Positions 1 to 64,000 of a stretch of DNA of 64,000 nt are shown one piece after another. Source of the stretch: Candidatus Poribacteria bacterium (GTDB lineage: Bacteria; Poribacteria; WGA-4E; WGA-3G). The number at the start of each line of letters is the position of its first letter. The stretch's first letter is position 1. Under the pieces are notes generated by a model. That model was not told where the DNA came from, ran no database searches, and saw nothing but the letters and a program-made list of their open reading frames with translations. Location: positions 62,001-126,000 of the forward strand of contig JAJDUH010000073.1 of assembly GCA_022826805.1 (NCBI GenBank). Direction: 5' to 3'. A program made the position numbers and the translations under genes.

Positions 1-2
1 CA

Positions 3-683
3 GGGGCATTGCATCGCGACAGGACTGTTTTTCGAGGGTGTGACCACATTGCTTCGCCGGACGTACACATAGACGAAGAGAACCGCCGTTTCTTTATGTA
101 CTTCCACGGAAATCCGCGTGGGGGGCAAGTAACCAGTTGGGCAACTTCTACTGATGGTGTGAATTATACGCCCTCCGATACAATGGATAGGCGAAACAGT
201 GCCTACTTTCGCGTCTTTTGGTGGCAGGGACACCCCTATGCGACGTATCACGGTTGGATCAGTCGCGCTGAAACACCTGAATGGACAGCGTCGTTCATTG
301 AGCGAGACACACCTCTCTTTCCGCGCAAGTCGCCTGACGACAATACTGGCTTTCCGCGCCACACAGCGAATCTTTTGGAAGGAGATGTCTTAACTGTCTA
401 TTATTCACTGTATGGGGATAGTCCAGAGCGCATCAAAAAAAGCACAGTACAGTTGACAGACGATTGGAATGACTGGCATCCGTCTGAACCTATAGAGGTT
501 ATCGCCCCAAAATACGATTTTGAGGGTGTGGATCTGCCGATTAAGCGATCAACGGGAGGGTTAGATCGGGAGCGTGTGCATGAACTTCGGGATCCGGCTA
601 TCTATTGTGAGGATGGGAACACATGGCTACTTTATTCTGTCGCCGGGGAACAGGGAATTGCGATTATACAAATAGCTGATTAG
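3..683 (+). CDS. Glycoside-hydrolase-43/five-bladed beta-propeller-like protein, 5' truncated by window edge
   Basis: Open frame runs to the left edge; YFHG, RDPAIYCEDGNTWLLYS style propeller motifs. Confidence 0.6.
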   Translation, partial: GALHRDRTVFRGCDHIASPDVHIDEENRRFFMYFHGNPRGGQVTSWATSTDGVNYTPSDTMDRRNSAYFRVFWWQGHPYATYHGWISRAETPEWTASFIERDTPLFPRKSPDDNTGFPRHTANLLEGDVLTVYYSLYGDSPERIKKSTVQLTDDWNDWHPSEPIEVIAPKYDFEGVDLPIKRSTGGLDRERVHELRDPAIYCEDGNTWLLYSVAGEQGIAIIQIAD

Positions 684-710
684 CCAATCCTATGGTTTAA
701 AATGGGTATT

Positions 711-1865
711 TCATGACAAAGAATTTAACAATTCGTTCCAATAGTCTAAATGAGTTGCTTTGATGTCTGTGTTTTGGTTAAAATCCAACTGAAGATTTTT
801 TGAATAGCAATCTAAAAACAGTTTTGGATTGCTCAACAACCGCAGATAGTATTTTAGTGAGGGAAGGATGCCGTTAACAATTACTTCACAACCATGCTGC
901 CTATGGATTTGCTGAATTAATTGGTCTACTGTTTCTGACTCGTTAACGTTTGGTTCTGCTGTGGTGAGTAGGTAGTACCGACGGACAGGTGTCTCATAAA
1001 ACTTTTCGTAACCATCCTTAACAAGTTGTGGTGAAATTGGAATGTTGTGTTTAATTTCGACCGATTCGAAAAAATTCCCATTTTCGTCCAGCACTTCAAT
1101 ATCCCCAATCCCACCAGATTTGATGTCCGATGTAGTGTGGCTTTTCAGTGGAGAGAGCGTTTTACCTTTATATCGCTCGATTGCCATCAGCATTTCATAA
1201 GCGGAATAGACTGCTAATACAGGGAGTCGTGAGGCACCGGCAACACGATAGTTAAACGAAAAGTGATACTTCAGAGAATTTACGATGGTATTGATTGTTA
1301 TCGGGTCTGATTGTGAGGATTGAATAGAATCTTCATCAGTATTTTCAAACAGACTGAGACTAACTTGGGGTCTTGCTATCACATCAATCAGAGAAGCGAA
1401 TATCGCTTGAAGATATTTTCTTGGATCGGCTTGGTTTTCCTCAACATCATTGAGAATCTGAAGAAATGAGTTCTTCACTGCTGTATCACGAATCTTGCCA
1501 AGATACTCTAAAGTATATGGGTGAGCTTGCTCAAGCGAGCGTGTTAACCAGCCACTACCACCTTTCATAGCAAATCTCTGAAACTTCTCCCGGATAAAAG
1601 GAGTCACGTGCCGAGTGTCAAAGCCTCTTCCTGAATAACCATTCAGTAATTCCTTTTTGTGATATCGAATGTCTTGAGTTGGTGTTTCTATCTTTTTTGT
1701 AACAGATGTAATCAGAACTGCCAGTACCGCTTTTTGGGACTCTGCTTTTTCGGTGATAATCTTAACCCAATTTTCTTGAGTTTCTGAGAGATCGAAGTGA
1801 GTATTGTCCTTTGACTTTGCCAGTTGATAGGCATCTTCCAAAATTGAACGTGCCTTATTCATCAT
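711..1865 (-). CDS. Putative type II restriction endonuclease, SacI-family-like
   Basis: Motif run KAVLAVLITSVTKKI..P.QDIRYHK..GYSGRGFDTRHVTPF..GSGWLTRSLEQAHPY recalls RE_SacI; overlaps upstream MTase by 4 nt. Confidence 0.65.
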   Translation of the reverse strand: MMNKARSILEDAYQLAKSKDNTHFDLSETQENWVKIITEKAESQKAVLAVLITSVTKKIETPTQDIRYHKKELLNGYSGRGFDTRHVTPFIREKFQRFAMKGGSGWLTRSLEQAHPYTLEYLGKIRDTAVKNSFLQILNDVEENQADPRKYLQAIFASLIDVIARPQVSLSLFENTDEDSIQSSQSDPITINTIVNSLKYHFSFNYRVAGASRLPVLAVYSAYEMLMAIERYKGKTLSPLKSHTTSDIKSGGIGDIEVLDENGNFFESVEIKHNIPISPQLVKDGYEKFYETPVRRYYLLTTAEPNVNESETVDQLIQQIHRQHGCEVIVNGILPSLKYYLRLLSNPKLFLDCYSKNLQLDFNQNTDIKATHLDYWNELLNSLS

Positions 1866-2911
1866 TTACCCTCAAATAGACGGGACGAGGCATTCGGCGT
1901 TTCTGAAATACGTTGTTGAGCATCTTCACAGTATTCAGCATTAATATCATAGCCGATATAATGTCTACCCAGTTTTTTGCAAGCAACTGCAGTTGAACCG
2001 GAACCCATGAACGGATCTAAAACCAAGGCACCAATAGGCGTGAGGAGATGTAAAAACTCTTCCACGACTTCCACCGGATAGATTGCTGGATGTTTATTTC
2101 CTTTGACTGTAGCTACTGATGTTTCAATTACATCTCGTTTGATTTTATTACCATGCATCCGAATGATTGTAAATCCTTTGTTTTTTAATTGGAGTGTGCG
2201 TCCACCTGCCTGTCCACCAAAAGGTTCCGAATGAATACCTCGAATTTTCATACGAAAGCTATGCGTCTGTCCTTGGATCACTTCTTGGATGACTTCCATT
2301 AGTTCGCGGCGTGCGACGGTTTTCTCTGCTTCAGACAGCTCAGATTCCGCAATAAGTTCAAAATATCGCTGTCCAATCTTAGTATTAGTTTTCTTTCTTG
2401 ATTTTTTTTTGGTATTTTTCTCTGTTAAGAAGGCATTGAGATCATAGAAATAGTCGTCTGACTTGACAAAGTGAAAGAATGGCTCTGTGCTACTAACAAG
2501 GCGACGACGAAACTGACGCGGGGTTGGATTCCGTTTAACCCATGTAATTTCGTTCACGAGTTTAACCAAACCTATATTCGTCGCCTCAATCGCAAATCGG
2601 TAGGGAACAAGAAGTAGGTTGCTATCCTCATATTTGTCGCCTACATTGAAAATGATACTGCCGTCATCTCTGACAACGCGGACGCATTCGCGGAAAATAC
2701 GGAGTAGAGTATCAACGTATGCATCAACATTCTTTTCGTTGCCCATACCGCCGCCATAGTCGCGCTGCTGAAAATAGGGGGGAGATGTAATTACTAAATG
2801 AATACTGCGATCCGGTAACTTCTGGATAAGTTCAAAATTGTCGCCGCACAGAATTTGATCAATTGGGAGGGATTTATCAGCATTTTGAGCATTTTCAGGT
2901 ATGTATAGCAT
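1862..2911 (-). CDS. DNA methyltransferase (N4-cytosine/N6-adenine type)
   Basis: TSPPY catalytic motif followed by C-terminal DPFMGSGSTAVA AdoMet motif (beta-class order). Confidence 0.9.
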   Translation of the reverse strand: MLYIPENAQNADKSLPIDQILCGDNFELIQKLPDRSIHLVITSPPYFQQRDYGGGMGNEKNVDAYVDTLLRIFRECVRVVRDDGSIIFNVGDKYEDSNLLLVPYRFAIEATNIGLVKLVNEITWVKRNPTPRQFRRRLVSSTEPFFHFVKSDDYFYDLNAFLTEKNTKKKSRKKTNTKIGQRYFELIAESELSEAEKTVARRELMEVIQEVIQGQTHSFRMKIRGIHSEPFGGQAGGRTLQLKNKGFTIIRMHGNKIKRDVIETSVATVKGNKHPAIYPVEVVEEFLHLLTPIGALVLDPFMGSGSTAVACKKLGRHYIGYDINAEYCEDAQQRISETPNASSRLFEGK

Positions 2912-2925
2912 GTTTTAATTAAGCT

Positions 2926-3108
2926 TTAAGAACGTTTTTCAATGAGCCTGCCGACAAAGAAAATCAAAACACCGAGTGTCAAGAAACCCATCTCAGCACC
3001 CATCGCTTTGGATTCACTGTAATCGAAGGGATTGACACAACCCAGGTAGAGTCCTGCACCTAAGCAGGCTATCCCCATCAGTTCCAAAGTCTTTCCGATA
3101 TAATACAC
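2926..3108 (-). CDS. Small two-TM hypothetical membrane protein
   Basis: 60-aa ORF with two hydrophobic stretches. Confidence 0.4.
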   Translation of the reverse strand: MYYIGKTLELMGIACLGAGLYLGCVNPFDYSESKAMGAEMGFLTLGVLIFFVGRLIEKRS

Positions 3109-3149
3109 AAATTCTCCGATGCTATCTATTGAGTCGCGTTCTGTGTGAT

Positions 3150-3179
3150 TATAGGGTGAGGTGCTATCCTCACCCTATA
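3150..3179. terminator. Perfect 12-bp stem-loop (TATAGGGTGAGG/CCTCACCCTATA, 6-nt loop)
   Basis: Inverted repeat read directly; lies just past the 3' end of the CBM9-like gene; no strong T-run. Confidence 0.5.
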
Positions 3180-3187
3180 GCAATACA

Positions 3188-3898
3188 TTAGTAGAGACCT
3201 TTAATGTGTCCCCACTGAATCAATTTTTGTTGTCTACTCGGTTCAATCTTGGCAGTAAAAATGAGATCGGGGAGATAATCATTGTCCTCCGTGTAACCTT
3301 CTGGAACCCAACCGATTTTATTTTGTAAGTGTCCACTATCAACATCGTGGTAAGCGATCCAGAATCCGATACTATTCCCTTTTCTCGCAAGATTGTCAAG
3401 CCGGAAACTTAACTCGCACGTCTGTCCATCATTTCCCCATGCCACTCGCGTCAATGGATATTTTAACGTATCCATCTCCTTGTGAATCGGAATTTCGTAA
3501 CGGTAAAGGTCTTCCATACGTCCAGAGTGGTGTGGATCTATATAAAGAATAATGTGATCTTCACGCAGCAGTTTTGCTTGACGCGTTTCGAGTTGATCGT
3601 CCGTTATTTTAATGGCTACATAAAGAAATCCGTTACGCCAAACCGCTGCGAACGAACCGCTGAAATCAGGGGATTCGGGCAAGTGTTTTCCATTAATTAA
3701 ATCTTGATTCATTTTTCCTGGGATCACTTTCTCCCAAACTGGATCATCGAGGTAACCATCTACGATCGGAGCGACAGCAACGAGATCTGCGTTGTATTGG
3801 AAATTTTGAAGATTTGATCCCGTGACATGCCCTAATGCATAAGGCACCACGGTTAGTAGAAGGCTCATTGTTACAAATACATATCTGTTAAGGTTCAT
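3188..3898 (-). CDS. Secreted CBM9/DOMON-like sugar-binding protein
   Basis: Signal peptide; APIVDGYLDDPVWEK...LYVAIKITDDQLETR..LREDHIILYIDP. Confidence 0.7.
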   Translation of the reverse strand: MNLNRYVFVTMSLLLTVVPYALGHVTGSNLQNFQYNADLVAVAPIVDGYLDDPVWEKVIPGKMNQDLINGKHLPESPDFSGSFAAVWRNGFLYVAIKITDDQLETRQAKLLREDHIILYIDPHHSGRMEDLYRYEIPIHKEMDTLKYPLTRVAWGNDGQTCELSFRLDNLARKGNSIGFWIAYHDVDSGHLQNKIGWVPEGYTEDNDYLPDLIFTAKIEPSRQQKLIQWGHIKGLY

Positions 3899-4179
3899 GA
3901 GTTCCTCCTTTTTAGGATAACTCGCAGGTCGGACTTCTTTATGGTGAAATCCGTATCCTTCATTTCCTGTCCTCTTTTTTTTAAGAGTTCAATAGATTTA
4001 ATTTTGTATATTTTATATTCTCTGATGCGTGCCGTGAGTGTCTATTTTGATGCTGATTAAAAAACTCTGTTGCCTCTACTTTACAGTTACTTCATTATAA
4101 AGTATACCTTAAAAAGCATTATTGATCCAGTTAAATTTACACGTATGATTTATAAATTAGTCGTTTTTTTTGAATTCGG

Positions 4180-4208
4180 TTGAAATTTGGAAAAAAATTT
4201 GTTATACT
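4180..4208 (+). promoter_or_regulatory. Sigma70-like promoter TTGAAA-N17-TATACT upstream of ftsH
   Basis: Direct match with 17-bp spacing. Confidence 0.6.
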
Positions 4209-4267
4209 TTTAAACAGGTTTTAAATCACAGGTTTTAAAATCACATTTTTGTCTTAATAAGAATTTA

Positions 4268-4338
4268 ACAGAGAGGCAATGGGTTGTGAATAAAAATACA
4301 AGACAGAGAGGCAATGGGTTGTGAATAAAAATACAAGA
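4268..4338 (+). repeat. 35-bp tandem duplication spanning RBS and start codon of ftsH
   Basis: ACAGAGAGGCAATGGGTTGTGAATAAAAATACAAG at 4268 and 4303, period 35. Confidence 0.95.
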
Positions 4339-6237
4339 AGCATGGTGATTTGGTGGATGATTATTGCCGGAATCGTGGTCTTTGGCATCTATCAGTTATT
4401 CAACCGCAGAGACCCGGTTTACCAGTTGGCAACCTCTGATTTTCACCAATACATAAAGCTTGGACCAGATTTGTTTGATGGGTATCTGGTTTTAGATGAG
4501 GAATGGGTTGAGGGACGATTTCACGCAGAAAGTCTGAACCAAGTTCGCGCTGAAATTTTAAAAAATGTACCACCTCAGGAGCAGGAAACCCATCTTCCTC
4601 CTAAATGGGAAGGCGAATTTAGAGCAAGCCGCGATGCAATCGATGACTACGACATTCAGGCAAAACTCGATGAAGCTGGTATTGACTATAACGTCAAACC
4701 GCCATCCAAGTTTCCGCAAGGATTGCTTATCTTCGGGACAACCGTCGTACCGCTTCTCATCTTTTTAGGACTGATGATCTTTCTCTCGCGTCAGATGCAG
4801 GGAAGTGGGAATCGAGCCCTCTCTTTTGGTAAAAGCCGCGCACGCCTCCATTCCGAAAATCAAAAGAAAATAACATTTGAAGATGTTGCTGGGGTTGATG
4901 AAGCAAAAGATGCCCTTGAGGAAGTTATTGAGTTCCTCAAAGCACCGAAAAAGTTTGAGCGTCTCGGCGGTAGAATTCCTAAGGGTGTTCTACTGATGGG
5001 ACCTCCGGGCACCGGTAAAACAATGCTTGCCCAAGCTGTTGCTGGCGAGGCAGATGTGCCATTTTATAGCATCAGCGGTTCTGATTTCGTCGAAATGTTC
5101 GTCGGTGTAGGGGCATCCCGTGTCCGGGACCTCTTTGAAACTGGAAAGAAAAACGCACCTTGTATTATCTTTATTGATGAATTGGATGCTGTCGGTAGGC
5201 ACCGCGGTGCAGGTATCGGCGGCGGACACGATGAACGTGAGCAGACGCTAAACCAACTCCTCGTTGAAATGCAGGGGTTTGATGCCTCTGAAGGTGTGAT
5301 TCTCATCGCCGCAACAAACCGTCCGGACGTCCTCGACCCAGCACTTCTCCGTCCCGGTAGATTCGACCGGCAAATCGTCGTTGATCTGCCTGATGTTCGC
5401 GGGCGGGAAGCGATACTCATGGTCCATACAAAAGAGCCTTATAAACTTGCTGAAGATGTCAATTTAGGAATCTTGGCAAAGGCAACCCCGGGGTTCTCTG
5501 GTGCAGACCTTGAGAATATGGCAAACGAAGCCGCACTCCTTGCCGCAAGGACCAATAAAGAAAATATTGACATGCTCTGCTTTGACGAGGCAAAAGACCG
5601 AGTCCTGATGGGACCCGAACGACGGAGCCTTGTTATTAGTGAGGAAGAAAGGCGTGTCACCGCCTATCACGAGGCAGGCCACGCGCTTATGTTACACTTC
5701 GTGCCCGAAAGCGATCCTAATTATAAGTGTACAATTGTCCCACGCGGTAGAGCGCTCGGTGTCACAGCAAAACTCCCACTTGAAGAACGCCATAATATGA
5801 GCAGAGATCGGTTACTCGCTCACATTATTTTCGCACTCGGCGGTCGTGTCGCTGAGGAGATCATCTTTGGCGAGCAAACGACGGGCGCGCAAAATGATTT
5901 TGAGCAGGCTACAAGCCTCGCACGCCGAATGGTTACCCAATGGGGAATGAGCCACATGGGACCCCTCACCTTTGGGAGACGAGATGAGCAAGTTTTCCTC
6001 GGCAAGGAATTGGCTGTGCATCAGGATTATAGCGAAAAAACTGCCATTGAAATCGACAAGGCTGTCCACGATATCGTCATGGAGTGCTATAAAAAGGCAC
6101 GAGATATTTTGGAAACCAACTTAGACGGTTTGAAATTGTTGGCGGACGCATTGTTGGAACGTGAAACCCTTGTTACCGAAGAGATTGACGAAATCCTCGG
6201 ACCCCGACCCCAACTGCCCGCAAAACAAATCGTATGA
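4321..6237 (+). CDS. ftsH: ATP-dependent zinc metalloprotease FtsH
   Basis: AAA motifs [16 protein letters not shown]; zinc motif HEAGH; GTG start. Confidence 0.97.
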
Positions 6238-7058
6238 ATTGTCGCGGGAAAACACTCACTTTCGGCACACAAACACATGTAATGGGCATCTTGAACGTTA
6301 CACCAGATTCCTTTTCTGATGGCGGACGCTACCTTGATGTCCAACAGGCAATCACACACGCTGAAACGATGGTCACTGAAGGTGCTACGCTCATCGATAT
6401 CGGTGGCGAATCTTCACGTCCTGGAGCATCGCCTGTCTCGGTTGATGAAGAACTCGCACGGGTAGTTCCAGTTATTCGTGGGCTTGCTGATGCTGTTGAT
6501 GTTCTCATTTCTGTTGATACATCCAAGGCAAAGGTAGCGAAGCACGCACTTGAGGCTGGCGCCCATATTGTTAATGACATCACCGCACTATGTGGCGATC
6601 CAGAAATGGCGACAGTCGTTGCTGAGATGAAAGCCGGTGTTGTGCTGATGCACATGAAAGGAACACCACGGACGATGCAGCAAGCACCAGAATATGATGA
6701 TGTCGTTACCGAGATCTGCTCGTGGCTCAAGGAAAAGACGCAAAATGCTGAAGCACAAGGTATAGCCGCTGAGCGCATTATCGTTGACCCCGGCATCGGA
6801 TTTGGTAAAACGACGAAACATAACCTTGATATCTTGAAGCGTCTTTCGGAATTTCGAGAGTTGAAGAAACCTCTGCTCGTGGGGACTTCTCGTAAGTCAT
6901 TTATCGGAAATGTCTTAGAAGTACCGATAACGGCGCGCGTTGAAGGTACAGCTGCAACAGTATGTTGGGCGATCGCACACGGCGCGGATATTGTGCGTGT
7001 TCATGATGTCAAAGCAAATGTTCGTGCTGCACAGATGACAGATGCGCTCTGTAGATAA
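6234..7058 (+). CDS. folP: Dihydropteroate synthase
   Basis: MGILNVTPDSFSDGG, DIGGESSRPGA; overlaps ftsH by 4 nt. Confidence 0.95.
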   Translation: MNCRGKTLTFGTQTHVMGILNVTPDSFSDGGRYLDVQQAITHAETMVTEGATLIDIGGESSRPGASPVSVDEELARVVPVIRGLADAVDVLISVDTSKAKVAKHALEAGAHIVNDITALCGDPEMATVVAEMKAGVVLMHMKGTPRTMQQAPEYDDVVTEICSWLKEKTQNAEAQGIAAERIIVDPGIGFGKTTKHNLDILKRLSEFRELKKPLLVGTSRKSFIGNVLEVPITARVEGTAATVCWAIAHGADIVRVHDVKANVRAAQMTDALCR

Positions 7059-7455
7059 ATCAATGCACCAGCAAAAAATTCAGGGAATCGGTATTGATAT
7101 TGTTGAGGTTGAACGGATTCGGGAGGCATCCCGTCGATGGGGCGCGCGCTTTGAACAGCGGGTTTACACGCAACAGGAACTCGCATATTGTGGCGACGCT
7201 CCCACGCGATATTGGCGACTCGCTGCCCGTTTTGCCGCTAAAGAAGCGGCACTTAAAGCACTCGGCACAGGATTAATCACGGGGATGCGCTGGCAAGACG
7301 TGGAAGTCCAAGCAAATGCTGTCGGAAAACCTGAACTCGTCTTACACGGTGAAGTCCAGCGTTACGCCAATAAATGTAATATCAGTTCGATATTTGTCTC
7401 TATGTCCCATACAAACGCCTATGCTGTAGCACAGGTAACCCTCTGTTCTGCTTGA
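7042..7455 (+). CDS. acpS: Holo-[acyl-carrier-protein] synthase
   Basis: GIGIDIVEVERI, RFAAKEAALKALGTG; overlaps folP. Confidence 0.93.
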   Translation: MRSVDKSMHQQKIQGIGIDIVEVERIREASRRWGARFEQRVYTQQELAYCGDAPTRYWRLAARFAAKEAALKALGTGLITGMRWQDVEVQANAVGKPELVLHGEVQRYANKCNISSIFVSMSHTNAYAVAQVTLCSA

Positions 7456-7519
7456 CGCGTGTACATTCCTATTCCCAACTCCCATATTTTTACAAAATTG
7501 ATGTTTTGTGTGAGGTAAA

Positions 7520-8617
7520 ATGAAGCACGTTCACGGTTCGATTGTCATTGTATTCTGTTTTTTGGTGTGGAGCGCGACTGCGTCAGCAGCAAACACAACG
7601 GCAGCCGCAGATGGATTTCTCAAACAACTGATTGGTGCCGAGCATCACGGAATGGGCGGTAGTTTTGTTGGGGTGACCCGCGGGGCAGATGCCCTTGGTA
7701 GCAACCCCGCCGGTATCGACGCAGCAGGCGGAAATAAATTTGTTGTTCACGCAATCCGATTTCCACGGACTGTTGCTTTTCTCTCTAAGCCGAATGTCGA
7801 TTCAAATTACGAGGATTACAGTCGGTTTGAACAACCAGCATCTGGCATTGAAATATTAAATTGGGCATTCCCAATGGGTAGATTTGGCACGCTTGGATTA
7901 GCAATCGCTTTTGGACAGGAGGGGCCCTTTCGTCGCGTAGATTACTTGGGAAAAGCGGTTAACAGTTTTCCAGAAAATAACCTCGCCGCCGGTTTCGGTT
8001 ATGGAGTAAATCTCCTTCGCAATACCATCATCGGATTTGACGCCAAATGGCTCCGTTCTAAAGTAGCAGATACAGATGCTCAGGAAGACATTGGACACGG
8101 CTACGCCTATAACATTGGTATTATTCAGTATTTTGATAATGGGATTCAGATTGGTATTGCAGCCCGAAACTTAAGTAATGGGCTTTCCTTTTCTAACGTT
8201 TCTATTCCTGATAGAATAGAAACCTCCTATGTTGCTGGTATCGCTTATCAACGTGATATATCAGACATAACGTTGCGTATCGGTTTAGATGCGCATCCAC
8301 CGTTCCGAGATGGCATTCAGGCAAACGTTGGAGCAGAAGTATGGTATCGAAATCGGATTGGTGGTAGAATAGGCTATCTTAGACACACTGAAAAACGGTA
8401 TGGCTCAGTTTTTATACTCCAAGATGCTACATTTGAAATGGATGAACGGCTCTGGAAGGCAGACGGGGTGTCCTTTGGGTTCGGTTTCCGATTCGGAAAC
8501 ATGATCCTAAACGGTGCTTATACCCCACAATTCAAACCTATAGTAGAAGAAGCCGACCGTCTTCATGTTGTACAAGGAGAAGCCATTTATACCTTTTCAA
8601 TCGGACAAGCTTTTTAG
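7520..8617 (+). CDS. PorV/PorQ (UPF0164)-like outer-membrane beta-barrel protein
   Basis: Signal peptide; GMGGSFVGVTRGADALGSNPAG and barrel-like strands. Confidence 0.75.
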   Translation: MKHVHGSIVIVFCFLVWSATASAANTTAAADGFLKQLIGAEHHGMGGSFVGVTRGADALGSNPAGIDAAGGNKFVVHAIRFPRTVAFLSKPNVDSNYEDYSRFEQPASGIEILNWAFPMGRFGTLGLAIAFGQEGPFRRVDYLGKAVNSFPENNLAAGFGYGVNLLRNTIIGFDAKWLRSKVADTDAQEDIGHGYAYNIGIIQYFDNGIQIGIAARNLSNGLSFSNVSIPDRIETSYVAGIAYQRDISDITLRIGLDAHPPFRDGIQANVGAEVWYRNRIGGRIGYLRHTEKRYGSVFILQDATFEMDERLWKADGVSFGFGFRFGNMILNGAYTPQFKPIVEEADRLHVVQGEAIYTFSIGQAF

Positions 8618-8641
8618 ACCGCAAGGATGCGATGCTGACCT

Positions 8642-9235
8642 ATGTCTGACCAATATAGAACAGTGGCAGGAACTGCTCAAGCGCATCATGTTGTGAAAAA
8701 GTCGAGATTTTTTGGTGAAGCAACTGCTGTACATACGCAGGAGGCTGTGAAAAGTTTTCTCGCCGAGGTTCAAGAGCGTAACCCCCGTGCTTCGCACTAC
8801 TGTTATGCCTACAGCATTGGTAGGGACACAACTCTGCGCGAATATGCTACGGATGCAGGAGAACCGACACACTCCGCCGGACCTCCTATCCTCGCTGCAC
8901 TTCGCGCTTTTGACTTGTGTAATACGATCTGTGTTGTCGTCCGGTATTATGGCGGCATTAACCTTGGCGTAGGGGGATTAATTCGCGCTTATGGACGATG
9001 TGCAAGGGAATGCCTCAAAAACGCCACAATCAAGACACAGATTTTTTATCAAAATTTATACTTGAAAGTTAATTATTCAGAGATTGGCACGGTTGTTACG
9101 CTGTGCAAACGATCGGGTGGAAAGGTAATTGACATCAAATATAACCCGGATCCAATTATTGAAATTCAGATTCGGGAGAATGCTCTTGAAACTTTCCAGT
9201 CGCAACTCCAAGGTATTGGAATCGTAACGGAATAG
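8642..9235 (+). CDS. YigZ/IMPACT family protein (UPF0029)
   Basis: KKSRFFG..HYCYAYSIG..GEPTHSAGPPIL...VVVRYYGGINLGVGGLIRAY. Confidence 0.9.
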   Translation: MSDQYRTVAGTAQAHHVVKKSRFFGEATAVHTQEAVKSFLAEVQERNPRASHYCYAYSIGRDTTLREYATDAGEPTHSAGPPILAALRAFDLCNTICVVVRYYGGINLGVGGLIRAYGRCARECLKNATIKTQIFYQNLYLKVNYSEIGTVVTLCKRSGGKVIDIKYNPDPIIEIQIRENALETFQSQLQGIGIVTE

Positions 9236-9279
9236 CCCTATTATGTTCGGATTCAAGTCTGAACTTATCGGAGGGATTC

Positions 9280-9723
9280 GTGATGAGTAAAATTGAGATA
9301 AAATATACAGCAACACATGAGTGGGCTGAGATCTTTGATTCACAAGAGTGTACCATCGGAATCACCGAGCGTGCACAGGAAATCTATAGTAACGTCATTT
9401 TTATCGAATTACCGTCCCTTGGTGAGTTTGAGCAAGACGAAATTATGGGAGGTCTTGAAACCTCTGATGGCAGAAATTTCTATATCCATGCTCCCGTAAG
9501 CGGAGAGGTATATGAAGTTAATACTGCTCTTGAGGAGGATATTGATCTTCTCAACCGTTTCCCGGAAGGCGATGGCTGGATTTGCAAACTCCGCATTGAA
9601 AACCCCAGCGAAATAGAGGCACTCCTCACACTACCTGAGTATGAGGCGTATGAAGAGGAAGAACTCAATGAAGAGGAGTATCTCCCGGAAACCGATTTTT
9701 ACGAAAATAGTGAGGATTATTAA
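9280..9723 (+). CDS. Glycine cleavage H-protein-like, canonical lipoyl-Lys absent
   Basis: YTATHEWAEI...GITERAQE...IHAPVSGEVYEVN; ESVK position reads ETSD. Confidence 0.85.
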   Translation: MMSKIEIKYTATHEWAEIFDSQECTIGITERAQEIYSNVIFIELPSLGEFEQDEIMGGLETSDGRNFYIHAPVSGEVYEVNTALEEDIDLLNRFPEGDGWICKLRIENPSEIEALLTLPEYEAYEEEELNEEEYLPETDFYENSEDY

Positions 9724-9800
9724 ATCCAGAATTATCTTATCAATACAAACTATTTAATTGTTTGAAGAAAACCTGCGATTAAATCCTGAGAAGGAGTGTT

Positions 9801-10640
9801 ATGTCACAAACAGAAAAGATTCGAATCGGACACAGTCCTGATTCTGACGATGCGTTTATGTTCTATGCCTTGGCAAAAGGACTAATTTCAACGGAACCTT
9901 TTGAAATCGTTCATGTTATTGAGGATATTGAGACCTTGAATCAACGAGCACTCGCTGCTGAACTTGAAGTTACTGCGATTTCGGTGCATGCTTATGCTTA
10001 TGTTGCCCGGGATTATGCCCTCATGCCCTGCGGCGCGAGTATCGGAGACCGCTACGGACCGCTTGTTGTTTCTAAAACACCGATGGATACCCTGGCAGGT
10101 AAACGCATCGCTATCCCCGGCAAGATGACGACTGCCTACCTTACATTGAGTCTCTTTCAACCAAATTTTGAGGCAGAAACTCGTCCTTTTGATAAAATAT
10201 TAGATGCCGTTCAAGAAGATGAAGTAGACGCTGGGCTTATTATTCATGAAGGACAGTTGACTTATGCCCGTGAGGGACTTCACAAAGTCATTGATTTAGG
10301 GGAGTGGTGGTATGAGGAAACGGGACTGCCCCTACCGCTTGGTGCTAATGTTATACGCCGTAATCTTGGTCCCGAGAAAATTCAGAAAATAACCACTTTG
10401 CTCAAAGGCAGTATCCAATACTCGCTTGAACATCGAGCACGCGGATTGGAATACGCGATGACGTATGCTCGCGACATGGAGACCGCACTCGCCGATAAAT
10501 TCGTTGGAATGTACGTGAACGATTACACCCTTGATTATGGTGAGAAGGGTAGAACTGGTGTCCGTGAGTTGCTGCACCGCGGTAATGCTGCAGGTATCAT
10601 TCCGCATCGTGTGGATGCCGACTTCGTCACGCTTGAATAG
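9801..10640 (+). CDS. MqnA/MqnD family menaquinone (futalosine pathway) enzyme, MqnD-like
   Basis: GHSPDSDDAFMFYAL...ISVHAYAY...GLIIHEGQLTY. Confidence 0.85.
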   Translation: MSQTEKIRIGHSPDSDDAFMFYALAKGLISTEPFEIVHVIEDIETLNQRALAAELEVTAISVHAYAYVARDYALMPCGASIGDRYGPLVVSKTPMDTLAGKRIAIPGKMTTAYLTLSLFQPNFEAETRPFDKILDAVQEDEVDAGLIIHEGQLTYAREGLHKVIDLGEWWYEETGLPLPLGANVIRRNLGPEKIQKITTLLKGSIQYSLEHRARGLEYAMTYARDMETALADKFVGMYVNDYTLDYGEKGRTGVRELLHRGNAAGIIPHRVDADFVTLE

Positions 10641-10706
10641 TATTTACTTTATTCTTCGTCAGGCGCGGTTATGTGCCTCGCCACTTCGTCCACAGAAGAG
10701 AAAACT

Positions 10707-10913
10707 ATGGATGAAAAACGCCGCAGATATTTCCATTTGGAAAATACTGAAGGTGAGAGACTTGCCTATGGGGTGCTCTATAACGAGGGAAATGTACAAG
10801 TCTTATGGCGAGCCGACCACGGCTACGCCGCAGAGCAGTATTCGTCTCTCACACCCGTCTTGGGGCTGATGCCGAACATTGCTCTTCTTCGTTTTGAAGA
10901 TACGGACGAGTAG
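10707..10913 (+). CDS. Small hypothetical protein
   Basis: MDEKRRRYFHLENTEG..; likely internal start within 10671..10913 ORF. Confidence 0.45.
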   Translation: MDEKRRRYFHLENTEGERLAYGVLYNEGNVQVLWRADHGYAAEQYSSLTPVLGLMPNIALLRFEDTDE

Positions 10914-10956
10914 GTATTAGAAAAATAGGCGTACGGTAAAAATAGGAACAAGCGTT

Positions 10957-11829
10957 CTAACGTAGCCTTCGATCTGCTAATTTGATAATCTCTCCACTCT
11001 CCTGTGCGATGTACATATAGCCCAATCCATCTAACACGACGCCTTCTTGTTCATCACCTGGTAGGAGATATTGACCCAGAATTGTACCTTCCCGTTTGAG
11101 TTCCACCAGTAAATTGCTCATATCGCTAATCAAGATCAGAACATCGCCTTGTGCGTCGTAGGTTAACCCAGAAATATCAATGAAGTTCATCCGATAGGCG
11201 TGAATAATAGTACCTGATGCCTTACGTGTCGTGCCTGAACGGAGTGGCACAGTTACTTCACACACCACGGAAGGTTCATCGTTTTCTTTCAGACTAAAAG
11301 ATTGATTGCCAACCCAAAAAGTGCCACCTTCTGGATGCGAAGCATCAGGGACAAAAGCGATCGCTTCAATACCCATACCACCTTTTTTCAAGATTTGTTC
11401 GCCTTCAAAATCCCTTTCAATCTTGAATTCTCTTTGAATAGCCAAAGTATCGGGCTCCAGTTCTAAGATTGATTCGTCGTCTTCCACAGCAGCATACAGA
11501 AACCCCGTCTCTGGGTTTACCGTTATTCCTTCGATATCACGTTCCTTCAAACCTTTTGCCTGAATGATGTTCCCGTCTAATTCAACTTCGTAAATACTAC
11601 CTGAGTCGTCGGCGATGAATAGACTTTTCCGTGCCGAGTGATAAGCAATACCGGAAGGCTCAGCGATCCTGGATTTTGCAATATTACCGATCCAGTTATA
11701 GGGAAGTGCTACGGGGCGTGATTCCGCTTGCTCTCTCATTGCAGATCTTTCCATCTGGAGAAGCAAGTAGACGACCGCAGCACCAATACCTGTAATAAAA
11801 ATGATTAGGAGTAATCTTTTATAGGACAT
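10957..11829 (-). CDS. SdiA-regulated/YjiK-like beta-propeller protein
   Basis: EPSGIAYHSARKSLFIADD.G.IYEVELDG..KERDIEGITV, N-terminal TM. Confidence 0.75.
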   Translation of the reverse strand: MSYKRLLLIIFITGIGAAVVYLLLQMERSAMREQAESRPVALPYNWIGNIAKSRIAEPSGIAYHSARKSLFIADDSGSIYEVELDGNIIQAKGLKERDIEGITVNPETGFLYAAVEDDESILELEPDTLAIQREFKIERDFEGEQILKKGGMGIEAIAFVPDASHPEGGTFWVGNQSFSLKENDEPSVVCEVTVPLRSGTTRKASGTIIHAYRMNFIDISGLTYDAQGDVLILISDMSNLLVELKREGTILGQYLLPGDEQEGVVLDGLGYMYIAQESGEIIKLADRRLR

Positions 11830-12303
11830 TCGGTTTCCCCTATTATCTATTTATAGTGAATTACCGAAAAAATGGACAGTGTATCTCGCAAATACCATTT
11901 TGTGGCGCGTAGTCATGGACAAAAGACCCCAGCAGCTCTACTATAGAAATTGTTGAATGCCGCTGGAAAAATTCTCAATCACGTCCTCAAAGTATCATTG
12001 ATTGTAAGTTTTACTATAAAAGTGTTTTTTACAAATTTTATGGTATAATATCATAATTCTATGTTATTAATCAACAAAAAACGTCGAATTTGAGATATAC
12101 TTAGTTCGCAGAGTGAAGCAAGTGATTTTTGCTTGACAAACTGTCTATACTAATTGTATCTTAATTTTAACTTGAGAATTGGTTCACAAGCGATGCGTTA
12201 GCGCAAGCTGTTTCAGTTGGGGTTGTAAGTGCCTTCTAATAGAACTTGTGCGTCGAACCCCTATGCCTTAGTATATGGGTGATACCACAGACAAGGATCG
12301 GTT

Positions 12304-13719
12304 ATGACTAACATGCCGAGGCTCGTCGTTGAAGTTTACGAACACGTGAATTTTCAGGGACGCAAAGTGACACTCATCGAATCGATACCGAATACAGGGG
12401 AAATCGGGGCACAAGATATTATCTCCTCAATTAAGATTTACAAAGGTCCCGGATTCAACGCGTCCCCTAACTATAAAGCTATATTTCATGAACATGAGAA
12501 CTACAGAGGACGCCGACTGGTACTTTCTCCTGGGTTCTATCCAAATATTCATAATATTCCCTACAACTTTGGGGATGCAATCACGGCTATAAGTTTTAGT
12601 CCATCGGCACATCCAACGCCTCCTGAATATGGAGCAGTCCCTGTTATCATTGAGGTGTTTCAGAACGTAGATTATAGTGGGCAGCGAAGCGTTATCATGC
12701 GTGATGTCAGTTCGATGCTTGACATCGGTATGAATGATGCAGTTTCATCCATTCGCATCCAGCGCGGACCCAGTTTCCCATTCAGCGGATGTCACGTTAT
12801 TTTTTATGAACACGTAAATTTTGAAGGGCGTCGGTTGGACCTGAGTTTAAGTTCTCGAGAATTCCAATTGTCACTCCGCAATCTTAGGGCACTCCCACAC
12901 TCGCAATCATTTTCGGACATTATTTCTTCCATAAAGATTGTGCCTTTAGGTGTATTCCGGGTCTTGGTTGTTGTTGGTGATAATAGGTCCGGGGAACCAG
13001 CAATATTAGAATCGCTCACCAAAATTGAGGGGTTAGAATTCCAATTCACTACGGTACATATCAACGACAATCCTGACAATCGTGGTGATGCCAATAATGC
13101 CATTAAGCTGTCAAGTATTGTGCTTTCAGACTACGACATCATCTGGTTTACATGGAACGCCCCGGGACATGACGGTGTATATTTTCTTGAAGATGCCGAT
13201 CGCGCAATTCGAGACTTTGTACACAAGGGCGGCATCGTCTGGGCTTCGGCAATGGACAACAATGTTACACCGCCCGATGGTGTACATACCACCGAGCCAC
13301 AGTGGCGCGGAGACTGGATGCCTGTTAATCGGCATCCTGTACGTGTTATTAACTCCAAAGATAGCAACGTCAGGGTTACGGATGACGGACAGAAAACCGG
13401 ATTGTTTACCTGGCCCCATGGCGTTAATGTTGATACGTTGGTAACCGATGACCATTGGGTAACAAACGACGCAAGCTACCGAAAATTAGCTATCAGAGAG
13501 GATAACGGTGATGCTGTGAGTCTCCAGTTACAGTGGGGGGACGGCTATTATGTCACTTTTGCTGTCGATACTCGTGACTCACATCGTACGACAATGGCCA
13601 GACCGCTCATTGAGAACGCGCTATGTTACTTAGCGAACCTCGCTTGGCAAACTTCGCCGCGTCAACCGCTCAAAGGGCGATACCGGACGCACCTCAACGG
13701 CGACACTATCTTCCGGTGA
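12304..13719 (+). CDS. Two beta/gamma-crystallin domains (four Greek-key motifs) fused to ThuA-like domain
   Basis: VYEHVNFQG, FHEHENYRG, FQNVDYSG, FYEHVNFEG; DIISS/NDAVSS/SDIISS; then ThuA-like VLVVVGD..DYDIIWF..IRDFVHKGGIVWA. Confidence 0.8.
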   Translation: MTNMPRLVVEVYEHVNFQGRKVTLIESIPNTGEIGAQDIISSIKIYKGPGFNASPNYKAIFHEHENYRGRRLVLSPGFYPNIHNIPYNFGDAITAISFSPSAHPTPPEYGAVPVIIEVFQNVDYSGQRSVIMRDVSSMLDIGMNDAVSSIRIQRGPSFPFSGCHVIFYEHVNFEGRRLDLSLSSREFQLSLRNLRALPHSQSFSDIISSIKIVPLGVFRVLVVVGDNRSGEPAILESLTKIEGLEFQFTTVHINDNPDNRGDANNAIKLSSIVLSDYDIIWFTWNAPGHDGVYFLEDADRAIRDFVHKGGIVWASAMDNNVTPPDGVHTTEPQWRGDWMPVNRHPVRVINSKDSNVRVTDDGQKTGLFTWPHGVNVDTLVTDDHWVTNDASYRKLAIREDNGDAVSLQLQWGDGYYVTFAVDTRDSHRTTMARPLIENALCYLANLAWQTSPRQPLKGRYRTHLNGDTIFR

Positions 13720-13790
13720 AATCTCGTAGGAGTGTTTGCACACGGCGCACCTGTGCCTCCGTTTTATTCCATATTTTATAGGAGAGTTGA

Positions 13791-16091
13791 ATGCGTTTTA
13801 TTGCTGTTATTGTCTTCTTGATTGCCGTAGCCATTACTGTTGGATGGTTTGCTCTCCAAAATCTTGAGAGTTTTGGGCAGAGCGGCGTAATGCGAGTGCT
13901 GACGTTTGTTGTACTCGTCCTGTTTGCTATTTTGGCAGCCTTCGTCGCTATGGTAATCCGATACCGGATACCTAAAGCTGATGTTGCACTCGTCCGAACC
14001 GGTGGTTCCAAAGAAAAAATCAGTATCACTGGTGGACTCTGGGTTAATACAATCATCCATGAAATTAAGGAAATCTCTCTTAACACCATGCGGATTGAGG
14101 TAATCCGTGAGGGACCAGAGGCGTTAATTACGTATGATTTCAACCGTGGTGATGTTGAGGTTGTTTTCTACCTTAAAGTTGAGCCTAACCAAACCGATAT
14201 TTTGCGCGCCGCACAGGCACTCGGTGACAAATCTATGACACCGGAAACCGTCCGGGAACTGATTGAACCTAAGCTTGAAGGTGCTTTGCGCAGCGTCGCA
14301 GCCGAAAGTGATATCCAAGACCTCCTGCAGAAACGCCAGGAGTTTGCCGATAAAGTCCTATCGGCATGCGGAGAGGACTTGGAAGTTCAAAATGGCTTGA
14401 CACTTGAAACCGTCTCAATTATCCGAGTAGACCAGACGCCTGTTGAAACGCTGGATGCTGAAAACCGTTTTGATGCCGTTGGTATTCGTGAAATTACTGA
14501 AATCACAGCAGAGCAAGAACGGGAAAAGGAACGCATCGTTCAGGAAAAAGAAGTTGCTATCGTTCAGATCGAGGTCGACGCGCGTATACAGAAACTCGAA
14601 GCAGAGCAACAACAGGCATGGGCAGAGTCCGACCAGCAGAAAAATATCGCGATCTACGCCGCTGAACGAGAAGCGGAAACTCTTAAATTCCAATTTGAAA
14701 TGGAGCAGGGTGTCCAAGAACGCGAATACGAGATGAAGCAAGAGGTTGAGCGTGCCCGTATTACCCAAGAGCAGATCGTCCAAGAACGTGAAATTGAGAT
14801 GGGGCGCGACATCCAAGTCGCCCGTGTCCAACAAGAACAGGTGGTCGCTGAACGTGAAATTGAGAAAAACCTCATCGTTGAAACGCAACAAATCGAACAA
14901 TCCAGAGTCGTTCAGCTTGCAGAAATACAGCAGTATCTCACCGTTCAGATGCAGAGAATTGCCCAAGAGCAGACAATTGCCGTTCGTGAAATAGAGAAGG
15001 AATTGGCAATAGAAAAGGCGCGCATTGCTCAAGAAGAAGGTGTGTCTTTACGGGATATTGAACGTCAACTGTCGGTGCAGACAGCACGCTACAGCCAAGA
15101 ACAGCAGGTCCAACAACGTGAAATTGAGAAAAATCTTGTTGTAGAAACTGCTCAAATTGACCAGATGCGACAGGTCGAAATCGCTGAAATTTCTAAGACA
15201 TTAGCGGTAGAGTTAACGCGAATTGCGAGAGAGCAACAGGAACAACTCCGCGATATCGAAAAGGATCTCATAGTAGAGAAAGCACGCATTGCGCAAGAAG
15301 AGGGTGTGTCTTTACGGGATATCGAGCGCCAATTATCAGTTCAAACAACACGTTTTAGTCAAGAACAACAGGTTCAACAGCGTGAAATCGAAAAGAATCT
15401 GGTCGTAGAAAGTGCACAAATCGATCAGATGCGGCAGGTCGAGCTCGCTGAAATCGCTAAAACTTTGACAGTGGAGCAATCCCGTATTGGTCAGGAATTA
15501 GCTGTTGCCTTGAGCGATGAAGATCGGAAGATCGGTATTGCCAATAAGCAGCAAGTGACCGCGCTCGCCGAGAAGGAGCAGTTAGTCGTCGAAGCCGAAC
15601 GTATGGGAGCGGAAGTAAATGTAACCGCCACAGAACAGGTGAAAGAGGCTGAATGGCAGCGTGAGGTCGCTATTATCGGTGCTGAGGCACAAGCACAACC
15701 CATTGAACGGCTCGCTGATGCGGTCCTTGCCGAAGCACGCGCGAAAGCACAAGGCGAGATGGCTGAGTATGAAGCCCGAAATGTCGCTGAACAACGCGTC
15801 CTCGTCCAAGAGGCGATTATGGAACTCATCGACGAATTCCCAGACATTGTTGAACAATTGATGCGACCTGTTGAGAAGATTGATAGCATCAAAATTTTGG
15901 ATATGGGAAACAACGATGGACAAGGCGGGATCAATCGAAGCAATATGGGCAGGCTCGCAAATGCCTTACTCGATACAGGTGCTATTTCCCCGATGCTAAA
16001 AGAGCTCTTTAATTTCGCCGACGTTGATGCGCAGCAGATTACGGATAAAATTGCCGAGTATCTGGCTGACCTTGTTAATCGTCCGAGTTGA
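13791..16091 (+). CDS. SPFH/band 7 (flotillin-like) membrane protein with long repetitive coiled coil
   Basis: Two N-terminal TM segments, SPFH-like region, E/Q/R-rich 22-aa repeats. Confidence 0.85.
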   Translation: MRFIAVIVFLIAVAITVGWFALQNLESFGQSGVMRVLTFVVLVLFAILAAFVAMVIRYRIPKADVALVRTGGSKEKISITGGLWVNTIIHEIKEISLNTMRIEVIREGPEALITYDFNRGDVEVVFYLKVEPNQTDILRAAQALGDKSMTPETVRELIEPKLEGALRSVAAESDIQDLLQKRQEFADKVLSACGEDLEVQNGLTLETVSIIRVDQTPVETLDAENRFDAVGIREITEITAEQEREKERIVQEKEVAIVQIEVDARIQKLEAEQQQAWAESDQQKNIAIYAAEREAETLKFQFEMEQGVQEREYEMKQEVERARITQEQIVQEREIEMGRDIQVARVQQEQVVAEREIEKNLIVETQQIEQSRVVQLAEIQQYLTVQMQRIAQEQTIAVREIEKELAIEKARIAQEEGVSLRDIERQLSVQTARYSQEQQVQQREIEKNLVVETAQIDQMRQVEIAEISKTLAVELTRIAREQQEQLRDIEKDLIVEKARIAQEEGVSLRDIERQLSVQTTRFSQEQQVQQREIEKNLVVESAQIDQMRQVELAEIAKTLTVEQSRIGQELAVALSDEDRKIGIANKQQVTALAEKEQLVVEAERMGAEVNVTATEQVKEAEWQREVAIIGAEAQAQPIERLADAVLAEARAKAQGEMAEYEARNVAEQRVLVQEAIMELIDEFPDIVEQLMRPVEKIDSIKILDMGNNDGQGGINRSNMGRLANALLDTGAISPMLKELFNFADVDAQQITDKIAEYLADLVNRPS
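14721..15512 (+). repeat. 12 tandem 66-bp (22-aa) coding repeats, higher-order 264-bp period
   Basis: REIEKNLVVETAQIDQMRQVEI-type units, all exactly 22 aa. Confidence 0.95.
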
Positions 16092-16177
16092 TTTTCTATT
16101 CATGCCGGTGGCACCAACCTCTCATGAAATCCCTTTAGTACGATTTCCCAGTCTCGGCACTTTCTTAGGAAAAAGAC

Positions 16178-17476
16178 ATGCGATATCAGAAGCAGCAGAC
16201 CTCAAAAAGGCGACCCAGACGTCAGCGATGTCGCACCTGCCGCTCCGATAATGGCAAACGGATATGTCCGGCGCTTAACGGTATGTTGATTTGTCCAGAG
16301 TGCTGTAGAGCCAAAAGAGCAAAAATTCCGGGGTGCGATGAGAGATGCCAATACTACTCATCCCTTATTGTATCCAGTCAGACCCATCAATCTCCCGATT
16401 TTCCAGTCCACCGCTGTTTTGTAAGCCGTTCTAAGGACACTGGGATGTTAATAGTGGTTGGTACGCGAAAGCGTCCAGATGGAAACCTAAAGGCGATGTT
16501 TGTCCTCTTGGATTTATGGAAGAAAGGCATCCGAGACTGCTTTTTTGATGCTAACCTTTCCGAGAAACAGTTTGAACGGATCTCGCAGAAAATCGCTAAG
16601 CACTATAATCTCTTAGAACCTACTGATCCTGAAGGGACAGACGAGCTCGAAGAACTGGTGCGCTTGCCGAAAGATACACTTGTTGTTGAGGCAGATACCG
16701 CTGTCCATTTAGATGCAGGTGTGGAAATTGTAGCGCATGAAGAAGCTTCAAGAGGCCGCGCAATCGACAGTCAGTACGGCGCACGAGCCATTCATGAGAT
16801 TTACATACCAAAAACTGGAAAGTGGTACGTTTGGCTTCGCGTTTTCTTTGGAAGAGGTGATGATTCGTACTGGATCGGTATGGATGACGCCTCTCCGTAT
16901 CCTTGGGATCGAGACGGTGGTCAAGGAGCAATCAGAATTTGTCCGGAACCAGATGACACTACCAAGTGGGGACGCTGGCTCTGGCATACCGGTCTCGAAA
17001 GTGTGGTTGGTAGAAGACCGGGTACGGCACCAGCTTTTTTTCAAGTTAAACGTCCAGGCTACTATCATCTCTGGTCAAAAGGGAGAGAACACGGTTCGCG
17101 CCTTGACCAGATTTTGCTCACACGCGACCGCAATTTTGACCCTGAAGTCGAGACCAACGGAAGGCTACTCCCGGTTCGGCATTCACAACAACTTTACGAA
17201 CCGGTTTCTCTTCAGTATTGTCAGAAATTAATTCGCCATGCCGTCCAAATTGCAACTGCCGTTGAGACAGAATTACCTTGGGAATTTAAATACGCACTCC
17301 ACGATGTTTGGGGCGATATTACGCAATTTCCTGAGACAGAAGGATCGCTTTACAAATGTCCCAAATGCGAAGCAGATTTGCCACAGCAGGCGGTCGATCT
17401 CATGATACAACATGCCCAATCCGATGACATCCAGTTCTATATCCTATGTCGCAAGTGCGGAGGCGAATTTGATTAA
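16178..17476 (+). CDS. Hypothetical protein: N- and C-terminal Cys zinc ribbons flanking a CBM6/35-like beta-sandwich
   Basis: CRTC..CPALNGMLICPECC..; VEADTAVHL...YVWLRVFFGRGDDSYWIGMDD...DQILLTRD; C-term CPKC...CRKCGGEFD. Confidence 0.6.
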   Translation: MRYQKQQTSKRRPRRQRCRTCRSDNGKRICPALNGMLICPECCRAKRAKIPGCDERCQYYSSLIVSSQTHQSPDFPVHRCFVSRSKDTGMLIVVGTRKRPDGNLKAMFVLLDLWKKGIRDCFFDANLSEKQFERISQKIAKHYNLLEPTDPEGTDELEELVRLPKDTLVVEADTAVHLDAGVEIVAHEEASRGRAIDSQYGARAIHEIYIPKTGKWYVWLRVFFGRGDDSYWIGMDDASPYPWDRDGGQGAIRICPEPDDTTKWGRWLWHTGLESVVGRRPGTAPAFFQVKRPGYYHLWSKGREHGSRLDQILLTRDRNFDPEVETNGRLLPVRHSQQLYEPVSLQYCQKLIRHAVQIATAVETELPWEFKYALHDVWGDITQFPETEGSLYKCPKCEADLPQQAVDLMIQHAQSDDIQFYILCRKCGGEFD

Positions 17477-17519
17477 ACCTCTTTGGGCACACGCTTCCGA
17501 CGCCATCCAAATCACATCA

Positions 17520-19622
17520 ATGAAAATCTTTAATATCCTAATCGTTAGTCTTACGGTTCTTGTTTTGTTGTCTATACCTTCTCTCGCAGCACCACCGAAC
17601 CCTTACCTCTTTTTCGATGAGGATTCCACAAGCGGCCAATTGATACCCAAGGCACCGCAAAGTAGGGAGGCGTTTCTTGAGGCACTGGATGGATGTTGTC
17701 TCATCAGGGAGCAGGGCGTCTTACAATCCGATGGCATAGAATATGTCCTCGCATTAAAGGTGGATTTCGATGACATGCCCGGACGCAGAGAGGGTGCGGC
17801 GTTTAATACCTATCTCTTCGGGACAACGGGTGTTTCCCTCAAAACATACTATCTCGAAAACTCTTACGGACAGATGGATGTCCAGCCGGGTCCAATGGGA
17901 GGCGTTCTTCCTGCTGGCAACACATGGATTCGTGCCAAAAAACCGATGACCTATTACGGTGAAGGTGCCAGAATTCAGGAACGCTACCGTGAATTGGTGC
18001 GGGAAGCGTGCGAAGCAGTAGATCCAATCGTCGATTTTTCTCGATATGACAGGGACGGCGACGGCATCGTTGACCACATTATCCTGATTCATGCTGGCAA
18101 TAATCAAGCTGCATCCGGCGTTGTTGATGACATCTGGTCAATTTTAACAAAAACTATTGATGGTGTTTACGATGGGGTCCTTGTAGATACAGCCGCAGTT
18201 GTTGCGGAGGAACCAGACCTTGAGCACCCACACTTGGGAATCTACTTTCACGAGTTTTTCCATGATTTCGGGGCACCCGATGTCTACGGATTCGGCTTCA
18301 CAGATGCTCGCGACCACAAATGGGGATTAATGGGGGCTTTCGGACCTTATCAAGGACCCGATGGTTTAGGGATCAGACCAAGCCATATCACAGGATACCT
18401 CAAGTGGGATTTCGATGCCAGACCTCAAAACGGGCGCCTCGGTTGGATTCAACCCGTGCAGATAGCCGAAAATCAAAAAATTGATGTGCCAAGTTTTGAA
18501 CTCGCCCCCAAAACCAATAAACTTTTTAAAATTGATATCCATTCATCAGCTGACCTTTTTAGTGGTGAGGCTACGGAATTCTTTCTAATAGAGAATCGAT
18601 ACAAAGATTCTGGCGCGACTTTCGATACCCATTTGCCTGAGTCGGGTATACTGATATGGCACATTGACGAAACAGATCCGTACCCACTTGGCAGCGTTGA
18701 TGCCTCACAACAGATATGGCTTGAAGACCCAACAGACCCTGAGCACCTCGGCATCTTTCAGCAGGATGGTGATGCGTTTATAGACATACAATTGATTACC
18801 GAAGGTGCTGCTTACTCCGCAGACGATGGACAAACAGCCTTTACGCCGGGCACCCTCCCGAATAGCAATGCTAACGACGGTTCTGTTACAGGTGTCTCAA
18901 TCACGAACATTGGAGCGGAGGGGTTGACGATTCCGATTTTGGTCTCATTTGGGGACACTTACGAGCCCAACGATACGTTGGCGACGGCGTTTCCAATCAC
19001 ATACGGGGAAATCTACGAGTCTTTCCTTTTCAGTTTAACCGATGCCCGCGATGTATACAAGCTGGAGGCTGTTCGAGGTATTACTATTTTGGTAACCCTC
19101 GCCGACATTCCGCCAGATCAGAATTACCGTTTATCCTTTCAGACAGAGACGGGTGAGACGCTCGCTACAGCGGAAAATGCCACTGACATCGCTGGATTGA
19201 GACTCCTTTATCAGCCAGATACGACAGGATTTTTTTATCTTGTTGTGGCATCGGATGGTGGTTTTAGCAGTGTTGATTCCTACCGACTCCGTGTAGAACA
19301 ACTCCAAGCCGAGGCGTTTACCTTTGAGGATATGCGAGTGTATCCTAATCCATTCTACTCAAGTGAAAGTGTAGTGACGTTTGCCTATCGCCTCTCTGCG
19401 TCCCAGGTTGCGGATAATATCAATCTTGAGGTATATGTCCCGACAGGTGATCTTATTTTTAGTGAAACGCGCGAGAATGTGTCACCACAGGGAAAGTTCG
19501 AGTGGCGTGCCGAAACCTATAACGGTACACCTGTCGCATCAGGCATCTATATTTACCGCGTTTCTGCGAAGCAAGCGGACGTACTTATTCAAGAAATCGG
19601 AAAGTTAAGTGTTGTCAGGTAA
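17520..19622 (+). CDS. M6-family (immune inhibitor A-like) secreted metalloprotease with C-terminal FlgD/T9SS-like domain
   Basis: Signal peptide from 17520; HEFFHDFGAPDVYG; YPNPF...GIYIYRVSAKQ..KLSVVR. Confidence 0.85.
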   Translation: MKIFNILIVSLTVLVLLSIPSLAAPPNPYLFFDEDSTSGQLIPKAPQSREAFLEALDGCCLIREQGVLQSDGIEYVLALKVDFDDMPGRREGAAFNTYLFGTTGVSLKTYYLENSYGQMDVQPGPMGGVLPAGNTWIRAKKPMTYYGEGARIQERYRELVREACEAVDPIVDFSRYDRDGDGIVDHIILIHAGNNQAASGVVDDIWSILTKTIDGVYDGVLVDTAAVVAEEPDLEHPHLGIYFHEFFHDFGAPDVYGFGFTDARDHKWGLMGAFGPYQGPDGLGIRPSHITGYLKWDFDARPQNGRLGWIQPVQIAENQKIDVPSFELAPKTNKLFKIDIHSSADLFSGEATEFFLIENRYKDSGATFDTHLPESGILIWHIDETDPYPLGSVDASQQIWLEDPTDPEHLGIFQQDGDAFIDIQLITEGAAYSADDGQTAFTPGTLPNSNANDGSVTGVSITNIGAEGLTIPILVSFGDTYEPNDTLATAFPITYGEIYESFLFSLTDARDVYKLEAVRGITILVTLADIPPDQNYRLSFQTETGETLATAENATDIAGLRLLYQPDTTGFFYLVVASDGGFSSVDSYRLRVEQLQAEAFTFEDMRVYPNPFYSSESVVTFAYRLSASQVADNINLEVYVPTGDLIFSETRENVSPQGKFEWRAETYNGTPVASGIYIYRVSAKQADVLIQEIGKLSVVR

Positions 19623-19762
19623 GCGTCACAAATTCTTTAGAGATATTTCTTGACTAAAAATTGCAGTTATGTTAATTTAGTAAATAAAATCAGTTTTAGG
19701 CACATCGTTCGTGTCTTACCCGGGTGTTCTACAATCAGCCGTAGATGTTTCGCACTATGATA

Positions 19763-19799
19763 TTTTGAACGCCCCGCAGAATTTTTGAACGCCCTGCAG
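19763..19799 (+). repeat. 20-bp tandem pair TTTTGAACGCCC(C/T)GCAG
   Basis: Direct reading, copies at 19763 and 19783. Confidence 0.8.
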
Positions 19800-19822
19800 G
19801 ATAGGAAACGAAAAAATGAACT

Positions 19823-19841
19823 TGCCATTCTATGAATGGCA
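19823..19841 (+). promoter_or_regulatory. Hairpin TGCCATTC-TAT-GAATGGCA just 5' of AAGGAGG RBS
   Basis: Perfect 8-bp stem, 3-nt loop, 3 nt upstream of SD. Confidence 0.6.
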
Positions 19842-19862
19842 GCCAAGGAGGCAATATTATCA

Positions 19863-20915
19863 ATGAAATGGTTGAATAAATTCACAGCACTCAATCTCGT
19901 CTTGCTATTTGCACTCGCTTTTAGCATCGCAGGTTGTGGAACATCTCTCTACAACTTGTCACCCATCCAACCTGTGCATAATATAGCAGACGCCTTGACG
20001 GAACAAGCTGCAAAACCGGACGAAGAGGTGATCGTTCCTGCTGTTCCTTCTGAGGAACTTGCTAAGCCGGTGCTGGATAAGTACGGTATGGAGACAGTCG
20101 GATTCCGTGTTGGAAAAGCACGTGATGCCAATATGGAAGCGATAACCTACATCTTCGCATTTGATGAATACGCACATGCTGTTGAGCAGTGGGATAGTTT
20201 TCTCAATGAATGGACGGAAACCCAAACCATAATTGAAACAGGGAGCGGTGAAGATCGGAAGGTTGTTGATGTCGTTATGATGTCTGACCATCCCGAATTG
20301 TTTGATGTTAATTCAAGACAACCGATCCTGACAAAGACTGCAGATGGAATTACCGTTTCTATTGCATACTGGCGGCGGGCGGACCTCGACCGGAAGTACA
20401 ATCGTGGTAATGCCTTCTCACCTTTTTATGAGACTGAGGCACTCCACCAAGGCGACAAAACTGATGTGTTTTATGTCAAGATTACTAACAATCGGGAGCA
20501 TAACATCATCTTTAATGTCAAGAAGTGTCGTATTGTCGACCAAGGTGAGAATATCTACAACGGTATGGATTATGATGATTTAGAGGAGCGTTTCACATAC
20601 ATGGCACGCGCAACGGGACTCTATGTAAAAAATGGACTCGAAACTGCGCGACGCATCTTGATCGAGAGACGGATGCCTATTGTTGAGAAACAGGTCGGAA
20701 CACGCCGGACTGGTGTTCCTCCAGGTGAAAGTGCTGAGGGGTTCGTGCCATTCACGCAAACAAAGTTGAATGCTCTTGAATTAAAGGTCATCCTACCGAT
20801 TGAAAAGGCACCGCCTCCCGGGGCTGCACAGCGTTATCAAACGATTGAATTTGAGTTCCCTTTCACGCATGACAGAGGGATTCGCAACGCACAACCATCG
20901 CCGAAGCGTTATTAA
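19863..20915 (+). CDS. Hypothetical lipoprotein
   Basis: MKWLNKFTALNLVLLFALAFSIAGCG lipobox; SD AAGGAGG upstream. Confidence 0.7.
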   Translation: MKWLNKFTALNLVLLFALAFSIAGCGTSLYNLSPIQPVHNIADALTEQAAKPDEEVIVPAVPSEELAKPVLDKYGMETVGFRVGKARDANMEAITYIFAFDEYAHAVEQWDSFLNEWTETQTIIETGSGEDRKVVDVVMMSDHPELFDVNSRQPILTKTADGITVSIAYWRRADLDRKYNRGNAFSPFYETEALHQGDKTDVFYVKITNNREHNIIFNVKKCRIVDQGENIYNGMDYDDLEERFTYMARATGLYVKNGLETARRILIERRMPIVEKQVGTRRTGVPPGESAEGFVPFTQTKLNALELKVILPIEKAPPPGAAQRYQTIEFEFPFTHDRGIRNAQPSPKRY

Positions 20916-20957
20916 TGATGAGATCCGTTGTGCTATGCGTTATTTAGACGTTTTAAG

Positions 20958-20990
20958 ATGCTCGTGGCATTTTGTGCCGCGAGCATTTTT
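20958..20990. terminator. Intrinsic terminator between convergent genes
   Basis: ATGCTCGTGGCA-TTTTG-TGCCGCGAGCAT then TTTTT. Confidence 0.8.
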
Positions 20991-20996
20991 TGTTGT

Positions 20997-22961
20997 TTAT
21001 TCTTCAACAATTTCGCATTCTGGCAGTGAATCCAAAAATTGCTTTCCGTAATTTCGCGTCCTAATCCGTGGATCAAGTATTGCAACAATCCCGTTGTCTG
21101 TTTGCGTACGGATAAGCCTCCCAAATCCCTGTTTCAGTCGTAATATCGCTTCCGGTAAACTGAACTCAAAAAACTCGTTCCCGCCGCTCTCTTTTATCTG
21201 TTTTACGCGTGCCTCCATTACTGGATGCGTCGGGACCTCAAACGGAAGCCTTGTGATAATAACATTACTGAGTGCTTCGCCGCGAACATCAACACCTTCC
21301 CAGAAACTGGATGTCCCAAACAAAACCGAATCGGTATCCTCTCGAAACGCTTGAAGCATATCTGTCCGTGAGAGTTCGCCACCCTGTTTGAAGGTGCCAA
21401 GTCCAATTGCCTCAAGGTAGGGCGCTACGGCATCGTACACCTCGTCCATCATCTTGTAACTGGTAAATAAGACAAATGCTTTGCCATGGGTTAATTTCAA
21501 GTAGTGTTTGATTTTTTCTGTTACTGCTGGCACAAATTCGCTACTGTTCGGGTCTGGCATATACCGCGGTATGTGGATTTCTACCTGTTTCTTGAAATCA
21601 AATGGCGAATGCGCAAGTAATTCACGACATTCATCTATTCCAACCCGGTTTTTAAAGTAAGCAAAGTTGCGGTTAGTAGAAAGCGTAGCACTCGTCATCA
21701 CAACGCTATTTTTTACTGCGAAGAGGTGATCTTCCAGCATCTGGTTGACGTTTGCCGGCGTAGCATTTAGAAGGATGCGTGGTGTCCGTCCCCGCGTCGA
21801 GATTTCAGCCCAATAGACGTAATCTGAATCACTCTGCTCAATGATCATATCTAATTCATCGCGGAGCCGTTCGCAATAGCGGTGGTGCGCCGTAATTTCT
21901 TGTTCTTCGTCTTCTGTTGAGGTATTGTCACGAAGCTGTTTCAAGGTCTGTGCAATATTCCCAAGCGGCGTGTCTAATACATTCCTGACGAAATTCCTTG
22001 TGTGGATGCGCTGTGTAAGGGTAGGACCGTGCCCTTTGTCATTGACTTCTTCCATGGCGTCAATAATCGTGCGAAAAAGGGTATTTGCTTGGTCACGCGC
22101 TTCGTCGACTTCCGTCGTCAATTGCCGTGATTCAAATACTTTCGCCAGATTGGAAAGCGAGTCAAGAAGCCATTTGACGCGAGTATTACTAAAGTCGATA
22201 CTTGCGTGATTGGTTGCTGTCGCCTCTAAATGATGGGCTTCATCAATAATCAGGTAGTCGTAATCGGGTAAGACACCGAGTGCTTCCTCACTGTCTTTTC
22301 GGATGGCGAGGTCACTAAAGAGAAGATGGTGGTTCACGATAAGGAGATCTGCATCCTGCATCTCCCTACGGATTTTGAAATAGAAACAGGTATCGTAAGT
22401 TTCACACTGGCGTCCGAGACAATTATCTCTGTCAGATGCCACTTTATCCCAAACCTGGGGGTTCGGCTGCCACGGCAGATCAGCTGTGCTACCATCTGCT
22501 GTCAAATTTACCCATTCCTCAATTTCGGCGACCTCTTCAACTTCTTCTAATGTATCAAACAAGCCTCGCTCATAATTGAGCAAATTTTTGAGCCGTCTTC
22601 GCGAGAGGTAGTTGCGCCGTCCCTTTGCCAGCACTACGTTGAAATCGCGAGGGAGTATACGCTGCAGAAACGGAATATCTTTCGTAACAAGCTGCTCTTG
22701 TAAGCTGATAGTATTCGTTGAAATAACGACCTTCTGCTCTGCTTTAAGCGCGAGGGAAATTGCCGGAATTAGATACGCAAAACTTTTGCCAACACCCGTC
22801 CCAGCCTCAACAATCAAATGTTCAGCATCTATCAACGCACGAGCCACTTCGTGTGCCATCTGTAGTTGTTCTTGGCGGAACTCATATCCATCAAGATGTT
22901 GCGATATGAGACCGCCATGACTAAAGATTTCTCTGAGCGTAAGGGAAGGTGATGATTTCAT
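20997..22961 (-). CDS. dinG: DinG-family ATP-dependent helicase
   Basis: VEAGTGVGKSFAYLIPA, DEAHH, 4-Cys Fe-S region, GFGRLIRTQTD. Confidence 0.92.
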   Translation of the reverse strand: MKSSPSLTLREIFSHGGLISQHLDGYEFRQEQLQMAHEVARALIDAEHLIVEAGTGVGKSFAYLIPAISLALKAEQKVVISTNTISLQEQLVTKDIPFLQRILPRDFNVVLAKGRRNYLSRRRLKNLLNYERGLFDTLEEVEEVAEIEEWVNLTADGSTADLPWQPNPQVWDKVASDRDNCLGRQCETYDTCFYFKIRREMQDADLLIVNHHLLFSDLAIRKDSEEALGVLPDYDYLIIDEAHHLEATATNHASIDFSNTRVKWLLDSLSNLAKVFESRQLTTEVDEARDQANTLFRTIIDAMEEVNDKGHGPTLTQRIHTRNFVRNVLDTPLGNIAQTLKQLRDNTSTEDEEQEITAHHRYCERLRDELDMIIEQSDSDYVYWAEISTRGRTPRILLNATPANVNQMLEDHLFAVKNSVVMTSATLSTNRNFAYFKNRVGIDECRELLAHSPFDFKKQVEIHIPRYMPDPNSSEFVPAVTEKIKHYLKLTHGKAFVLFTSYKMMDEVYDAVAPYLEAIGLGTFKQGGELSRTDMLQAFREDTDSVLFGTSSFWEGVDVRGEALSNVIITRLPFEVPTHPVMEARVKQIKESGGNEFFEFSLPEAILRLKQGFGRLIRTQTDNGIVAILDPRIRTRNYGKQFLDSLPECEIVEE

Positions 22962-23046
22962 ATCTTATGTTCTACTAAATCCATCTCGGTTGTTGGTGAG
23001 GGCAGGAGAAAATTAAACCGTATCAAGTGAGATTTTTCTCCTCCCT

Positions 23047-24387
23047 TTAATCATTTAACTTCACAGTTATCTTTTCTATGCCGTGACTACTTTTCACCTC
23101 AAGGATAATCTCTCCAAGTTCCTGCCCCATCTGCAGAAGCGCATCAAAATCCTGAGCACTCCTAACACTTTTTCCATCAACTGTAATAATGAGGGCACCG
23201 CGCGGAATAGGGCTCCTTTCTGTGACCATGTCAACAATGACGCCACGATCTTCGTCGGTCAAGTATGTATATCTTTCAGAGTCCCCCTTTTCCAACTTGC
23301 GAACCGTCAATCCAAGCCGCTTCCACGCCACTGAGTCGTTGCCAACCGATCTGCCTGCTTGTAGCGAAGGCATTTCAGCTATTGTTACAGTAAAGGTCCG
23401 TTCATGACCCTTCCGGAGGACTGTTATCTGTGAGTCCTTACCGACTTGAGAATCAGCAATCCACATTTTGAATTCGTTGACATCGCTTACTCTCTGCCCA
23501 TTGTATTTGACAATGATGTCGTCTCTCTGCAGTCCGCCAAGGTGTGCAGGCATATTTTTTAAAACACTCCGAACTCGAATGCCTTGTGTGATTTCTTCCA
23601 TACGAATTCCAAGAAAACCTCGTATGATTTTTCCGTGTGTGAGCAGTTGGGTCCCAATCTTTACAACAAGGTTGCTGGCAATGGCAAATCCGGCACCGGC
23701 TCTAACCGCTTGGGTTGCCGGTGTATTATCGGCTCGTCGTATTAACGCGTTGATCCCAATCACTTCACCATGGATGTTCAACAGCGGACCGCCGCTGTTT
23801 CCAGTGTTAATCCAAGCATCCGTTTGAATAAAATCTTGATACCGAATAATACCCGCATCTGGAAGGAGTGTGCGTCCTTTCCCACTCACAATACCGGTTG
23901 TCACCGTGTGATTGAGTTGAAACGGATTTCCAATAGCAATAGCGAATTGTCCAACCTGAACCTGTTCTGAATCTGCTAACCTAAGCACCGGCAGCTCTTC
24001 CTCTGAATTAATTTTTAAAACAGCAATATCTGTAGGTGGGTCTGTCCCAATTAACTTTGCTTCAAACTCGCGTCCGCCTAATAATTGCACCTTGATTGCT
24101 GCTGCCCCTTTCACGACGTGGTCGTTCGTGAAAATAAAGCCAGCTTTCTGAAAGATAAATCCAGAACCTTCTTGCCGGGTAGGCTTTCCTTCGTCCCAGC
24201 GTACAGCGCTCACACCAACGATAGCGGGCGTGCTCCGTTTTGCAACGTTTACAAACGCATTTTCGATCGAATCTAACAGTTGGACATCCGTCGGTTGAGT
24301 GTGTCTGATGCCACACGAGGAAAAGATAACACTCACACTAACAAGAAAAATTATCAAACGAGAGCAGACATAGATATTTTTTTTCAT
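23047..24387 (-). CDS. HtrA/DegP-type serine protease with PDZ domains, lipoprotein-like N-terminus
   Basis: FTNDHVV / TDIAVLKI / GNSGGPLLN triad; PDZ segments; FSSCG lipobox. Confidence 0.93.
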   Translation of the reverse strand: MKKNIYVCSRLIIFLVSVSVIFSSCGIRHTQPTDVQLLDSIENAFVNVAKRSTPAIVGVSAVRWDEGKPTRQEGSGFIFQKAGFIFTNDHVVKGAAAIKVQLLGGREFEAKLIGTDPPTDIAVLKINSEEELPVLRLADSEQVQVGQFAIAIGNPFQLNHTVTTGIVSGKGRTLLPDAGIIRYQDFIQTDAWINTGNSGGPLLNIHGEVIGINALIRRADNTPATQAVRAGAGFAIASNLVVKIGTQLLTHGKIIRGFLGIRMEEITQGIRVRSVLKNMPAHLGGLQRDDIIVKYNGQRVSDVNEFKMWIADSQVGKDSQITVLRKGHERTFTVTIAEMPSLQAGRSVGNDSVAWKRLGLTVRKLEKGDSERYTYLTDEDRGVIVDMVTERSPIPRGALIITVDGKSVRSAQDFDALLQMGQELGEIILEVKSSHGIEKITVKLND

Positions 24388-24463
24388 TAGATTTCCTTTG
24401 CGCGTAGGTAGCGATATAGAGCGACCTATCGTGTTTCTTTACAGTTCCGCGATGTATTGATAT

Positions 24464-24484
24464 GGCGCGGTTTCCAACCGCGCC
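24464..24484. repeat. Palindromic REP-like element GGCGCGGTT-TCC-AACCGCGCC
   Basis: Perfect 9-bp inverted repeat, intergenic. Confidence 0.75.
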
Positions 24485-24513
24485 TACGCATGATAAATTG
24501 TACTTTGGGGCTT

Positions 24514-26331
24514 TTAGTCCACTGCTTCGTCTGGATTATCAGCTGAAAGATCCTCACCACGATGTAAACGGAGCGCAAGGTTCGCTGTCTGCCGGCGTGC
24601 CCGTGCTGTGGGAGCATGTGCAGCAAGATAACGTGATGCCGCTACAAGGGTCAGCTGCGCCCGGGCTTCGTCTAACTCATCCGCTTGCTGGAAAGCCGCC
24701 TCTAACATCTGGAAGGAATGGAATTCGGCATCTTCTCGTAGAAGAATATGACCCAGTTTTTCTAACAGCGCCTCGCGTGGATGTCCAAGGGATAAGTATC
24801 TATAGATGTACATGCCAGCCTTATCCGCTTGTGCTTGTGTGTCAAGAAGCATGACAAACTCTTCCAAGAGCGCATCAGCATCTGTCGGAAGCGTCTCGGT
24901 GTCCCGACGATGTTGTGGTAAACGCGCCGCTGGCATGTTAAACCAGCGATCGAAGTAGATAGCTATTGCCCCGTGGAAAATACCTCTAATAATCTCTACT
25001 GAAGGTGCGCGCTTAGCACACTGATGGAGCGCGTTACAGTAAGTGTAAGTGTGCAAAACCGCAATCCAGTCCCCGAATTCGTTTTTCGTATGAAATTGTG
25101 CGATACGCAGTGCTGCTGCGTAAGTGAGTGTCTGCGTCAACTCCGTTAATGTCGCCCCATCTTGAATAGCGGATTTGAGGGTATCTATTGTTTCAAGTGG
25201 GTCATCAGCAAGCAGCATCTTGACCAAGGCATCGCTACCAGTCCATGTCTGGTCTTTGCCTTCTGCCACAAGTGCTTCGAGTTCGTCAAATGTTTCTCTT
25301 AGCACTGGAACGAAGTCGATAGGACTCCGCCATCGGTTCTGTTCTTCAGCACGTGATGAGCTGGCTAACATCCCGACGAGCGTCGGTATAACTTCGTCGG
25401 CTTTTTCCCAACCGATGCGTTCGAGAAGCTCAAAGGCTTTATTGATGAAATCGAGTGTATGACCACCATCTCGATAAAAGTGGTCTGTCGCCGCTGCTAC
25501 CATCATATCACAAACTTGTGTTTCCGTCGCGCCATTGGCAATCGCTGTTAGAATCGTGCGTTCAGCACCATCGGCGTTCCGTACCTCAATGAAATAGCGA
25601 AACCATGTCTTCAATTGTGGTAGCGAGTGGGTATCAGTTTCGAGTTCTGAAAGGGCAATGCGTGGTGCCGATGCCGAAGTTTCATCAGATACATGGAGCA
25701 AGCCTTGATAAAGAGCGAGCACCTTATCGGCATCCGATAGTTTTCCCGCGACATTCGCCATGCAAGTGAGAATTGTCATGGCAGGTCCCCAGCCGGCGCG
25801 CCTGCCCCGCGCCCCATAAAGTGCTCCGACTTCAACAATAGCGTCAGGGGCGGTGCCGAGTGAACGGAGCGCAATAACGGATTTCGCAAGAATAAGGTTA
25901 ATGCTCTGCTCAAGACCTTCGCCGAGCCGTTCTTTCCATCGCTCAATAGCATTTGCACCATTCGCACTCACAGCGACGTAGACTTTGCCATCTCGGACTT
26001 CGATAGGATAAGGCTGCACATCGTCTGCGAACGGGTGAAAGGTACAACCACTCGCCAAGTCAAACATTGCATGATGCCAATGGCAAATCAGGATACCATC
26101 GTGGACGCTGCCGCGGTTGAGGGGATACCCCATGTGCGGGCAACGGTTGTCCACTGCGAAAATTTTGCCATCACTTTTTGCGAGTGCAATGGACTGCCCA
26201 GAAACGTTTACAGCAATAATCCCGTCGTCAGGAATCTCTGCAACTTTTGCGCATTCAATAAACTCAGCCTTACTATCATCGGCTTGCCAGCTGTGCGCTA
26301 AGTGTTCAGCCATTGTTCCGTCCTCCTGCAT
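24514..26331 (-). CDS. Rieske [2Fe-2S] domain protein with large alpha-helical C-terminal region
   Basis: CPHMGYPLNRGSVHDGILICHWHHAMFDLASG. Confidence 0.85.
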   Translation of the reverse strand: MQEDGTMAEHLAHSWQADDSKAEFIECAKVAEIPDDGIIAVNVSGQSIALAKSDGKIFAVDNRCPHMGYPLNRGSVHDGILICHWHHAMFDLASGCTFHPFADDVQPYPIEVRDGKVYVAVSANGANAIERWKERLGEGLEQSINLILAKSVIALRSLGTAPDAIVEVGALYGARGRRAGWGPAMTILTCMANVAGKLSDADKVLALYQGLLHVSDETSASAPRIALSELETDTHSLPQLKTWFRYFIEVRNADGAERTILTAIANGATETQVCDMMVAAATDHFYRDGGHTLDFINKAFELLERIGWEKADEVIPTLVGMLASSSRAEEQNRWRSPIDFVPVLRETFDELEALVAEGKDQTWTGSDALVKMLLADDPLETIDTLKSAIQDGATLTELTQTLTYAAALRIAQFHTKNEFGDWIAVLHTYTYCNALHQCAKRAPSVEIIRGIFHGAIAIYFDRWFNMPAARLPQHRRDTETLPTDADALLEEFVMLLDTQAQADKAGMYIYRYLSLGHPREALLEKLGHILLREDAEFHSFQMLEAAFQQADELDEARAQLTLVAASRYLAAHAPTARARRQTANLALRLHRGEDLSADNPDEAVD

Positions 26332-26436
26332 TATCTTTGTTTCCGTGTAGCCTATTTTAGCACAGTTTTAGGGAATATGTCAACCCTTTTTCACTACCGC
26401 AGTAGGATCATTTAGTTTTCGAGTAAAAGGGACAAA

Positions 26437-26470
26437 AAGTCCCCCTGATAAGGGGGATTTAGGGGGTTAA
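26437..26470. repeat. Dispersed repeat AAGTCCCCCTGATAAGGGGGATTTAGGGGGTTAA (copy 1)
   Basis: Matches split copy at 33093-33159. Confidence 0.8.
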
Positions 26471-26572
26471 AAATGAGAAATTTCATACTCCATGCTAAAT
26501 TGGCACAAAAAATATCTACATACATAAAGTAAATATATAAACTAAATAGCCCTATCCGCAATCGTTGGTGTC

Positions 26573-26601
26573 TTGACTTGGAAGCCGATTTATGGTATAA
26601 T
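26573..26601 (+). promoter_or_regulatory. Sigma70-like promoter TTGACT-N17-TATAAT for hsdM
   Basis: Near-consensus, 17-bp spacer, 31 nt before ATG. Confidence 0.75.
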
Positions 26602-26632
26602 ACTCCCAATCTCACAAGCAAAGGATTTAGGT

Positions 26633-28657
26633 ATGGCAATAAAGAAATCACAACTCTACGCATCGCTCTGGCAAAGCTGCGACGAACTCCGAGGCGGGAT
26701 GGATGCCTCACAATACAAAGACTACATTCTGACCCTCCTCTTCATGAAATACGTTTCTGACAAAGCCGACAGCGATCCCGACTCACTCATTATTGTTCCC
26801 GATGGCGGCGGATTCATCGATATGGTCAATCTCAAAGGTGATAAAGAGATTGGAGATAAAATCAACAAAATTATCAGCAAACTCGCCGAAGAAAATGACC
26901 TCAAAGGCGTTATTGATCAGGCGGATTTCAACGATGACAGCAAACTCGGCAGAGGCAAAGAGATGCAGGATCGACTCTCAAAATTAGTCGCTATATTTGA
27001 GAGCCTCGATTTCCGAGCGAACCGAGCTGAAGGAGACGACCTCTTAGGCGATGCGTATGCATACCTCATGCGGCACTTCGCCACCGAATCCGGCAAAAGC
27101 AAGGGGCAATTCTACACACCCGCTGAAGTCTCCCGCATCATGGCGCAGGTTATTGGCATCGGTACTGACACCCAGCAGGATGAAACGATTTACGATCCCG
27201 CTTGCGGCTCCGGTTCGTTACTAATCCGGGCTGCGGACGCGGCACCGCGTGGGCTGAGTATCTATGGACAGGAAAAGGACAATGCCACTTACGCACTGGC
27301 GCGGATGAACATGATCCTTCACGGCGATGAGACGGCAGAACTGAAACATGGCAATACGCTGTCTGCACCGGAATTTAAAGACGAACATGGACTGAAAACG
27401 TTCGACTTTGCTGTTGCCAATCCACCTTTTTCTGACAAAGCCTGGACCAACGGGCTGAATTCAGATAACGACATTTATAACCGTTTTGAATACGGCGTTC
27501 CGCCCGCCAAAAATGGCGATTATGCGTTCCTGCTCCACTTCATCACCTCCCTTAAGAGCAGAGGCAAAGGCGCAATCATCTTACCCCATGGAGTGCTGTT
27601 CCGCGGCAACAGAGAGGCAGACATCCGCCGAGAACTCATTCGCCGCCGTTATATCAAAGGCATCATCGGTCTACCCGCAAATCTGTTTTACGGCACGGGT
27701 ATCCCCGCGTGTATCCTCGTGATTGACAAGGAGAACGCCCACGTCCGCACGGGTATCTTCATGATAGATGCGAGCAAGTGGTTCCTCAAGGATGGCAACA
27801 AAAACCGACTCCGCGCCCAAGACATTCATAAAATCGTCTCCGTATTCAATGCTCAAAAGGAACTATCGCGCTACTCGCGCATGGTGCCACTCTCTGAAAT
27901 CGCTGACCCAGCGAACGACTATAACCTCAATATCCCGCGCTATATTGATACCAGCGAACCCGAAGACCTCCACAACCTCAGCGCACATCTCAACGGCGGT
28001 ATCCCCGATACCGACATCGACGCACTCAACAACTATTGGACTGTCTTTCCGACACTCCGTAACGCCTTGTTTAAAGCCAACGGTAGACCCGGATACAGCG
28101 ATCCGCTGGTAGAAACACAGGAGATAAAAATGACGATTCTCACCCATGGCGAGTTTGTATCTTACCAGCAGCGCGTTGATGCTGTCTTTCAGGCATGGCG
28201 TGAGGCACACGAACCGCTCCTGTTCGGTATTGATGACGATACGGTTCCAAGAAAGATTGTTGAGACGTTATCGGAGGACCTTCTCACCTGTTTCAGAGAT
28301 CTGCCGCTCCTTGACCCGTATGATGTCTATCAAAAACTCATGGATTATTGGGACGAAGTTATGCAGGACGATGTCTACCTCATCGCTGCCGATGGATGGA
28401 TCGAAGCATCGAAACCGCGCGAGGTTATTCAGGACAGACAGGTAAAGGAGACACCCGACCTCACCATCAAAAAGAACAAGTACAAGATGGACCTAATTCC
28501 GCCAGCGTTGATCGTTGCACGCTATTTCGCTGCTGAGCAAGCTGCTATTGAGATGTTACAAACCAAGCAAGCGACTGCGGAGAGTGAATTGGCGGAATAC
28601 ATCGAGGAACACGCCGGTGAGGACGGATTGCTCGCCGAGGCTACTACCGATAGATAA
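26633..28657 (+). CDS. hsdM: Type I R-M methyltransferase subunit, C-terminally truncated by frameshift
   Basis: DPACGSGSLLIRA, NPPF; ends LLAEATTDR* at GATAGATA. Confidence 0.93.
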   Translation: MAIKKSQLYASLWQSCDELRGGMDASQYKDYILTLLFMKYVSDKADSDPDSLIIVPDGGGFIDMVNLKGDKEIGDKINKIISKLAEENDLKGVIDQADFNDDSKLGRGKEMQDRLSKLVAIFESLDFRANRAEGDDLLGDAYAYLMRHFATESGKSKGQFYTPAEVSRIMAQVIGIGTDTQQDETIYDPACGSGSLLIRAADAAPRGLSIYGQEKDNATYALARMNMILHGDETAELKHGNTLSAPEFKDEHGLKTFDFAVANPPFSDKAWTNGLNSDNDIYNRFEYGVPPAKNGDYAFLLHFITSLKSRGKGAIILPHGVLFRGNREADIRRELIRRRYIKGIIGLPANLFYGTGIPACILVIDKENAHVRTGIFMIDASKWFLKDGNKNRLRAQDIHKIVSVFNAQKELSRYSRMVPLSEIADPANDYNLNIPRYIDTSEPEDLHNLSAHLNGGIPDTDIDALNNYWTVFPTLRNALFKANGRPGYSDPLVETQEIKMTILTHGEFVSYQQRVDAVFQAWREAHEPLLFGIDDDTVPRKIVETLSEDLLTCFRDLPLLDPYDVYQKLMDYWDEVMQDDVYLIAADGWIEASKPREVIQDRQVKETPDLTIKKNKYKMDLIPPALIVARYFAAEQAAIEMLQTKQATAESELAEYIEEHAGEDGLLAEATTDR

Positions 28658-29096
28658 AGGCAGCATCACGAAGTCCAGTGTGCAGGCACGGCTCAAAGCA
28701 CTCACACCCGATTTGACAACGCTTCACGAGGCACAAGACGGCAACGACGCTGAATGGGATGCCCTTCAACACTGCCTATCGCTAATTGATGCGAAGTCCA
28801 AAGTAGATAAAGTGGTAAAAGATGCCCAACTCGATCTCGATAAGCAGGTGCTGGCTCACTATGCTAAGCTCACCGAGGGCGAAATCAAGACGCTTGTGGT
28901 TGAGGATAAATGGTTTGCCAGTATCCAATCGGCGATTGAAAGTGAAGTCCAGCGAGTGATCCAGGCATTGGCAGGGCGTGTAAGAGAACTTGAGAAACGC
29001 TATGCACATCGTTTGCCGGACTTGGAGCAGGAGGTGGAAGCGTTTAGCGCGAAGGTAACGGCACATTTACGAGAGATGGGAGTTGATTGGGAATGA
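28653..29096 (+). pseudogene. hsdM: Out-of-frame C-terminal part of HsdM
   Basis: DKGSITKSSVQARLKALTPDLTTLHEAQDGNDAEWDALQ... continues HsdM in +1 frame. Confidence 0.85.
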
Positions 29097-30337
29097 CCAT
29101 CGAAAGAACAGGTGGCAACACTCCAGAATGGAAAACGAAGCTGTTAGGGGATATTGTCTCAATTCGTAACCAGAAAGTCCTGCCTTCAAACGTTAGTGCT
29201 GATACGCCTTGTGTAGAACTTGAGCACATCGGATCAAACGATGGACGGTTGTTGGAAAGATCAACTGCGGAATACTCAACATCATCAAAATATCGTTTCT
29301 TGGCTGGCGATGTTCTTTTCGGTCGTTTACGTTCATATCTTCGGAAATTCTGGTTAGCTGACTGCGACGGTATATGTACGACTGAGATATGGCCATTGAT
29401 GGTAGATACTGAGCAGATAGACAGTAGATTTCTACATGCCATCGTTCAAAGCGAGCAATTCTTTGCAATGGCGAATCTTTCTTACGGAACGCATATGCCG
29501 CGCGCTGATTGGGCGATAATGCGTAACTTCACGGTTATGCTACCTGAAATCCAAGAACAACATGCTATCGCCGAGGCATTGTCCGATGTGGATGGATTGC
29601 TCAACGCCTTGGAGGCACTGATCGCGAAGACGCAGGCGATCAAACAAGCCGCTATGCAGCAACTCCTGACGGGTAAAACTCGCCTGCCAGGGTTTAGTCG
29701 GGCGTGGGAAACAGTACAGATGGGACAAATGGGTTCAATTTATGGCGGATTATCTGGTAAAACCAAGAAAGATTTTGAAGGTGGAAATGCGCGTTATGTG
29801 ACGTTTCTGGGTGTATTGGAAAATGTTATTCTCGATATACGCCATACAGAGCGTGTCCATGTAGGTCCAAGGGATTCACAAAACTGTGTTATGAAAGGGG
29901 ATTTACTATTCAACGCTTCATCGGAAACGCCAGAGGACCTCGCAATAAGTGCGGTTATGGGGGAACAATTAGATAACATGTATCTAAACAGTTTTTGTTT
30001 TGGTTTCCGAATTCATGATAAGGACAAATATGTTCCGTTGTTCTTTGCTTACTTTTTCAGAGGAAATGTAGGGCGAGACATTATGAATGCATTAGCACAA
30101 GGTGCCACGCGATACAATATGTCAAAGAGCCACTTCCGCGCTTTAGAGCTTTCCATTCCATCTGGTGCCGAACAATATGCAATTGCCTCTGTTCTCTCCG
30201 ACATGGATGCCGAGATTGCCGCGTTGGAACAGCGTCGGGACAAAACCCGCGCCATCAAACAGGGGATGATGCAGCAGCTCCTCACAGGACGGGTGCGGTT
30301 GTCTGAATCGCGGATTTGCACGGATGACACGGATTAA
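29093..30337 (+). CDS. hsdS: Type I R-M specificity subunit, two TRDs
   Basis: Two conserved repeats AIKQAAMQQLLTGKTRLPGF and AIKQGMMQQLLTGRVRL; ATGA overlap with HsdM tail. Confidence 0.93.
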   Translation: MTIERTGGNTPEWKTKLLGDIVSIRNQKVLPSNVSADTPCVELEHIGSNDGRLLERSTAEYSTSSKYRFLAGDVLFGRLRSYLRKFWLADCDGICTTEIWPLMVDTEQIDSRFLHAIVQSEQFFAMANLSYGTHMPRADWAIMRNFTVMLPEIQEQHAIAEALSDVDGLLNALEALIAKTQAIKQAAMQQLLTGKTRLPGFSRAWETVQMGQMGSIYGGLSGKTKKDFEGGNARYVTFLGVLENVILDIRHTERVHVGPRDSQNCVMKGDLLFNASSETPEDLAISAVMGEQLDNMYLNSFCFGFRIHDKDKYVPLFFAYFFRGNVGRDIMNALAQGATRYNMSKSHFRALELSIPSGAEQYAIASVLSDMDAEIAALEQRRDKTRAIKQGMMQQLLTGRVRLSESRICTDDTD

Positions 30338-30416
30338 CGCGGATTGGCCGGACTTGGTGTTTGTTACGTCTTTTGTCTGAATCGGGATTTACAGGATTAG
30401 AGGATTTTCAGGATTT
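30301..30416. repeat. Two imperfect copies of a TCTGAATCG-GGATTTACAGGATT-like dispersed repeat
   Basis: 30301-30345 and 30375-30416; first copy supplies the hsdS stop. Confidence 0.6.
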
Positions 30417-30447
30417 GTTGGGTTTCGCTTCGCTCTACCCAACCTAC
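30417..30447. repeat. REP-like palindrome GTTGGGT-N13-ACCCAAC
   Basis: Perfect 7-bp arms; same family as 51644-51744. Confidence 0.65.
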
Positions 30448-30513
30448 GAGTTTGCTTAAATTAGAATAGATAAATTAAAAAATAACCTGTGCCAAAGGAC
30501 GTTCCGGCACTTT

Positions 30514-31107
30514 ATGAAAAGGGATTATTATATGCATTTTGACTCGTCTTTTGATCCAGAAAAAACTCCCGGTATCGGTCAATTAATCTTAGTTAGTATG
30601 AATTCGAGTGAAGATTCCCGTAAAAAGTACGATGAAATATTTGCAGACGTGGAAGGATTATCACGCGTTTATTGTGCTGTACGCGATGAACTTGTAGACG
30701 CTTATAGAATATGGAGCATTTATGGACGTCCTTATACAAGTAATTTCACCCTTATGAATAGTAGAGAACGGGAAGAACGTATTGATTTATTAGCTCTCTG
30801 GACAGAAGTTCTGACCTTAAGAGCAGTTAGACTCACAGACAAATCTAAATCTCACGAACCCGTATCTGTTGTTCAATTTCTCGAACTTGATTTAGATGCT
30901 AATCTAAAAAAGAAGGTAGAAGATTTAATAAAAATTGCCAGAGATAAAACTAAACCGCTACGTACAGTAAGAGATAAATTTATAGGGCACAAAGATTTTG
31001 ATGTAGTGGATGAAAAAATAAATATTGGATATACCATACATGACATAGCGGATATTTTGGAATCAATTGGGGAATATTTTAAGATGTATCCGGGACCATT
31101 ACGCTAA
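30514..31107 (+). CDS. HEPN-like (AbiU2-like) protein
   Basis: All-helical 197 aa, RDKFIGHKD fits HEPN R-x5-H motif. Confidence 0.55.
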   Translation: MKRDYYMHFDSSFDPEKTPGIGQLILVSMNSSEDSRKKYDEIFADVEGLSRVYCAVRDELVDAYRIWSIYGRPYTSNFTLMNSREREERIDLLALWTEVLTLRAVRLTDKSKSHEPVSVVQFLELDLDANLKKKVEDLIKIARDKTKPLRTVRDKFIGHKDFDVVDEKINIGYTIHDIADILESIGEYFKMYPGPLR

Positions 31108-31197
31108 TGACGACACTCACATAAGTTTTGAACTTGGGTATAGCCCTCTTGAGAAAATCAGGTATTAATAAAATAATAAGGAAGAAGGCAGTGAATA

Positions 31198-31239
31198 AAG
31201 CACGCCCAAGCTCTCTTGAAGGGTCAGGCGTGCTTTTTT
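31198..31239 (+). terminator. Intrinsic terminator
   Basis: AAGCACGCC ... GGCGTGCTT followed by T-run. Confidence 0.75.
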
Positions 31240-31345
31240 CTTGCGAAAGCACATTTTTTAGGGTATCATAAATGAGCGGATTGCAACATACGGCATAGTT
31301 GAACGTCAAGAAACCACATCTATTATGAACACCCGGACTGCCGTC

Positions 31346-31438
31346 CTGAAACTTCACTCGGGCAAAATCTATACCATTAAACAAGGGATGATGCAGCAGC
31401 TTCTCATAGGTCAGGTGCGGCTGGTGAAACCAGAATAA
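31346..31438 (+). pseudogene. hsdS 3'-end remnant
   Basis: LKLHSGKIYTIKQGMMQQLLIGQVRLVKPE* vs HsdS KTRAIKQGMMQQLLTGRVRL. Confidence 0.8.
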
Positions 31439-31441
31439 TTT

Positions 31442-31924
31442 ATGGAACCTATTTTTTCAGATCAGGAAATCGCAGCGTTAATACGAGAACACAAGGTCCT
31501 ACCAAACAATAGGCGTAACAAATTTAGAAAAAGAATGAATCGCGGAAGCAATGAATATCTCCTGAATGTAACTGGGGAAGAGGGGAACAAATTTCGAGTT
31601 ATTGTTAGAATGAGCGTTTCCGACGAATTGAACTTTTCAGTTGTCTTAGGTATTAAAGTTCCACCGCCGAAGAAATTTTTTAGACTTAGACGCTACAATG
31701 GCAGTAACCATGAACACATCAACCCAATTGAAAATGAAATGGTGACGGGTTTTCACATTCACACCGCGACAGAGTGGTGTCAAGTGAATAGTGTAAGAGA
31801 GGAAGATTACGCCGAACCAACAGAACGTTATGCTGATGTCAACGGTGCTTTGAAATGCCTTTTCGCGGATGCAAATTTTGAAGACCCTAACGCCTTACAA
31901 GACACTTTATTTGAGGAGGGCTAA
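31442..31924 (+). CDS. Hypothetical protein, DUF6978-like (tentative)
   Basis: 160 aa; NHEHINP...HIHTATEW; immediately precedes DUF1828-type gene. Confidence 0.45.
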   Translation: MEPIFSDQEIAALIREHKVLPNNRRNKFRKRMNRGSNEYLLNVTGEEGNKFRVIVRMSVSDELNFSVVLGIKVPPPKKFFRLRRYNGSNHEHINPIENEMVTGFHIHTATEWCQVNSVREEDYAEPTERYADVNGALKCLFADANFEDPNALQDTLFEEG

Positions 31925-31927
31925 GCA

Positions 31928-32716
31928 ATGTCGATAAAATCTATAGAGCAAGACTTTATTGATAAAGTCTCAGCAAAGGTTCGGGTTTTACCTGATGGCA
32001 GAGACCGTTTTCGCGTGTTTACCCCTTTCCGGTTTGACGACGGTGACCACATAGCCATTCTTCTAAAAAAAGAACAGGGGCGTTGGTTGCTCTCAGACGG
32101 AGGGCATACCTATATGCACCTGACCTACGATATTGATGAGGGGAAATTATTTAGCGGTACACGCCATCAAATTATTTCAAACGCCCTGTCTACGTTTAAA
32201 GTTGAAGATCGTTTTGGGGAATTAATTCTTGAAGTCAAAGACGCTCGCTTTGGTGATGCATTATACGCCTTTGCCCAAGCACTCGTGAAAATGGGGGATG
32301 TGTTGTGCTTGTCAAAAGAACGGACACAATCCACATTTATGACAGATTTTCAAGCCCTGTTCTGTGAAGTTGTTCCAGAAGAGAAAAGGGATTTCGACTG
32401 GCACGATCCAGAACGTGATGAGGCGAAAAAATACACAGTGGATTGTCGTATCAATGGAATGCCTAAACCGCTTTTTGTATATGCCCTTTTTAACAATGAT
32501 AGAATCCGAGATGCGACAATCAAGTTACAAAAAGTGGTACAATGGAACATTCCATTTCGTCCTTTGGGGATTTTTCAAGATAGAGAAGTTGCAAATCGTC
32601 AAGTGGTTGCTCGCTTCGACGATGTATGCCCTGTGCAATTTCCCAATCTCGAAGTAAACCGACAAGAAATTGTAGAGTATCTTGGCGAGAACATCCAAAG
32701 AGTGATTGCACCATAG
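31928..32716 (+). CDS. DUF1828/DUF1829 domain protein
   Basis: FTPFRFDDGDHIAILLKKEQGRWLLSDGGHTYMHL and C-terminal domain. Confidence 0.7.
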   Translation: MSIKSIEQDFIDKVSAKVRVLPDGRDRFRVFTPFRFDDGDHIAILLKKEQGRWLLSDGGHTYMHLTYDIDEGKLFSGTRHQIISNALSTFKVEDRFGELILEVKDARFGDALYAFAQALVKMGDVLCLSKERTQSTFMTDFQALFCEVVPEEKRDFDWHDPERDEAKKYTVDCRINGMPKPLFVYALFNNDRIRDATIKLQKVVQWNIPFRPLGIFQDREVANRQVVARFDDVCPVQFPNLEVNRQEIVEYLGENIQRVIAP

Positions 32717-32770
32717 TAACGTTGTGGTGTTTAGAGAACAATTGCTGGACAGCCAGAGTCGCGGCTATAG

Positions 32771-33007
32771 CTGCAACCAGAGTCGCGGCTTAAGGATAAC
32801 GAGCCACTGTCAAGATCCGAATTGTCCAAGAAATTAGGACATAGGAAGGCATCCGGTCAACTCTACAACGTTATTCGAGACCTTCTGGACGATCAGATGA
32901 TCGAATACACGCTGCCAGATAAACCCACAAGTCGATACCAGAAGTACCGGTTGACAGACAAAGGGAAAACTGAACTCGCGAATCTGAAGTCAGAAAAATC
33001 AGATTAA
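32771..33007 (+). pseudogene. C-terminal winged-helix remnant of a RecG-like/AlbA-type protein
   Basis: PLSRSELSKKLGHRKASGQLYNVIRDLLDDQMIEYTLPDKPTSRYQKYRLT without preceding domains. Confidence 0.6.
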
Positions 33008-33092
33008 AATGCAGCCCAAGACGCAGCCCAAGACGCAGCCAGAGTCTCTCTATACACCTCTCGGTAGGAGGGAACTCCGATTCCCGACTCTC

Positions 33093-33159
33093 AAGTCCCC
33101 CTGATAAGGGGCGGGGAATGCCATAAGGCATTCATACCGTTGATTCTTTAGGGGGTTAA
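33093..33159. repeat. Copy 2 of AAGTCCCCCTGATAAGGGG...TTTAGGGGGTTAA, interrupted by 35 bp
   Basis: Insert 33112-33146 contains AATGCC-ATAA-GGCATT palindrome. Confidence 0.75.
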
Positions 33160-33192
33160 CTGATAACTAAAAACCGACAACCGACAACCATT

Positions 33193-36100
33193 ATGAACAC
33201 CACCGTAGGAGAAAAAGAAACAGGCACACAGGCACGTGTCGTTGCATTCTTCCAGAAGACCTTGGGGTATGCCTACCTCGGCAACTGGCAAGAACGTCAG
33301 AGCAATAGCAATATTGACACAGGGCTGCTTACTGATTGGCTGAGAAGCAGAGGGCATGCCGATGCCATCATCTCCAAAGTGCTGTTTGAACTGAAAAAGG
33401 CGGCGGCACTCGGTGGCAGCGAAAAACTCTATGAAGCAAACCGCGAGGTCTATGGACTGTTGCGCTACGGCGTGAACGTCCAACCCAGTACGAGTGAACA
33501 CCGGACCACCGTCAAGTTGATTGACTGGAAACATCCGTTCAATAACGATTTCGGTATCGCTGAAGAGGTAACCCTCAAAGGCGAGAACATCAAACGTCCC
33601 GATTTAGTCCTATACATCAACGGCATCGCCCTCGGTGTCCTAGAATTAAAACGTTCCACAGTCTCCGTTTCTGAAGGCATTCGTCAGAACCTTACCAATC
33701 AACTCGAAGATTTCATCGAATGGTTCTTCACCACTGTGCAGCTCGTCATGGCAGGCAATGAAACCCAAGGGCTACACTACGGCGTCATTAAAACGTCTGA
33801 AAAACACTGGTTACGTTGGAAAGAGGCAGATGCCCATCCTGATGCAGGCGATAATCTGTTGCTCCGAGAGCTCAGTCAAATCTGCAACAAAATCCGAATG
33901 CTTGACATCCTGCACAACTTTATTGTCTTCGATGCAGGTACCAAGAAGATTTGCCGACACAATCAGTTCTTTGGCGTAAAAGCCGCCCAAGAAAATATAA
34001 AGCGCAGAGAGGGCGGCATTATCTGGCACACCCAAGGCAGCGGCAAAAGCCTCACAATGGTCTGGCTCGCAAAGTCCATCCTCGAAACCATCCCTAACGC
34101 ACGCGTGCTTATCATCACCGACCGTACCGAACTTGACGAACAGATTGAGAAGGTTTTTAATGGGGTCAACGAGGACATTAAACGGACACAGAGCGGCACG
34201 CATCTCTTGCAGGTCCTCACGAATCCCGCAGAACGGTTAGTCTGTTCACTCGTCCACAAGTTCGGCAGATCCGGTGAGATGGAGGATGAAGATGCCGCTA
34301 TTGACGCCTATGTTGAGGACATTCAGAAATATCTGTCGGATGGCTTTCAAGCGAAGGGTGAATTCTTCGTCTTCGTTGACGAATGTCATCGCACACAGTC
34401 CGGCAAACTTCACAGCGCGATGAAGACGCTCCTACCTAATGCAATGCTGATCGGTTTCACAAGTACACCCTTGTTGAAAAGGGACAAACAACGGAGCATT
34501 GAAACCTTCGGTCCTTATATCCACACCTACAAGTATGACGAAGCCGTTGAAGATAGCGTTGTGTTAGATCTGCGTTATGAAGCCCGCGACATCGACCAAA
34601 AACTCTCCTCACAGGAAAGCATCGATCGGTGGTTTGAGAGTAGAACCAGAGGGCTTACCGATGTGGCGAAAGCGCAGCTCCGGCAGCGTTGGAGCACGAT
34701 GCAGAGTGTCCTCAGTTCAAGGGAACGGTTGGGCAAAATCGTCGCCGATATCGTCCTTGACATGGCGGAGCGAGATAGGCTTAAGAGTGGACGCGGCAAC
34801 GCCATGCTCGTCGCCGATAGTATCTTTTCTGCTTGCCGATTCTTTCAACTGTTTCAGGAAACACCGCTAAAAGGCAAATGCGCCATCATCACCTCCTATA
34901 GACCGGCCGTAGATGCTGTTGCCCGAGAAGAAACTGGCGAAGGACGGACAGATAGACAGACGGAGTATTATGTCTATCGCCAGATGCTCGCTGAGCATTT
35001 TGATGAGCCCGAGAACACTGCGATGCATAAAGCCGATAGATTTGAACAAGAGGTAAAGAAACTTTTCATTGAAAAGCCAGAGGAAATGAAACTCCTCATC
35101 GTTGTTGACAAACTTCTCACCGGTTTCGACGCGCCACCGGCGACCTATCTCTATATCGACAAAAACATGCAAGACCACGGGCTTTTCCAAGTCATCTGCA
35201 GGGTCAACCGCCTCGACAGAGATGACAAGGAATTCGGATACATCGTTGACTACAAGGATCTCTTTCGGTCTCTGGAGCAGGCAATTACCGACTATACGAG
35301 TGAAGCCTTTGAAAACTTTGACACAGAAGATGTCCAAGGACTGTTGAAAGATAGACTCCAAAAAGGCAAGGAACGCTTAGAGGAGACACGTGAAGCGGTC
35401 AAGGCGTTGTGCGAACCCGTGAAACCGCCACTCAATTCCGCCGCTTACATCCGTTATTTTTGTGGTCAAGAAGCTGGGAATCTCGAACAACTTAAAGCAA
35501 ATGAACCGAAACGCGAGAAACTCTATAAATTCACAGCCGCATTCGTCCGCGCCTACGCCAATCTGGCGAATGAAATGATCGAGGCAGGCTATACTGAAGA
35601 ACAAGCACAAGAAATCAAAAACGAAGTCCGTCACTATGAGAATGTCAGCCAAGAAATCAAACTCGCCAGCGGCGATTACATCGACCTGAAAGCCTACGAG
35701 CCGGATATGCGACATCTCATTGATACCTATATCACAGCTGAGGAGAGCGAGACTCTCTCAACATTGGGCGATATTCCCTTAGTGGAACTGATTGTTGAGA
35801 AGGGTGTCGAAGCACTTGATCTGCTCCCTCAAGGCATTCGCGCCAATGAGACAGCAACGGCAGCAGCTATAGAGAACAACATCCGCCGTCTCATTGTTGA
35901 TAAGTCTGAGGTCAATCCGAGGTATTACGAGGAGATCTCACACCTGCTTGATGAAATCATTCGCCAACGTCGACGGGGTGCTATGGATTATCGCGCATAC
36001 CTCTCCGAGATCGAAGGACTCAGCGGGCGAATGGCAGAGCATGAAAACCAAGACCGTTACCCCTCCAATATCAATACTGGAGCATTACGCGCGCTGTTTG

Positions 36101-36318
36101 ACAACTTAGACACCCTTCCTGAAGACCGTAGAGCAGCGGCAGCAACTGTAATAGATACCGCTATCCGCAGAACGAAACAAGACGACTGGAGAGGCAACAG
36201 GTTCAAAAAGAGACAGGTGCGAAACGCTATCGCAAGGGTAATTCAACAGGAATTTAGTGACTATGACCTTGACGTTGAGACACTTCTGGAACTGGCAGTG
36301 AATCAAAGTGAATACTAA
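33193..36318 (+). CDS. hsdR: Type I restriction endonuclease subunit R
   Basis: HTQGSGKSLTM, DECHRTQSG, GFTSTPL; N-terminal ELKR nuclease motif. Confidence 0.96.
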   Translation: MNTTVGEKETGTQARVVAFFQKTLGYAYLGNWQERQSNSNIDTGLLTDWLRSRGHADAIISKVLFELKKAAALGGSEKLYEANREVYGLLRYGVNVQPSTSEHRTTVKLIDWKHPFNNDFGIAEEVTLKGENIKRPDLVLYINGIALGVLELKRSTVSVSEGIRQNLTNQLEDFIEWFFTTVQLVMAGNETQGLHYGVIKTSEKHWLRWKEADAHPDAGDNLLLRELSQICNKIRMLDILHNFIVFDAGTKKICRHNQFFGVKAAQENIKRREGGIIWHTQGSGKSLTMVWLAKSILETIPNARVLIITDRTELDEQIEKVFNGVNEDIKRTQSGTHLLQVLTNPAERLVCSLVHKFGRSGEMEDEDAAIDAYVEDIQKYLSDGFQAKGEFFVFVDECHRTQSGKLHSAMKTLLPNAMLIGFTSTPLLKRDKQRSIETFGPYIHTYKYDEAVEDSVVLDLRYEARDIDQKLSSQESIDRWFESRTRGLTDVAKAQLRQRWSTMQSVLSSRERLGKIVADIVLDMAERDRLKSGRGNAMLVADSIFSACRFFQLFQETPLKGKCAIITSYRPAVDAVAREETGEGRTDRQTEYYVYRQMLAEHFDEPENTAMHKADRFEQEVKKLFIEKPEEMKLLIVVDKLLTGFDAPPATYLYIDKNMQDHGLFQVICRVNRLDRDDKEFGYIVDYKDLFRSLEQAITDYTSEAFENFDTEDVQGLLKDRLQKGKERLEETREAVKALCEPVKPPLNSAAYIRYFCGQEAGNLEQLKANEPKREKLYKFTAAFVRAYANLANEMIEAGYTEEQAQEIKNEVRHYENVSQEIKLASGDYIDLKAYEPDMRHLIDTYITAEESETLSTLGDIPLVELIVEKGVEALDLLPQGIRANETATAAAIENNIRRLIVDKSEVNPRYYEEISHLLDEIIRQRRRGAMDYRAYLSEIEGLSGRMAEHENQDRYPSNINTGALRALFDNLDTLPEDRRAAAATVIDTAIRRTKQDDWRGNRFKKRQVRNAIARVIQQEFSDYDLDVETLLELAVNQSEY

Positions 36319-37042
36319 AATTGATAGGTATCACATCGATGTCCGCGGGATCCCCGTAGAGGTCATCCGCAAAGACATCAAGAACTTCTATATCGGGGTT
36401 CATCCGCCGAATGGTCGGGTGCGGGTGTCGGCACCATTACACTTCGATGATGATGCTATTCGGATGGCAGTCGTTTCAAGGTTGGTGTGGATTCGGCGGC
36501 AGCAAGCGGCATTTGAACGACAGGAACGACAATCGCAACGGGAGTTTGTCACAGGCGAGAGCCACTACTTTAAAGGGAGACGCTACCGGCTCAATGTCGT
36601 AGAACGTGATTGCCCACCAAAAGTTTGGCTACTGAATAACACGAAGATAGGTTTGTCTGTTCGTCCCGACTCTAATCGAGAAACACGAGAAGCAGTTGTT
36701 CATCGTTGGTATCGCCAGTATCTCCGGGCGCAGCTCCCGCCTCTCCTTGAGAAATGGGAGACGAAACTGGGTGTATCCGTCAATGAAGTGCGGATTAAGA
36801 AAATGAAAACGCTCTGGGGATCTTGCAACGTTGAAGCGAAACGTATCTGGTTGAACCTCGAACTTGCGAAGAAACCGGAAGCATGCTTGGTATATATTTT
36901 GGTGCATGAGATGGTGCATCTCTTGGAACGGAAGCATAACGATCAGTTTCGTGCGTTGATGGACGACTTCCTCCCGCAGTGGCGGTCGTATCGGGACCAA
37001 CTTAACCGCGCACCACTGGCACATGAAGATTGGCGGTATTAA
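36308..37042 (+). CDS. YgjP-like (DUF45) M48-type metallopeptidase
   Basis: HEMVHLLERKHNDQF; WGSC; overlaps hsdR end. Confidence 0.92.
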   Translation: MNTKIDRYHIDVRGIPVEVIRKDIKNFYIGVHPPNGRVRVSAPLHFDDDAIRMAVVSRLVWIRRQQAAFERQERQSQREFVTGESHYFKGRRYRLNVVERDCPPKVWLLNNTKIGLSVRPDSNRETREAVVHRWYRQYLRAQLPPLLEKWETKLGVSVNEVRIKKMKTLWGSCNVEAKRIWLNLELAKKPEACLVYILVHEMVHLLERKHNDQFRALMDDFLPQWRSYRDQLNRAPLAHEDWRY

Positions 37043-37058
37043 CACAGAGCCATCTTGA

Positions 37059-38687
37059 CTACCGTAGGATTGCTAACTTCTCTAAATAGGTGTAGTTTTC
37101 TCCTTTTGATGTAGCCGTGATATGGCACATATAGATACCAGGGGATACCGCTAATCCGTAAGAGGTCTGCTGATTCCACCACGTTCGCCAAATACGTTGA
37201 TCTAACCGGTCAGAGACACCTTCAATCCGCTTTATCAAATTACCGCCCGAATCGTAAATCACTATCTGCAGCTCTGTTATATCCACGTTTGCCTCAACAC
37301 GGAATTCGGTTAACCCATCCGAACGCGCTGGGTTCGGGAACACCGCTATCTCTTTCCAAGCAAATGCCTGCGTTAGGACAACGGATTGCGCGACTGAAAC
37401 CGCCCCGAGTGGATAGCGTGCTGTTGCCCGAAGAACATTCACTCCCGGTTGCAACGCGATTGTTGCAGTGTAGGTCTGTGTTTCCCGATCCAGTGATGCC
37501 TCCGTTCGGTTCGGATGGATAACGATGTCAATTGGAAAATCCGAACGAAACGTCCCCGTAACCTCTAATTCGCTCTCTTGCGTTGTGGGGGGAAGTTGCA
37601 ACGTTATCTGTGGTATCTGGCGCGTCGGTTGAAATATATCCGTGAGAAGATTATCCACTGTAACGAGCACAAGTTGGGCAACCTTTCTCACTAAGTTAAA
37701 GTTCACCTTATCAGCAGTATCGGCAGATGTGTGATAGAAAGGATTCGCATCGTAATTTTGCGAATCCCGCCACGGCGTAGAACTCTCGGTTAAGGTGACA
37801 GCATTGTAACCGCTATCCCAGAACGGTTTATGAGAAGAAATATCAACGAATTCATCTTGCGTCCGGCGAATCTTCAAACCTACGTCGTACCATGTGTTTG
37901 CGATTATGAGTGCCCGACCCATCCACGCAGAATCGTTGTTAGTAATAATTTCAACCAAATCGCTTTTCCAGTTGAAACCCAACATGTCCAAGTTAAAAAT
38001 ACCAACAATGTTTTCACGTTGAGAAGTGGTATCGGCATCAGGACCTTCCTCTATAGTAGATGCCTGCTGGACATAGTACCGACTGCCAAGAAACCCAAGT
38101 TCCTCGCCACCTAATGCGATAAACCTTAACTCGTGATCGTATTCATATTGACTTAAAAGATACGCAATCTCCAGCATTGCTGCGACGCCTGTGCCGTTAT
38201 CGTTAGCACCGGGTGCGGTGGATACTAATGGATTCCAATTCGGTTCGCGAATCGCTTGTGTGTCATAATGGGCACAGATGATAAAGATACGGTTGCTGGA
38301 CGAAGCCGGGTGCCGTGGAAGGACAGCGACTACATTTCTAATACCACCGAAAACTTGTTCACTGACCTCCATACGTGGGGAACGTCGGAACGCATTTGTA
38401 ATGTAACGAACTATGTTTTCCGTTGCCTCACGATGGTGGGCACTGCGCGTTCGGAATGCTGGTAAATTGTGTCCCGATGCGAAGTTCTCCTGCAACGTTA
38501 TTACCCGCGCTTCAAGTGCCTCAGATTGCACCAACGTCAGTAGGTCATCGCCTCGAGATAAAAGTTTATCGTCCGCTGCTGTTGTAATAGAGAAAGAAAT
38601 ACATAGAAGGGAAAGAAAAAGAACGTATGTGCTTATTCGGGCTTGCAAGCAGCATTTTAATTGGCTTGACATAAGAATAAAAATCAT
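37059..38687 (-). CDS. Secreted M28-family peptidase with C-terminal FlgD/T9SS-like domain
   Basis: CAHYDTQ, PGANDNGTGVAAMLE, GGEELGFLGS; VFPNPARSDG..GIYMCHI. Confidence 0.9.
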   Translation of the reverse strand: MIFILMSSQLKCCLQARISTYVLFLSLLCISFSITTAADDKLLSRGDDLLTLVQSEALEARVITLQENFASGHNLPAFRTRSAHHREATENIVRYITNAFRRSPRMEVSEQVFGGIRNVVAVLPRHPASSSNRIFIICAHYDTQAIREPNWNPLVSTAPGANDNGTGVAAMLEIAYLLSQYEYDHELRFIALGGEELGFLGSRYYVQQASTIEEGPDADTTSQRENIVGIFNLDMLGFNWKSDLVEIITNNDSAWMGRALIIANTWYDVGLKIRRTQDEFVDISSHKPFWDSGYNAVTLTESSTPWRDSQNYDANPFYHTSADTADKVNFNLVRKVAQLVLVTVDNLLTDIFQPTRQIPQITLQLPPTTQESELEVTGTFRSDFPIDIVIHPNRTEASLDRETQTYTATIALQPGVNVLRATARYPLGAVSVAQSVVLTQAFAWKEIAVFPNPARSDGLTEFRVEANVDITELQIVIYDSGGNLIKRIEGVSDRLDQRIWRTWWNQQTSYGLAVSPGIYMCHITATSKGENYTYLEKLAILR

Positions 38688-38813
38688 GTACCCTATTAAT
38701 AGTTTTATACATTTTAACAGATTTTATCCTGATTGTAAACAGGGATAACGTTTCATTATTGCCAAATCGAGGCGTGCTAAGCCTGTCCGAATGACGATGG
38801 AGATGGACGTAAG

Positions 38814-39767
38814 ATGCCAGCGAATCTGCCCCCGACCTATTATAAACTCAAGCACCAGCATGAAGCCGCTAAAACAGATGAAGAACGACTCAGTCTGTTA
38901 GAGGAGATGTTACGCATCATTCCTAAGCACAAAGGCACGGAGAAAGTGGTTTCTGATATTCGTCATCGTGCTGCTAAGCTTAAGAGGGAAGCGGCAGCAC
39001 CAGGCGGCAAGGGTACAAGCAAGAGAAGCTACAGTGAGCATATCCCAAAACAAGGGGCAGGACAGATCGTTCTTCTTGGACCTCCGAATAGTGGTAAATC
39101 GCAGATACTCGCGAGTTTTACAAACGCCAAACCAGAAGTATCACTGACCCCTTATACAACGACAACGCCGATGGTCGGGATGCTGCCCTATGAAAATATA
39201 CAATTCCAAATCATTGATACGCCGTCGATTTCACCAGATTTCGTTTTACCAACGGTGTTGACACTCACCCGTAACGCAGATATCCCGCTGCCAGTTATAA
39301 GTCTCGCAAGCGATAATCTATTAGACGATCTGGATGTAATGATAGCACTCCTTGACGAAGCAAACCGAGAGGCTCCAGAAAATGGAATGCTTATCGTGGC
39401 AAACCAACTTGACGCAGCAGACGCCTCAGAGCGGTTGGATATTCTCAAAGAGTTCTACGGGGATGTATTTCGGATTTGCCCAATTTCTGCCGAAACCGGT
39501 GAAGGCAAAGAAACCCTATTGCAAGAAATCTATGCGGAATTGGATATCTTGCGTGTCTATCCAAAGGCACCAGGAAAACCGATGGAACAAGATGAGCCCA
39601 TAGTTCTTCCAACAGGGGCAACTGTCCTTGACGCCGCGATGAGTTTGCACAAAGATTTCGCCGACTTCAAATTCGCACGAATATGGGGAGCCGAATGGCA
39701 TAACGGACAATCTGTGAGTCGCAATGACGTAGTTTACGATGGAGATGTTGTTGAATTTCATTTATAA
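38814..39767 (+). CDS. TGS-domain GTPase (Drg/Obg-related)
   Basis: GPPNSGKS, DTPS, NQLD; C-terminal TGS. Confidence 0.85.
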   Translation: MPANLPPTYYKLKHQHEAAKTDEERLSLLEEMLRIIPKHKGTEKVVSDIRHRAAKLKREAAAPGGKGTSKRSYSEHIPKQGAGQIVLLGPPNSGKSQILASFTNAKPEVSLTPYTTTTPMVGMLPYENIQFQIIDTPSISPDFVLPTVLTLTRNADIPLPVISLASDNLLDDLDVMIALLDEANREAPENGMLIVANQLDAADASERLDILKEFYGDVFRICPISAETGEGKETLLQEIYAELDILRVYPKAPGKPMEQDEPIVLPTGATVLDAAMSLHKDFADFKFARIWGAEWHNGQSVSRNDVVYDGDVVEFHL

Positions 39768-39795
39768 GTGTTCTCTGGAAGCGGGTGGAGCCTAA

Positions 39796-41346
39796 ATGTT
39801 AAAACGAAGATCGGCATCTCCATATTTCATATTTTCCCTCTGCGCCCACTGCGTCCTCTTATTGGTGATGTGGTGGATGATTCCCAAGCAGGATTCACTT
39901 CTACCTTTCCGTGACGAAATAGAGGCTTCTATAACTCACGTTGAACGACCCCCGCTACCAGTTAAAATACTTCCTGTTATTGAACCCGCTACACCTGTCG
40001 TAGTAAAAGAGACTAAACCGCCCCCACCGCCGAAACCCAAAGCAGGATTAAATACAGCGTGGCAAACGGAAAATCAAAGCGTGGCAGACCTTCCCAAATC
40101 CGAAACACGTAAACAAGAAGGGCTGAACCGCGCCCGAGATTCCATTGGGACGGTAGTAGGACGTCCTGCCGATTACGCAACTGGGAATCGCATAGCTGTG
40201 AATGCACCCAATCAGCCGATAGTTACACCACTGACTCCAGAATCCGACTATGTAGCACCACAAGGGGAGACGAAACCTGTTGATTTGGGTGCCAATGATG
40301 CACTAAGTAGTGGCTCGCCAACTGTCAACGCTCCGAAGATCCACTACGGCAGTCGCCGTGGTGACGCACTCCGAGCCACAGGAGTTGGTAATTCTTGGGG
40401 CGGCGGTGGCGGCGGTGGAAGTGGTAATGTCGGAGGCGTTTTCGTTTACATGATGAAAGATATTGCCCGAACACTCGCTGAGGCGAGTACGACGAAAAAA
40501 GTCGATGTCGTTTTTGTGATTGATGAAACAGCAAGCATGGATGACAACATCCGAGGTATACGAGCTTATGTCGATTTTGTTGCTGAAGCGTTGGAACGAG
40601 AAGGACGCAGTCCTTCTTTTGGATTGGTAACATTCACAGATAAGACGAGAAACTTTGGACAGACAGATGATCTCGGAACCTTCAAGAACCGCCTTTCTAA
40701 GACAGGTGTTGATGGTGGAGGCGACCTCGCCGAAGCAGGTTTAGAGGCACTTATGGCTGTAGTAACGGAGATGAAATTCCGAAAAGGTGCACAACGTTTT
40801 GTTGTCCTTGCAAGCGATGCCGCCTTCCACGACGCTGATTACGACGGAAAATCCGTCTATAGTTTGGATCAAGTTATTGAAGCACTGCAGAATGAGCAGA
40901 TCCGCGTCGATGTTATCGGACTCGACTATCTGCCAATCCGACAGCTAGCATTGGCGACAGGCGGAACATGGCGTGCCATTCCGGGTAGAGGGTATCTTGA
41001 ATATGTGCCTCCGCTAACGTTAACTGTTAAATTGTTTTCCAAATTAGGGACGCTTAGGCTTGAAAGCGGGCAAATTGACGATAAGATTACCGTTTACATC
41101 AATAATCCGCCGCGTCCCAAACAGCTCACTATGATATGGAAAGTCCTCAATCCCTTGGGAGAAAGGGTATACGGACCCTTCTCAGAAATGAAAATTATTC
41201 CTGATGATGGTTCAACCCAAATAGAGTTGACGCCTGCAATTGATGCCGAATATTTTCGTACAATGCCGGGCATTTACACCATCATCTATCGACTTGAAAA
41301 TGAACACGGGCATCAAAGCATCTTGCGGCGAACATTGACATTCTAA
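39796..41346 (+). CDS. von Willebrand factor A domain protein with TonB-like N-terminus
   Basis: TM + KPPPPPKPK + GGGGGGGSG linker; VVFVIDETASMDDNI. Confidence 0.85.
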   Translation: MLKRRSASPYFIFSLCAHCVLLLVMWWMIPKQDSLLPFRDEIEASITHVERPPLPVKILPVIEPATPVVVKETKPPPPPKPKAGLNTAWQTENQSVADLPKSETRKQEGLNRARDSIGTVVGRPADYATGNRIAVNAPNQPIVTPLTPESDYVAPQGETKPVDLGANDALSSGSPTVNAPKIHYGSRRGDALRATGVGNSWGGGGGGGSGNVGGVFVYMMKDIARTLAEASTTKKVDVVFVIDETASMDDNIRGIRAYVDFVAEALEREGRSPSFGLVTFTDKTRNFGQTDDLGTFKNRLSKTGVDGGGDLAEAGLEALMAVVTEMKFRKGAQRFVVLASDAAFHDADYDGKSVYSLDQVIEALQNEQIRVDVIGLDYLPIRQLALATGGTWRAIPGRGYLEYVPPLTLTVKLFSKLGTLRLESGQIDDKITVYINNPPRPKQLTMIWKVLNPLGERVYGPFSEMKIIPDDGSTQIELTPAIDAEYFRTMPGIYTIIYRLENEHGHQSILRRTLTF

Positions 41347-41405
41347 CGACACCTGAGTTGTCCTTTAAACCTACAACTCGTTTTTACTTCGCATTATACT
41401 AAAAA

Positions 41406-42602
41406 ATGAAAGACTTGATTTTTGAACAGTGCCATCGTCATTTTAACGACATCGTCGCTATTCGACGCGACATTCATCAGTATCCGGAATTAGGATTTGA
41501 TGTACACCGCACGGCAGGTATTGCTGCTGATGCACTACGTGCGCTTGATATTCCTGTTAGGACAGGCATCGGTAGAACAGGTGTTGTGGGAGACTTGGAG
41601 GTGCCAGGTGCGTCAAAACGTATTGCGCTTCGGGCAGACATGGACGCTCTCCCGATTCAGGAACTCACTGATGTCCCTTTTAAGTCAAAGATTGATGGCA
41701 AAGCCCATCTCTGCGGACACGATGCGCATACGGCTATGCTCATCGGCGCGGCGCGAATCCTTTCGCATTTTCGAGACGATCTCAAGACACACATCAGATT
41801 CATCTTCCAACCGAGCGAAGAGGCACTACCGGGTGGTGCACCTGCTATGATAGCCGATGGGGCATTAGAGGATGTAGACGAGATTTATGGGATACATGTC
41901 TTTCCGCTTTTTGCCGTTGAGGAATACGCAACCTGTGTCGGTCCTATGCTCGCACAGTCCGACACCTTCCAAATCACACTTACCGGTAGAGGCGGACACG
42001 CCGCATTTCCACATCTCACTGTTGATCCAATCGTTATTGGAGCACAGTTCGTGACAGCTGCTCAAGCGATTGTCGCCAGGAATGTTAATCCACTGGATTC
42101 AGCCGTCATCAGTATCACACAATTACACGGCGGGGACGCTAACTTGCAAAATGGACTCACGGGTGCTGCTCTTAATGTCATTCCACCTAAAGTGCTAATA
42201 GGTGGAACAGTGCGCACACTTCAGAAATCGGTACAAAAAAGCGTCCGAGAGCAATTGGAAAGCCTTCTTGCCGGTGTGGCGGGTGCCCACGATGCAACTT
42301 ACACCTTCACCTATCATGAAGGGTATCCGGTAACATACAACCATGAACCCTGTGTCACTACAGCCTTATCGACAGCAAGAGAGTTAGTGGGTGAAGACAA
42401 CCTTGTGTTTCCGATGTCTCCGATATTGGGGGGCGAAGATTTTGGCTACTACTCACAGAAAATTCCAGCATGCTTCGTGATGGTAGGTGCCGGAAATGAA
42501 GAGAAGGGCATTGTGAATATGTGCCATCATCCACAGTTCGATATTGACGAAAACTGCATGATTTACGGCATGGCGCTTCTTGTAAGTCTCGCTGCGTTTT
42601 AG
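41406..42602 (+). CDS. M20-family amidohydrolase
   Basis: ALRADMDALPIQE, LCGHDAHTAMLIG, FQPSEEALPGG. Confidence 0.95.
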   Translation: MKDLIFEQCHRHFNDIVAIRRDIHQYPELGFDVHRTAGIAADALRALDIPVRTGIGRTGVVGDLEVPGASKRIALRADMDALPIQELTDVPFKSKIDGKAHLCGHDAHTAMLIGAARILSHFRDDLKTHIRFIFQPSEEALPGGAPAMIADGALEDVDEIYGIHVFPLFAVEEYATCVGPMLAQSDTFQITLTGRGGHAAFPHLTVDPIVIGAQFVTAAQAIVARNVNPLDSAVISITQLHGGDANLQNGLTGAALNVIPPKVLIGGTVRTLQKSVQKSVREQLESLLAGVAGAHDATYTFTYHEGYPVTYNHEPCVTTALSTARELVGEDNLVFPMSPILGGEDFGYYSQKIPACFVMVGAGNEEKGIVNMCHHPQFDIDENCMIYGMALLVSLAAF

Positions 42603-42648
42603 AGGTCCGCGGTAAATCTCTAATTCAACCCAAGAGAGGGACACTCCA

Positions 42649-45600
42649 GTGTCAACACCTAATCCACTGCCACATTTGCCAGTTGGAACCTTCACTTTGA
42701 TGTTCACTGACATTGAAGGTTCAACGCTGCTTTGGGAGAAGTATGACAGTAATATAGTGGCAGAAGTTATAGATTCTCACAATGCAATCCTGCGTGCAGC
42801 AATGACGGCATGGGGTGGAACAGAAGTCCGCAGCGAAGGTGATGCCTTTTTCTTCCGCTTTCCCACCGCTGGCAATGCCCTCACCTGCGCAGTGGAGATC
42901 CAATTGGCGCTCAATGTCCATCAATGGCATAAAGAGGTAAGTCAATTACGCGTCCGCATCGGTATTCACACAGGAGATCTGCTCCTCTTGAACAATGAGT
43001 ATCATGGAATGCCCGTGAATCTCGCCAAACGAATTACCGATGCGGGACATGGTGGCCAGATCTTGCTCTCCACGGCGACCCACGAACTCGTCAAAACGCA
43101 ATTTTCACATGGAAGTTTTATCGCACTTGGTGAGCATCGCCTGAAAAACATCCAACGCCCGGAATTGATTTTTCAGTTCATCGCCTCGAAGCCTTCGATT
43201 TTGAGGATTATCGGTGAAGAGAGATGGCATAAAGTCACCGAAAAAGGCACACAAGACGACGCCTGTATCCGAAATCTACAAAATAAATTTCCACCTCTAA
43301 AAACCATCGACAATCTTCCCAATAACCTACCGACCCCGATGAACAGTTTTATCGGTAGAGAAACTGAAATCCACCGTATCGTCCGGTACTTTACTGATGA
43401 ACAAGCACGGCTCGTGACGCTGACTGGACCCGGCGGTATTGGCAAAACACGACTCGCTTTGCAAGTCGCGACAGAACTCCTTGACGTCTACCCAGACGGG
43501 GTATGGTTTATCCCGTTAGCCGACTTAGTGCAACCTGCGCACGTCATCACAGAGATTGCAGCAGCACTTGCACTTCCATTGGAACCAGCACAGGATGCTC
43601 TCAAACAAGTCATTGCCTATCTCTCAGGAAAAACCCTCTTATTGGTATTGGATAACTTTGAACACTTGATGGAAGCTTGTAGGGATGTCAAAACACTGCT
43701 CCTCGAATGCCCGGGGTTACGCTGTTTGGTCACATCGCGAGAATTCCTAAAAATCATGGGTGAACAGCGGTTTATGGTTCCTCCCTTGTCTGTTCCATCT
43801 GAAGTGGCTGATTATGAGGTTCTTCGGAATTCCGAAAGCGTCCAGCTTTTTCTCGAACGCGCAGAGGCAGTCGCTCCGAATTTTCAATTAACACCGGACA
43901 ATGCTGAAGCTGTCGGAGCGATCTGTCGGATAGTTGATGGTCTGTCTCTCGCAATTGAGCTCGCTGCGGCGCGCGTCCGTGGAATGACGCCTCAACATAT
44001 CTTTGAACGTTTACAGATGTCTCTTGACAACCCACCAAGTAGTATCCATCCAACACTCCTTTCAACAAGGAATCAAGATGTACCAACGAGACACCGGACC
44101 CTTGATGCCGTGATCGCTTGGTCCTACGAACTTTTAGATCCTGAGGAGCAGCAACTTCTCTGCCAGCTCTCTCTCTTTTCAGGTGGATTTTTCTTAGAAG
44201 CTGCTGAAACCATCTGTGGTTCAGTCTCCGTTCAAGTAGAACGTGATCTACCCTCTATGGAGACACTCGACCTCATATTTAATTTACACGATAAGTCTTT
44301 ACTCATTACGGACGAACATCGCGAGCGAATCCGCTATCACCTGTCTGTACCACTGCAATTGTATCTCAGACGGGAGCAGCAGCCAACTGAATTCAGGGAA
44401 TCCCATGCGCGCTATTATCTCACCTTAGCTCAACAGCAAGACAAGAGATTACAGGGCGTAGAACAGACAGACGCACTTTCAGAAATGGCGATTGAACTCG
44501 ATAATTTCCGTGCCGCTTTCCGATTCACAAAACAAAAAGCCGAATGGGTCTTGTTCGGGCAGCTTGCTGTTGCTCTTTCCCAGTTTTTCTATATTCGTGG
44601 ATTATGGGGTGAAGGTCTGGAGTGGTTGAAACAGGCAGAGACACAGTTACACCAGCAAATCGCGCAGAACCAGAACTCAGGGAACGTCTTAGAAATGGAG
44701 GATGGGGTGCTCCAACTCACAATATCCGAGCTTCAGATAGCCCTCGCGAGATTTTATAACGCACGACAGGAGTGCCAAATCGCCCGGCAATTGTCCGAAA
44801 ATGCATTACAAGTTTTCAGAACCTTGGGGCATCAACTTGGTGTCGTCAAGGCATTAAATCGTCTGGGTATTGTCGCAAGATATCAAGGGGAACTCCAAGA
44901 GGCTAATACACATTTCACTGAAGCCTTAGAGTCCGCAAAAATATTGAACGATGAATGGCAAATCGCTTTCGCGCTAAATAACTTAGGACTCACCGCATAC
45001 TACGGCGGCTGTTTCGAGGAGGCAAAAGCACTGTATACAGAAGGATTATCTCTTGCACGCGAGTTGGGAGACAAACGCGGCATCGCTTACGCCCTCAATA
45101 ACCTTGGGAACACAGCAAATCGTCAAGGGTTACGCGAGGAAGCGAAACATTATCACACCGAAAGTTTAGAAATCCGACGGGAACTCGCTGACAAACGCGG
45201 TATCGCGACCTCGCTAAATCACTTGGGACTGATTGCCTATCATCAGACAACGTATGATGAAGCACACCGCTATCACACCGAGAGCCTCCGCATCCAACGA
45301 GAATTGGGCGATAAACGGGGATGTTCTTATTCCTTGAGTCATTTAGGGCTAATTGCATACCAGCAAAACAATGATGAAGACGCGAAACGTTACTATACAG
45401 AAAGCCTGCATCTTGCGCGTGAGCTATCCGTTCCTGGAACGAATCTTCCCTACCTATTGGATAGCCTCGGCAAAATAGCACTCCGACAGGGCGCATGCCA
45501 TGAAGCGAGGCAGTATTACGTTGAAAGTTTGCAGTACCGTAACAAAAATGGCACCCACCAAGACATCGCCGATTCACTCTATCAATTCGCCAGATTGGGA

Positions 45601-45819
45601 CGCGTGGAAGGCAAATTTAAACAAAGTTTTTGCCTCTTTCTTCGAGTCTCACGTATCTATACTGAAATAGGAACACCCTCGCCACGCTATGCCAATGCCG
45701 TGCGCACTGCTCTTACGGCGTTAGAGGCGAAACTTGGCGCGGAAAGCGTTGAAAAACTGAAATTAGAGGTGGAAGCCAGCACACTCCAGGAGGTAGTTAA
45801 CGCCTGCTTATCGGAATAA
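42649..45819 (+). CDS. Class III nucleotidyl cyclase - STAND ATPase - TPR protein
   Basis: FTDIEGSTLLWE, VRSEGDAFFFRF; GPGGIGKTRLALQVA; repeated TPRs; GTG start. Confidence 0.93.
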   Translation: MSTPNPLPHLPVGTFTLMFTDIEGSTLLWEKYDSNIVAEVIDSHNAILRAAMTAWGGTEVRSEGDAFFFRFPTAGNALTCAVEIQLALNVHQWHKEVSQLRVRIGIHTGDLLLLNNEYHGMPVNLAKRITDAGHGGQILLSTATHELVKTQFSHGSFIALGEHRLKNIQRPELIFQFIASKPSILRIIGEERWHKVTEKGTQDDACIRNLQNKFPPLKTIDNLPNNLPTPMNSFIGRETEIHRIVRYFTDEQARLVTLTGPGGIGKTRLALQVATELLDVYPDGVWFIPLADLVQPAHVITEIAAALALPLEPAQDALKQVIAYLSGKTLLLVLDNFEHLMEACRDVKTLLLECPGLRCLVTSREFLKIMGEQRFMVPPLSVPSEVADYEVLRNSESVQLFLERAEAVAPNFQLTPDNAEAVGAICRIVDGLSLAIELAAARVRGMTPQHIFERLQMSLDNPPSSIHPTLLSTRNQDVPTRHRTLDAVIAWSYELLDPEEQQLLCQLSLFSGGFFLEAAETICGSVSVQVERDLPSMETLDLIFNLHDKSLLITDEHRERIRYHLSVPLQLYLRREQQPTEFRESHARYYLTLAQQQDKRLQGVEQTDALSEMAIELDNFRAAFRFTKQKAEWVLFGQLAVALSQFFYIRGLWGEGLEWLKQAETQLHQQIAQNQNSGNVLEMEDGVLQLTISELQIALARFYNARQECQIARQLSENALQVFRTLGHQLGVVKALNRLGIVARYQGELQEANTHFTEALESAKILNDEWQIAFALNNLGLTAYYGGCFEEAKALYTEGLSLARELGDKRGIAYALNNLGNTANRQGLREEAKHYHTESLEIRRELADKRGIATSLNHLGLIAYHQTTYDEAHRYHTESLRIQRELGDKRGCSYSLSHLGLIAYQQNNDEDAKRYYTESLHLARELSVPGTNLPYLLDSLGKIALRQGACHEARQYYVESLQYRNKNGTHQDIADSLYQFARLGRVEGKFKQSFCLFLRVSRIYTEIGTPSPRYANAVRTALTALEAKLGAESVEKLKLEVEASTLQEVVNACLSE

Positions 45820-45821
45820 AA

Positions 45822-48143
45822 ATGGAAACCGCAATGCAACAACGCCTTATTTTTCTTTTTCTTTTTCATTTATCTCTCACCGTTTCGATTGGAGAAAGCA
45901 CCTACACTTTCGCACAGGATAGATCTTTCCCAAACACGCCAACGGTGAATCCTGCATTAGATCCTGTTGAATCTGCACATGACCATTTCCATGAAGGGCG
46001 ATATCCAGAAGCAATCAAGGCGTATGAGGAATTGCTTGAAAAAGGTATTCCGAGACGCGATGATACATATACGCCGCTTCGGCAGAGCCAAAAGGACTCT
46101 ATTCGATTGATGCTCGGGCAAAGTTACGCTAAAATCGGTGAAGATCCCGCAGCACAGCGAGTCTTTAGAGAGATTATTGACGAAAACCCTAATGGTTCTT
46201 ATTCTATGCAGGCGGTACATCGCTTGGGGAATCTACACTGGCAACGTTATCAGTTCAGACAGGCAATTCTTCAATGTAAGCAGATCTTGAGGCAGCACCC
46301 GAACACAACTGCTGCTGCTACTGCTGCCTATCTTGTTGGGCAATATCAACAGACAGAGGGTAAAACTGAGGAAGCCATGGAAAGTTACAAGTACTTCCTT
46401 GACAATTTTCCCGGTTCTCCGTATCGCGTGAGTGCAGTGAGTAGCCTCGTCCGATTGTATATCGCCAATGTCCGCTACACAGAAGCCGAAGAACTCATTC
46501 AAAGACGAATGCAAAGTTCTCCAGGGGATCTTACGCTCCTGGATCAGTTAGCAGAACTCTACCAGCAACAGGGGGAACATCAGAAGGCGATTGAACTCTA
46601 CCGTCAGGCGATTAAGCAAGATCCAAGCAATACGAGCCTCCGTAGAAAATTAGGCGACCTCTACGCTGAGATCGGGAGCACGACCCAAGCCGTGAGCGAA
46701 TGGGAGAAAATAGTAGTAGATGAAACGAATCCGGTTGATCGGCATCAACGACTCGGGGCAATCTATCTCTCTCATAAAATGTATCCAGAGGCAATTGCGG
46801 CGTATGGTCAAGCTATCCGTTTGAAACCACGGGACGGTTACCTCTATACGCAATTGGCAGCTGCATACAAGATTCAGGGACAAAATGAAAAAGCTGCTGA
46901 AGTCTATATTGATGCTTTGCAACAGGTCGGGTTTTCCCCGAATCAACGCCAACCTATCTGGGACGCAATGATTGACATTTATGAGGGGACACACAATAAA
47001 TCACTTCAGGAAAAACTTATAGCGCAACTTCAAAAGCGACTGCTACGCCAACCCCAGAATCTCAGCATCACAATGACTTTGGGAGAACTCTTTTTTCATG
47101 CTGGGAGAACATCACAGGCACTTGGAACGTTTAGGCAACTTTATCGAAGCCATCCAAACTACATCGACACGACACTGGAAAGATACGCACTGATGTTAGC
47201 GCGTAATGAGAGCCCCCAAGCCGTTGATTTCTATCAGGGACTCATAAACGGTTCCCCGAATAGGGTGCGTATCATAAACGCCCGTTCTAAGCTCGCAGAA
47301 CTCTACCAGAAGATGGAGCGATGGGAGGACGCTGTTGCGCTTCTAAAGGAACTCGTGAAAAATCGTCAGGCTTCTATTCAAAACAGGATTCTGCTGGGAC
47401 AGATCCAATTACACGGTACCAAAGAACCTAAAGCTGCTCAGATGACCTTTCAACCCTTACTCACGCAGCGCTTGGTTACACGCCAATTGATGGAAACACA
47501 GTTGGGTTTGGCAGAGTGCCATATTTTACTAAAACGTTATACCCTTGCCAGAGAAGTGCTTGAACCGATTGCTAACAGAACTAACCTTTTCCGCGCTACG
47601 GCTCGAAAGCTGATGGGTGATTCCTATTTCTTCGCAGCAGATTTTGATCAAGCCGTCAAAGAATACAATCAGGTCATTCAGATATCAAAGTCTGACGAGC
47701 TTACGAACGATGCGCTTGAACGGATTGTTCTTATTCAAGATCATCCCGACTATCTCAAAATCCCGCTCACGGATTATACGACTGCCCTTCAACGCTACCT
47801 TAGCGGTAAGACAGAGTCCGCTCTCCAGAAGTGCAAACAGACACTTGAACTCTATCCGCAAGCCACTATTGTTGATGATATTTGGTTTTTCATGGGCAAT
47901 ATCTACCGTGAACAGGCGAAAACTACCGAAGCCATTGATGCCTATCAGCAAGTGGTCGCCCAGGAAAGCCCAATCGCAGCAAAAGCACTCGTAAACATTG
48001 CCGAAATCTATCGGCAGCAAGACGATCTTGCTAACGCGACTGCTACCTATACGACCCTGATTGTAGACTATCCTGAGAATGTAATTGTAGTCCATGCACG
48101 CCAGCAACTTTACGAAATAACCAAACTTCAACAAAAACGATAA
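45822..48143 (+). CDS. Secreted TPR-repeat protein
   Basis: Signal peptide and many TPR motifs. Confidence 0.85.
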   Translation: METAMQQRLIFLFLFHLSLTVSIGESTYTFAQDRSFPNTPTVNPALDPVESAHDHFHEGRYPEAIKAYEELLEKGIPRRDDTYTPLRQSQKDSIRLMLGQSYAKIGEDPAAQRVFREIIDENPNGSYSMQAVHRLGNLHWQRYQFRQAILQCKQILRQHPNTTAAATAAYLVGQYQQTEGKTEEAMESYKYFLDNFPGSPYRVSAVSSLVRLYIANVRYTEAEELIQRRMQSSPGDLTLLDQLAELYQQQGEHQKAIELYRQAIKQDPSNTSLRRKLGDLYAEIGSTTQAVSEWEKIVVDETNPVDRHQRLGAIYLSHKMYPEAIAAYGQAIRLKPRDGYLYTQLAAAYKIQGQNEKAAEVYIDALQQVGFSPNQRQPIWDAMIDIYEGTHNKSLQEKLIAQLQKRLLRQPQNLSITMTLGELFFHAGRTSQALGTFRQLYRSHPNYIDTTLERYALMLARNESPQAVDFYQGLINGSPNRVRIINARSKLAELYQKMERWEDAVALLKELVKNRQASIQNRILLGQIQLHGTKEPKAAQMTFQPLLTQRLVTRQLMETQLGLAECHILLKRYTLAREVLEPIANRTNLFRATARKLMGDSYFFAADFDQAVKEYNQVIQISKSDELTNDALERIVLIQDHPDYLKIPLTDYTTALQRYLSGKTESALQKCKQTLELYPQATIVDDIWFFMGNIYREQAKTTEAIDAYQQVVAQESPIAAKALVNIAEIYRQQDDLANATATYTTLIVDYPENVIVVHARQQLYEITKLQQKR

Positions 48144-48320
48144 CAGTCGTGCCGTGTAATACCGCTCAGCCCTTATGCTTTGTCTCGCTTTACATTTCGC
48201 GACTTTCTACTTTTTTCTTGTTGATTTATCCGAAGTATGCTACACTTAACGCAACGTTGGATTATATATTATTAAAGCAAATAACTTGTTCCAGTTTCAC
48301 ATTGTCGAGAGGGCAATCAG

Positions 48321-49613
48321 ATGGTTCAACTTAACACACCGCGCGTATTTCATGTGATGACAAAGCCTATCGGGCCGATATGCAATCTTGATTGCGAATA
48401 TTGCTTCTATCTTGATAAAGAGAAGCTTTATCCTGAAACGCGATCTTTCCGCATGACTGACGCAATTTTGGAGAACTACGTCAAACAATACATCGAAGCA
48501 CAGGAGGCGAACGAAGTTACGTTCGCATGGCAAGGTGGTGAACCCACATTAATGGGTGTCGACTTCTTCCGAAAAGCAATTCGGTATCAACAGAAATATA
48601 GACGTCCTGGCATGCAAATTCAGAACTCGTTTCAGACCAATGCGACACTCCTCGATGATGAATGGGGTGAGTTTTTCAAGCGGAACAAGTTTTTGATTGG
48701 TGTTAGCATTGACGGACCACCGGAAATTCACGATAAATATCGCTACGACAAACGCGGCAGATCGTCTTCCGAACAGGTGATTCAGGGGTTGCGTATCTTG
48801 CAAAAGCACAAGGTGGATTATAATATCCTTTGTGTCGTCAATAAACACAACGCTGAATATCCCAAAGAGATCTATAACTATTTCAAAACACTTGGCGCGG
48901 AGTTCATGCAGTTTATCCCTGCCGTTGAGCATTTCGGTGGGAAGAATGTATCCCCGCGCTCTGTCACGGCGCGCCAGTACGGTAAATTCCTTTGCGCGAT
49001 TTTCGATGAGTGGGTGGTAAACGATATCGGGAAAATCTTTGTCCAGATTTTCGATGTCGCGCTTGAAGCGTGGTTAGGTTACAACCCCAGCCTCTGTGTT
49101 TTCAACGAAACTTGCGGGGACGCACTCGCAATTGAGCATAACGGTGATCTCTACTCCTGTGACCACTTCGTTACGCCCGACTATCATGTGGGAAACATCG
49201 CAGATAGCACTATCGCTGAGATGGTAGATTCTCCCTTCCAACGTAAATTCGGAACTGATAAACGGGACACGCTCCCTGAATATTGCCGATCTTGCGAGGT
49301 GAGATTTGCCTGCAACGGGGGTTGCCCCAAGAACCGTTTTATCAAGACCCCCACCGGTGAAGACGGCTTAAACTATCTTTGTGCAGGTTATAAGCAATTC
49401 TTCAATCACATTGACGAACCGATGAAGATGATGGCTTCCGCGCTACAGACAGGCAGACCTGCGAACAGCATCATGCCGCTCATGCGTCAGCGTCAACAGG
49501 AAAAGATACGTCCTGCTCTATCTACTGCCCCACAGAAGAAAATTGGGCGTAACTCACCGTGTCCATGTGGTAGTGGACGGAAATATAAACAGTGCTGCCT
49601 CAACAAGAAGTAA
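48321..49613 (+). CDS. Anaerobic sulfatase-maturating enzyme-type radical SAM protein with C-terminal SEC-C motif
   Basis: CNLDCEYCFY; SPASM Cys; GRNSPCPCGSGRKYKQCC. Confidence 0.92.
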   Translation: MVQLNTPRVFHVMTKPIGPICNLDCEYCFYLDKEKLYPETRSFRMTDAILENYVKQYIEAQEANEVTFAWQGGEPTLMGVDFFRKAIRYQQKYRRPGMQIQNSFQTNATLLDDEWGEFFKRNKFLIGVSIDGPPEIHDKYRYDKRGRSSSEQVIQGLRILQKHKVDYNILCVVNKHNAEYPKEIYNYFKTLGAEFMQFIPAVEHFGGKNVSPRSVTARQYGKFLCAIFDEWVVNDIGKIFVQIFDVALEAWLGYNPSLCVFNETCGDALAIEHNGDLYSCDHFVTPDYHVGNIADSTIAEMVDSPFQRKFGTDKRDTLPEYCRSCEVRFACNGGCPKNRFIKTPTGEDGLNYLCAGYKQFFNHIDEPMKMMASALQTGRPANSIMPLMRQRQQEKIRPALSTAPQKKIGRNSPCPCGSGRKYKQCCLNKK

Positions 49614-49718
49614 TCCCAACCCGCCGTAGGTGCTGTTTCCAAATTTTGCCTTTAGTGGCGAACTCACTAAGGAAGATCCCTATCCCTTATCGAAAGAAAC
49701 AGGTTCAAGAGAGGAAAA

Positions 49719-50492
49719 ATGTTAACTATCTGTTATGATCCGTATTCTGGCACATTAGGCAGATTTGAACGTGCAGAGATTTTTGACCTCGTCGCCGAGG
49801 CAGGCTACGAAGGTATCAACATTCCCGTAAATTCCGCTTTTCTCGGTGAACTCTCAACCGCCGAGATAGATGACGCAATTAATCTTGCCGAAAAACATAA
49901 CCTTGTTGCCCCAACAATTGGCTTCGGCAATCACATCTTAACGACCCCCGCCCGAAAAACTGAAGCATTGCAGCACTTTGAGATTGTCCTTGAAGTTGCA
50001 CGCCGATTTAGCGCCGAGGTTATTGGTGTGTGGGTGAACCCGTCAGAAGGCGTATCGCGACAGGAGTCCTTGGATGCACTCGCTGACAATCTGTCTCAGA
50101 TGATACCCGCTTGCAATGAAAGTGGAATGAAGATTGCGCTTGAGTTTGAGAAGGGATGTCCGCTTGATAACTATCGAGAAGGCGTTGCATTTATTGAAGA
50201 CACGGGGTTATCTGCTTATTTAACGTGCGATACATACCACCTTTTTAATGATGGTGCAGAGCCACATACTGCAGCACATGCCATGAAAGCATGCTTGGGT
50301 GATGTCCACGTATCGGGGAGCAACCGGGGTGAGCCTGGTGGTGGTGTCTTCGATTTTGAGACATTTGCGCGAGGTTTGAAGGAGGTCGGTTTTTCCGGTC
50401 CTCTGGTCGTTCAATATAAGATGGAAGATGTAGCGAGTATAGCGCGCAGCTGCGAATTTACGAAAAAGTTTCGAGCGATGATACAAGCATAG
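49719..50492 (+). CDS. Sugar phosphate isomerase/epimerase (xylose isomerase-like TIM barrel)
   Basis: Domain pattern AGYEGINIP...LEFEKGCPLDN...GDVHVSGSNRGEPGGGVFDF. Confidence 0.85.
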   Translation: MLTICYDPYSGTLGRFERAEIFDLVAEAGYEGINIPVNSAFLGELSTAEIDDAINLAEKHNLVAPTIGFGNHILTTPARKTEALQHFEIVLEVARRFSAEVIGVWVNPSEGVSRQESLDALADNLSQMIPACNESGMKIALEFEKGCPLDNYREGVAFIEDTGLSAYLTCDTYHLFNDGAEPHTAAHAMKACLGDVHVSGSNRGEPGGGVFDFETFARGLKEVGFSGPLVVQYKMEDVASIARSCEFTKKFRAMIQA

Positions 50493-50507
50493 AGAGGAGA
50501 TTCCATA

Positions 50508-51632
50508 ATGAAACGGGTTGTCGTTTTAATTTTCGCCGTTACCTTCATAATCGGGTATACCCATGCACACGTGACGGAGCATCCGTCGGTTGAAACAGAC
50601 ATCGGGGTTACAAACCCCTCTTACAGGTTTATCGCGCATCACGAGACACCTGACATGGGGCTTACCAGTGGGCAGGGCGCGCTTAAGTTCAAAGTCCTTT
50701 ATACACGCGATCATTTCCCAGCAGAAGTCGTCGCCGCAATCGACAAAGCGCACGGCGGATTTGATGTAGACCGTCGGGAAGGAAAAGGCGAAACTTACTT
50801 TCAACTACCCGGCGTCGGTATCATCCAAATCAGTGCTGATCTGAAAACAACACAGTTGATTGAGACCCCCGCTGCCCTGAAAGCAGCCAATGCACACTAC
50901 GTAACCGTCTGGTCAACAACTGCTGGCACGCCTTACCTCTCCTTTCCTGCCAACGATGTCGGCAAAATCTTCACGACGACATTAGATGGCAAACTCGTGC
51001 ATACACTCGGTGCCCCAGGTGCAATGACAGATTTCAAGCATCAAGCGGTCAATACCTATTTCAGTGAGGGTGGAAAGTTTGTACCAACCGGTATAACGCA
51101 TGTTGATGGGATGCTTTACGTGACCACCGGCTATTCTGATTTAGATTACATTCTGGGAGCGAAACTGACGAGTCTTGAACCACTGGAGGCGAGTTGGTAC
51201 CCGTTAGCATTTGGTGGCAAGGGCGATGAACCCGGGCAATTTGGCACGGGACACCACATTACAATGCCTTATGGGACAAATCGGTTGGATGCTTCCGATC
51301 GGGCAAATGCGGAGATCGAACGCTATTTACCGGATGGTACCTATTTGGAGACGCTTCCGCTTATCAAAGGCTCATTCCCGTGTAGCATCGATTACGAGGC
51401 GGGATATGCAGTTGTTGCATGTCTCTTTGGACCCAATCAAAAGAAAGGGGCACCGCTCTATATATTGGAAGGAAACAACCTCGTTTCAACCGTTATGCTG
51501 AAAGAGGAACTGGGTGTCGAGACCTTCCAGCATCTGCACGGCGCAGTAATCCGCAAAATTGACGGTAAATTTTACATCATCGCGCAATCTTGGAATCCAG
51601 GAGACATCATCATTTTAGAGCAGGTAATGTAG
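50508..51632 (+). CDS. Secreted NHL/6-bladed beta-propeller-like protein
   Basis: Signal peptide; repeat strands, FGGKGDEPGQF. Confidence 0.65.
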   Translation: MKRVVVLIFAVTFIIGYTHAHVTEHPSVETDIGVTNPSYRFIAHHETPDMGLTSGQGALKFKVLYTRDHFPAEVVAAIDKAHGGFDVDRREGKGETYFQLPGVGIIQISADLKTTQLIETPAALKAANAHYVTVWSTTAGTPYLSFPANDVGKIFTTTLDGKLVHTLGAPGAMTDFKHQAVNTYFSEGGKFVPTGITHVDGMLYVTTGYSDLDYILGAKLTSLEPLEASWYPLAFGGKGDEPGQFGTGHHITMPYGTNRLDASDRANAEIERYLPDGTYLETLPLIKGSFPCSIDYEAGYAVVACLFGPNQKKGAPLYILEGNNLVSTVMLKEELGVETFQHLHGAVIRKIDGKFYIIAQSWNPGDIIILEQVM

Positions 51633-51643
51633 TTTTAGTAGAG

Positions 51644-51744
51644 GTAGGTTGGGTTGAGTGGGAAATCATCTGGATCTGTCTCATTTATAGAGAGAATGTC
51701 GCTTTTCGATGATTTGTGCATATAAACATGTAGTGAAACCCAAC
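51644..51744. repeat. Split REP-like element with two nested inverted repeats
   Basis: GTTGGGTT/AACCCAAC enclosing AAATCATC/GATGATTT. Confidence 0.65.
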
Positions 51745-51767
51745 GTCCAATTTGTGTCAAACCCACG

Positions 51768-53399
51768 TTATTTTAGCTGCGTAAGGCTGTTTTCACGAGG
51801 CACGTACAGATAGGCACTCCGACCCGTGAAATATTGGGCGTACACATTTTCCCAATCACTGTTTGTCAGTTTCCACCGCGGCGCAGGACCGAGTTTAAAA
51901 TAGACAATATCCGCTTCCTCAAGACGTTGAAACGGGTAGTCTCCGATTGGTGCGCCTCGGTGCTGAGATACGAATATAACGGCGTTGTGAATATTACGTT
52001 CTGCTACCATAGGAGGTAGTTTTTGATAAACAGGACCCCAATTCTGATACACCTGCCCGATACGGATATAACTCCACACGATATTAACGCTGAGTAACAA
52101 AAAACATATCCCGACACCAATTACAAGTCCACGCCTCTGAGATACTTTAAACCGCTCATATAGAATAAACATCCCACGTGCTACCAACGGAATAAAACCG
52201 AGAAATGTCGATTCAGTATAATACCGCGCGTTTACAGGTGTAAATCCCCACGTTGAACCTTCAAAGTAGAAGACGGAATAGAGCAGCAGATTGGCTATCA
52301 GTAGGGAAAGACAGAATACATCATATTTGTTCCGAGAAGTGTGGAAAAATGGTAGAAGCGCAAGCATCCACGGCAAAATTAACGGTACAAAAGCAATGAA
52401 CCACATCAGTGATAGCTCAACTTCTTTCAACAAATTGTGATGGTAACTGCCCCAGCCCAATGCATTGAAACTGATAGATGGGAGAATGTGCCGCCACGTC
52501 CTTTCGATCGCCCATGCCGGTGTAAAGATGCGCGCCTGTTCAATATCAGGTGCGTAGCCTTCCATTCGAGGACCAAATCCGATCTTGTCGTATGGCTGCG
52601 CAACCGTATGCGTAAACAAGAACGGATCCTTTGTGAAATGGGCATTCCACGCCGTACATACCGCAAGCATTACGACAAACGGGATAAAGAAAAATCCTAA
52701 CCGTTTCACTGTAATTAATAGTGCCTCTGTTCCATCCCGTCTCTGCTGCCATTGGGTAATGAGATGATAAATAGCCAATCCCGCCCCAACAACCCCAAAG
52801 ACCACGGCGGAGAGCGGTCGTGTATTGAACGCATACCCCAGCGCGAAACCTGAAAGAAGCGGGTAACCAATCCGAGTAAGAACGGAGACATTACTTTTGT
52901 AATTTAAAGTCTTAAGAAGCGCAAATAGGTAGAGCGAAAGATAAAAGCGACTCACCGGTTCACTGAACCACGTCGATCCCATGCCGAGCGTTGCTGGTGA
53001 AATGAGCGCAAGCACCGCGGTAATAAACGCGATACTGTTGTGGATTTCTCCATATATCTCTTTTACAAACAGGTAGAGAAATATCAGCGCACCACCAGTT
53101 GCAAGCGCGGGGATAAGCCAAGGTGCGTTGATAAATACGCCGAACATCAACATCAAGGCGTTTCCGAACGGGTATTTCGAATACCACTTGCCATTGAGGA
53201 CATTAATATGCGGTGAAGAGGAGAATCCGTGTTCTGGAGGGGCAGGGAACGAGAGTTTGCCGTCCGAGAATAATTTCGCTTGGAATAGGTACGAGACGGT
53301 ATCTGGTTCAAAGTAGGAGAACTCGAAGTAGATGCCACATAGAAGGACCGATAGCAGCACACCAAGTATAGAAATGATGAAAATGGGTTTGATTTTCAT
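51768..53399 (-). CDS. GT39/ArnT-like membrane glycosyltransferase
   Basis: Many TMs; FEPDTVSYLFQAKLF N-terminal motif. Confidence 0.75.
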   Translation of the reverse strand: MKIKPIFIISILGVLLSVLLCGIYFEFSYFEPDTVSYLFQAKLFSDGKLSFPAPPEHGFSSSPHINVLNGKWYSKYPFGNALMLMFGVFINAPWLIPALATGGALIFLYLFVKEIYGEIHNSIAFITAVLALISPATLGMGSTWFSEPVSRFYLSLYLFALLKTLNYKSNVSVLTRIGYPLLSGFALGYAFNTRPLSAVVFGVVGAGLAIYHLITQWQQRRDGTEALLITVKRLGFFFIPFVVMLAVCTAWNAHFTKDPFLFTHTVAQPYDKIGFGPRMEGYAPDIEQARIFTPAWAIERTWRHILPSISFNALGWGSYHHNLLKEVELSLMWFIAFVPLILPWMLALLPFFHTSRNKYDVFCLSLLIANLLLYSVFYFEGSTWGFTPVNARYYTESTFLGFIPLVARGMFILYERFKVSQRRGLVIGVGICFLLLSVNIVWSYIRIGQVYQNWGPVYQKLPPMVAERNIHNAVIFVSQHRGAPIGDYPFQRLEEADIVYFKLGPAPRWKLTNSDWENVYAQYFTGRSAYLYVPRENSLTQLK

Positions 53400-53426
53400 T
53401 AAGTTGCCTGAAAGTCTGAAAAAAAT

Positions 53427-53455
53427 TTGACATTTGCCTCTTAATAGGGTATAAT
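53427..53455 (+). promoter_or_regulatory. Perfect-consensus sigma70 promoter TTGACA-N17-TATAAT
   Basis: Read directly from sequence. Confidence 0.85.
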
Positions 53456-53522
53456 AACATTAAATCTAATTAAAATCATCGACTTTTAACAGCAAGCTTC
53501 TGCTTGCAAACGATGCCGGAAA

Positions 53523-53576
53523 ATGCTTAACGCTATCCCATTTAATATACATCACCATCATTCGGTCCACTTCTGA
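53523..53576 (+). CDS. Histidine leader peptide MLNAIPFNIHHHHSVHF
   Basis: ATG..CAT CAC CAT CAT..CAC TTC TGA, between promoter and terminator of hisZGS. Confidence 0.85.
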   Translation: MLNAIPFNIHHHHSVHF

Positions 53577-53664
53577 GTAGAGCGGATGAGGGAATATGTA
53601 TAGACATCATTGATACGCAGCAAGTCTAACTTGTCTGGACCCTGGTAAACAAACCGCTCTCTCA
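53574..53664 (+). promoter_or_regulatory. Candidate antiterminator: TGAG(T)AGAGCGG pairs with CCGCTCTCTCA
   Basis: 11 bp with one bulge, 53574-53585 : 53654-53664; crosses terminator stem. Confidence 0.75.
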
Positions 53665-53723
53665 CGCGCTGTTCCGTCAACGCGTCTCAGAAAAGGAGCA
53701 CACTGTTTACTGGGTTTTTTTTT
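53640..53723 (+). terminator. his attenuator terminator
   Basis: CCCTGGTAAACA ... TGTTTACTGGG followed by T9. Confidence 0.8.
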
Positions 53724-53876
53724 GACTTCTTGCAGTGTCCCAAATTGTGGTTAAAGCATACTTTGTTCGTCGGTGAGGATAATAACCTTGCCATCAATCA
53801 TAATCAACGTTGTCGAAACTTGACGAAATCTATTTTTCACAACGAAAAAGATGGAGCGAAATCGAATCGTAAAAAA

Positions 53877-55313
53877 ATGGAAAAGTTTGATAAACCTACT
53901 GGAACGAGCGACTTTTTACCTGAACAGATGGTTCAGCGAAATTTCGTCGAAAAGGTCGTTCGTGAAATCTTTGAAACCTATGGATATGCCCAAATTCAGA
54001 CGCCACTGTTTGAATCTTTCGCGCTTTTATCTGCCCAGTCCGGTGAGGAAATCCGGCACAAAATGTTTACTTTTGTCGGTTCTGATCGAGTCGATTACGC
54101 ATTAAGACCCGAAATGACAGCCCCTGTTTGTCGTCTCATTGCTAGCGGAGAACTCGGACACCTCCCTTATCCGTACAAGCTCTACTACATCGGGCAATGT
54201 GTCCGACAGGAGCCGACTGCAGATGATGCCGAGGTAAAAATGGAATTCCGACAGGCTGGTGTTGAACTCATCGGACCTGCTTCTGCCCACGCCGATGCGG
54301 AAATTATCGCGATTCCTGTGCGTATCCTCGAAAAGCTCAACATTTCAAACACAAAACTAAAGATCGGAAATACAGGAATTTTTCGAGAAATTTTCAAACA
54401 GGTCTCGCTTGATACCAAGGATCACGGCGAAATTATATGGGACATCGATTATCTTGCGCGTCTGCGTGCGGAAGCAAAACTGTGGGATATTGAGACACTC
54501 CGAGATGCCTTTAATATGTTGCGACGCGCGCAGGGAACCGACTACCAAGGGGACCACAAAATTGAAACTGCCACAATTCAGGATTTAACTGAGAGTAATG
54601 TCTATGCTTATGCAGAGCAGTTGCCGAGGATCGCCGAGGAGACTTATAAAGCAAGTTGGCACCGTTACTTTAATATTGCTGGGGAGACCGCCCAGCGTTG
54701 TATAGATGTCTCAAAAATTGCGGGTGACAGGGATGCTGTCATGTCGGCATGGGAAAAACATCTCGGTAGTACAGCACAAGTAGCACGCCAAGAACTCCTC
54801 ACACTTTGTGATTGTTTGGAAAACTATGATATTACGGACTTTGAAATCAATTTGGGTATTACGCGCGGGTTCGATTTCTATACGGGAACAGTCTTTCAGA
54901 TTGAATTGCCGGAGAAACACCGACCGCTCTGCGGTGGTGGAAGATACGACAAACTGATTGAATCTTTCGGTGGTCCATCGATACCTGGGGCTGGGTTTGC
55001 ATTTCAATTTGATGCACTTATAGAGGCATTTACTGACACAGGAAAGAGAACTGTTAGCGGAAGGAAAGATTATTTCATCGCAGCAGAAACACCGGAAAGC
55101 ATCGCAGACGCACAGCAGCTCGCTGAAACGCTTCGGAGAAATGGAAAAAATGTGGAAGTTGATTTGATGGAACGCGACCTGCAGGCACAACAAGACTACG
55201 CCGGTCAAGCAAACTACGATTACCTGATCCGTTTAGTCTCTGGTGAGCCGATCCGCCGAATTCAAATTGAGACTGGGGACACACAGTCCGTCACTGTCTC
55301 CGATCTATTATAA
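53877..55313 (+). CDS. hisZ: ATP phosphoribosyltransferase regulatory subunit
   Basis: Class II aaRS-like fold; MEKFDKPTGTSDFLPEQ; followed by short hisG. Confidence 0.88.
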   Translation: MEKFDKPTGTSDFLPEQMVQRNFVEKVVREIFETYGYAQIQTPLFESFALLSAQSGEEIRHKMFTFVGSDRVDYALRPEMTAPVCRLIASGELGHLPYPYKLYYIGQCVRQEPTADDAEVKMEFRQAGVELIGPASAHADAEIIAIPVRILEKLNISNTKLKIGNTGIFREIFKQVSLDTKDHGEIIWDIDYLARLRAEAKLWDIETLRDAFNMLRRAQGTDYQGDHKIETATIQDLTESNVYAYAEQLPRIAEETYKASWHRYFNIAGETAQRCIDVSKIAGDRDAVMSAWEKHLGSTAQVARQELLTLCDCLENYDITDFEINLGITRGFDFYTGTVFQIELPEKHRPLCGGGRYDKLIESFGGPSIPGAGFAFQFDALIEAFTDTGKRTVSGRKDYFIAAETPESIADAQQLAETLRRNGKNVEVDLMERDLQAQQDYAGQANYDYLIRLVSGEPIRRIQIETGDTQSVTVSDLL

Positions 55314-55370
55314 CGGAGATCGTGTTGTTACACGTTCACAGTTCCACGCTGTAGAAGAAGGAGAATCTAA

Positions 55371-56150
55371 ATGCAAACAGAATCACAACGGACGCTGAAT
55401 CTACTTTTACCAAAGGGTAGCCTCCAGGCAGAAACCCTTGAAATGTTTCAGCGCGCCGGTTATGAACTCAACGGTTATACCGCAACTGACAGGTCTTATC
55501 GCGCGACTTTTCAAAATGATAGCGACTTTCAAATCAAAATTTCGCGTCCACAAGAGATACCCGTCTATGTTGGCATGGATGATTTCTACGATGTAGGCAT
55601 CACTGGTCAGGATTGGGTTGAAGAAACCGACGCAGATGTTGAAGAGATCTTACCTCTGGAATATGGACACATTGACATCATTCTTGCTGTTCGCGAAGAA
55701 CGTGATGACATCAATACTTTCGACGATTTGGTGAATCTCGCCGATAGAGACATCCGTATTTCAACTGAGTATCTGAACCTTGCCGAGAAATTTATCCTTG
55801 AAAAAACGGAAAATAGGATTGCACCGGCGATTTTAACGCCATGGAAGCGACTCAACACTCGCGGCTCTTACCAGGCACCAATCACGCTCATGTTGTCTTT
55901 CGGGGCAACCGAAGGGAAACCACCCGAAGAAGCCGATGCTATCATCGACAATTCAACCGCATCACGGCGTACGCTCAAGGCAAATGCGCTCAAAGTCGTT
56001 GAACTATTGCGCGAATCTGAATCTACCCTCATTGCTAATCCGAAGGCACTCAGAGATCCTTGGAAGCACGAAAAAATCGAAGAGCTTAAGCAGACGTTAC
56101 AGAAAGGTTTGCGGAGACGGCGGAGTCAGGCACTCCCGGGACACATTTAA
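55371..56150 (+). CDS. hisG: ATP phosphoribosyltransferase (short form)
   Basis: LLLPKGSLQ, VGITGQDW, DAIIDNSTASRRTLKANAL. Confidence 0.92.
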   Translation: MQTESQRTLNLLLPKGSLQAETLEMFQRAGYELNGYTATDRSYRATFQNDSDFQIKISRPQEIPVYVGMDDFYDVGITGQDWVEETDADVEEILPLEYGHIDIILAVREERDDINTFDDLVNLADRDIRISTEYLNLAEKFILEKTENRIAPAILTPWKRLNTRGSYQAPITLMLSFGATEGKPPEEADAIIDNSTASRRTLKANALKVVELLRESESTLIANPKALRDPWKHEKIEELKQTLQKGLRRRRSQALPGHI

Positions 56151-56270
56151 GGTCTTTTATCTATGGGATTTCGCTACGATTTTTTGTTGTCAGATTGTTG
56201 GTTTCTGATAAGGTCGGTGTGTTCTTGCGTGAGAGCCCAAGCTCATTAATATTTAAGAGGAGAAAAACTT

Positions 56271-57602
56271 ATGGCAGCACCATTCATTAAACCGCGTGTT
56301 CCGCGAGGGATGCGAGACATTCTACCTGAACAGATGATTCGCAGGCAATACGTTATAGATGTTGTTCGCAATGTGTTTGAAGAATTTGGGTTTGAACCCT
56401 TGCAAACACCTGCCCTCGAATTGTCTGAAGTCCTCACAGGTAAATACGGACCCGATGCTGAAAAACTTATCTATCAGGCAGGGCATGTAGGTGGAAAGGA
56501 GGACATCTCCCTCCGCTATGATCTTTCGGTGCCGCTCTGCCGCGTTATGGCCATGTATCCGCAACTGCCCAAACCCTTTAAGCGTTACCAGATTGATCCT
56601 GTCTGGCGGGCAGAACGTCCGCAAAAGGGACGCTATCGCCAATTCTTCCAATGCGACGCGGATACGGTCGGAACTGAGAGTATGCTCGCTGATGCTGAAA
56701 ATGTTAATCTCATCTATCAGGTCCTAACTCGGCTCGGTTTCAAACAATTCGAGATTAACATCAATGACCGAAAACTAATCACTGGAATCGGGCAATTCGC
56801 CGGTGTGCCTAATGAACAACTGGGTGGTCTCTATCGCTCCATTGATAAATTGGATAAAATTGGACTGTCAGGAGTCAGGGGAGAATTGATGGAAAATCAG
56901 ATTCCAGAACCCGTTATTGAGAAACTGCTCGCACTGCTTCAAATTGAAGGGGATACAACGACCGTCTTAAATGCGCTCTCTGAACAACTCGGTGATTCTG
57001 AAGTCGCAAGAGAGGGTATTGCAGAATTGGAAGAACTAAGTTCGTATCTTACAACACTCGGCGTACCAAGCGAGTTCTACAGGGTGAATGTTTCAATGGT
57101 ACGTGGATTGGAATACTATACCGGTCCGATTTATGAGACCGTTGTCGAAGAACCAAAAATCGGAAGTATCACCGGTGGCGGCAGGTACGATGAACTCATC
57201 GGCAGTTTTAGTAAGCAGGGTTACCCAGCAACAGGCACCAGTTTCGGTATTGAACGCATTATTGATGTGATGGAAGAATTTGATATGTTTCCATCAACTG
57301 TAGCCAAAACGGTAACACAGGTGTTAGTAACCGTTTTCGATGCAGAACTCGCCCAAGAATCTCTGAAAGTAGCGATGCTTCTGCGCGATAGTGGTATCCG
57401 TACCGAAGTCTATTGTCGCCCGACACGCATCAGCACACAGATGAAATATGCCGATAGCAAAAGTATACCCTATGCTGTCATCCTCGGCTCTGATGAAGTA
57501 GAAGCTGGCACGGTCGCTGTTCGGGACCTCGCGAGTCGAGAACAGCAAATTGTTCCACGAGAGAAACTTGTTGAACACGTTCAAGAATTAGCAAGGACAT
57601 AA
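56271..57602 (+). CDS. hisS: Histidyl-tRNA synthetase
   Basis: PRGMRDILPEQ; WRAERPQKGRYRQFFQCDAD; anticodon-binding C-terminus. Confidence 0.93.
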   Translation: MAAPFIKPRVPRGMRDILPEQMIRRQYVIDVVRNVFEEFGFEPLQTPALELSEVLTGKYGPDAEKLIYQAGHVGGKEDISLRYDLSVPLCRVMAMYPQLPKPFKRYQIDPVWRAERPQKGRYRQFFQCDADTVGTESMLADAENVNLIYQVLTRLGFKQFEININDRKLITGIGQFAGVPNEQLGGLYRSIDKLDKIGLSGVRGELMENQIPEPVIEKLLALLQIEGDTTTVLNALSEQLGDSEVAREGIAELEELSSYLTTLGVPSEFYRVNVSMVRGLEYYTGPIYETVVEEPKIGSITGGGRYDELIGSFSKQGYPATGTSFGIERIIDVMEEFDMFPSTVAKTVTQVLVTVFDAELAQESLKVAMLLRDSGIRTEVYCRPTRISTQMKYADSKSIPYAVILGSDEVEAGTVAVRDLASREQQIVPREKLVEHVQELART

Positions 57603-57653
57603 ATAGTTTGTCCTGTTGGATATTCAAAATGACAACGGGAGTGTTGTAGAAAA

Positions 57654-58841
57654 ATGAATCGATTTTATCAACGTCCCTATTTCACTCGCTGTATACTTTT
57701 GCTCTTTTGCATTGTTCAAGCGGTGCAGTTGACAAGTGCGGGGTGTAGCCATAGCAAACCGTATTACCGTGCTGACGTCCCAGAAATTGGAAAACGTGAT
57801 GCTGAAATAGAGGGTGTGCTTCATTATCGTCTTTTGCTCCTCGGAGATGGAGGAGAGCCAAGGCGAGATGAACCCGTACTTAAGACCCTCGGTGAATGGG
57901 CAAGAAAAGACGCTGCGAAAACGAGTATTGTCTTTTTAGGCGACAATATGTATCCAGAGGGAATGACGGAACGGAAAAAACATGAAGCCGAGAAGCGCCT
58001 CACACCACAAATCGCTGTTGTCAAAGTCTCTGGTGCTCACGGATTGTTCATTCCTGGAAATCATGATTGGGCATCAGGAAAAGCAGAAGGGCTTAGCGCA
58101 GTTCTTACACAAGAAAAATTTATCAATGAGGCACTTGCTGGCGAATTGAATTTTCTGCCATCTGGAGGCACACCCGGCCCAGTGGCACTTCAGCTTCCGA
58201 AAGCCAACCCCGCAGTCCGGCTCATCCTTCTGGATACACAGTGGTGGCTCCACCGACATGAGAAACCACAGAAATCACCCGAATCAGTTATCGAAGAACT
58301 CATCGGACTATTTGACACGGAATTACCGGTCTTTGTTGTAGGGCACCATCCACTGGAGACTTATGGACCGCACGGAGGGTACTTTGACTGGAAATATCAT
58401 CTTTTTCCTGTCAAATTTTTAAAGAAGTGGGCATGGGTTCCAGTCCCTATATTGGGATCCATAGGTCCTTACTGGCGGAAACACCTGTACAAATCTGACC
58501 AGGATATAAGCGGCGAGCGTAACAAAAATATGGTGGCGCAGCTGAATCGAGCATTTTCGGCACGGAAGTCCACTGACCAAAACACACCACTTTTAATCTA
58601 TGCCTCCGGACATGAACATTCTCTGCAAGTTTTGAAAGACGATGTCGTAGACTATTTTCTCATCAGCGGGGCTGCTGCGAGTCGGAAAGTGACGGAAGTG
58701 ATGTCTGGCGAGAATACGCTATTCGCGCATCAGCACACCGGTTTCATGGCAGTCGATTTTTTTGTTGATGGAAAAGTTTTGCTGAGGGTGGTCGAACCTG
58801 AAGGCAAAGGTGTGCTATTTCACCGTTGGTTGACATTTTAA
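57654..58841 (+). CDS. Metallophosphoesterase
   Basis: LLLGDGG, FLGDNMYPEG, PGNHDWASG, VGHHPLE, GHEHSLQ. Confidence 0.88.
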   Translation: MNRFYQRPYFTRCILLLFCIVQAVQLTSAGCSHSKPYYRADVPEIGKRDAEIEGVLHYRLLLLGDGGEPRRDEPVLKTLGEWARKDAAKTSIVFLGDNMYPEGMTERKKHEAEKRLTPQIAVVKVSGAHGLFIPGNHDWASGKAEGLSAVLTQEKFINEALAGELNFLPSGGTPGPVALQLPKANPAVRLILLDTQWWLHRHEKPQKSPESVIEELIGLFDTELPVFVVGHHPLETYGPHGGYFDWKYHLFPVKFLKKWAWVPVPILGSIGPYWRKHLYKSDQDISGERNKNMVAQLNRAFSARKSTDQNTPLLIYASGHEHSLQVLKDDVVDYFLISGAAASRKVTEVMSGENTLFAHQHTGFMAVDFFVDGKVLLRVVEPEGKGVLFHRWLTF

Positions 58842-58945
58842 AACTTTAAACTTAGTTGTTTTCTTAATTCTCGCTAACACACAGTTTTTCGTCCACGCGT
58901 GTTTTATTCACAAATGAGGGTTAAAAAAGGCTTTCGAGAATGCCC

Positions 58946-59017
58946 TACAAGCCCTTTGCAAAAGATGCCCCGCTATGGTAACCCTGCTGAAAAAATACAC
59001 GAGGCTTGTAGCGGGGC
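58946..59017 (+). promoter_or_regulatory. Overlapping alternative stem-loops
   Basis: TACAAGCC/GGCTTGTA and GCCCCGCTA/TAGCGGGGC share the 59003-59017 arm. Confidence 0.5.
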
Positions 59018-59119
59018 TATAATTTACAGTTTAAGTTCCTTCAAATATACCTTTTGTACATACAATAGGCAGGACAAAAGTATGCCCTGCCTATGTTCAC
59101 TCTTTTCTACTTTACGATG

Positions 59120-59449
59120 CTAACCTTCCGTTTTACGATTTTGGCGGGCATACCTTAAAAATTCCACATCTCGTAGATACGGCTCCACCTCTTCTAATTC
59201 AAATCGAATTTCTTGTAAATCTCCAACAATCTGATTTAAATCCGAATCTACTTGACGGTAGGTCTCTTGGGCTTTGTCAGGTTTATATCCGGATTCCCTC
59301 AGGTAATACGAAGTTCCCAACCAGACACACACGAGTGCAGTGATTGTTGTCGTCCCTGCAATTATTACAATAATAGTGGTAACCGCTGTGGCAAGTTTGA
59401 AGATAAAGAAGAATGCCAGAGCGCAAAAAATCAATAGCAATAATACCAT
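59120..59449 (-). CDS. Small membrane/coiled-coil protein (PspB-like topology)
   Basis: Hydrophobic N-terminal half then coiled coil. Confidence 0.5.
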   Translation of the reverse strand: MVLLLLIFCALAFFFIFKLATAVTTIIVIIAGTTTITALVCVWLGTSYYLRESGYKPDKAQETYRQVDSDLNQIVGDLQEIRFELEEVEPYLRDVEFLRYARQNRKTEG

Positions 59450-59464
59450 GTCTGCTCTCCTCCT

Positions 59465-59716
59465 CTATTCACTCGCGCCCTTGGCGATGTTGATGAGTCG
59501 TTTCACTTCCTCTTTGAGAACAGCCATTTCTTTTTGAACTGCATTCACTTTTTGCTGCAGTACTTCTATCTCACGTTGTGATGCTCCTTTTGTCAATCCC
59601 CGTTTCTTTGTAGAATAGGAAATTCCCATCCAGACGATCAGGAGCGTTGTTATCGTGACACTCCCAAAGATAATAGCGATAATCAGTACGATTTCTCCCA
59701 TTTTCACTTCCTCCAA
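59465..59716 (-). CDS. Small membrane/coiled-coil protein, likely paralogue of neighbour
   Basis: TM segment IVWMGISYS resembles VCVWLGTSYY of neighbour, then coiled coil. Confidence 0.5.
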   Translation of the reverse strand: MEEVKMGEIVLIIAIIFGSVTITTLLIVWMGISYSTKKRGLTKGASQREIEVLQQKVNAVQKEMAVLKEEVKRLINIAKGASE

Positions 59717-59796
59717 CCTTGAATAAAATTTAGTTTCATTTTATTAGAGTCAGGAAAAGAATAAAGGATAGTAAAAAAAATAATGGGCAGATATAT

Positions 59797-60564
59797 TTAA
59801 ACGAACTTTGATGTAATCTCCTCGTTTAGTGGTTGAAAAGGTTGTTCTGTGTCCTTCTTCTCCAATAAGCGAGCCACGTCATACCCTCTACGAAGCAATT
59901 CAATTAAAAGTTCGTCATCCGATGCCTCATATACCGAACTTAACGTTTTGCCTCTTATGTTAGATTCGGAATGGATTGACATCGCTTCCGAGGCATCTCT
60001 AACGCTCGCGTAGTTAACCCCCAGATATCGCTGTGTTGTCACCACACTTTTATGCCCCAACATCTCTTGCACGGCATATATATCGTTCGTCTGTTCATAT
60101 AGACGCTGGGCATAAGACTTCCGCAGCGAGTGCGTACCGAGTTTTCCATTTAAACCCGCTGCCCCAAATGCGGTCTTTAGCGCATCGTGTGCCGCGATTC
60201 GCGTCATCGCTTTTAAACCTCGTCCTTTACGGGACGGGAACAGTGGACGGATGGGACTGATTTTTCCAAATAGATTTTTATGCCAAGCAATAAGGTTCTC
60301 AATCGCGTGTCTACCATCTATATTTACAGGGACAGCTCTTGATACCTCGCCGCCTTTCACAATACTCAAATCAAACAGTAAATCTTTGACAGTTTTACCG
60401 TTTTGCCATACATCACTCACTTTCAGCGCGAGCAGCTCACTAATACGTCCCCCAACGGATACTCCTAACATAAATAGACTGCGATTCCGAATGGCAAATA
60501 CGCCACCAAAGGCTTCCGATACGTTGCGTATTTCAGCGTTATCTAAGGGTCTTGTACCTTTCAT
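59797..60564 (-). CDS. Tyrosine recombinase/integrase, catalytic domain only
   Basis: GGRISELLAL, HSLRKSYAQRLYE, LGHKSVVTTQRYLG. Confidence 0.88.
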   Translation of the reverse strand: MKGTRPLDNAEIRNVSEAFGGVFAIRNRSLFMLGVSVGGRISELLALKVSDVWQNGKTVKDLLFDLSIVKGGEVSRAVPVNIDGRHAIENLIAWHKNLFGKISPIRPLFPSRKGRGLKAMTRIAAHDALKTAFGAAGLNGKLGTHSLRKSYAQRLYEQTNDIYAVQEMLGHKSVVTTQRYLGVNYASVRDASEAMSIHSESNIRGKTLSSVYEASDDELLIELLRRGYDVARLLEKKDTEQPFQPLNEEITSKFV

Positions 60565-60661
60565 GCAAAAAACTCCTCTTCTCCATTAATATATAGCATT
60601 TAAAACGGAATAAAAGCTTTATTGGTTTCTATACACATCAAGAAGGACAGATCGTCTGTCT

Positions 60662-62053
60662 TTACGACTTATCACACAGTTCATACACCAATTGTTCTAA
60701 TATAGATATTGCATCTGTCTGGCTCGTCTTCAATTCAGTGTCTACTTCTAAGGTCTTTTCAAGTCCAGCGGCAAGCTCTTCAGCTGTGAAGGCATGAAGC
60801 GTCTGAAAAATTTTGTAGGCGACATAAGGATTTTGTTTCAGGATATTATGGGTGGCGGATTTGGGTAAGACACTTCCTATCTCTGCAGTAATCGGTTGGA
60901 AGATATTTTTTATAAAATCCTGAAGCGGCATTCTGCCACGAAACGGCCGAAGTCCTCTCTTTTCTGTGATTAACTTGGCTTGAAGCGCAAATCGGAAGTG
61001 GCGTGCTATCGTCGCATTAACCGGAATTGGTTCTTGACCATTTGCTAATACATTGTGAAGGCTTTTCAATGCTTGTCCAGTTGAACGTTTTCCAATCGCG
61101 TCGGTCAAGTCGAAAATATTATCAAATGTATTTTGACTCACAACGTTTCGGATGTCTTGTTCATCTACTTGCCGTTTGTCCCCAACAAAATTGACAATCT
61201 TGTTGATGGCTTCAGCGATAGTGTGCATATCGCCGCCAGTACGTATCCGGAGTTGTGAGAAAGCCCGTGGTGCTATCTGTTTACCAAATTCAGAAAATTT
61301 TTCCGATACTTTTATATAGAGCGGGTCTCGATTCACTGACGTCCCTGCTTCCACTGGCGCAAAAGACCTATAGCGTCCTACACGCTCAATGGCTCTAACA
61401 AGCCTGTTCCGTTCACTCACAGTGCCTCTCACCGTAAATATGAGCACGCTATTCTTCGGTAGATCGCCTTGAAGCCATTCAAGCATCAATTCGACATCAT
61501 CGACAGCACTAATTTCTGTAGAGTATAAGTCCAATTGTTGGGCAATCTGCGGCAAACGTTCTAAAAAGCTGCGTTCTTCAAGGGTTAATCTCGTCCCGAG
61601 TTCATTAACAAGGGCATCAATCGCAATTATGAAGTCAAAGTGCTGATCGGCAATTTTTTGGGGTTCAACCTCCAAAAGTTTTGCCATTGTAGAGATAGAT
61701 TTTTCGGCATCTGTGGTTTCAATTTTAAACGCGTTTCGGAGAATTGTTATCGGTGTTTGGCGTTGCTGCGCTTTAAACAGCCCGGAATCACGGACGACCA
61801 CAACCCGCCACTCTGACATGACAGGGTAAGTATCCACTTGGCTGAGAATCTCTTGGGTAGGAACATCTGCCCCTTCCAAGAAGGAGAGATTGAAATCACG
61901 TGTCTCGGGAGTAAGGAGATGGTCAAGCATCTGTTTGAGAGTGCCTTCAACCAAGAAATTCTCCTCGCCACAGAGCAGATATACCGGTAGAACTTTATTC
62001 GATTGGATTTCACGGAGGATGTTAGGGGGTGCTTTTTTTTGTTGTTGTCTCAT
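60662..62053 (-). CDS. holA: DNA polymerase III subunit delta
   Basis: LPVYLLCGEENFLVEGTLKQM; holA-type AAA and C-terminal regions. Confidence 0.85.
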   Translation of the reverse strand: MRQQQKKAPPNILREIQSNKVLPVYLLCGEENFLVEGTLKQMLDHLLTPETRDFNLSFLEGADVPTQEILSQVDTYPVMSEWRVVVVRDSGLFKAQQRQTPITILRNAFKIETTDAEKSISTMAKLLEVEPQKIADQHFDFIIAIDALVNELGTRLTLEERSFLERLPQIAQQLDLYSTEISAVDDVELMLEWLQGDLPKNSVLIFTVRGTVSERNRLVRAIERVGRYRSFAPVEAGTSVNRDPLYIKVSEKFSEFGKQIAPRAFSQLRIRTGGDMHTIAEAINKIVNFVGDKRQVDEQDIRNVVSQNTFDNIFDLTDAIGKRSTGQALKSLHNVLANGQEPIPVNATIARHFRFALQAKLITEKRGLRPFRGRMPLQDFIKNIFQPITAEIGSVLPKSATHNILKQNPYVAYKIFQTLHAFTAEELAAGLEKTLEVDTELKTSQTDAISILEQLVYELCDKS

Positions 62054-62082
62054 AGAGGCTAACTGCCGCCAACTGGAATCGC

Positions 62083-62265
62083 TCAGGGGCCGTTATCGCT
62101 GGCGGTCTCCTTTTGGCTCCCTGAGGTAGCAAATGTTGAGAAGCGTTTTATAGTGTTCTCTGCACCGCAACGCGGACATTCCGTAGATGTGTCAACATCA
62201 CTCGTACGTTGAAGCACCTCAAAATCGGTTGTGCAATCGTTGCACCGATATTCAAAGATTGGCAT
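62083..62265 (-). CDS. FmdB-type zinc ribbon protein
   Basis: MPIFEYRCNDCTTDFE..CPRCG. Confidence 0.9.
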   Translation of the reverse strand: MPIFEYRCNDCTTDFEVLQRTSDVDTSTECPRCGAENTIKRFSTFATSGSQKETASDNGP

Positions 62266-62275
62266 TGTTTTTCCT

Positions 62276-63997
62276 TTAAGCTACAACCGGACGGATAATG
62301 ATTTTGACCTTTGTCCCTTTAGGCGGTATGACGTCGGTATTGACGCGATATGTACGGTCATCAGTACCCGTCGGTAACGGATGGTTAAAGAGTGAATCCG
62401 GATCGCGGTAGACAGCGATGATGTTATGGAAGAGTTGAGGCGTAAATTGGTTGTTAATCTGTCGTCCTCCGGTGAAAACCCACGAAGTCTCTTGCATCGG
62501 TTGCTCTGTGAAGGCGTTCCATATCAACTCTCTCGCCCGGCGCGAGATGACTTCACCATCACGATCCCATTCTACCCAGATCTCAGCAGGCGAACCCGTG
62601 GGGGTACGTGGATCGCCTTCCACTGTGAGATTCATACCAGGTTCAAAATCCAGCACGCCGAGTGCTGCAAATATATGAAGCGGTTCTGCATCAATGATCA
62701 AAATACTCTCATGCGTTTTACCGAGTTTGCCACACGCAAAGAATTCGATGTTGACATTGGCACCCACGATGTTGATTTCCCCAGGGATCCTTACCTCACG
62801 TTTGTCGGTGTCAAAAACCACATTACCGAGTTGATAAGTGCTTTCGTAAATCTGCTGTGGTTTTATCAATTGCGCATCTGTCGCCGCCGTAGACTGTGGA
62901 TAGATGGTGAGTTTTTCGGAAGCAGTATTGTCCTTTTCATCTGCATCGGCGAGTTCTATGCGCGCTACAAGTTCTATTTCGCCTTCCGTTTTAGGCACCC
63001 AGTCTGTTGATACAACCGTCTCTCCGAGTTTCGGTGTCCACAATACTTCGGTTGTAGCAACCTTTTCGTCACTAACATAGAAATTTACATTCAGAATTTC
63101 GTTGAAAGGAGTTCCTGTGTTCCGAAGCGTTGCGCTCAGACGAACGGGTTCACCAAGGCGCGGAGAAGGTGGAGAAAACCGAAGGCTCTGCGGTACAATA
63201 CCGATATTTGGTTCTGTTGGACCGACTAACGCGTGGCTCAAGGACATAACGGCGAAACATGTCGCCAAAAAATCGCTCTCTGACCCAAGCCATCTCCCGT
63301 CAGACTCTTGTTGAGCGACCATCATCTGTGAGAACTCATCATACCAGTTGTACCCGGCAAGTGTGTCTAAAGTAGGCGGGATGTCACAGAACCGTTGCAA
63401 CGAGAGTAGATAATAATAAAGCCATGAATTAGATCCCGGGTTCCGAGTTAAAGTCCAATGTTTTTTCAACCATGCAGTGCCTTTTTGAATCTGAGGGTCA
63501 CCTACAGGGACACCACAGGCACGGAGTGCCCACAACCCAGTTGCGGTCATACTTCCATAGACCCCTATTGCCCAAGGTGAACCTTCATCGACTAAGTTAT
63601 AGAGCCAACCGCCTGTGTCGGTTTGGTTCCGACGGATCCATCGCTCGGCGCGGGCCCATGTGTCTGACGGAATATCAAGTCCCCACTGCTTTGCAGCATA
63701 AAGCGCATAGATAACCATGTTCATGTGTGCGCCATCAGCAGAGAAACCGTATCCCCAACCGCCATCATCTCGTTCATCCGCAAACTCGCTACCTCTAACA
63801 GGAAGTTGCTTTTTAACCAATTGGTTGACTGCAAATTGTGCGCGGTCCCTATACGCAGGGTTTTGCGTCGCTACCAACACTGGAATAATTACTGCGTATT
63901 GATAAACAGCGAATTCATTCCAGTCCTGATCCAGTAGGAATTCTAAGCCTTTCTGGACTGCTGGATCGGAGGGAGTGTGTCCTGTTGCGAACAGCAC
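62276..63997 (-). CDS. Prenyltransferase/squalene-cyclase-like repeat protein with CARDB-like domain, truncated by window edge
   Basis: GGWGYG, TGGWLYNL alpha/alpha-barrel repeats; CARDB-like region; open at right edge. Confidence 0.75.
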   Translation of the reverse strand: MLFATGHTPSDPAVQKGLEFLLDQDWNEFAVYQYAVIIPVLVATQNPAYRDRAQFAVNQLVKKQLPVRGSEFADERDDGGWGYGFSADGAHMNMVIYALYAAKQWGLDIPSDTWARAERWIRRNQTDTGGWLYNLVDEGSPWAIGVYGSMTATGLWALRACGVPVGDPQIQKGTAWLKKHWTLTRNPGSNSWLYYYLLSLQRFCDIPPTLDTLAGYNWYDEFSQMMVAQQESDGRWLGSESDFLATCFAVMSLSHALVGPTEPNIGIVPQSLRFSPPSPRLGEPVRLSATLRNTGTPFNEILNVNFYVSDEKVATTEVLWTPKLGETVVSTDWVPKTEGEIELVARIELADADEKDNTASEKLTIYPQSTAATDAQLIKPQQIYESTYQLGNVVFDTDKREVRIPGEINIVGANVNIEFFACGKLGKTHESILIIDAEPLHIFAALGVLDFEPGMNLTVEGDPRTPTGSPAEIWVEWDRDGEVISRRARELIWNAFTEQPMQETSWVFTGGRQINNQFTPQLFHNIIAVYRDPDSLFNHPLPTGTDDRTYRVNTDVIPPKGTKVKIIIRPVVA

Positions 63998-64000
63998 TTG

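Follow-up and report, generated by a model that had tools for sequence, protein, structure and literature searches.

A probable histidine-responsive transcription attenuator upstream of hisZ-hisG-hisS in Poribacteria

In a 64,000-nucleotide stretch of DNA from Candidatus Poribacteria (the whole stretch analysed, hereafter the window), sequence comparison and RNA modelling indicated the hisZ-hisG-hisS genes to be, very probably, under the control of a ribosome-mediated, histidine-responsive transcription attenuator. Support for this reading comes from the parts of the leader region, their conservation in relatives, coding constraint on the leader ORF, covariation of the terminator and a predicted switch upon in-silico ribosome masking, and it upholds the enteric hisL logic that an earlier, sequence-only reading had seen in this region. 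Transcription would be expected to terminate in vivo near position 53723, and the genes downstream to respond to histidine. The leader region comprises the following parts:

53427..53455 (+): sigma-70-type promoter TTGACA-N17-TATAAT, read on the sequence (TTGACA at 53427-53432, TATAAT at 53450-53455)
53523..53576 (+): 17-codon leader ORF, MLNAIPFNIHHHHSVHF and stop, read on the sequence and backed by homologous leaders and in-frame constraint; without Shine-Dalgarno sequence
53550..53561 (+): four consecutive His codons (CAT CAC CAT CAT), the proposed sensor, read on the sequence
53546..53571 (+): region 1, 5′ arm of the His-codon hairpin (53546-53552 and 53555-53571), from the fold without ribosome and pair counts
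53576..53602 (+): region 2 as 3′ arm of the 1:2 hairpin (53576-53592 and 53596-53602), from the fold and pair counts
53574..53592 (+): region 2 as antiterminator 5′ arm, TGAGTAGAGCGG plus the extension ATGAGGG, from the pairing predicted for the stalled state
53618..53637 (+): spacer hairpin CAGCAAGU...ACUUGUCUG between regions 2 and 3, from RNAalifold pairs and the fold
53640..53664 (+): region 3, comprising the terminator 5′ arm (53640-53651) and the antiterminator 3′ arm (53654-53664 plus 53640-53646)
53664..53685 (+): inner hairpin of the terminator (ACGCGCUG/CAACGCGU), from the fold
53704..53723 (+): region 4, the terminator 3′ arm TGTTTACTGGG (53704-53714) followed by nine Ts (53715-53723)

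A check against the sequence placed the promoter, the 17-codon leader ORF with its four plus one His codons, both pairs of stem arms and the nine Ts exactly where the sequence-only reading had put them. The promoter matches the consensus at 12 of 12 positions, is the only such match within the 4.4 kb scanned (53300-57700), and keeps its position ahead of the leader in relatives. Its divergent neighbour, starting 28 bp from it, is a 543-aa membrane-protein-like ORF (51768-53399, minus strand) without a Pfam match. Across both strands of the window, no short ORF other than the leader contains HHHH; the fifth His codon of the leader lies at 53568-53570, and the run reads HHHHSVHF. The core arms of the antiterminator pair 53574-53585 (TGAGTAGAGCGG, one T unpaired) with 53654-53664 (CCGCTCTCTCA). 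Located between the leader ORF and the first gene, hisZ, the intrinsic terminator contains one bulge in its arms (53640-53651 : 53704-53714) and was overlooked by a pattern-based terminator scan because its loop is longer than the scan permits. Folding of the leader was more stable than that of 200 out of 200 dinucleotide shuffles (z = −3.3).

These parts suggest the following mechanism. In a leader devoid of ribosomes, region 1, which holds the His codons, would pair with region 2, leaving the terminator (3:4) to form and transcription to stop near 53723. With ample His-tRNA, a ribosome would get to the stop codon (53574-53576) and cover region 2, and the terminator would again form. When charged His-tRNA is scarce, the ribosome would stall on the His run, thereby opening the 1:2 hairpin and leaving region 2 free; this region could then base-pair with region 3 and also with a portion of the 5′ terminator arm, resulting in read-through into hisZ, hisG and hisS.

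Among hisZ loci with enough upstream DNA, no relative lacking the His run and the stems came to light, the observation that the sequence-only reading had named as its refutation. Among 48 hisZ loci from GTDB genomes, whose HisZ proteins were 58-91% identical, three (L045, L050 and L059) end at contig ends upstream, and the leader was present at every one of the 45 loci with enough upstream DNA. Within the window's genus, leader, stems and terminator preceded hisZ at 24 of 24 loci, a set that partly overlaps with the former as some genomes were reached two ways. Loci of three further genera also carry the leader, at HisZ identities down to 58%, and two genomes from a genus other than the window's possess the variant MQTLFFTPHHHP(F/V)HA before the stop, with the layout unchanged. 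Four genomes overlooked by a pattern search turned out to carry the leader as well. At least three consecutive His codons (HHH or HHHH) are kept by every complete leader examined in the family. This conservation across relatives establishes the element as more than a chance pattern.

To compare the leaders in detail, 50 distinct sequences were aligned, and two more were added for folding (52 in total). The ATG of the leader is invariant within the genus, and its stop codon is nearly always TGA or TAA. At one locus (L018), a one-base deletion past the His codons makes the leader end at the next TAG; at another (L040; 47-247), the stop is lost (TGG) and the ORF continues through region 2, reflecting either a natural variant or a sequencing error. 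For leader codons 2-9 in the genus, pN/pS amounted to 0.46 in the proposed frame versus 0.94 and 0.70 in the other two, a substitution pattern indicating the reading frame to be under coding constraint. Even at third codon positions, the His run hardly varies within the genus, which points to an RNA-level role in addition. Spacing around the leader was variable: the terminator lies 542 nt from hisZ at L019, 389 nt at L022 and 25-219 nt at the other 22 loci of the genus, and at L061 the distance from promoter to His run exceeds that of near relatives by ~560 bp, as though something had been inserted between promoter and leader.

Of the stems, the terminator is the one supported by covariation. 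Across the 50 sequences, 94.9% of its cells were paired, as compared to 25-40% in slid controls, which preserve relatedness, and its outer stem reached 98.8%. Two-sided changes occurred at 8 of 17 pairs, adding up to 28 cells versus 13.1 in shuffles (0 of 500 as high), and on every measure the terminator beat all, or all but one, of the 500 shuffles, a control that ignores relatedness. The helix matching its inner hairpin showed compensatory changes at each of the seven pairs counted. An alignment of the hisZ upstream region, which the sequence-only reading had proposed as a check, thus yields compensatory changes for the terminator, but covariation of the core 2:3 stem did not rise above shuffles in the same 50 sequences. 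This core (GCGG:CCGC) is retained in 49-50 of 50 and hardly varies, and GCGGAT of region 2 is invariant in all of them; being nearly invariant, the stem receives no independent proof from covariation. Its flank differs by clade, reading AUGAGGG:CCCUGGU in the window's genus and UUAG:CUAA in most others.

The stems drawn by the sequence-only reading are borne out, but a further one, a 1:2 hairpin of the His codons with the antiterminator arm, had been overlooked. It is predicted in the window's fold without ribosome, where it holds the antiterminator arm; its inner part is kept in 99.5% of cells, and its outer part shows one two-sided change. Given the invariant 2:3 core and the single two-sided change in 1:2, both stems rest on retention, thermodynamics and position. 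Antiterminator and terminator had been claimed to exclude each other because they cross. They do cross, but strict exclusion does not follow from the stems as drawn, which share no bases; in the predicted stalled state, the antiterminator additionally pairs 53586-53592 with 53640-53646, i.e., within the terminator 5′ arm, and this extension would make mutual exclusion direct. An apparent covariation of the Ile codon ahead of the His run with region 2 was confined to one clade and left uncounted. The spacer hairpin is missing in one relative (L080).

The effect of a ribosome was modelled by masking an assumed footprint that extends from 15 nt before to 13 nt after the A site and by asking, in the 52 sequences, whether 2:3 forms before region 4 is made. 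Folding with and without this footprint predicted a switch in the expected direction. In the absence of a ribosome, 2:3 seldom formed. When the A site lay eight codons ahead of the first His codon, at the leader start, the mean probability of 2:3, P(2:3), was 0.08. It rose to 0.78, 0.91, 0.92 and 0.91 at offsets 0 to +3, corresponding to the four His codons of the window's genus, in line with the claim that a stall on these codons would free the 5′ antiterminator arm, and went from 0.91 at +4 through 0.72 at +5 to 0.12 at +6. From +7 to +15, stop codon included, it was 0.00, as anticipated if a ribosome at the stop masks the 5′ arm, a value that is partly zero by construction because masking region 2 forbids 2:3; the informative point in this model is that the leader stop codon sits where masking of region 2 occurs.

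In the window copy itself, P(2:3) was 0.01 for the ribosome-free leader, rose to 0.90-0.97 for a stall on His codons 2-3 and fell to 0.00 for a ribosome at the stop codon. Stalls on earlier leader codons also yielded 0.5-0.9, so that the preference for the His run is less sharp in this copy than in the average relative, and two loci (L069 and L071) did not switch in the fold model. When full-length leaders were folded to equilibrium, the terminator often dominated even with a stalled ribosome. This suggests that, as for other attenuators, the switch depends on the order of events during transcription.

Any translation of the leader ORF would have to start without a Shine-Dalgarno sequence. In 47 leaders (L031-L081), no Shine-Dalgarno-like pairing better than −3.3 kcal/mol was found before the leader start, and the duplex at the window's own start (53503-53525) amounts to −1.1 kcal/mol; most neighbouring genes in the window have pairings of −6 to −12. 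The missing Shine-Dalgarno sequence is a real oddity and a caveat for the attenuator reading, and the ORF may nevertheless be translated, as its coding constraint and the invariant ATG suggest. The same feature would fit a constitutive terminator with partial read-through, the leader peptide serving in another role such as translational coupling. Such a terminator would also account for a hairpin that is strong and always present, and for a model in which, without ribosome, the full leader almost always terminates. It leaves unexplained, however, why His codons, stop position and alternative stem are kept across the family and why the average stall profile peaks on the His run, and the variable distance from terminator to hisZ (25 to 542 nt) argues against translational coupling. 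We therefore give this explanation only a small chance.

Histidine-responsive attenuation as proposed here has precedents. His leader peptides are known in Proteobacteria, where the enteric hisL leader contains one longer His run. Like enteric hisL (RF00514), the poribacterial element combines a His-codon leader peptide, alternative hairpins and an intrinsic terminator with histidine genes downstream. Unlike hisL, it would control hisZ-hisG-hisS rather than a full his operon, and its leader has five His in two blocks and lacks a Shine-Dalgarno sequence. In Bacillus, Naville and Gautheret (2010) predicted a His leader peptide ahead of hisZ and hisS* (PMC2965389), and his attenuators have been predicted in the B. 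cereus group, Peptostreptococcaceae and Erysipelotrichales (PMC9413887). As in these Firmicutes predictions (PMC2965389, PMC9413887), three to five His codons precede histidine genes including hisZ, together with a terminator and an antiterminator; the host here is a member of the Poribacteria, and the likeness to the Bacillus hisZ/hisS* and other Firmicutes leaders is one of description. The sequence-only reading had considered lineage and gene context undescribed. For the lineage this stands, as no report joining Poribacteria with attenuation and leader peptides was found in a literature search whose coverage excluded most subscription papers, and the matches for Poribacteria with riboswitches or histidine biosynthesis concerned, by title, Verrucomicrobia and Chloroflexi genomes. 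For the gene context it does not: with a Bacillus hisZ leader already predicted (PMC2965389), novelty lies in the phylum and the sequence family rather than in gene context in general.

T-box riboswitches, through which other bacteria are known to regulate his genes as well as hisS (PMC9413887, PMC2965389), offer another explanation, by which uncharged tRNA-His would bind the leader RNA directly and switch the terminator, the ORF being incidental. The long leader with its terminator would suit a T-box, and His-specific T-boxes likewise regulate these genes by terminating transcription according to the charging state of tRNA-His. However, neither the window nor ten relatives matched RF00514 (His_leader) or any other Rfam family at the gathering threshold; at E ≤ 10, sub-threshold chance matches to unrelated families appeared, and none to RF00514 or a T-box. 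Moreover, the His-run ORF is conserved as coding sequence, which a T-box would not need, the sensor proposed here being the translated His run. A T-box is thus very improbable, and the element is placed in the known class of ribosome-mediated attenuators, outside RF00514. Least credible of all is that the His-rich ORF arose by chance or reflects a protein-level feature, such as the metal binding of which poly-His is capable, with no relation to the terminator. It is the sole HHHH short ORF of the window, it belongs to an element conserved beside histidine genes and present once in the window's genome, and the near-fixed third positions of its His run indicate an RNA-level role as well.

The attenuator reading would place classical translation-coupled attenuation, with a leader outside the Rfam model, in an uncultured phylum of sponge symbionts, imply transcription-translation coupling in Poribacteria and strengthen the case for a repeated origin of His attenuators. 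Although the host cannot be grown, the element is compact enough to be testable in E. coli reporters.

Downstream of the terminator, three genes follow on the same strand:

53877..55313 (+): hisZ-like gene, ATG start at 53877 by alignment to homologue starts (the mechanical ORF opens at TTG 53730)
55371..56150 (+): hisG, short form, TIGR00070 over cut-off, PF01634 without PF08029 (HisG_C)
56271..57602 (+): hisS, histidyl-tRNA synthetase with anticodon-binding domain, TIGR00442 over cut-off (395 bits), PF03129

The hisZ-like product carries PF13393 alone, without an anticodon-binding domain, and scores 226.5 bits against TIGR00443, under the cut-off of 271.65. At 478 aa, it falls under the NCBIfam cut-offs for HisZ and HisS alike, and several of its matches are split into two stretches, which suggests an insertion. 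HisG is of the short form, lacking HisG_C, not only in the window but also in a second genus of the attenuator family, whereas the two HisG proteins sampled outside this family, in the same phylum, are long and possess HisG_C. Searches for HisZ in relatives outside the family returned matches resembling hisS. The attenuator thus coincides with a HisZ plus short HisG system, as judged from these samples, and would tie the regulator to an exchange of the enzyme that catalyses the first step of the pathway.

Within Poribacteria, the element was seen in a single family, where four genera carry it; genomes of nine other families yielded none. In 20 genomes sampled outside this family but within the phylum, the hisG and hisS loci showed no HHH leader; the two HHH matches, at L147 and L150, are situated a long way downstream of hisS and hence are not leaders. 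In the window's genome, the element is present as a single copy, and no similar leader precedes hisD (located elsewhere), trpE or leuA. A tentative and rather doubtful scenario is that the attenuator and the cluster of hisZ, short hisG and hisS arose together, or were acquired together, as one unit in this family when the long HisG, which the rest of the phylum retains, was given up, and that the Shine-Dalgarno-free leader is a conserved design whose weak initiation would keep the operon off by default, making it respond to leader translation as well as to histidine. One genome (G085) contains two different copies of the leader motif, on contigs C200 and C17, and is perhaps a mixed bin.
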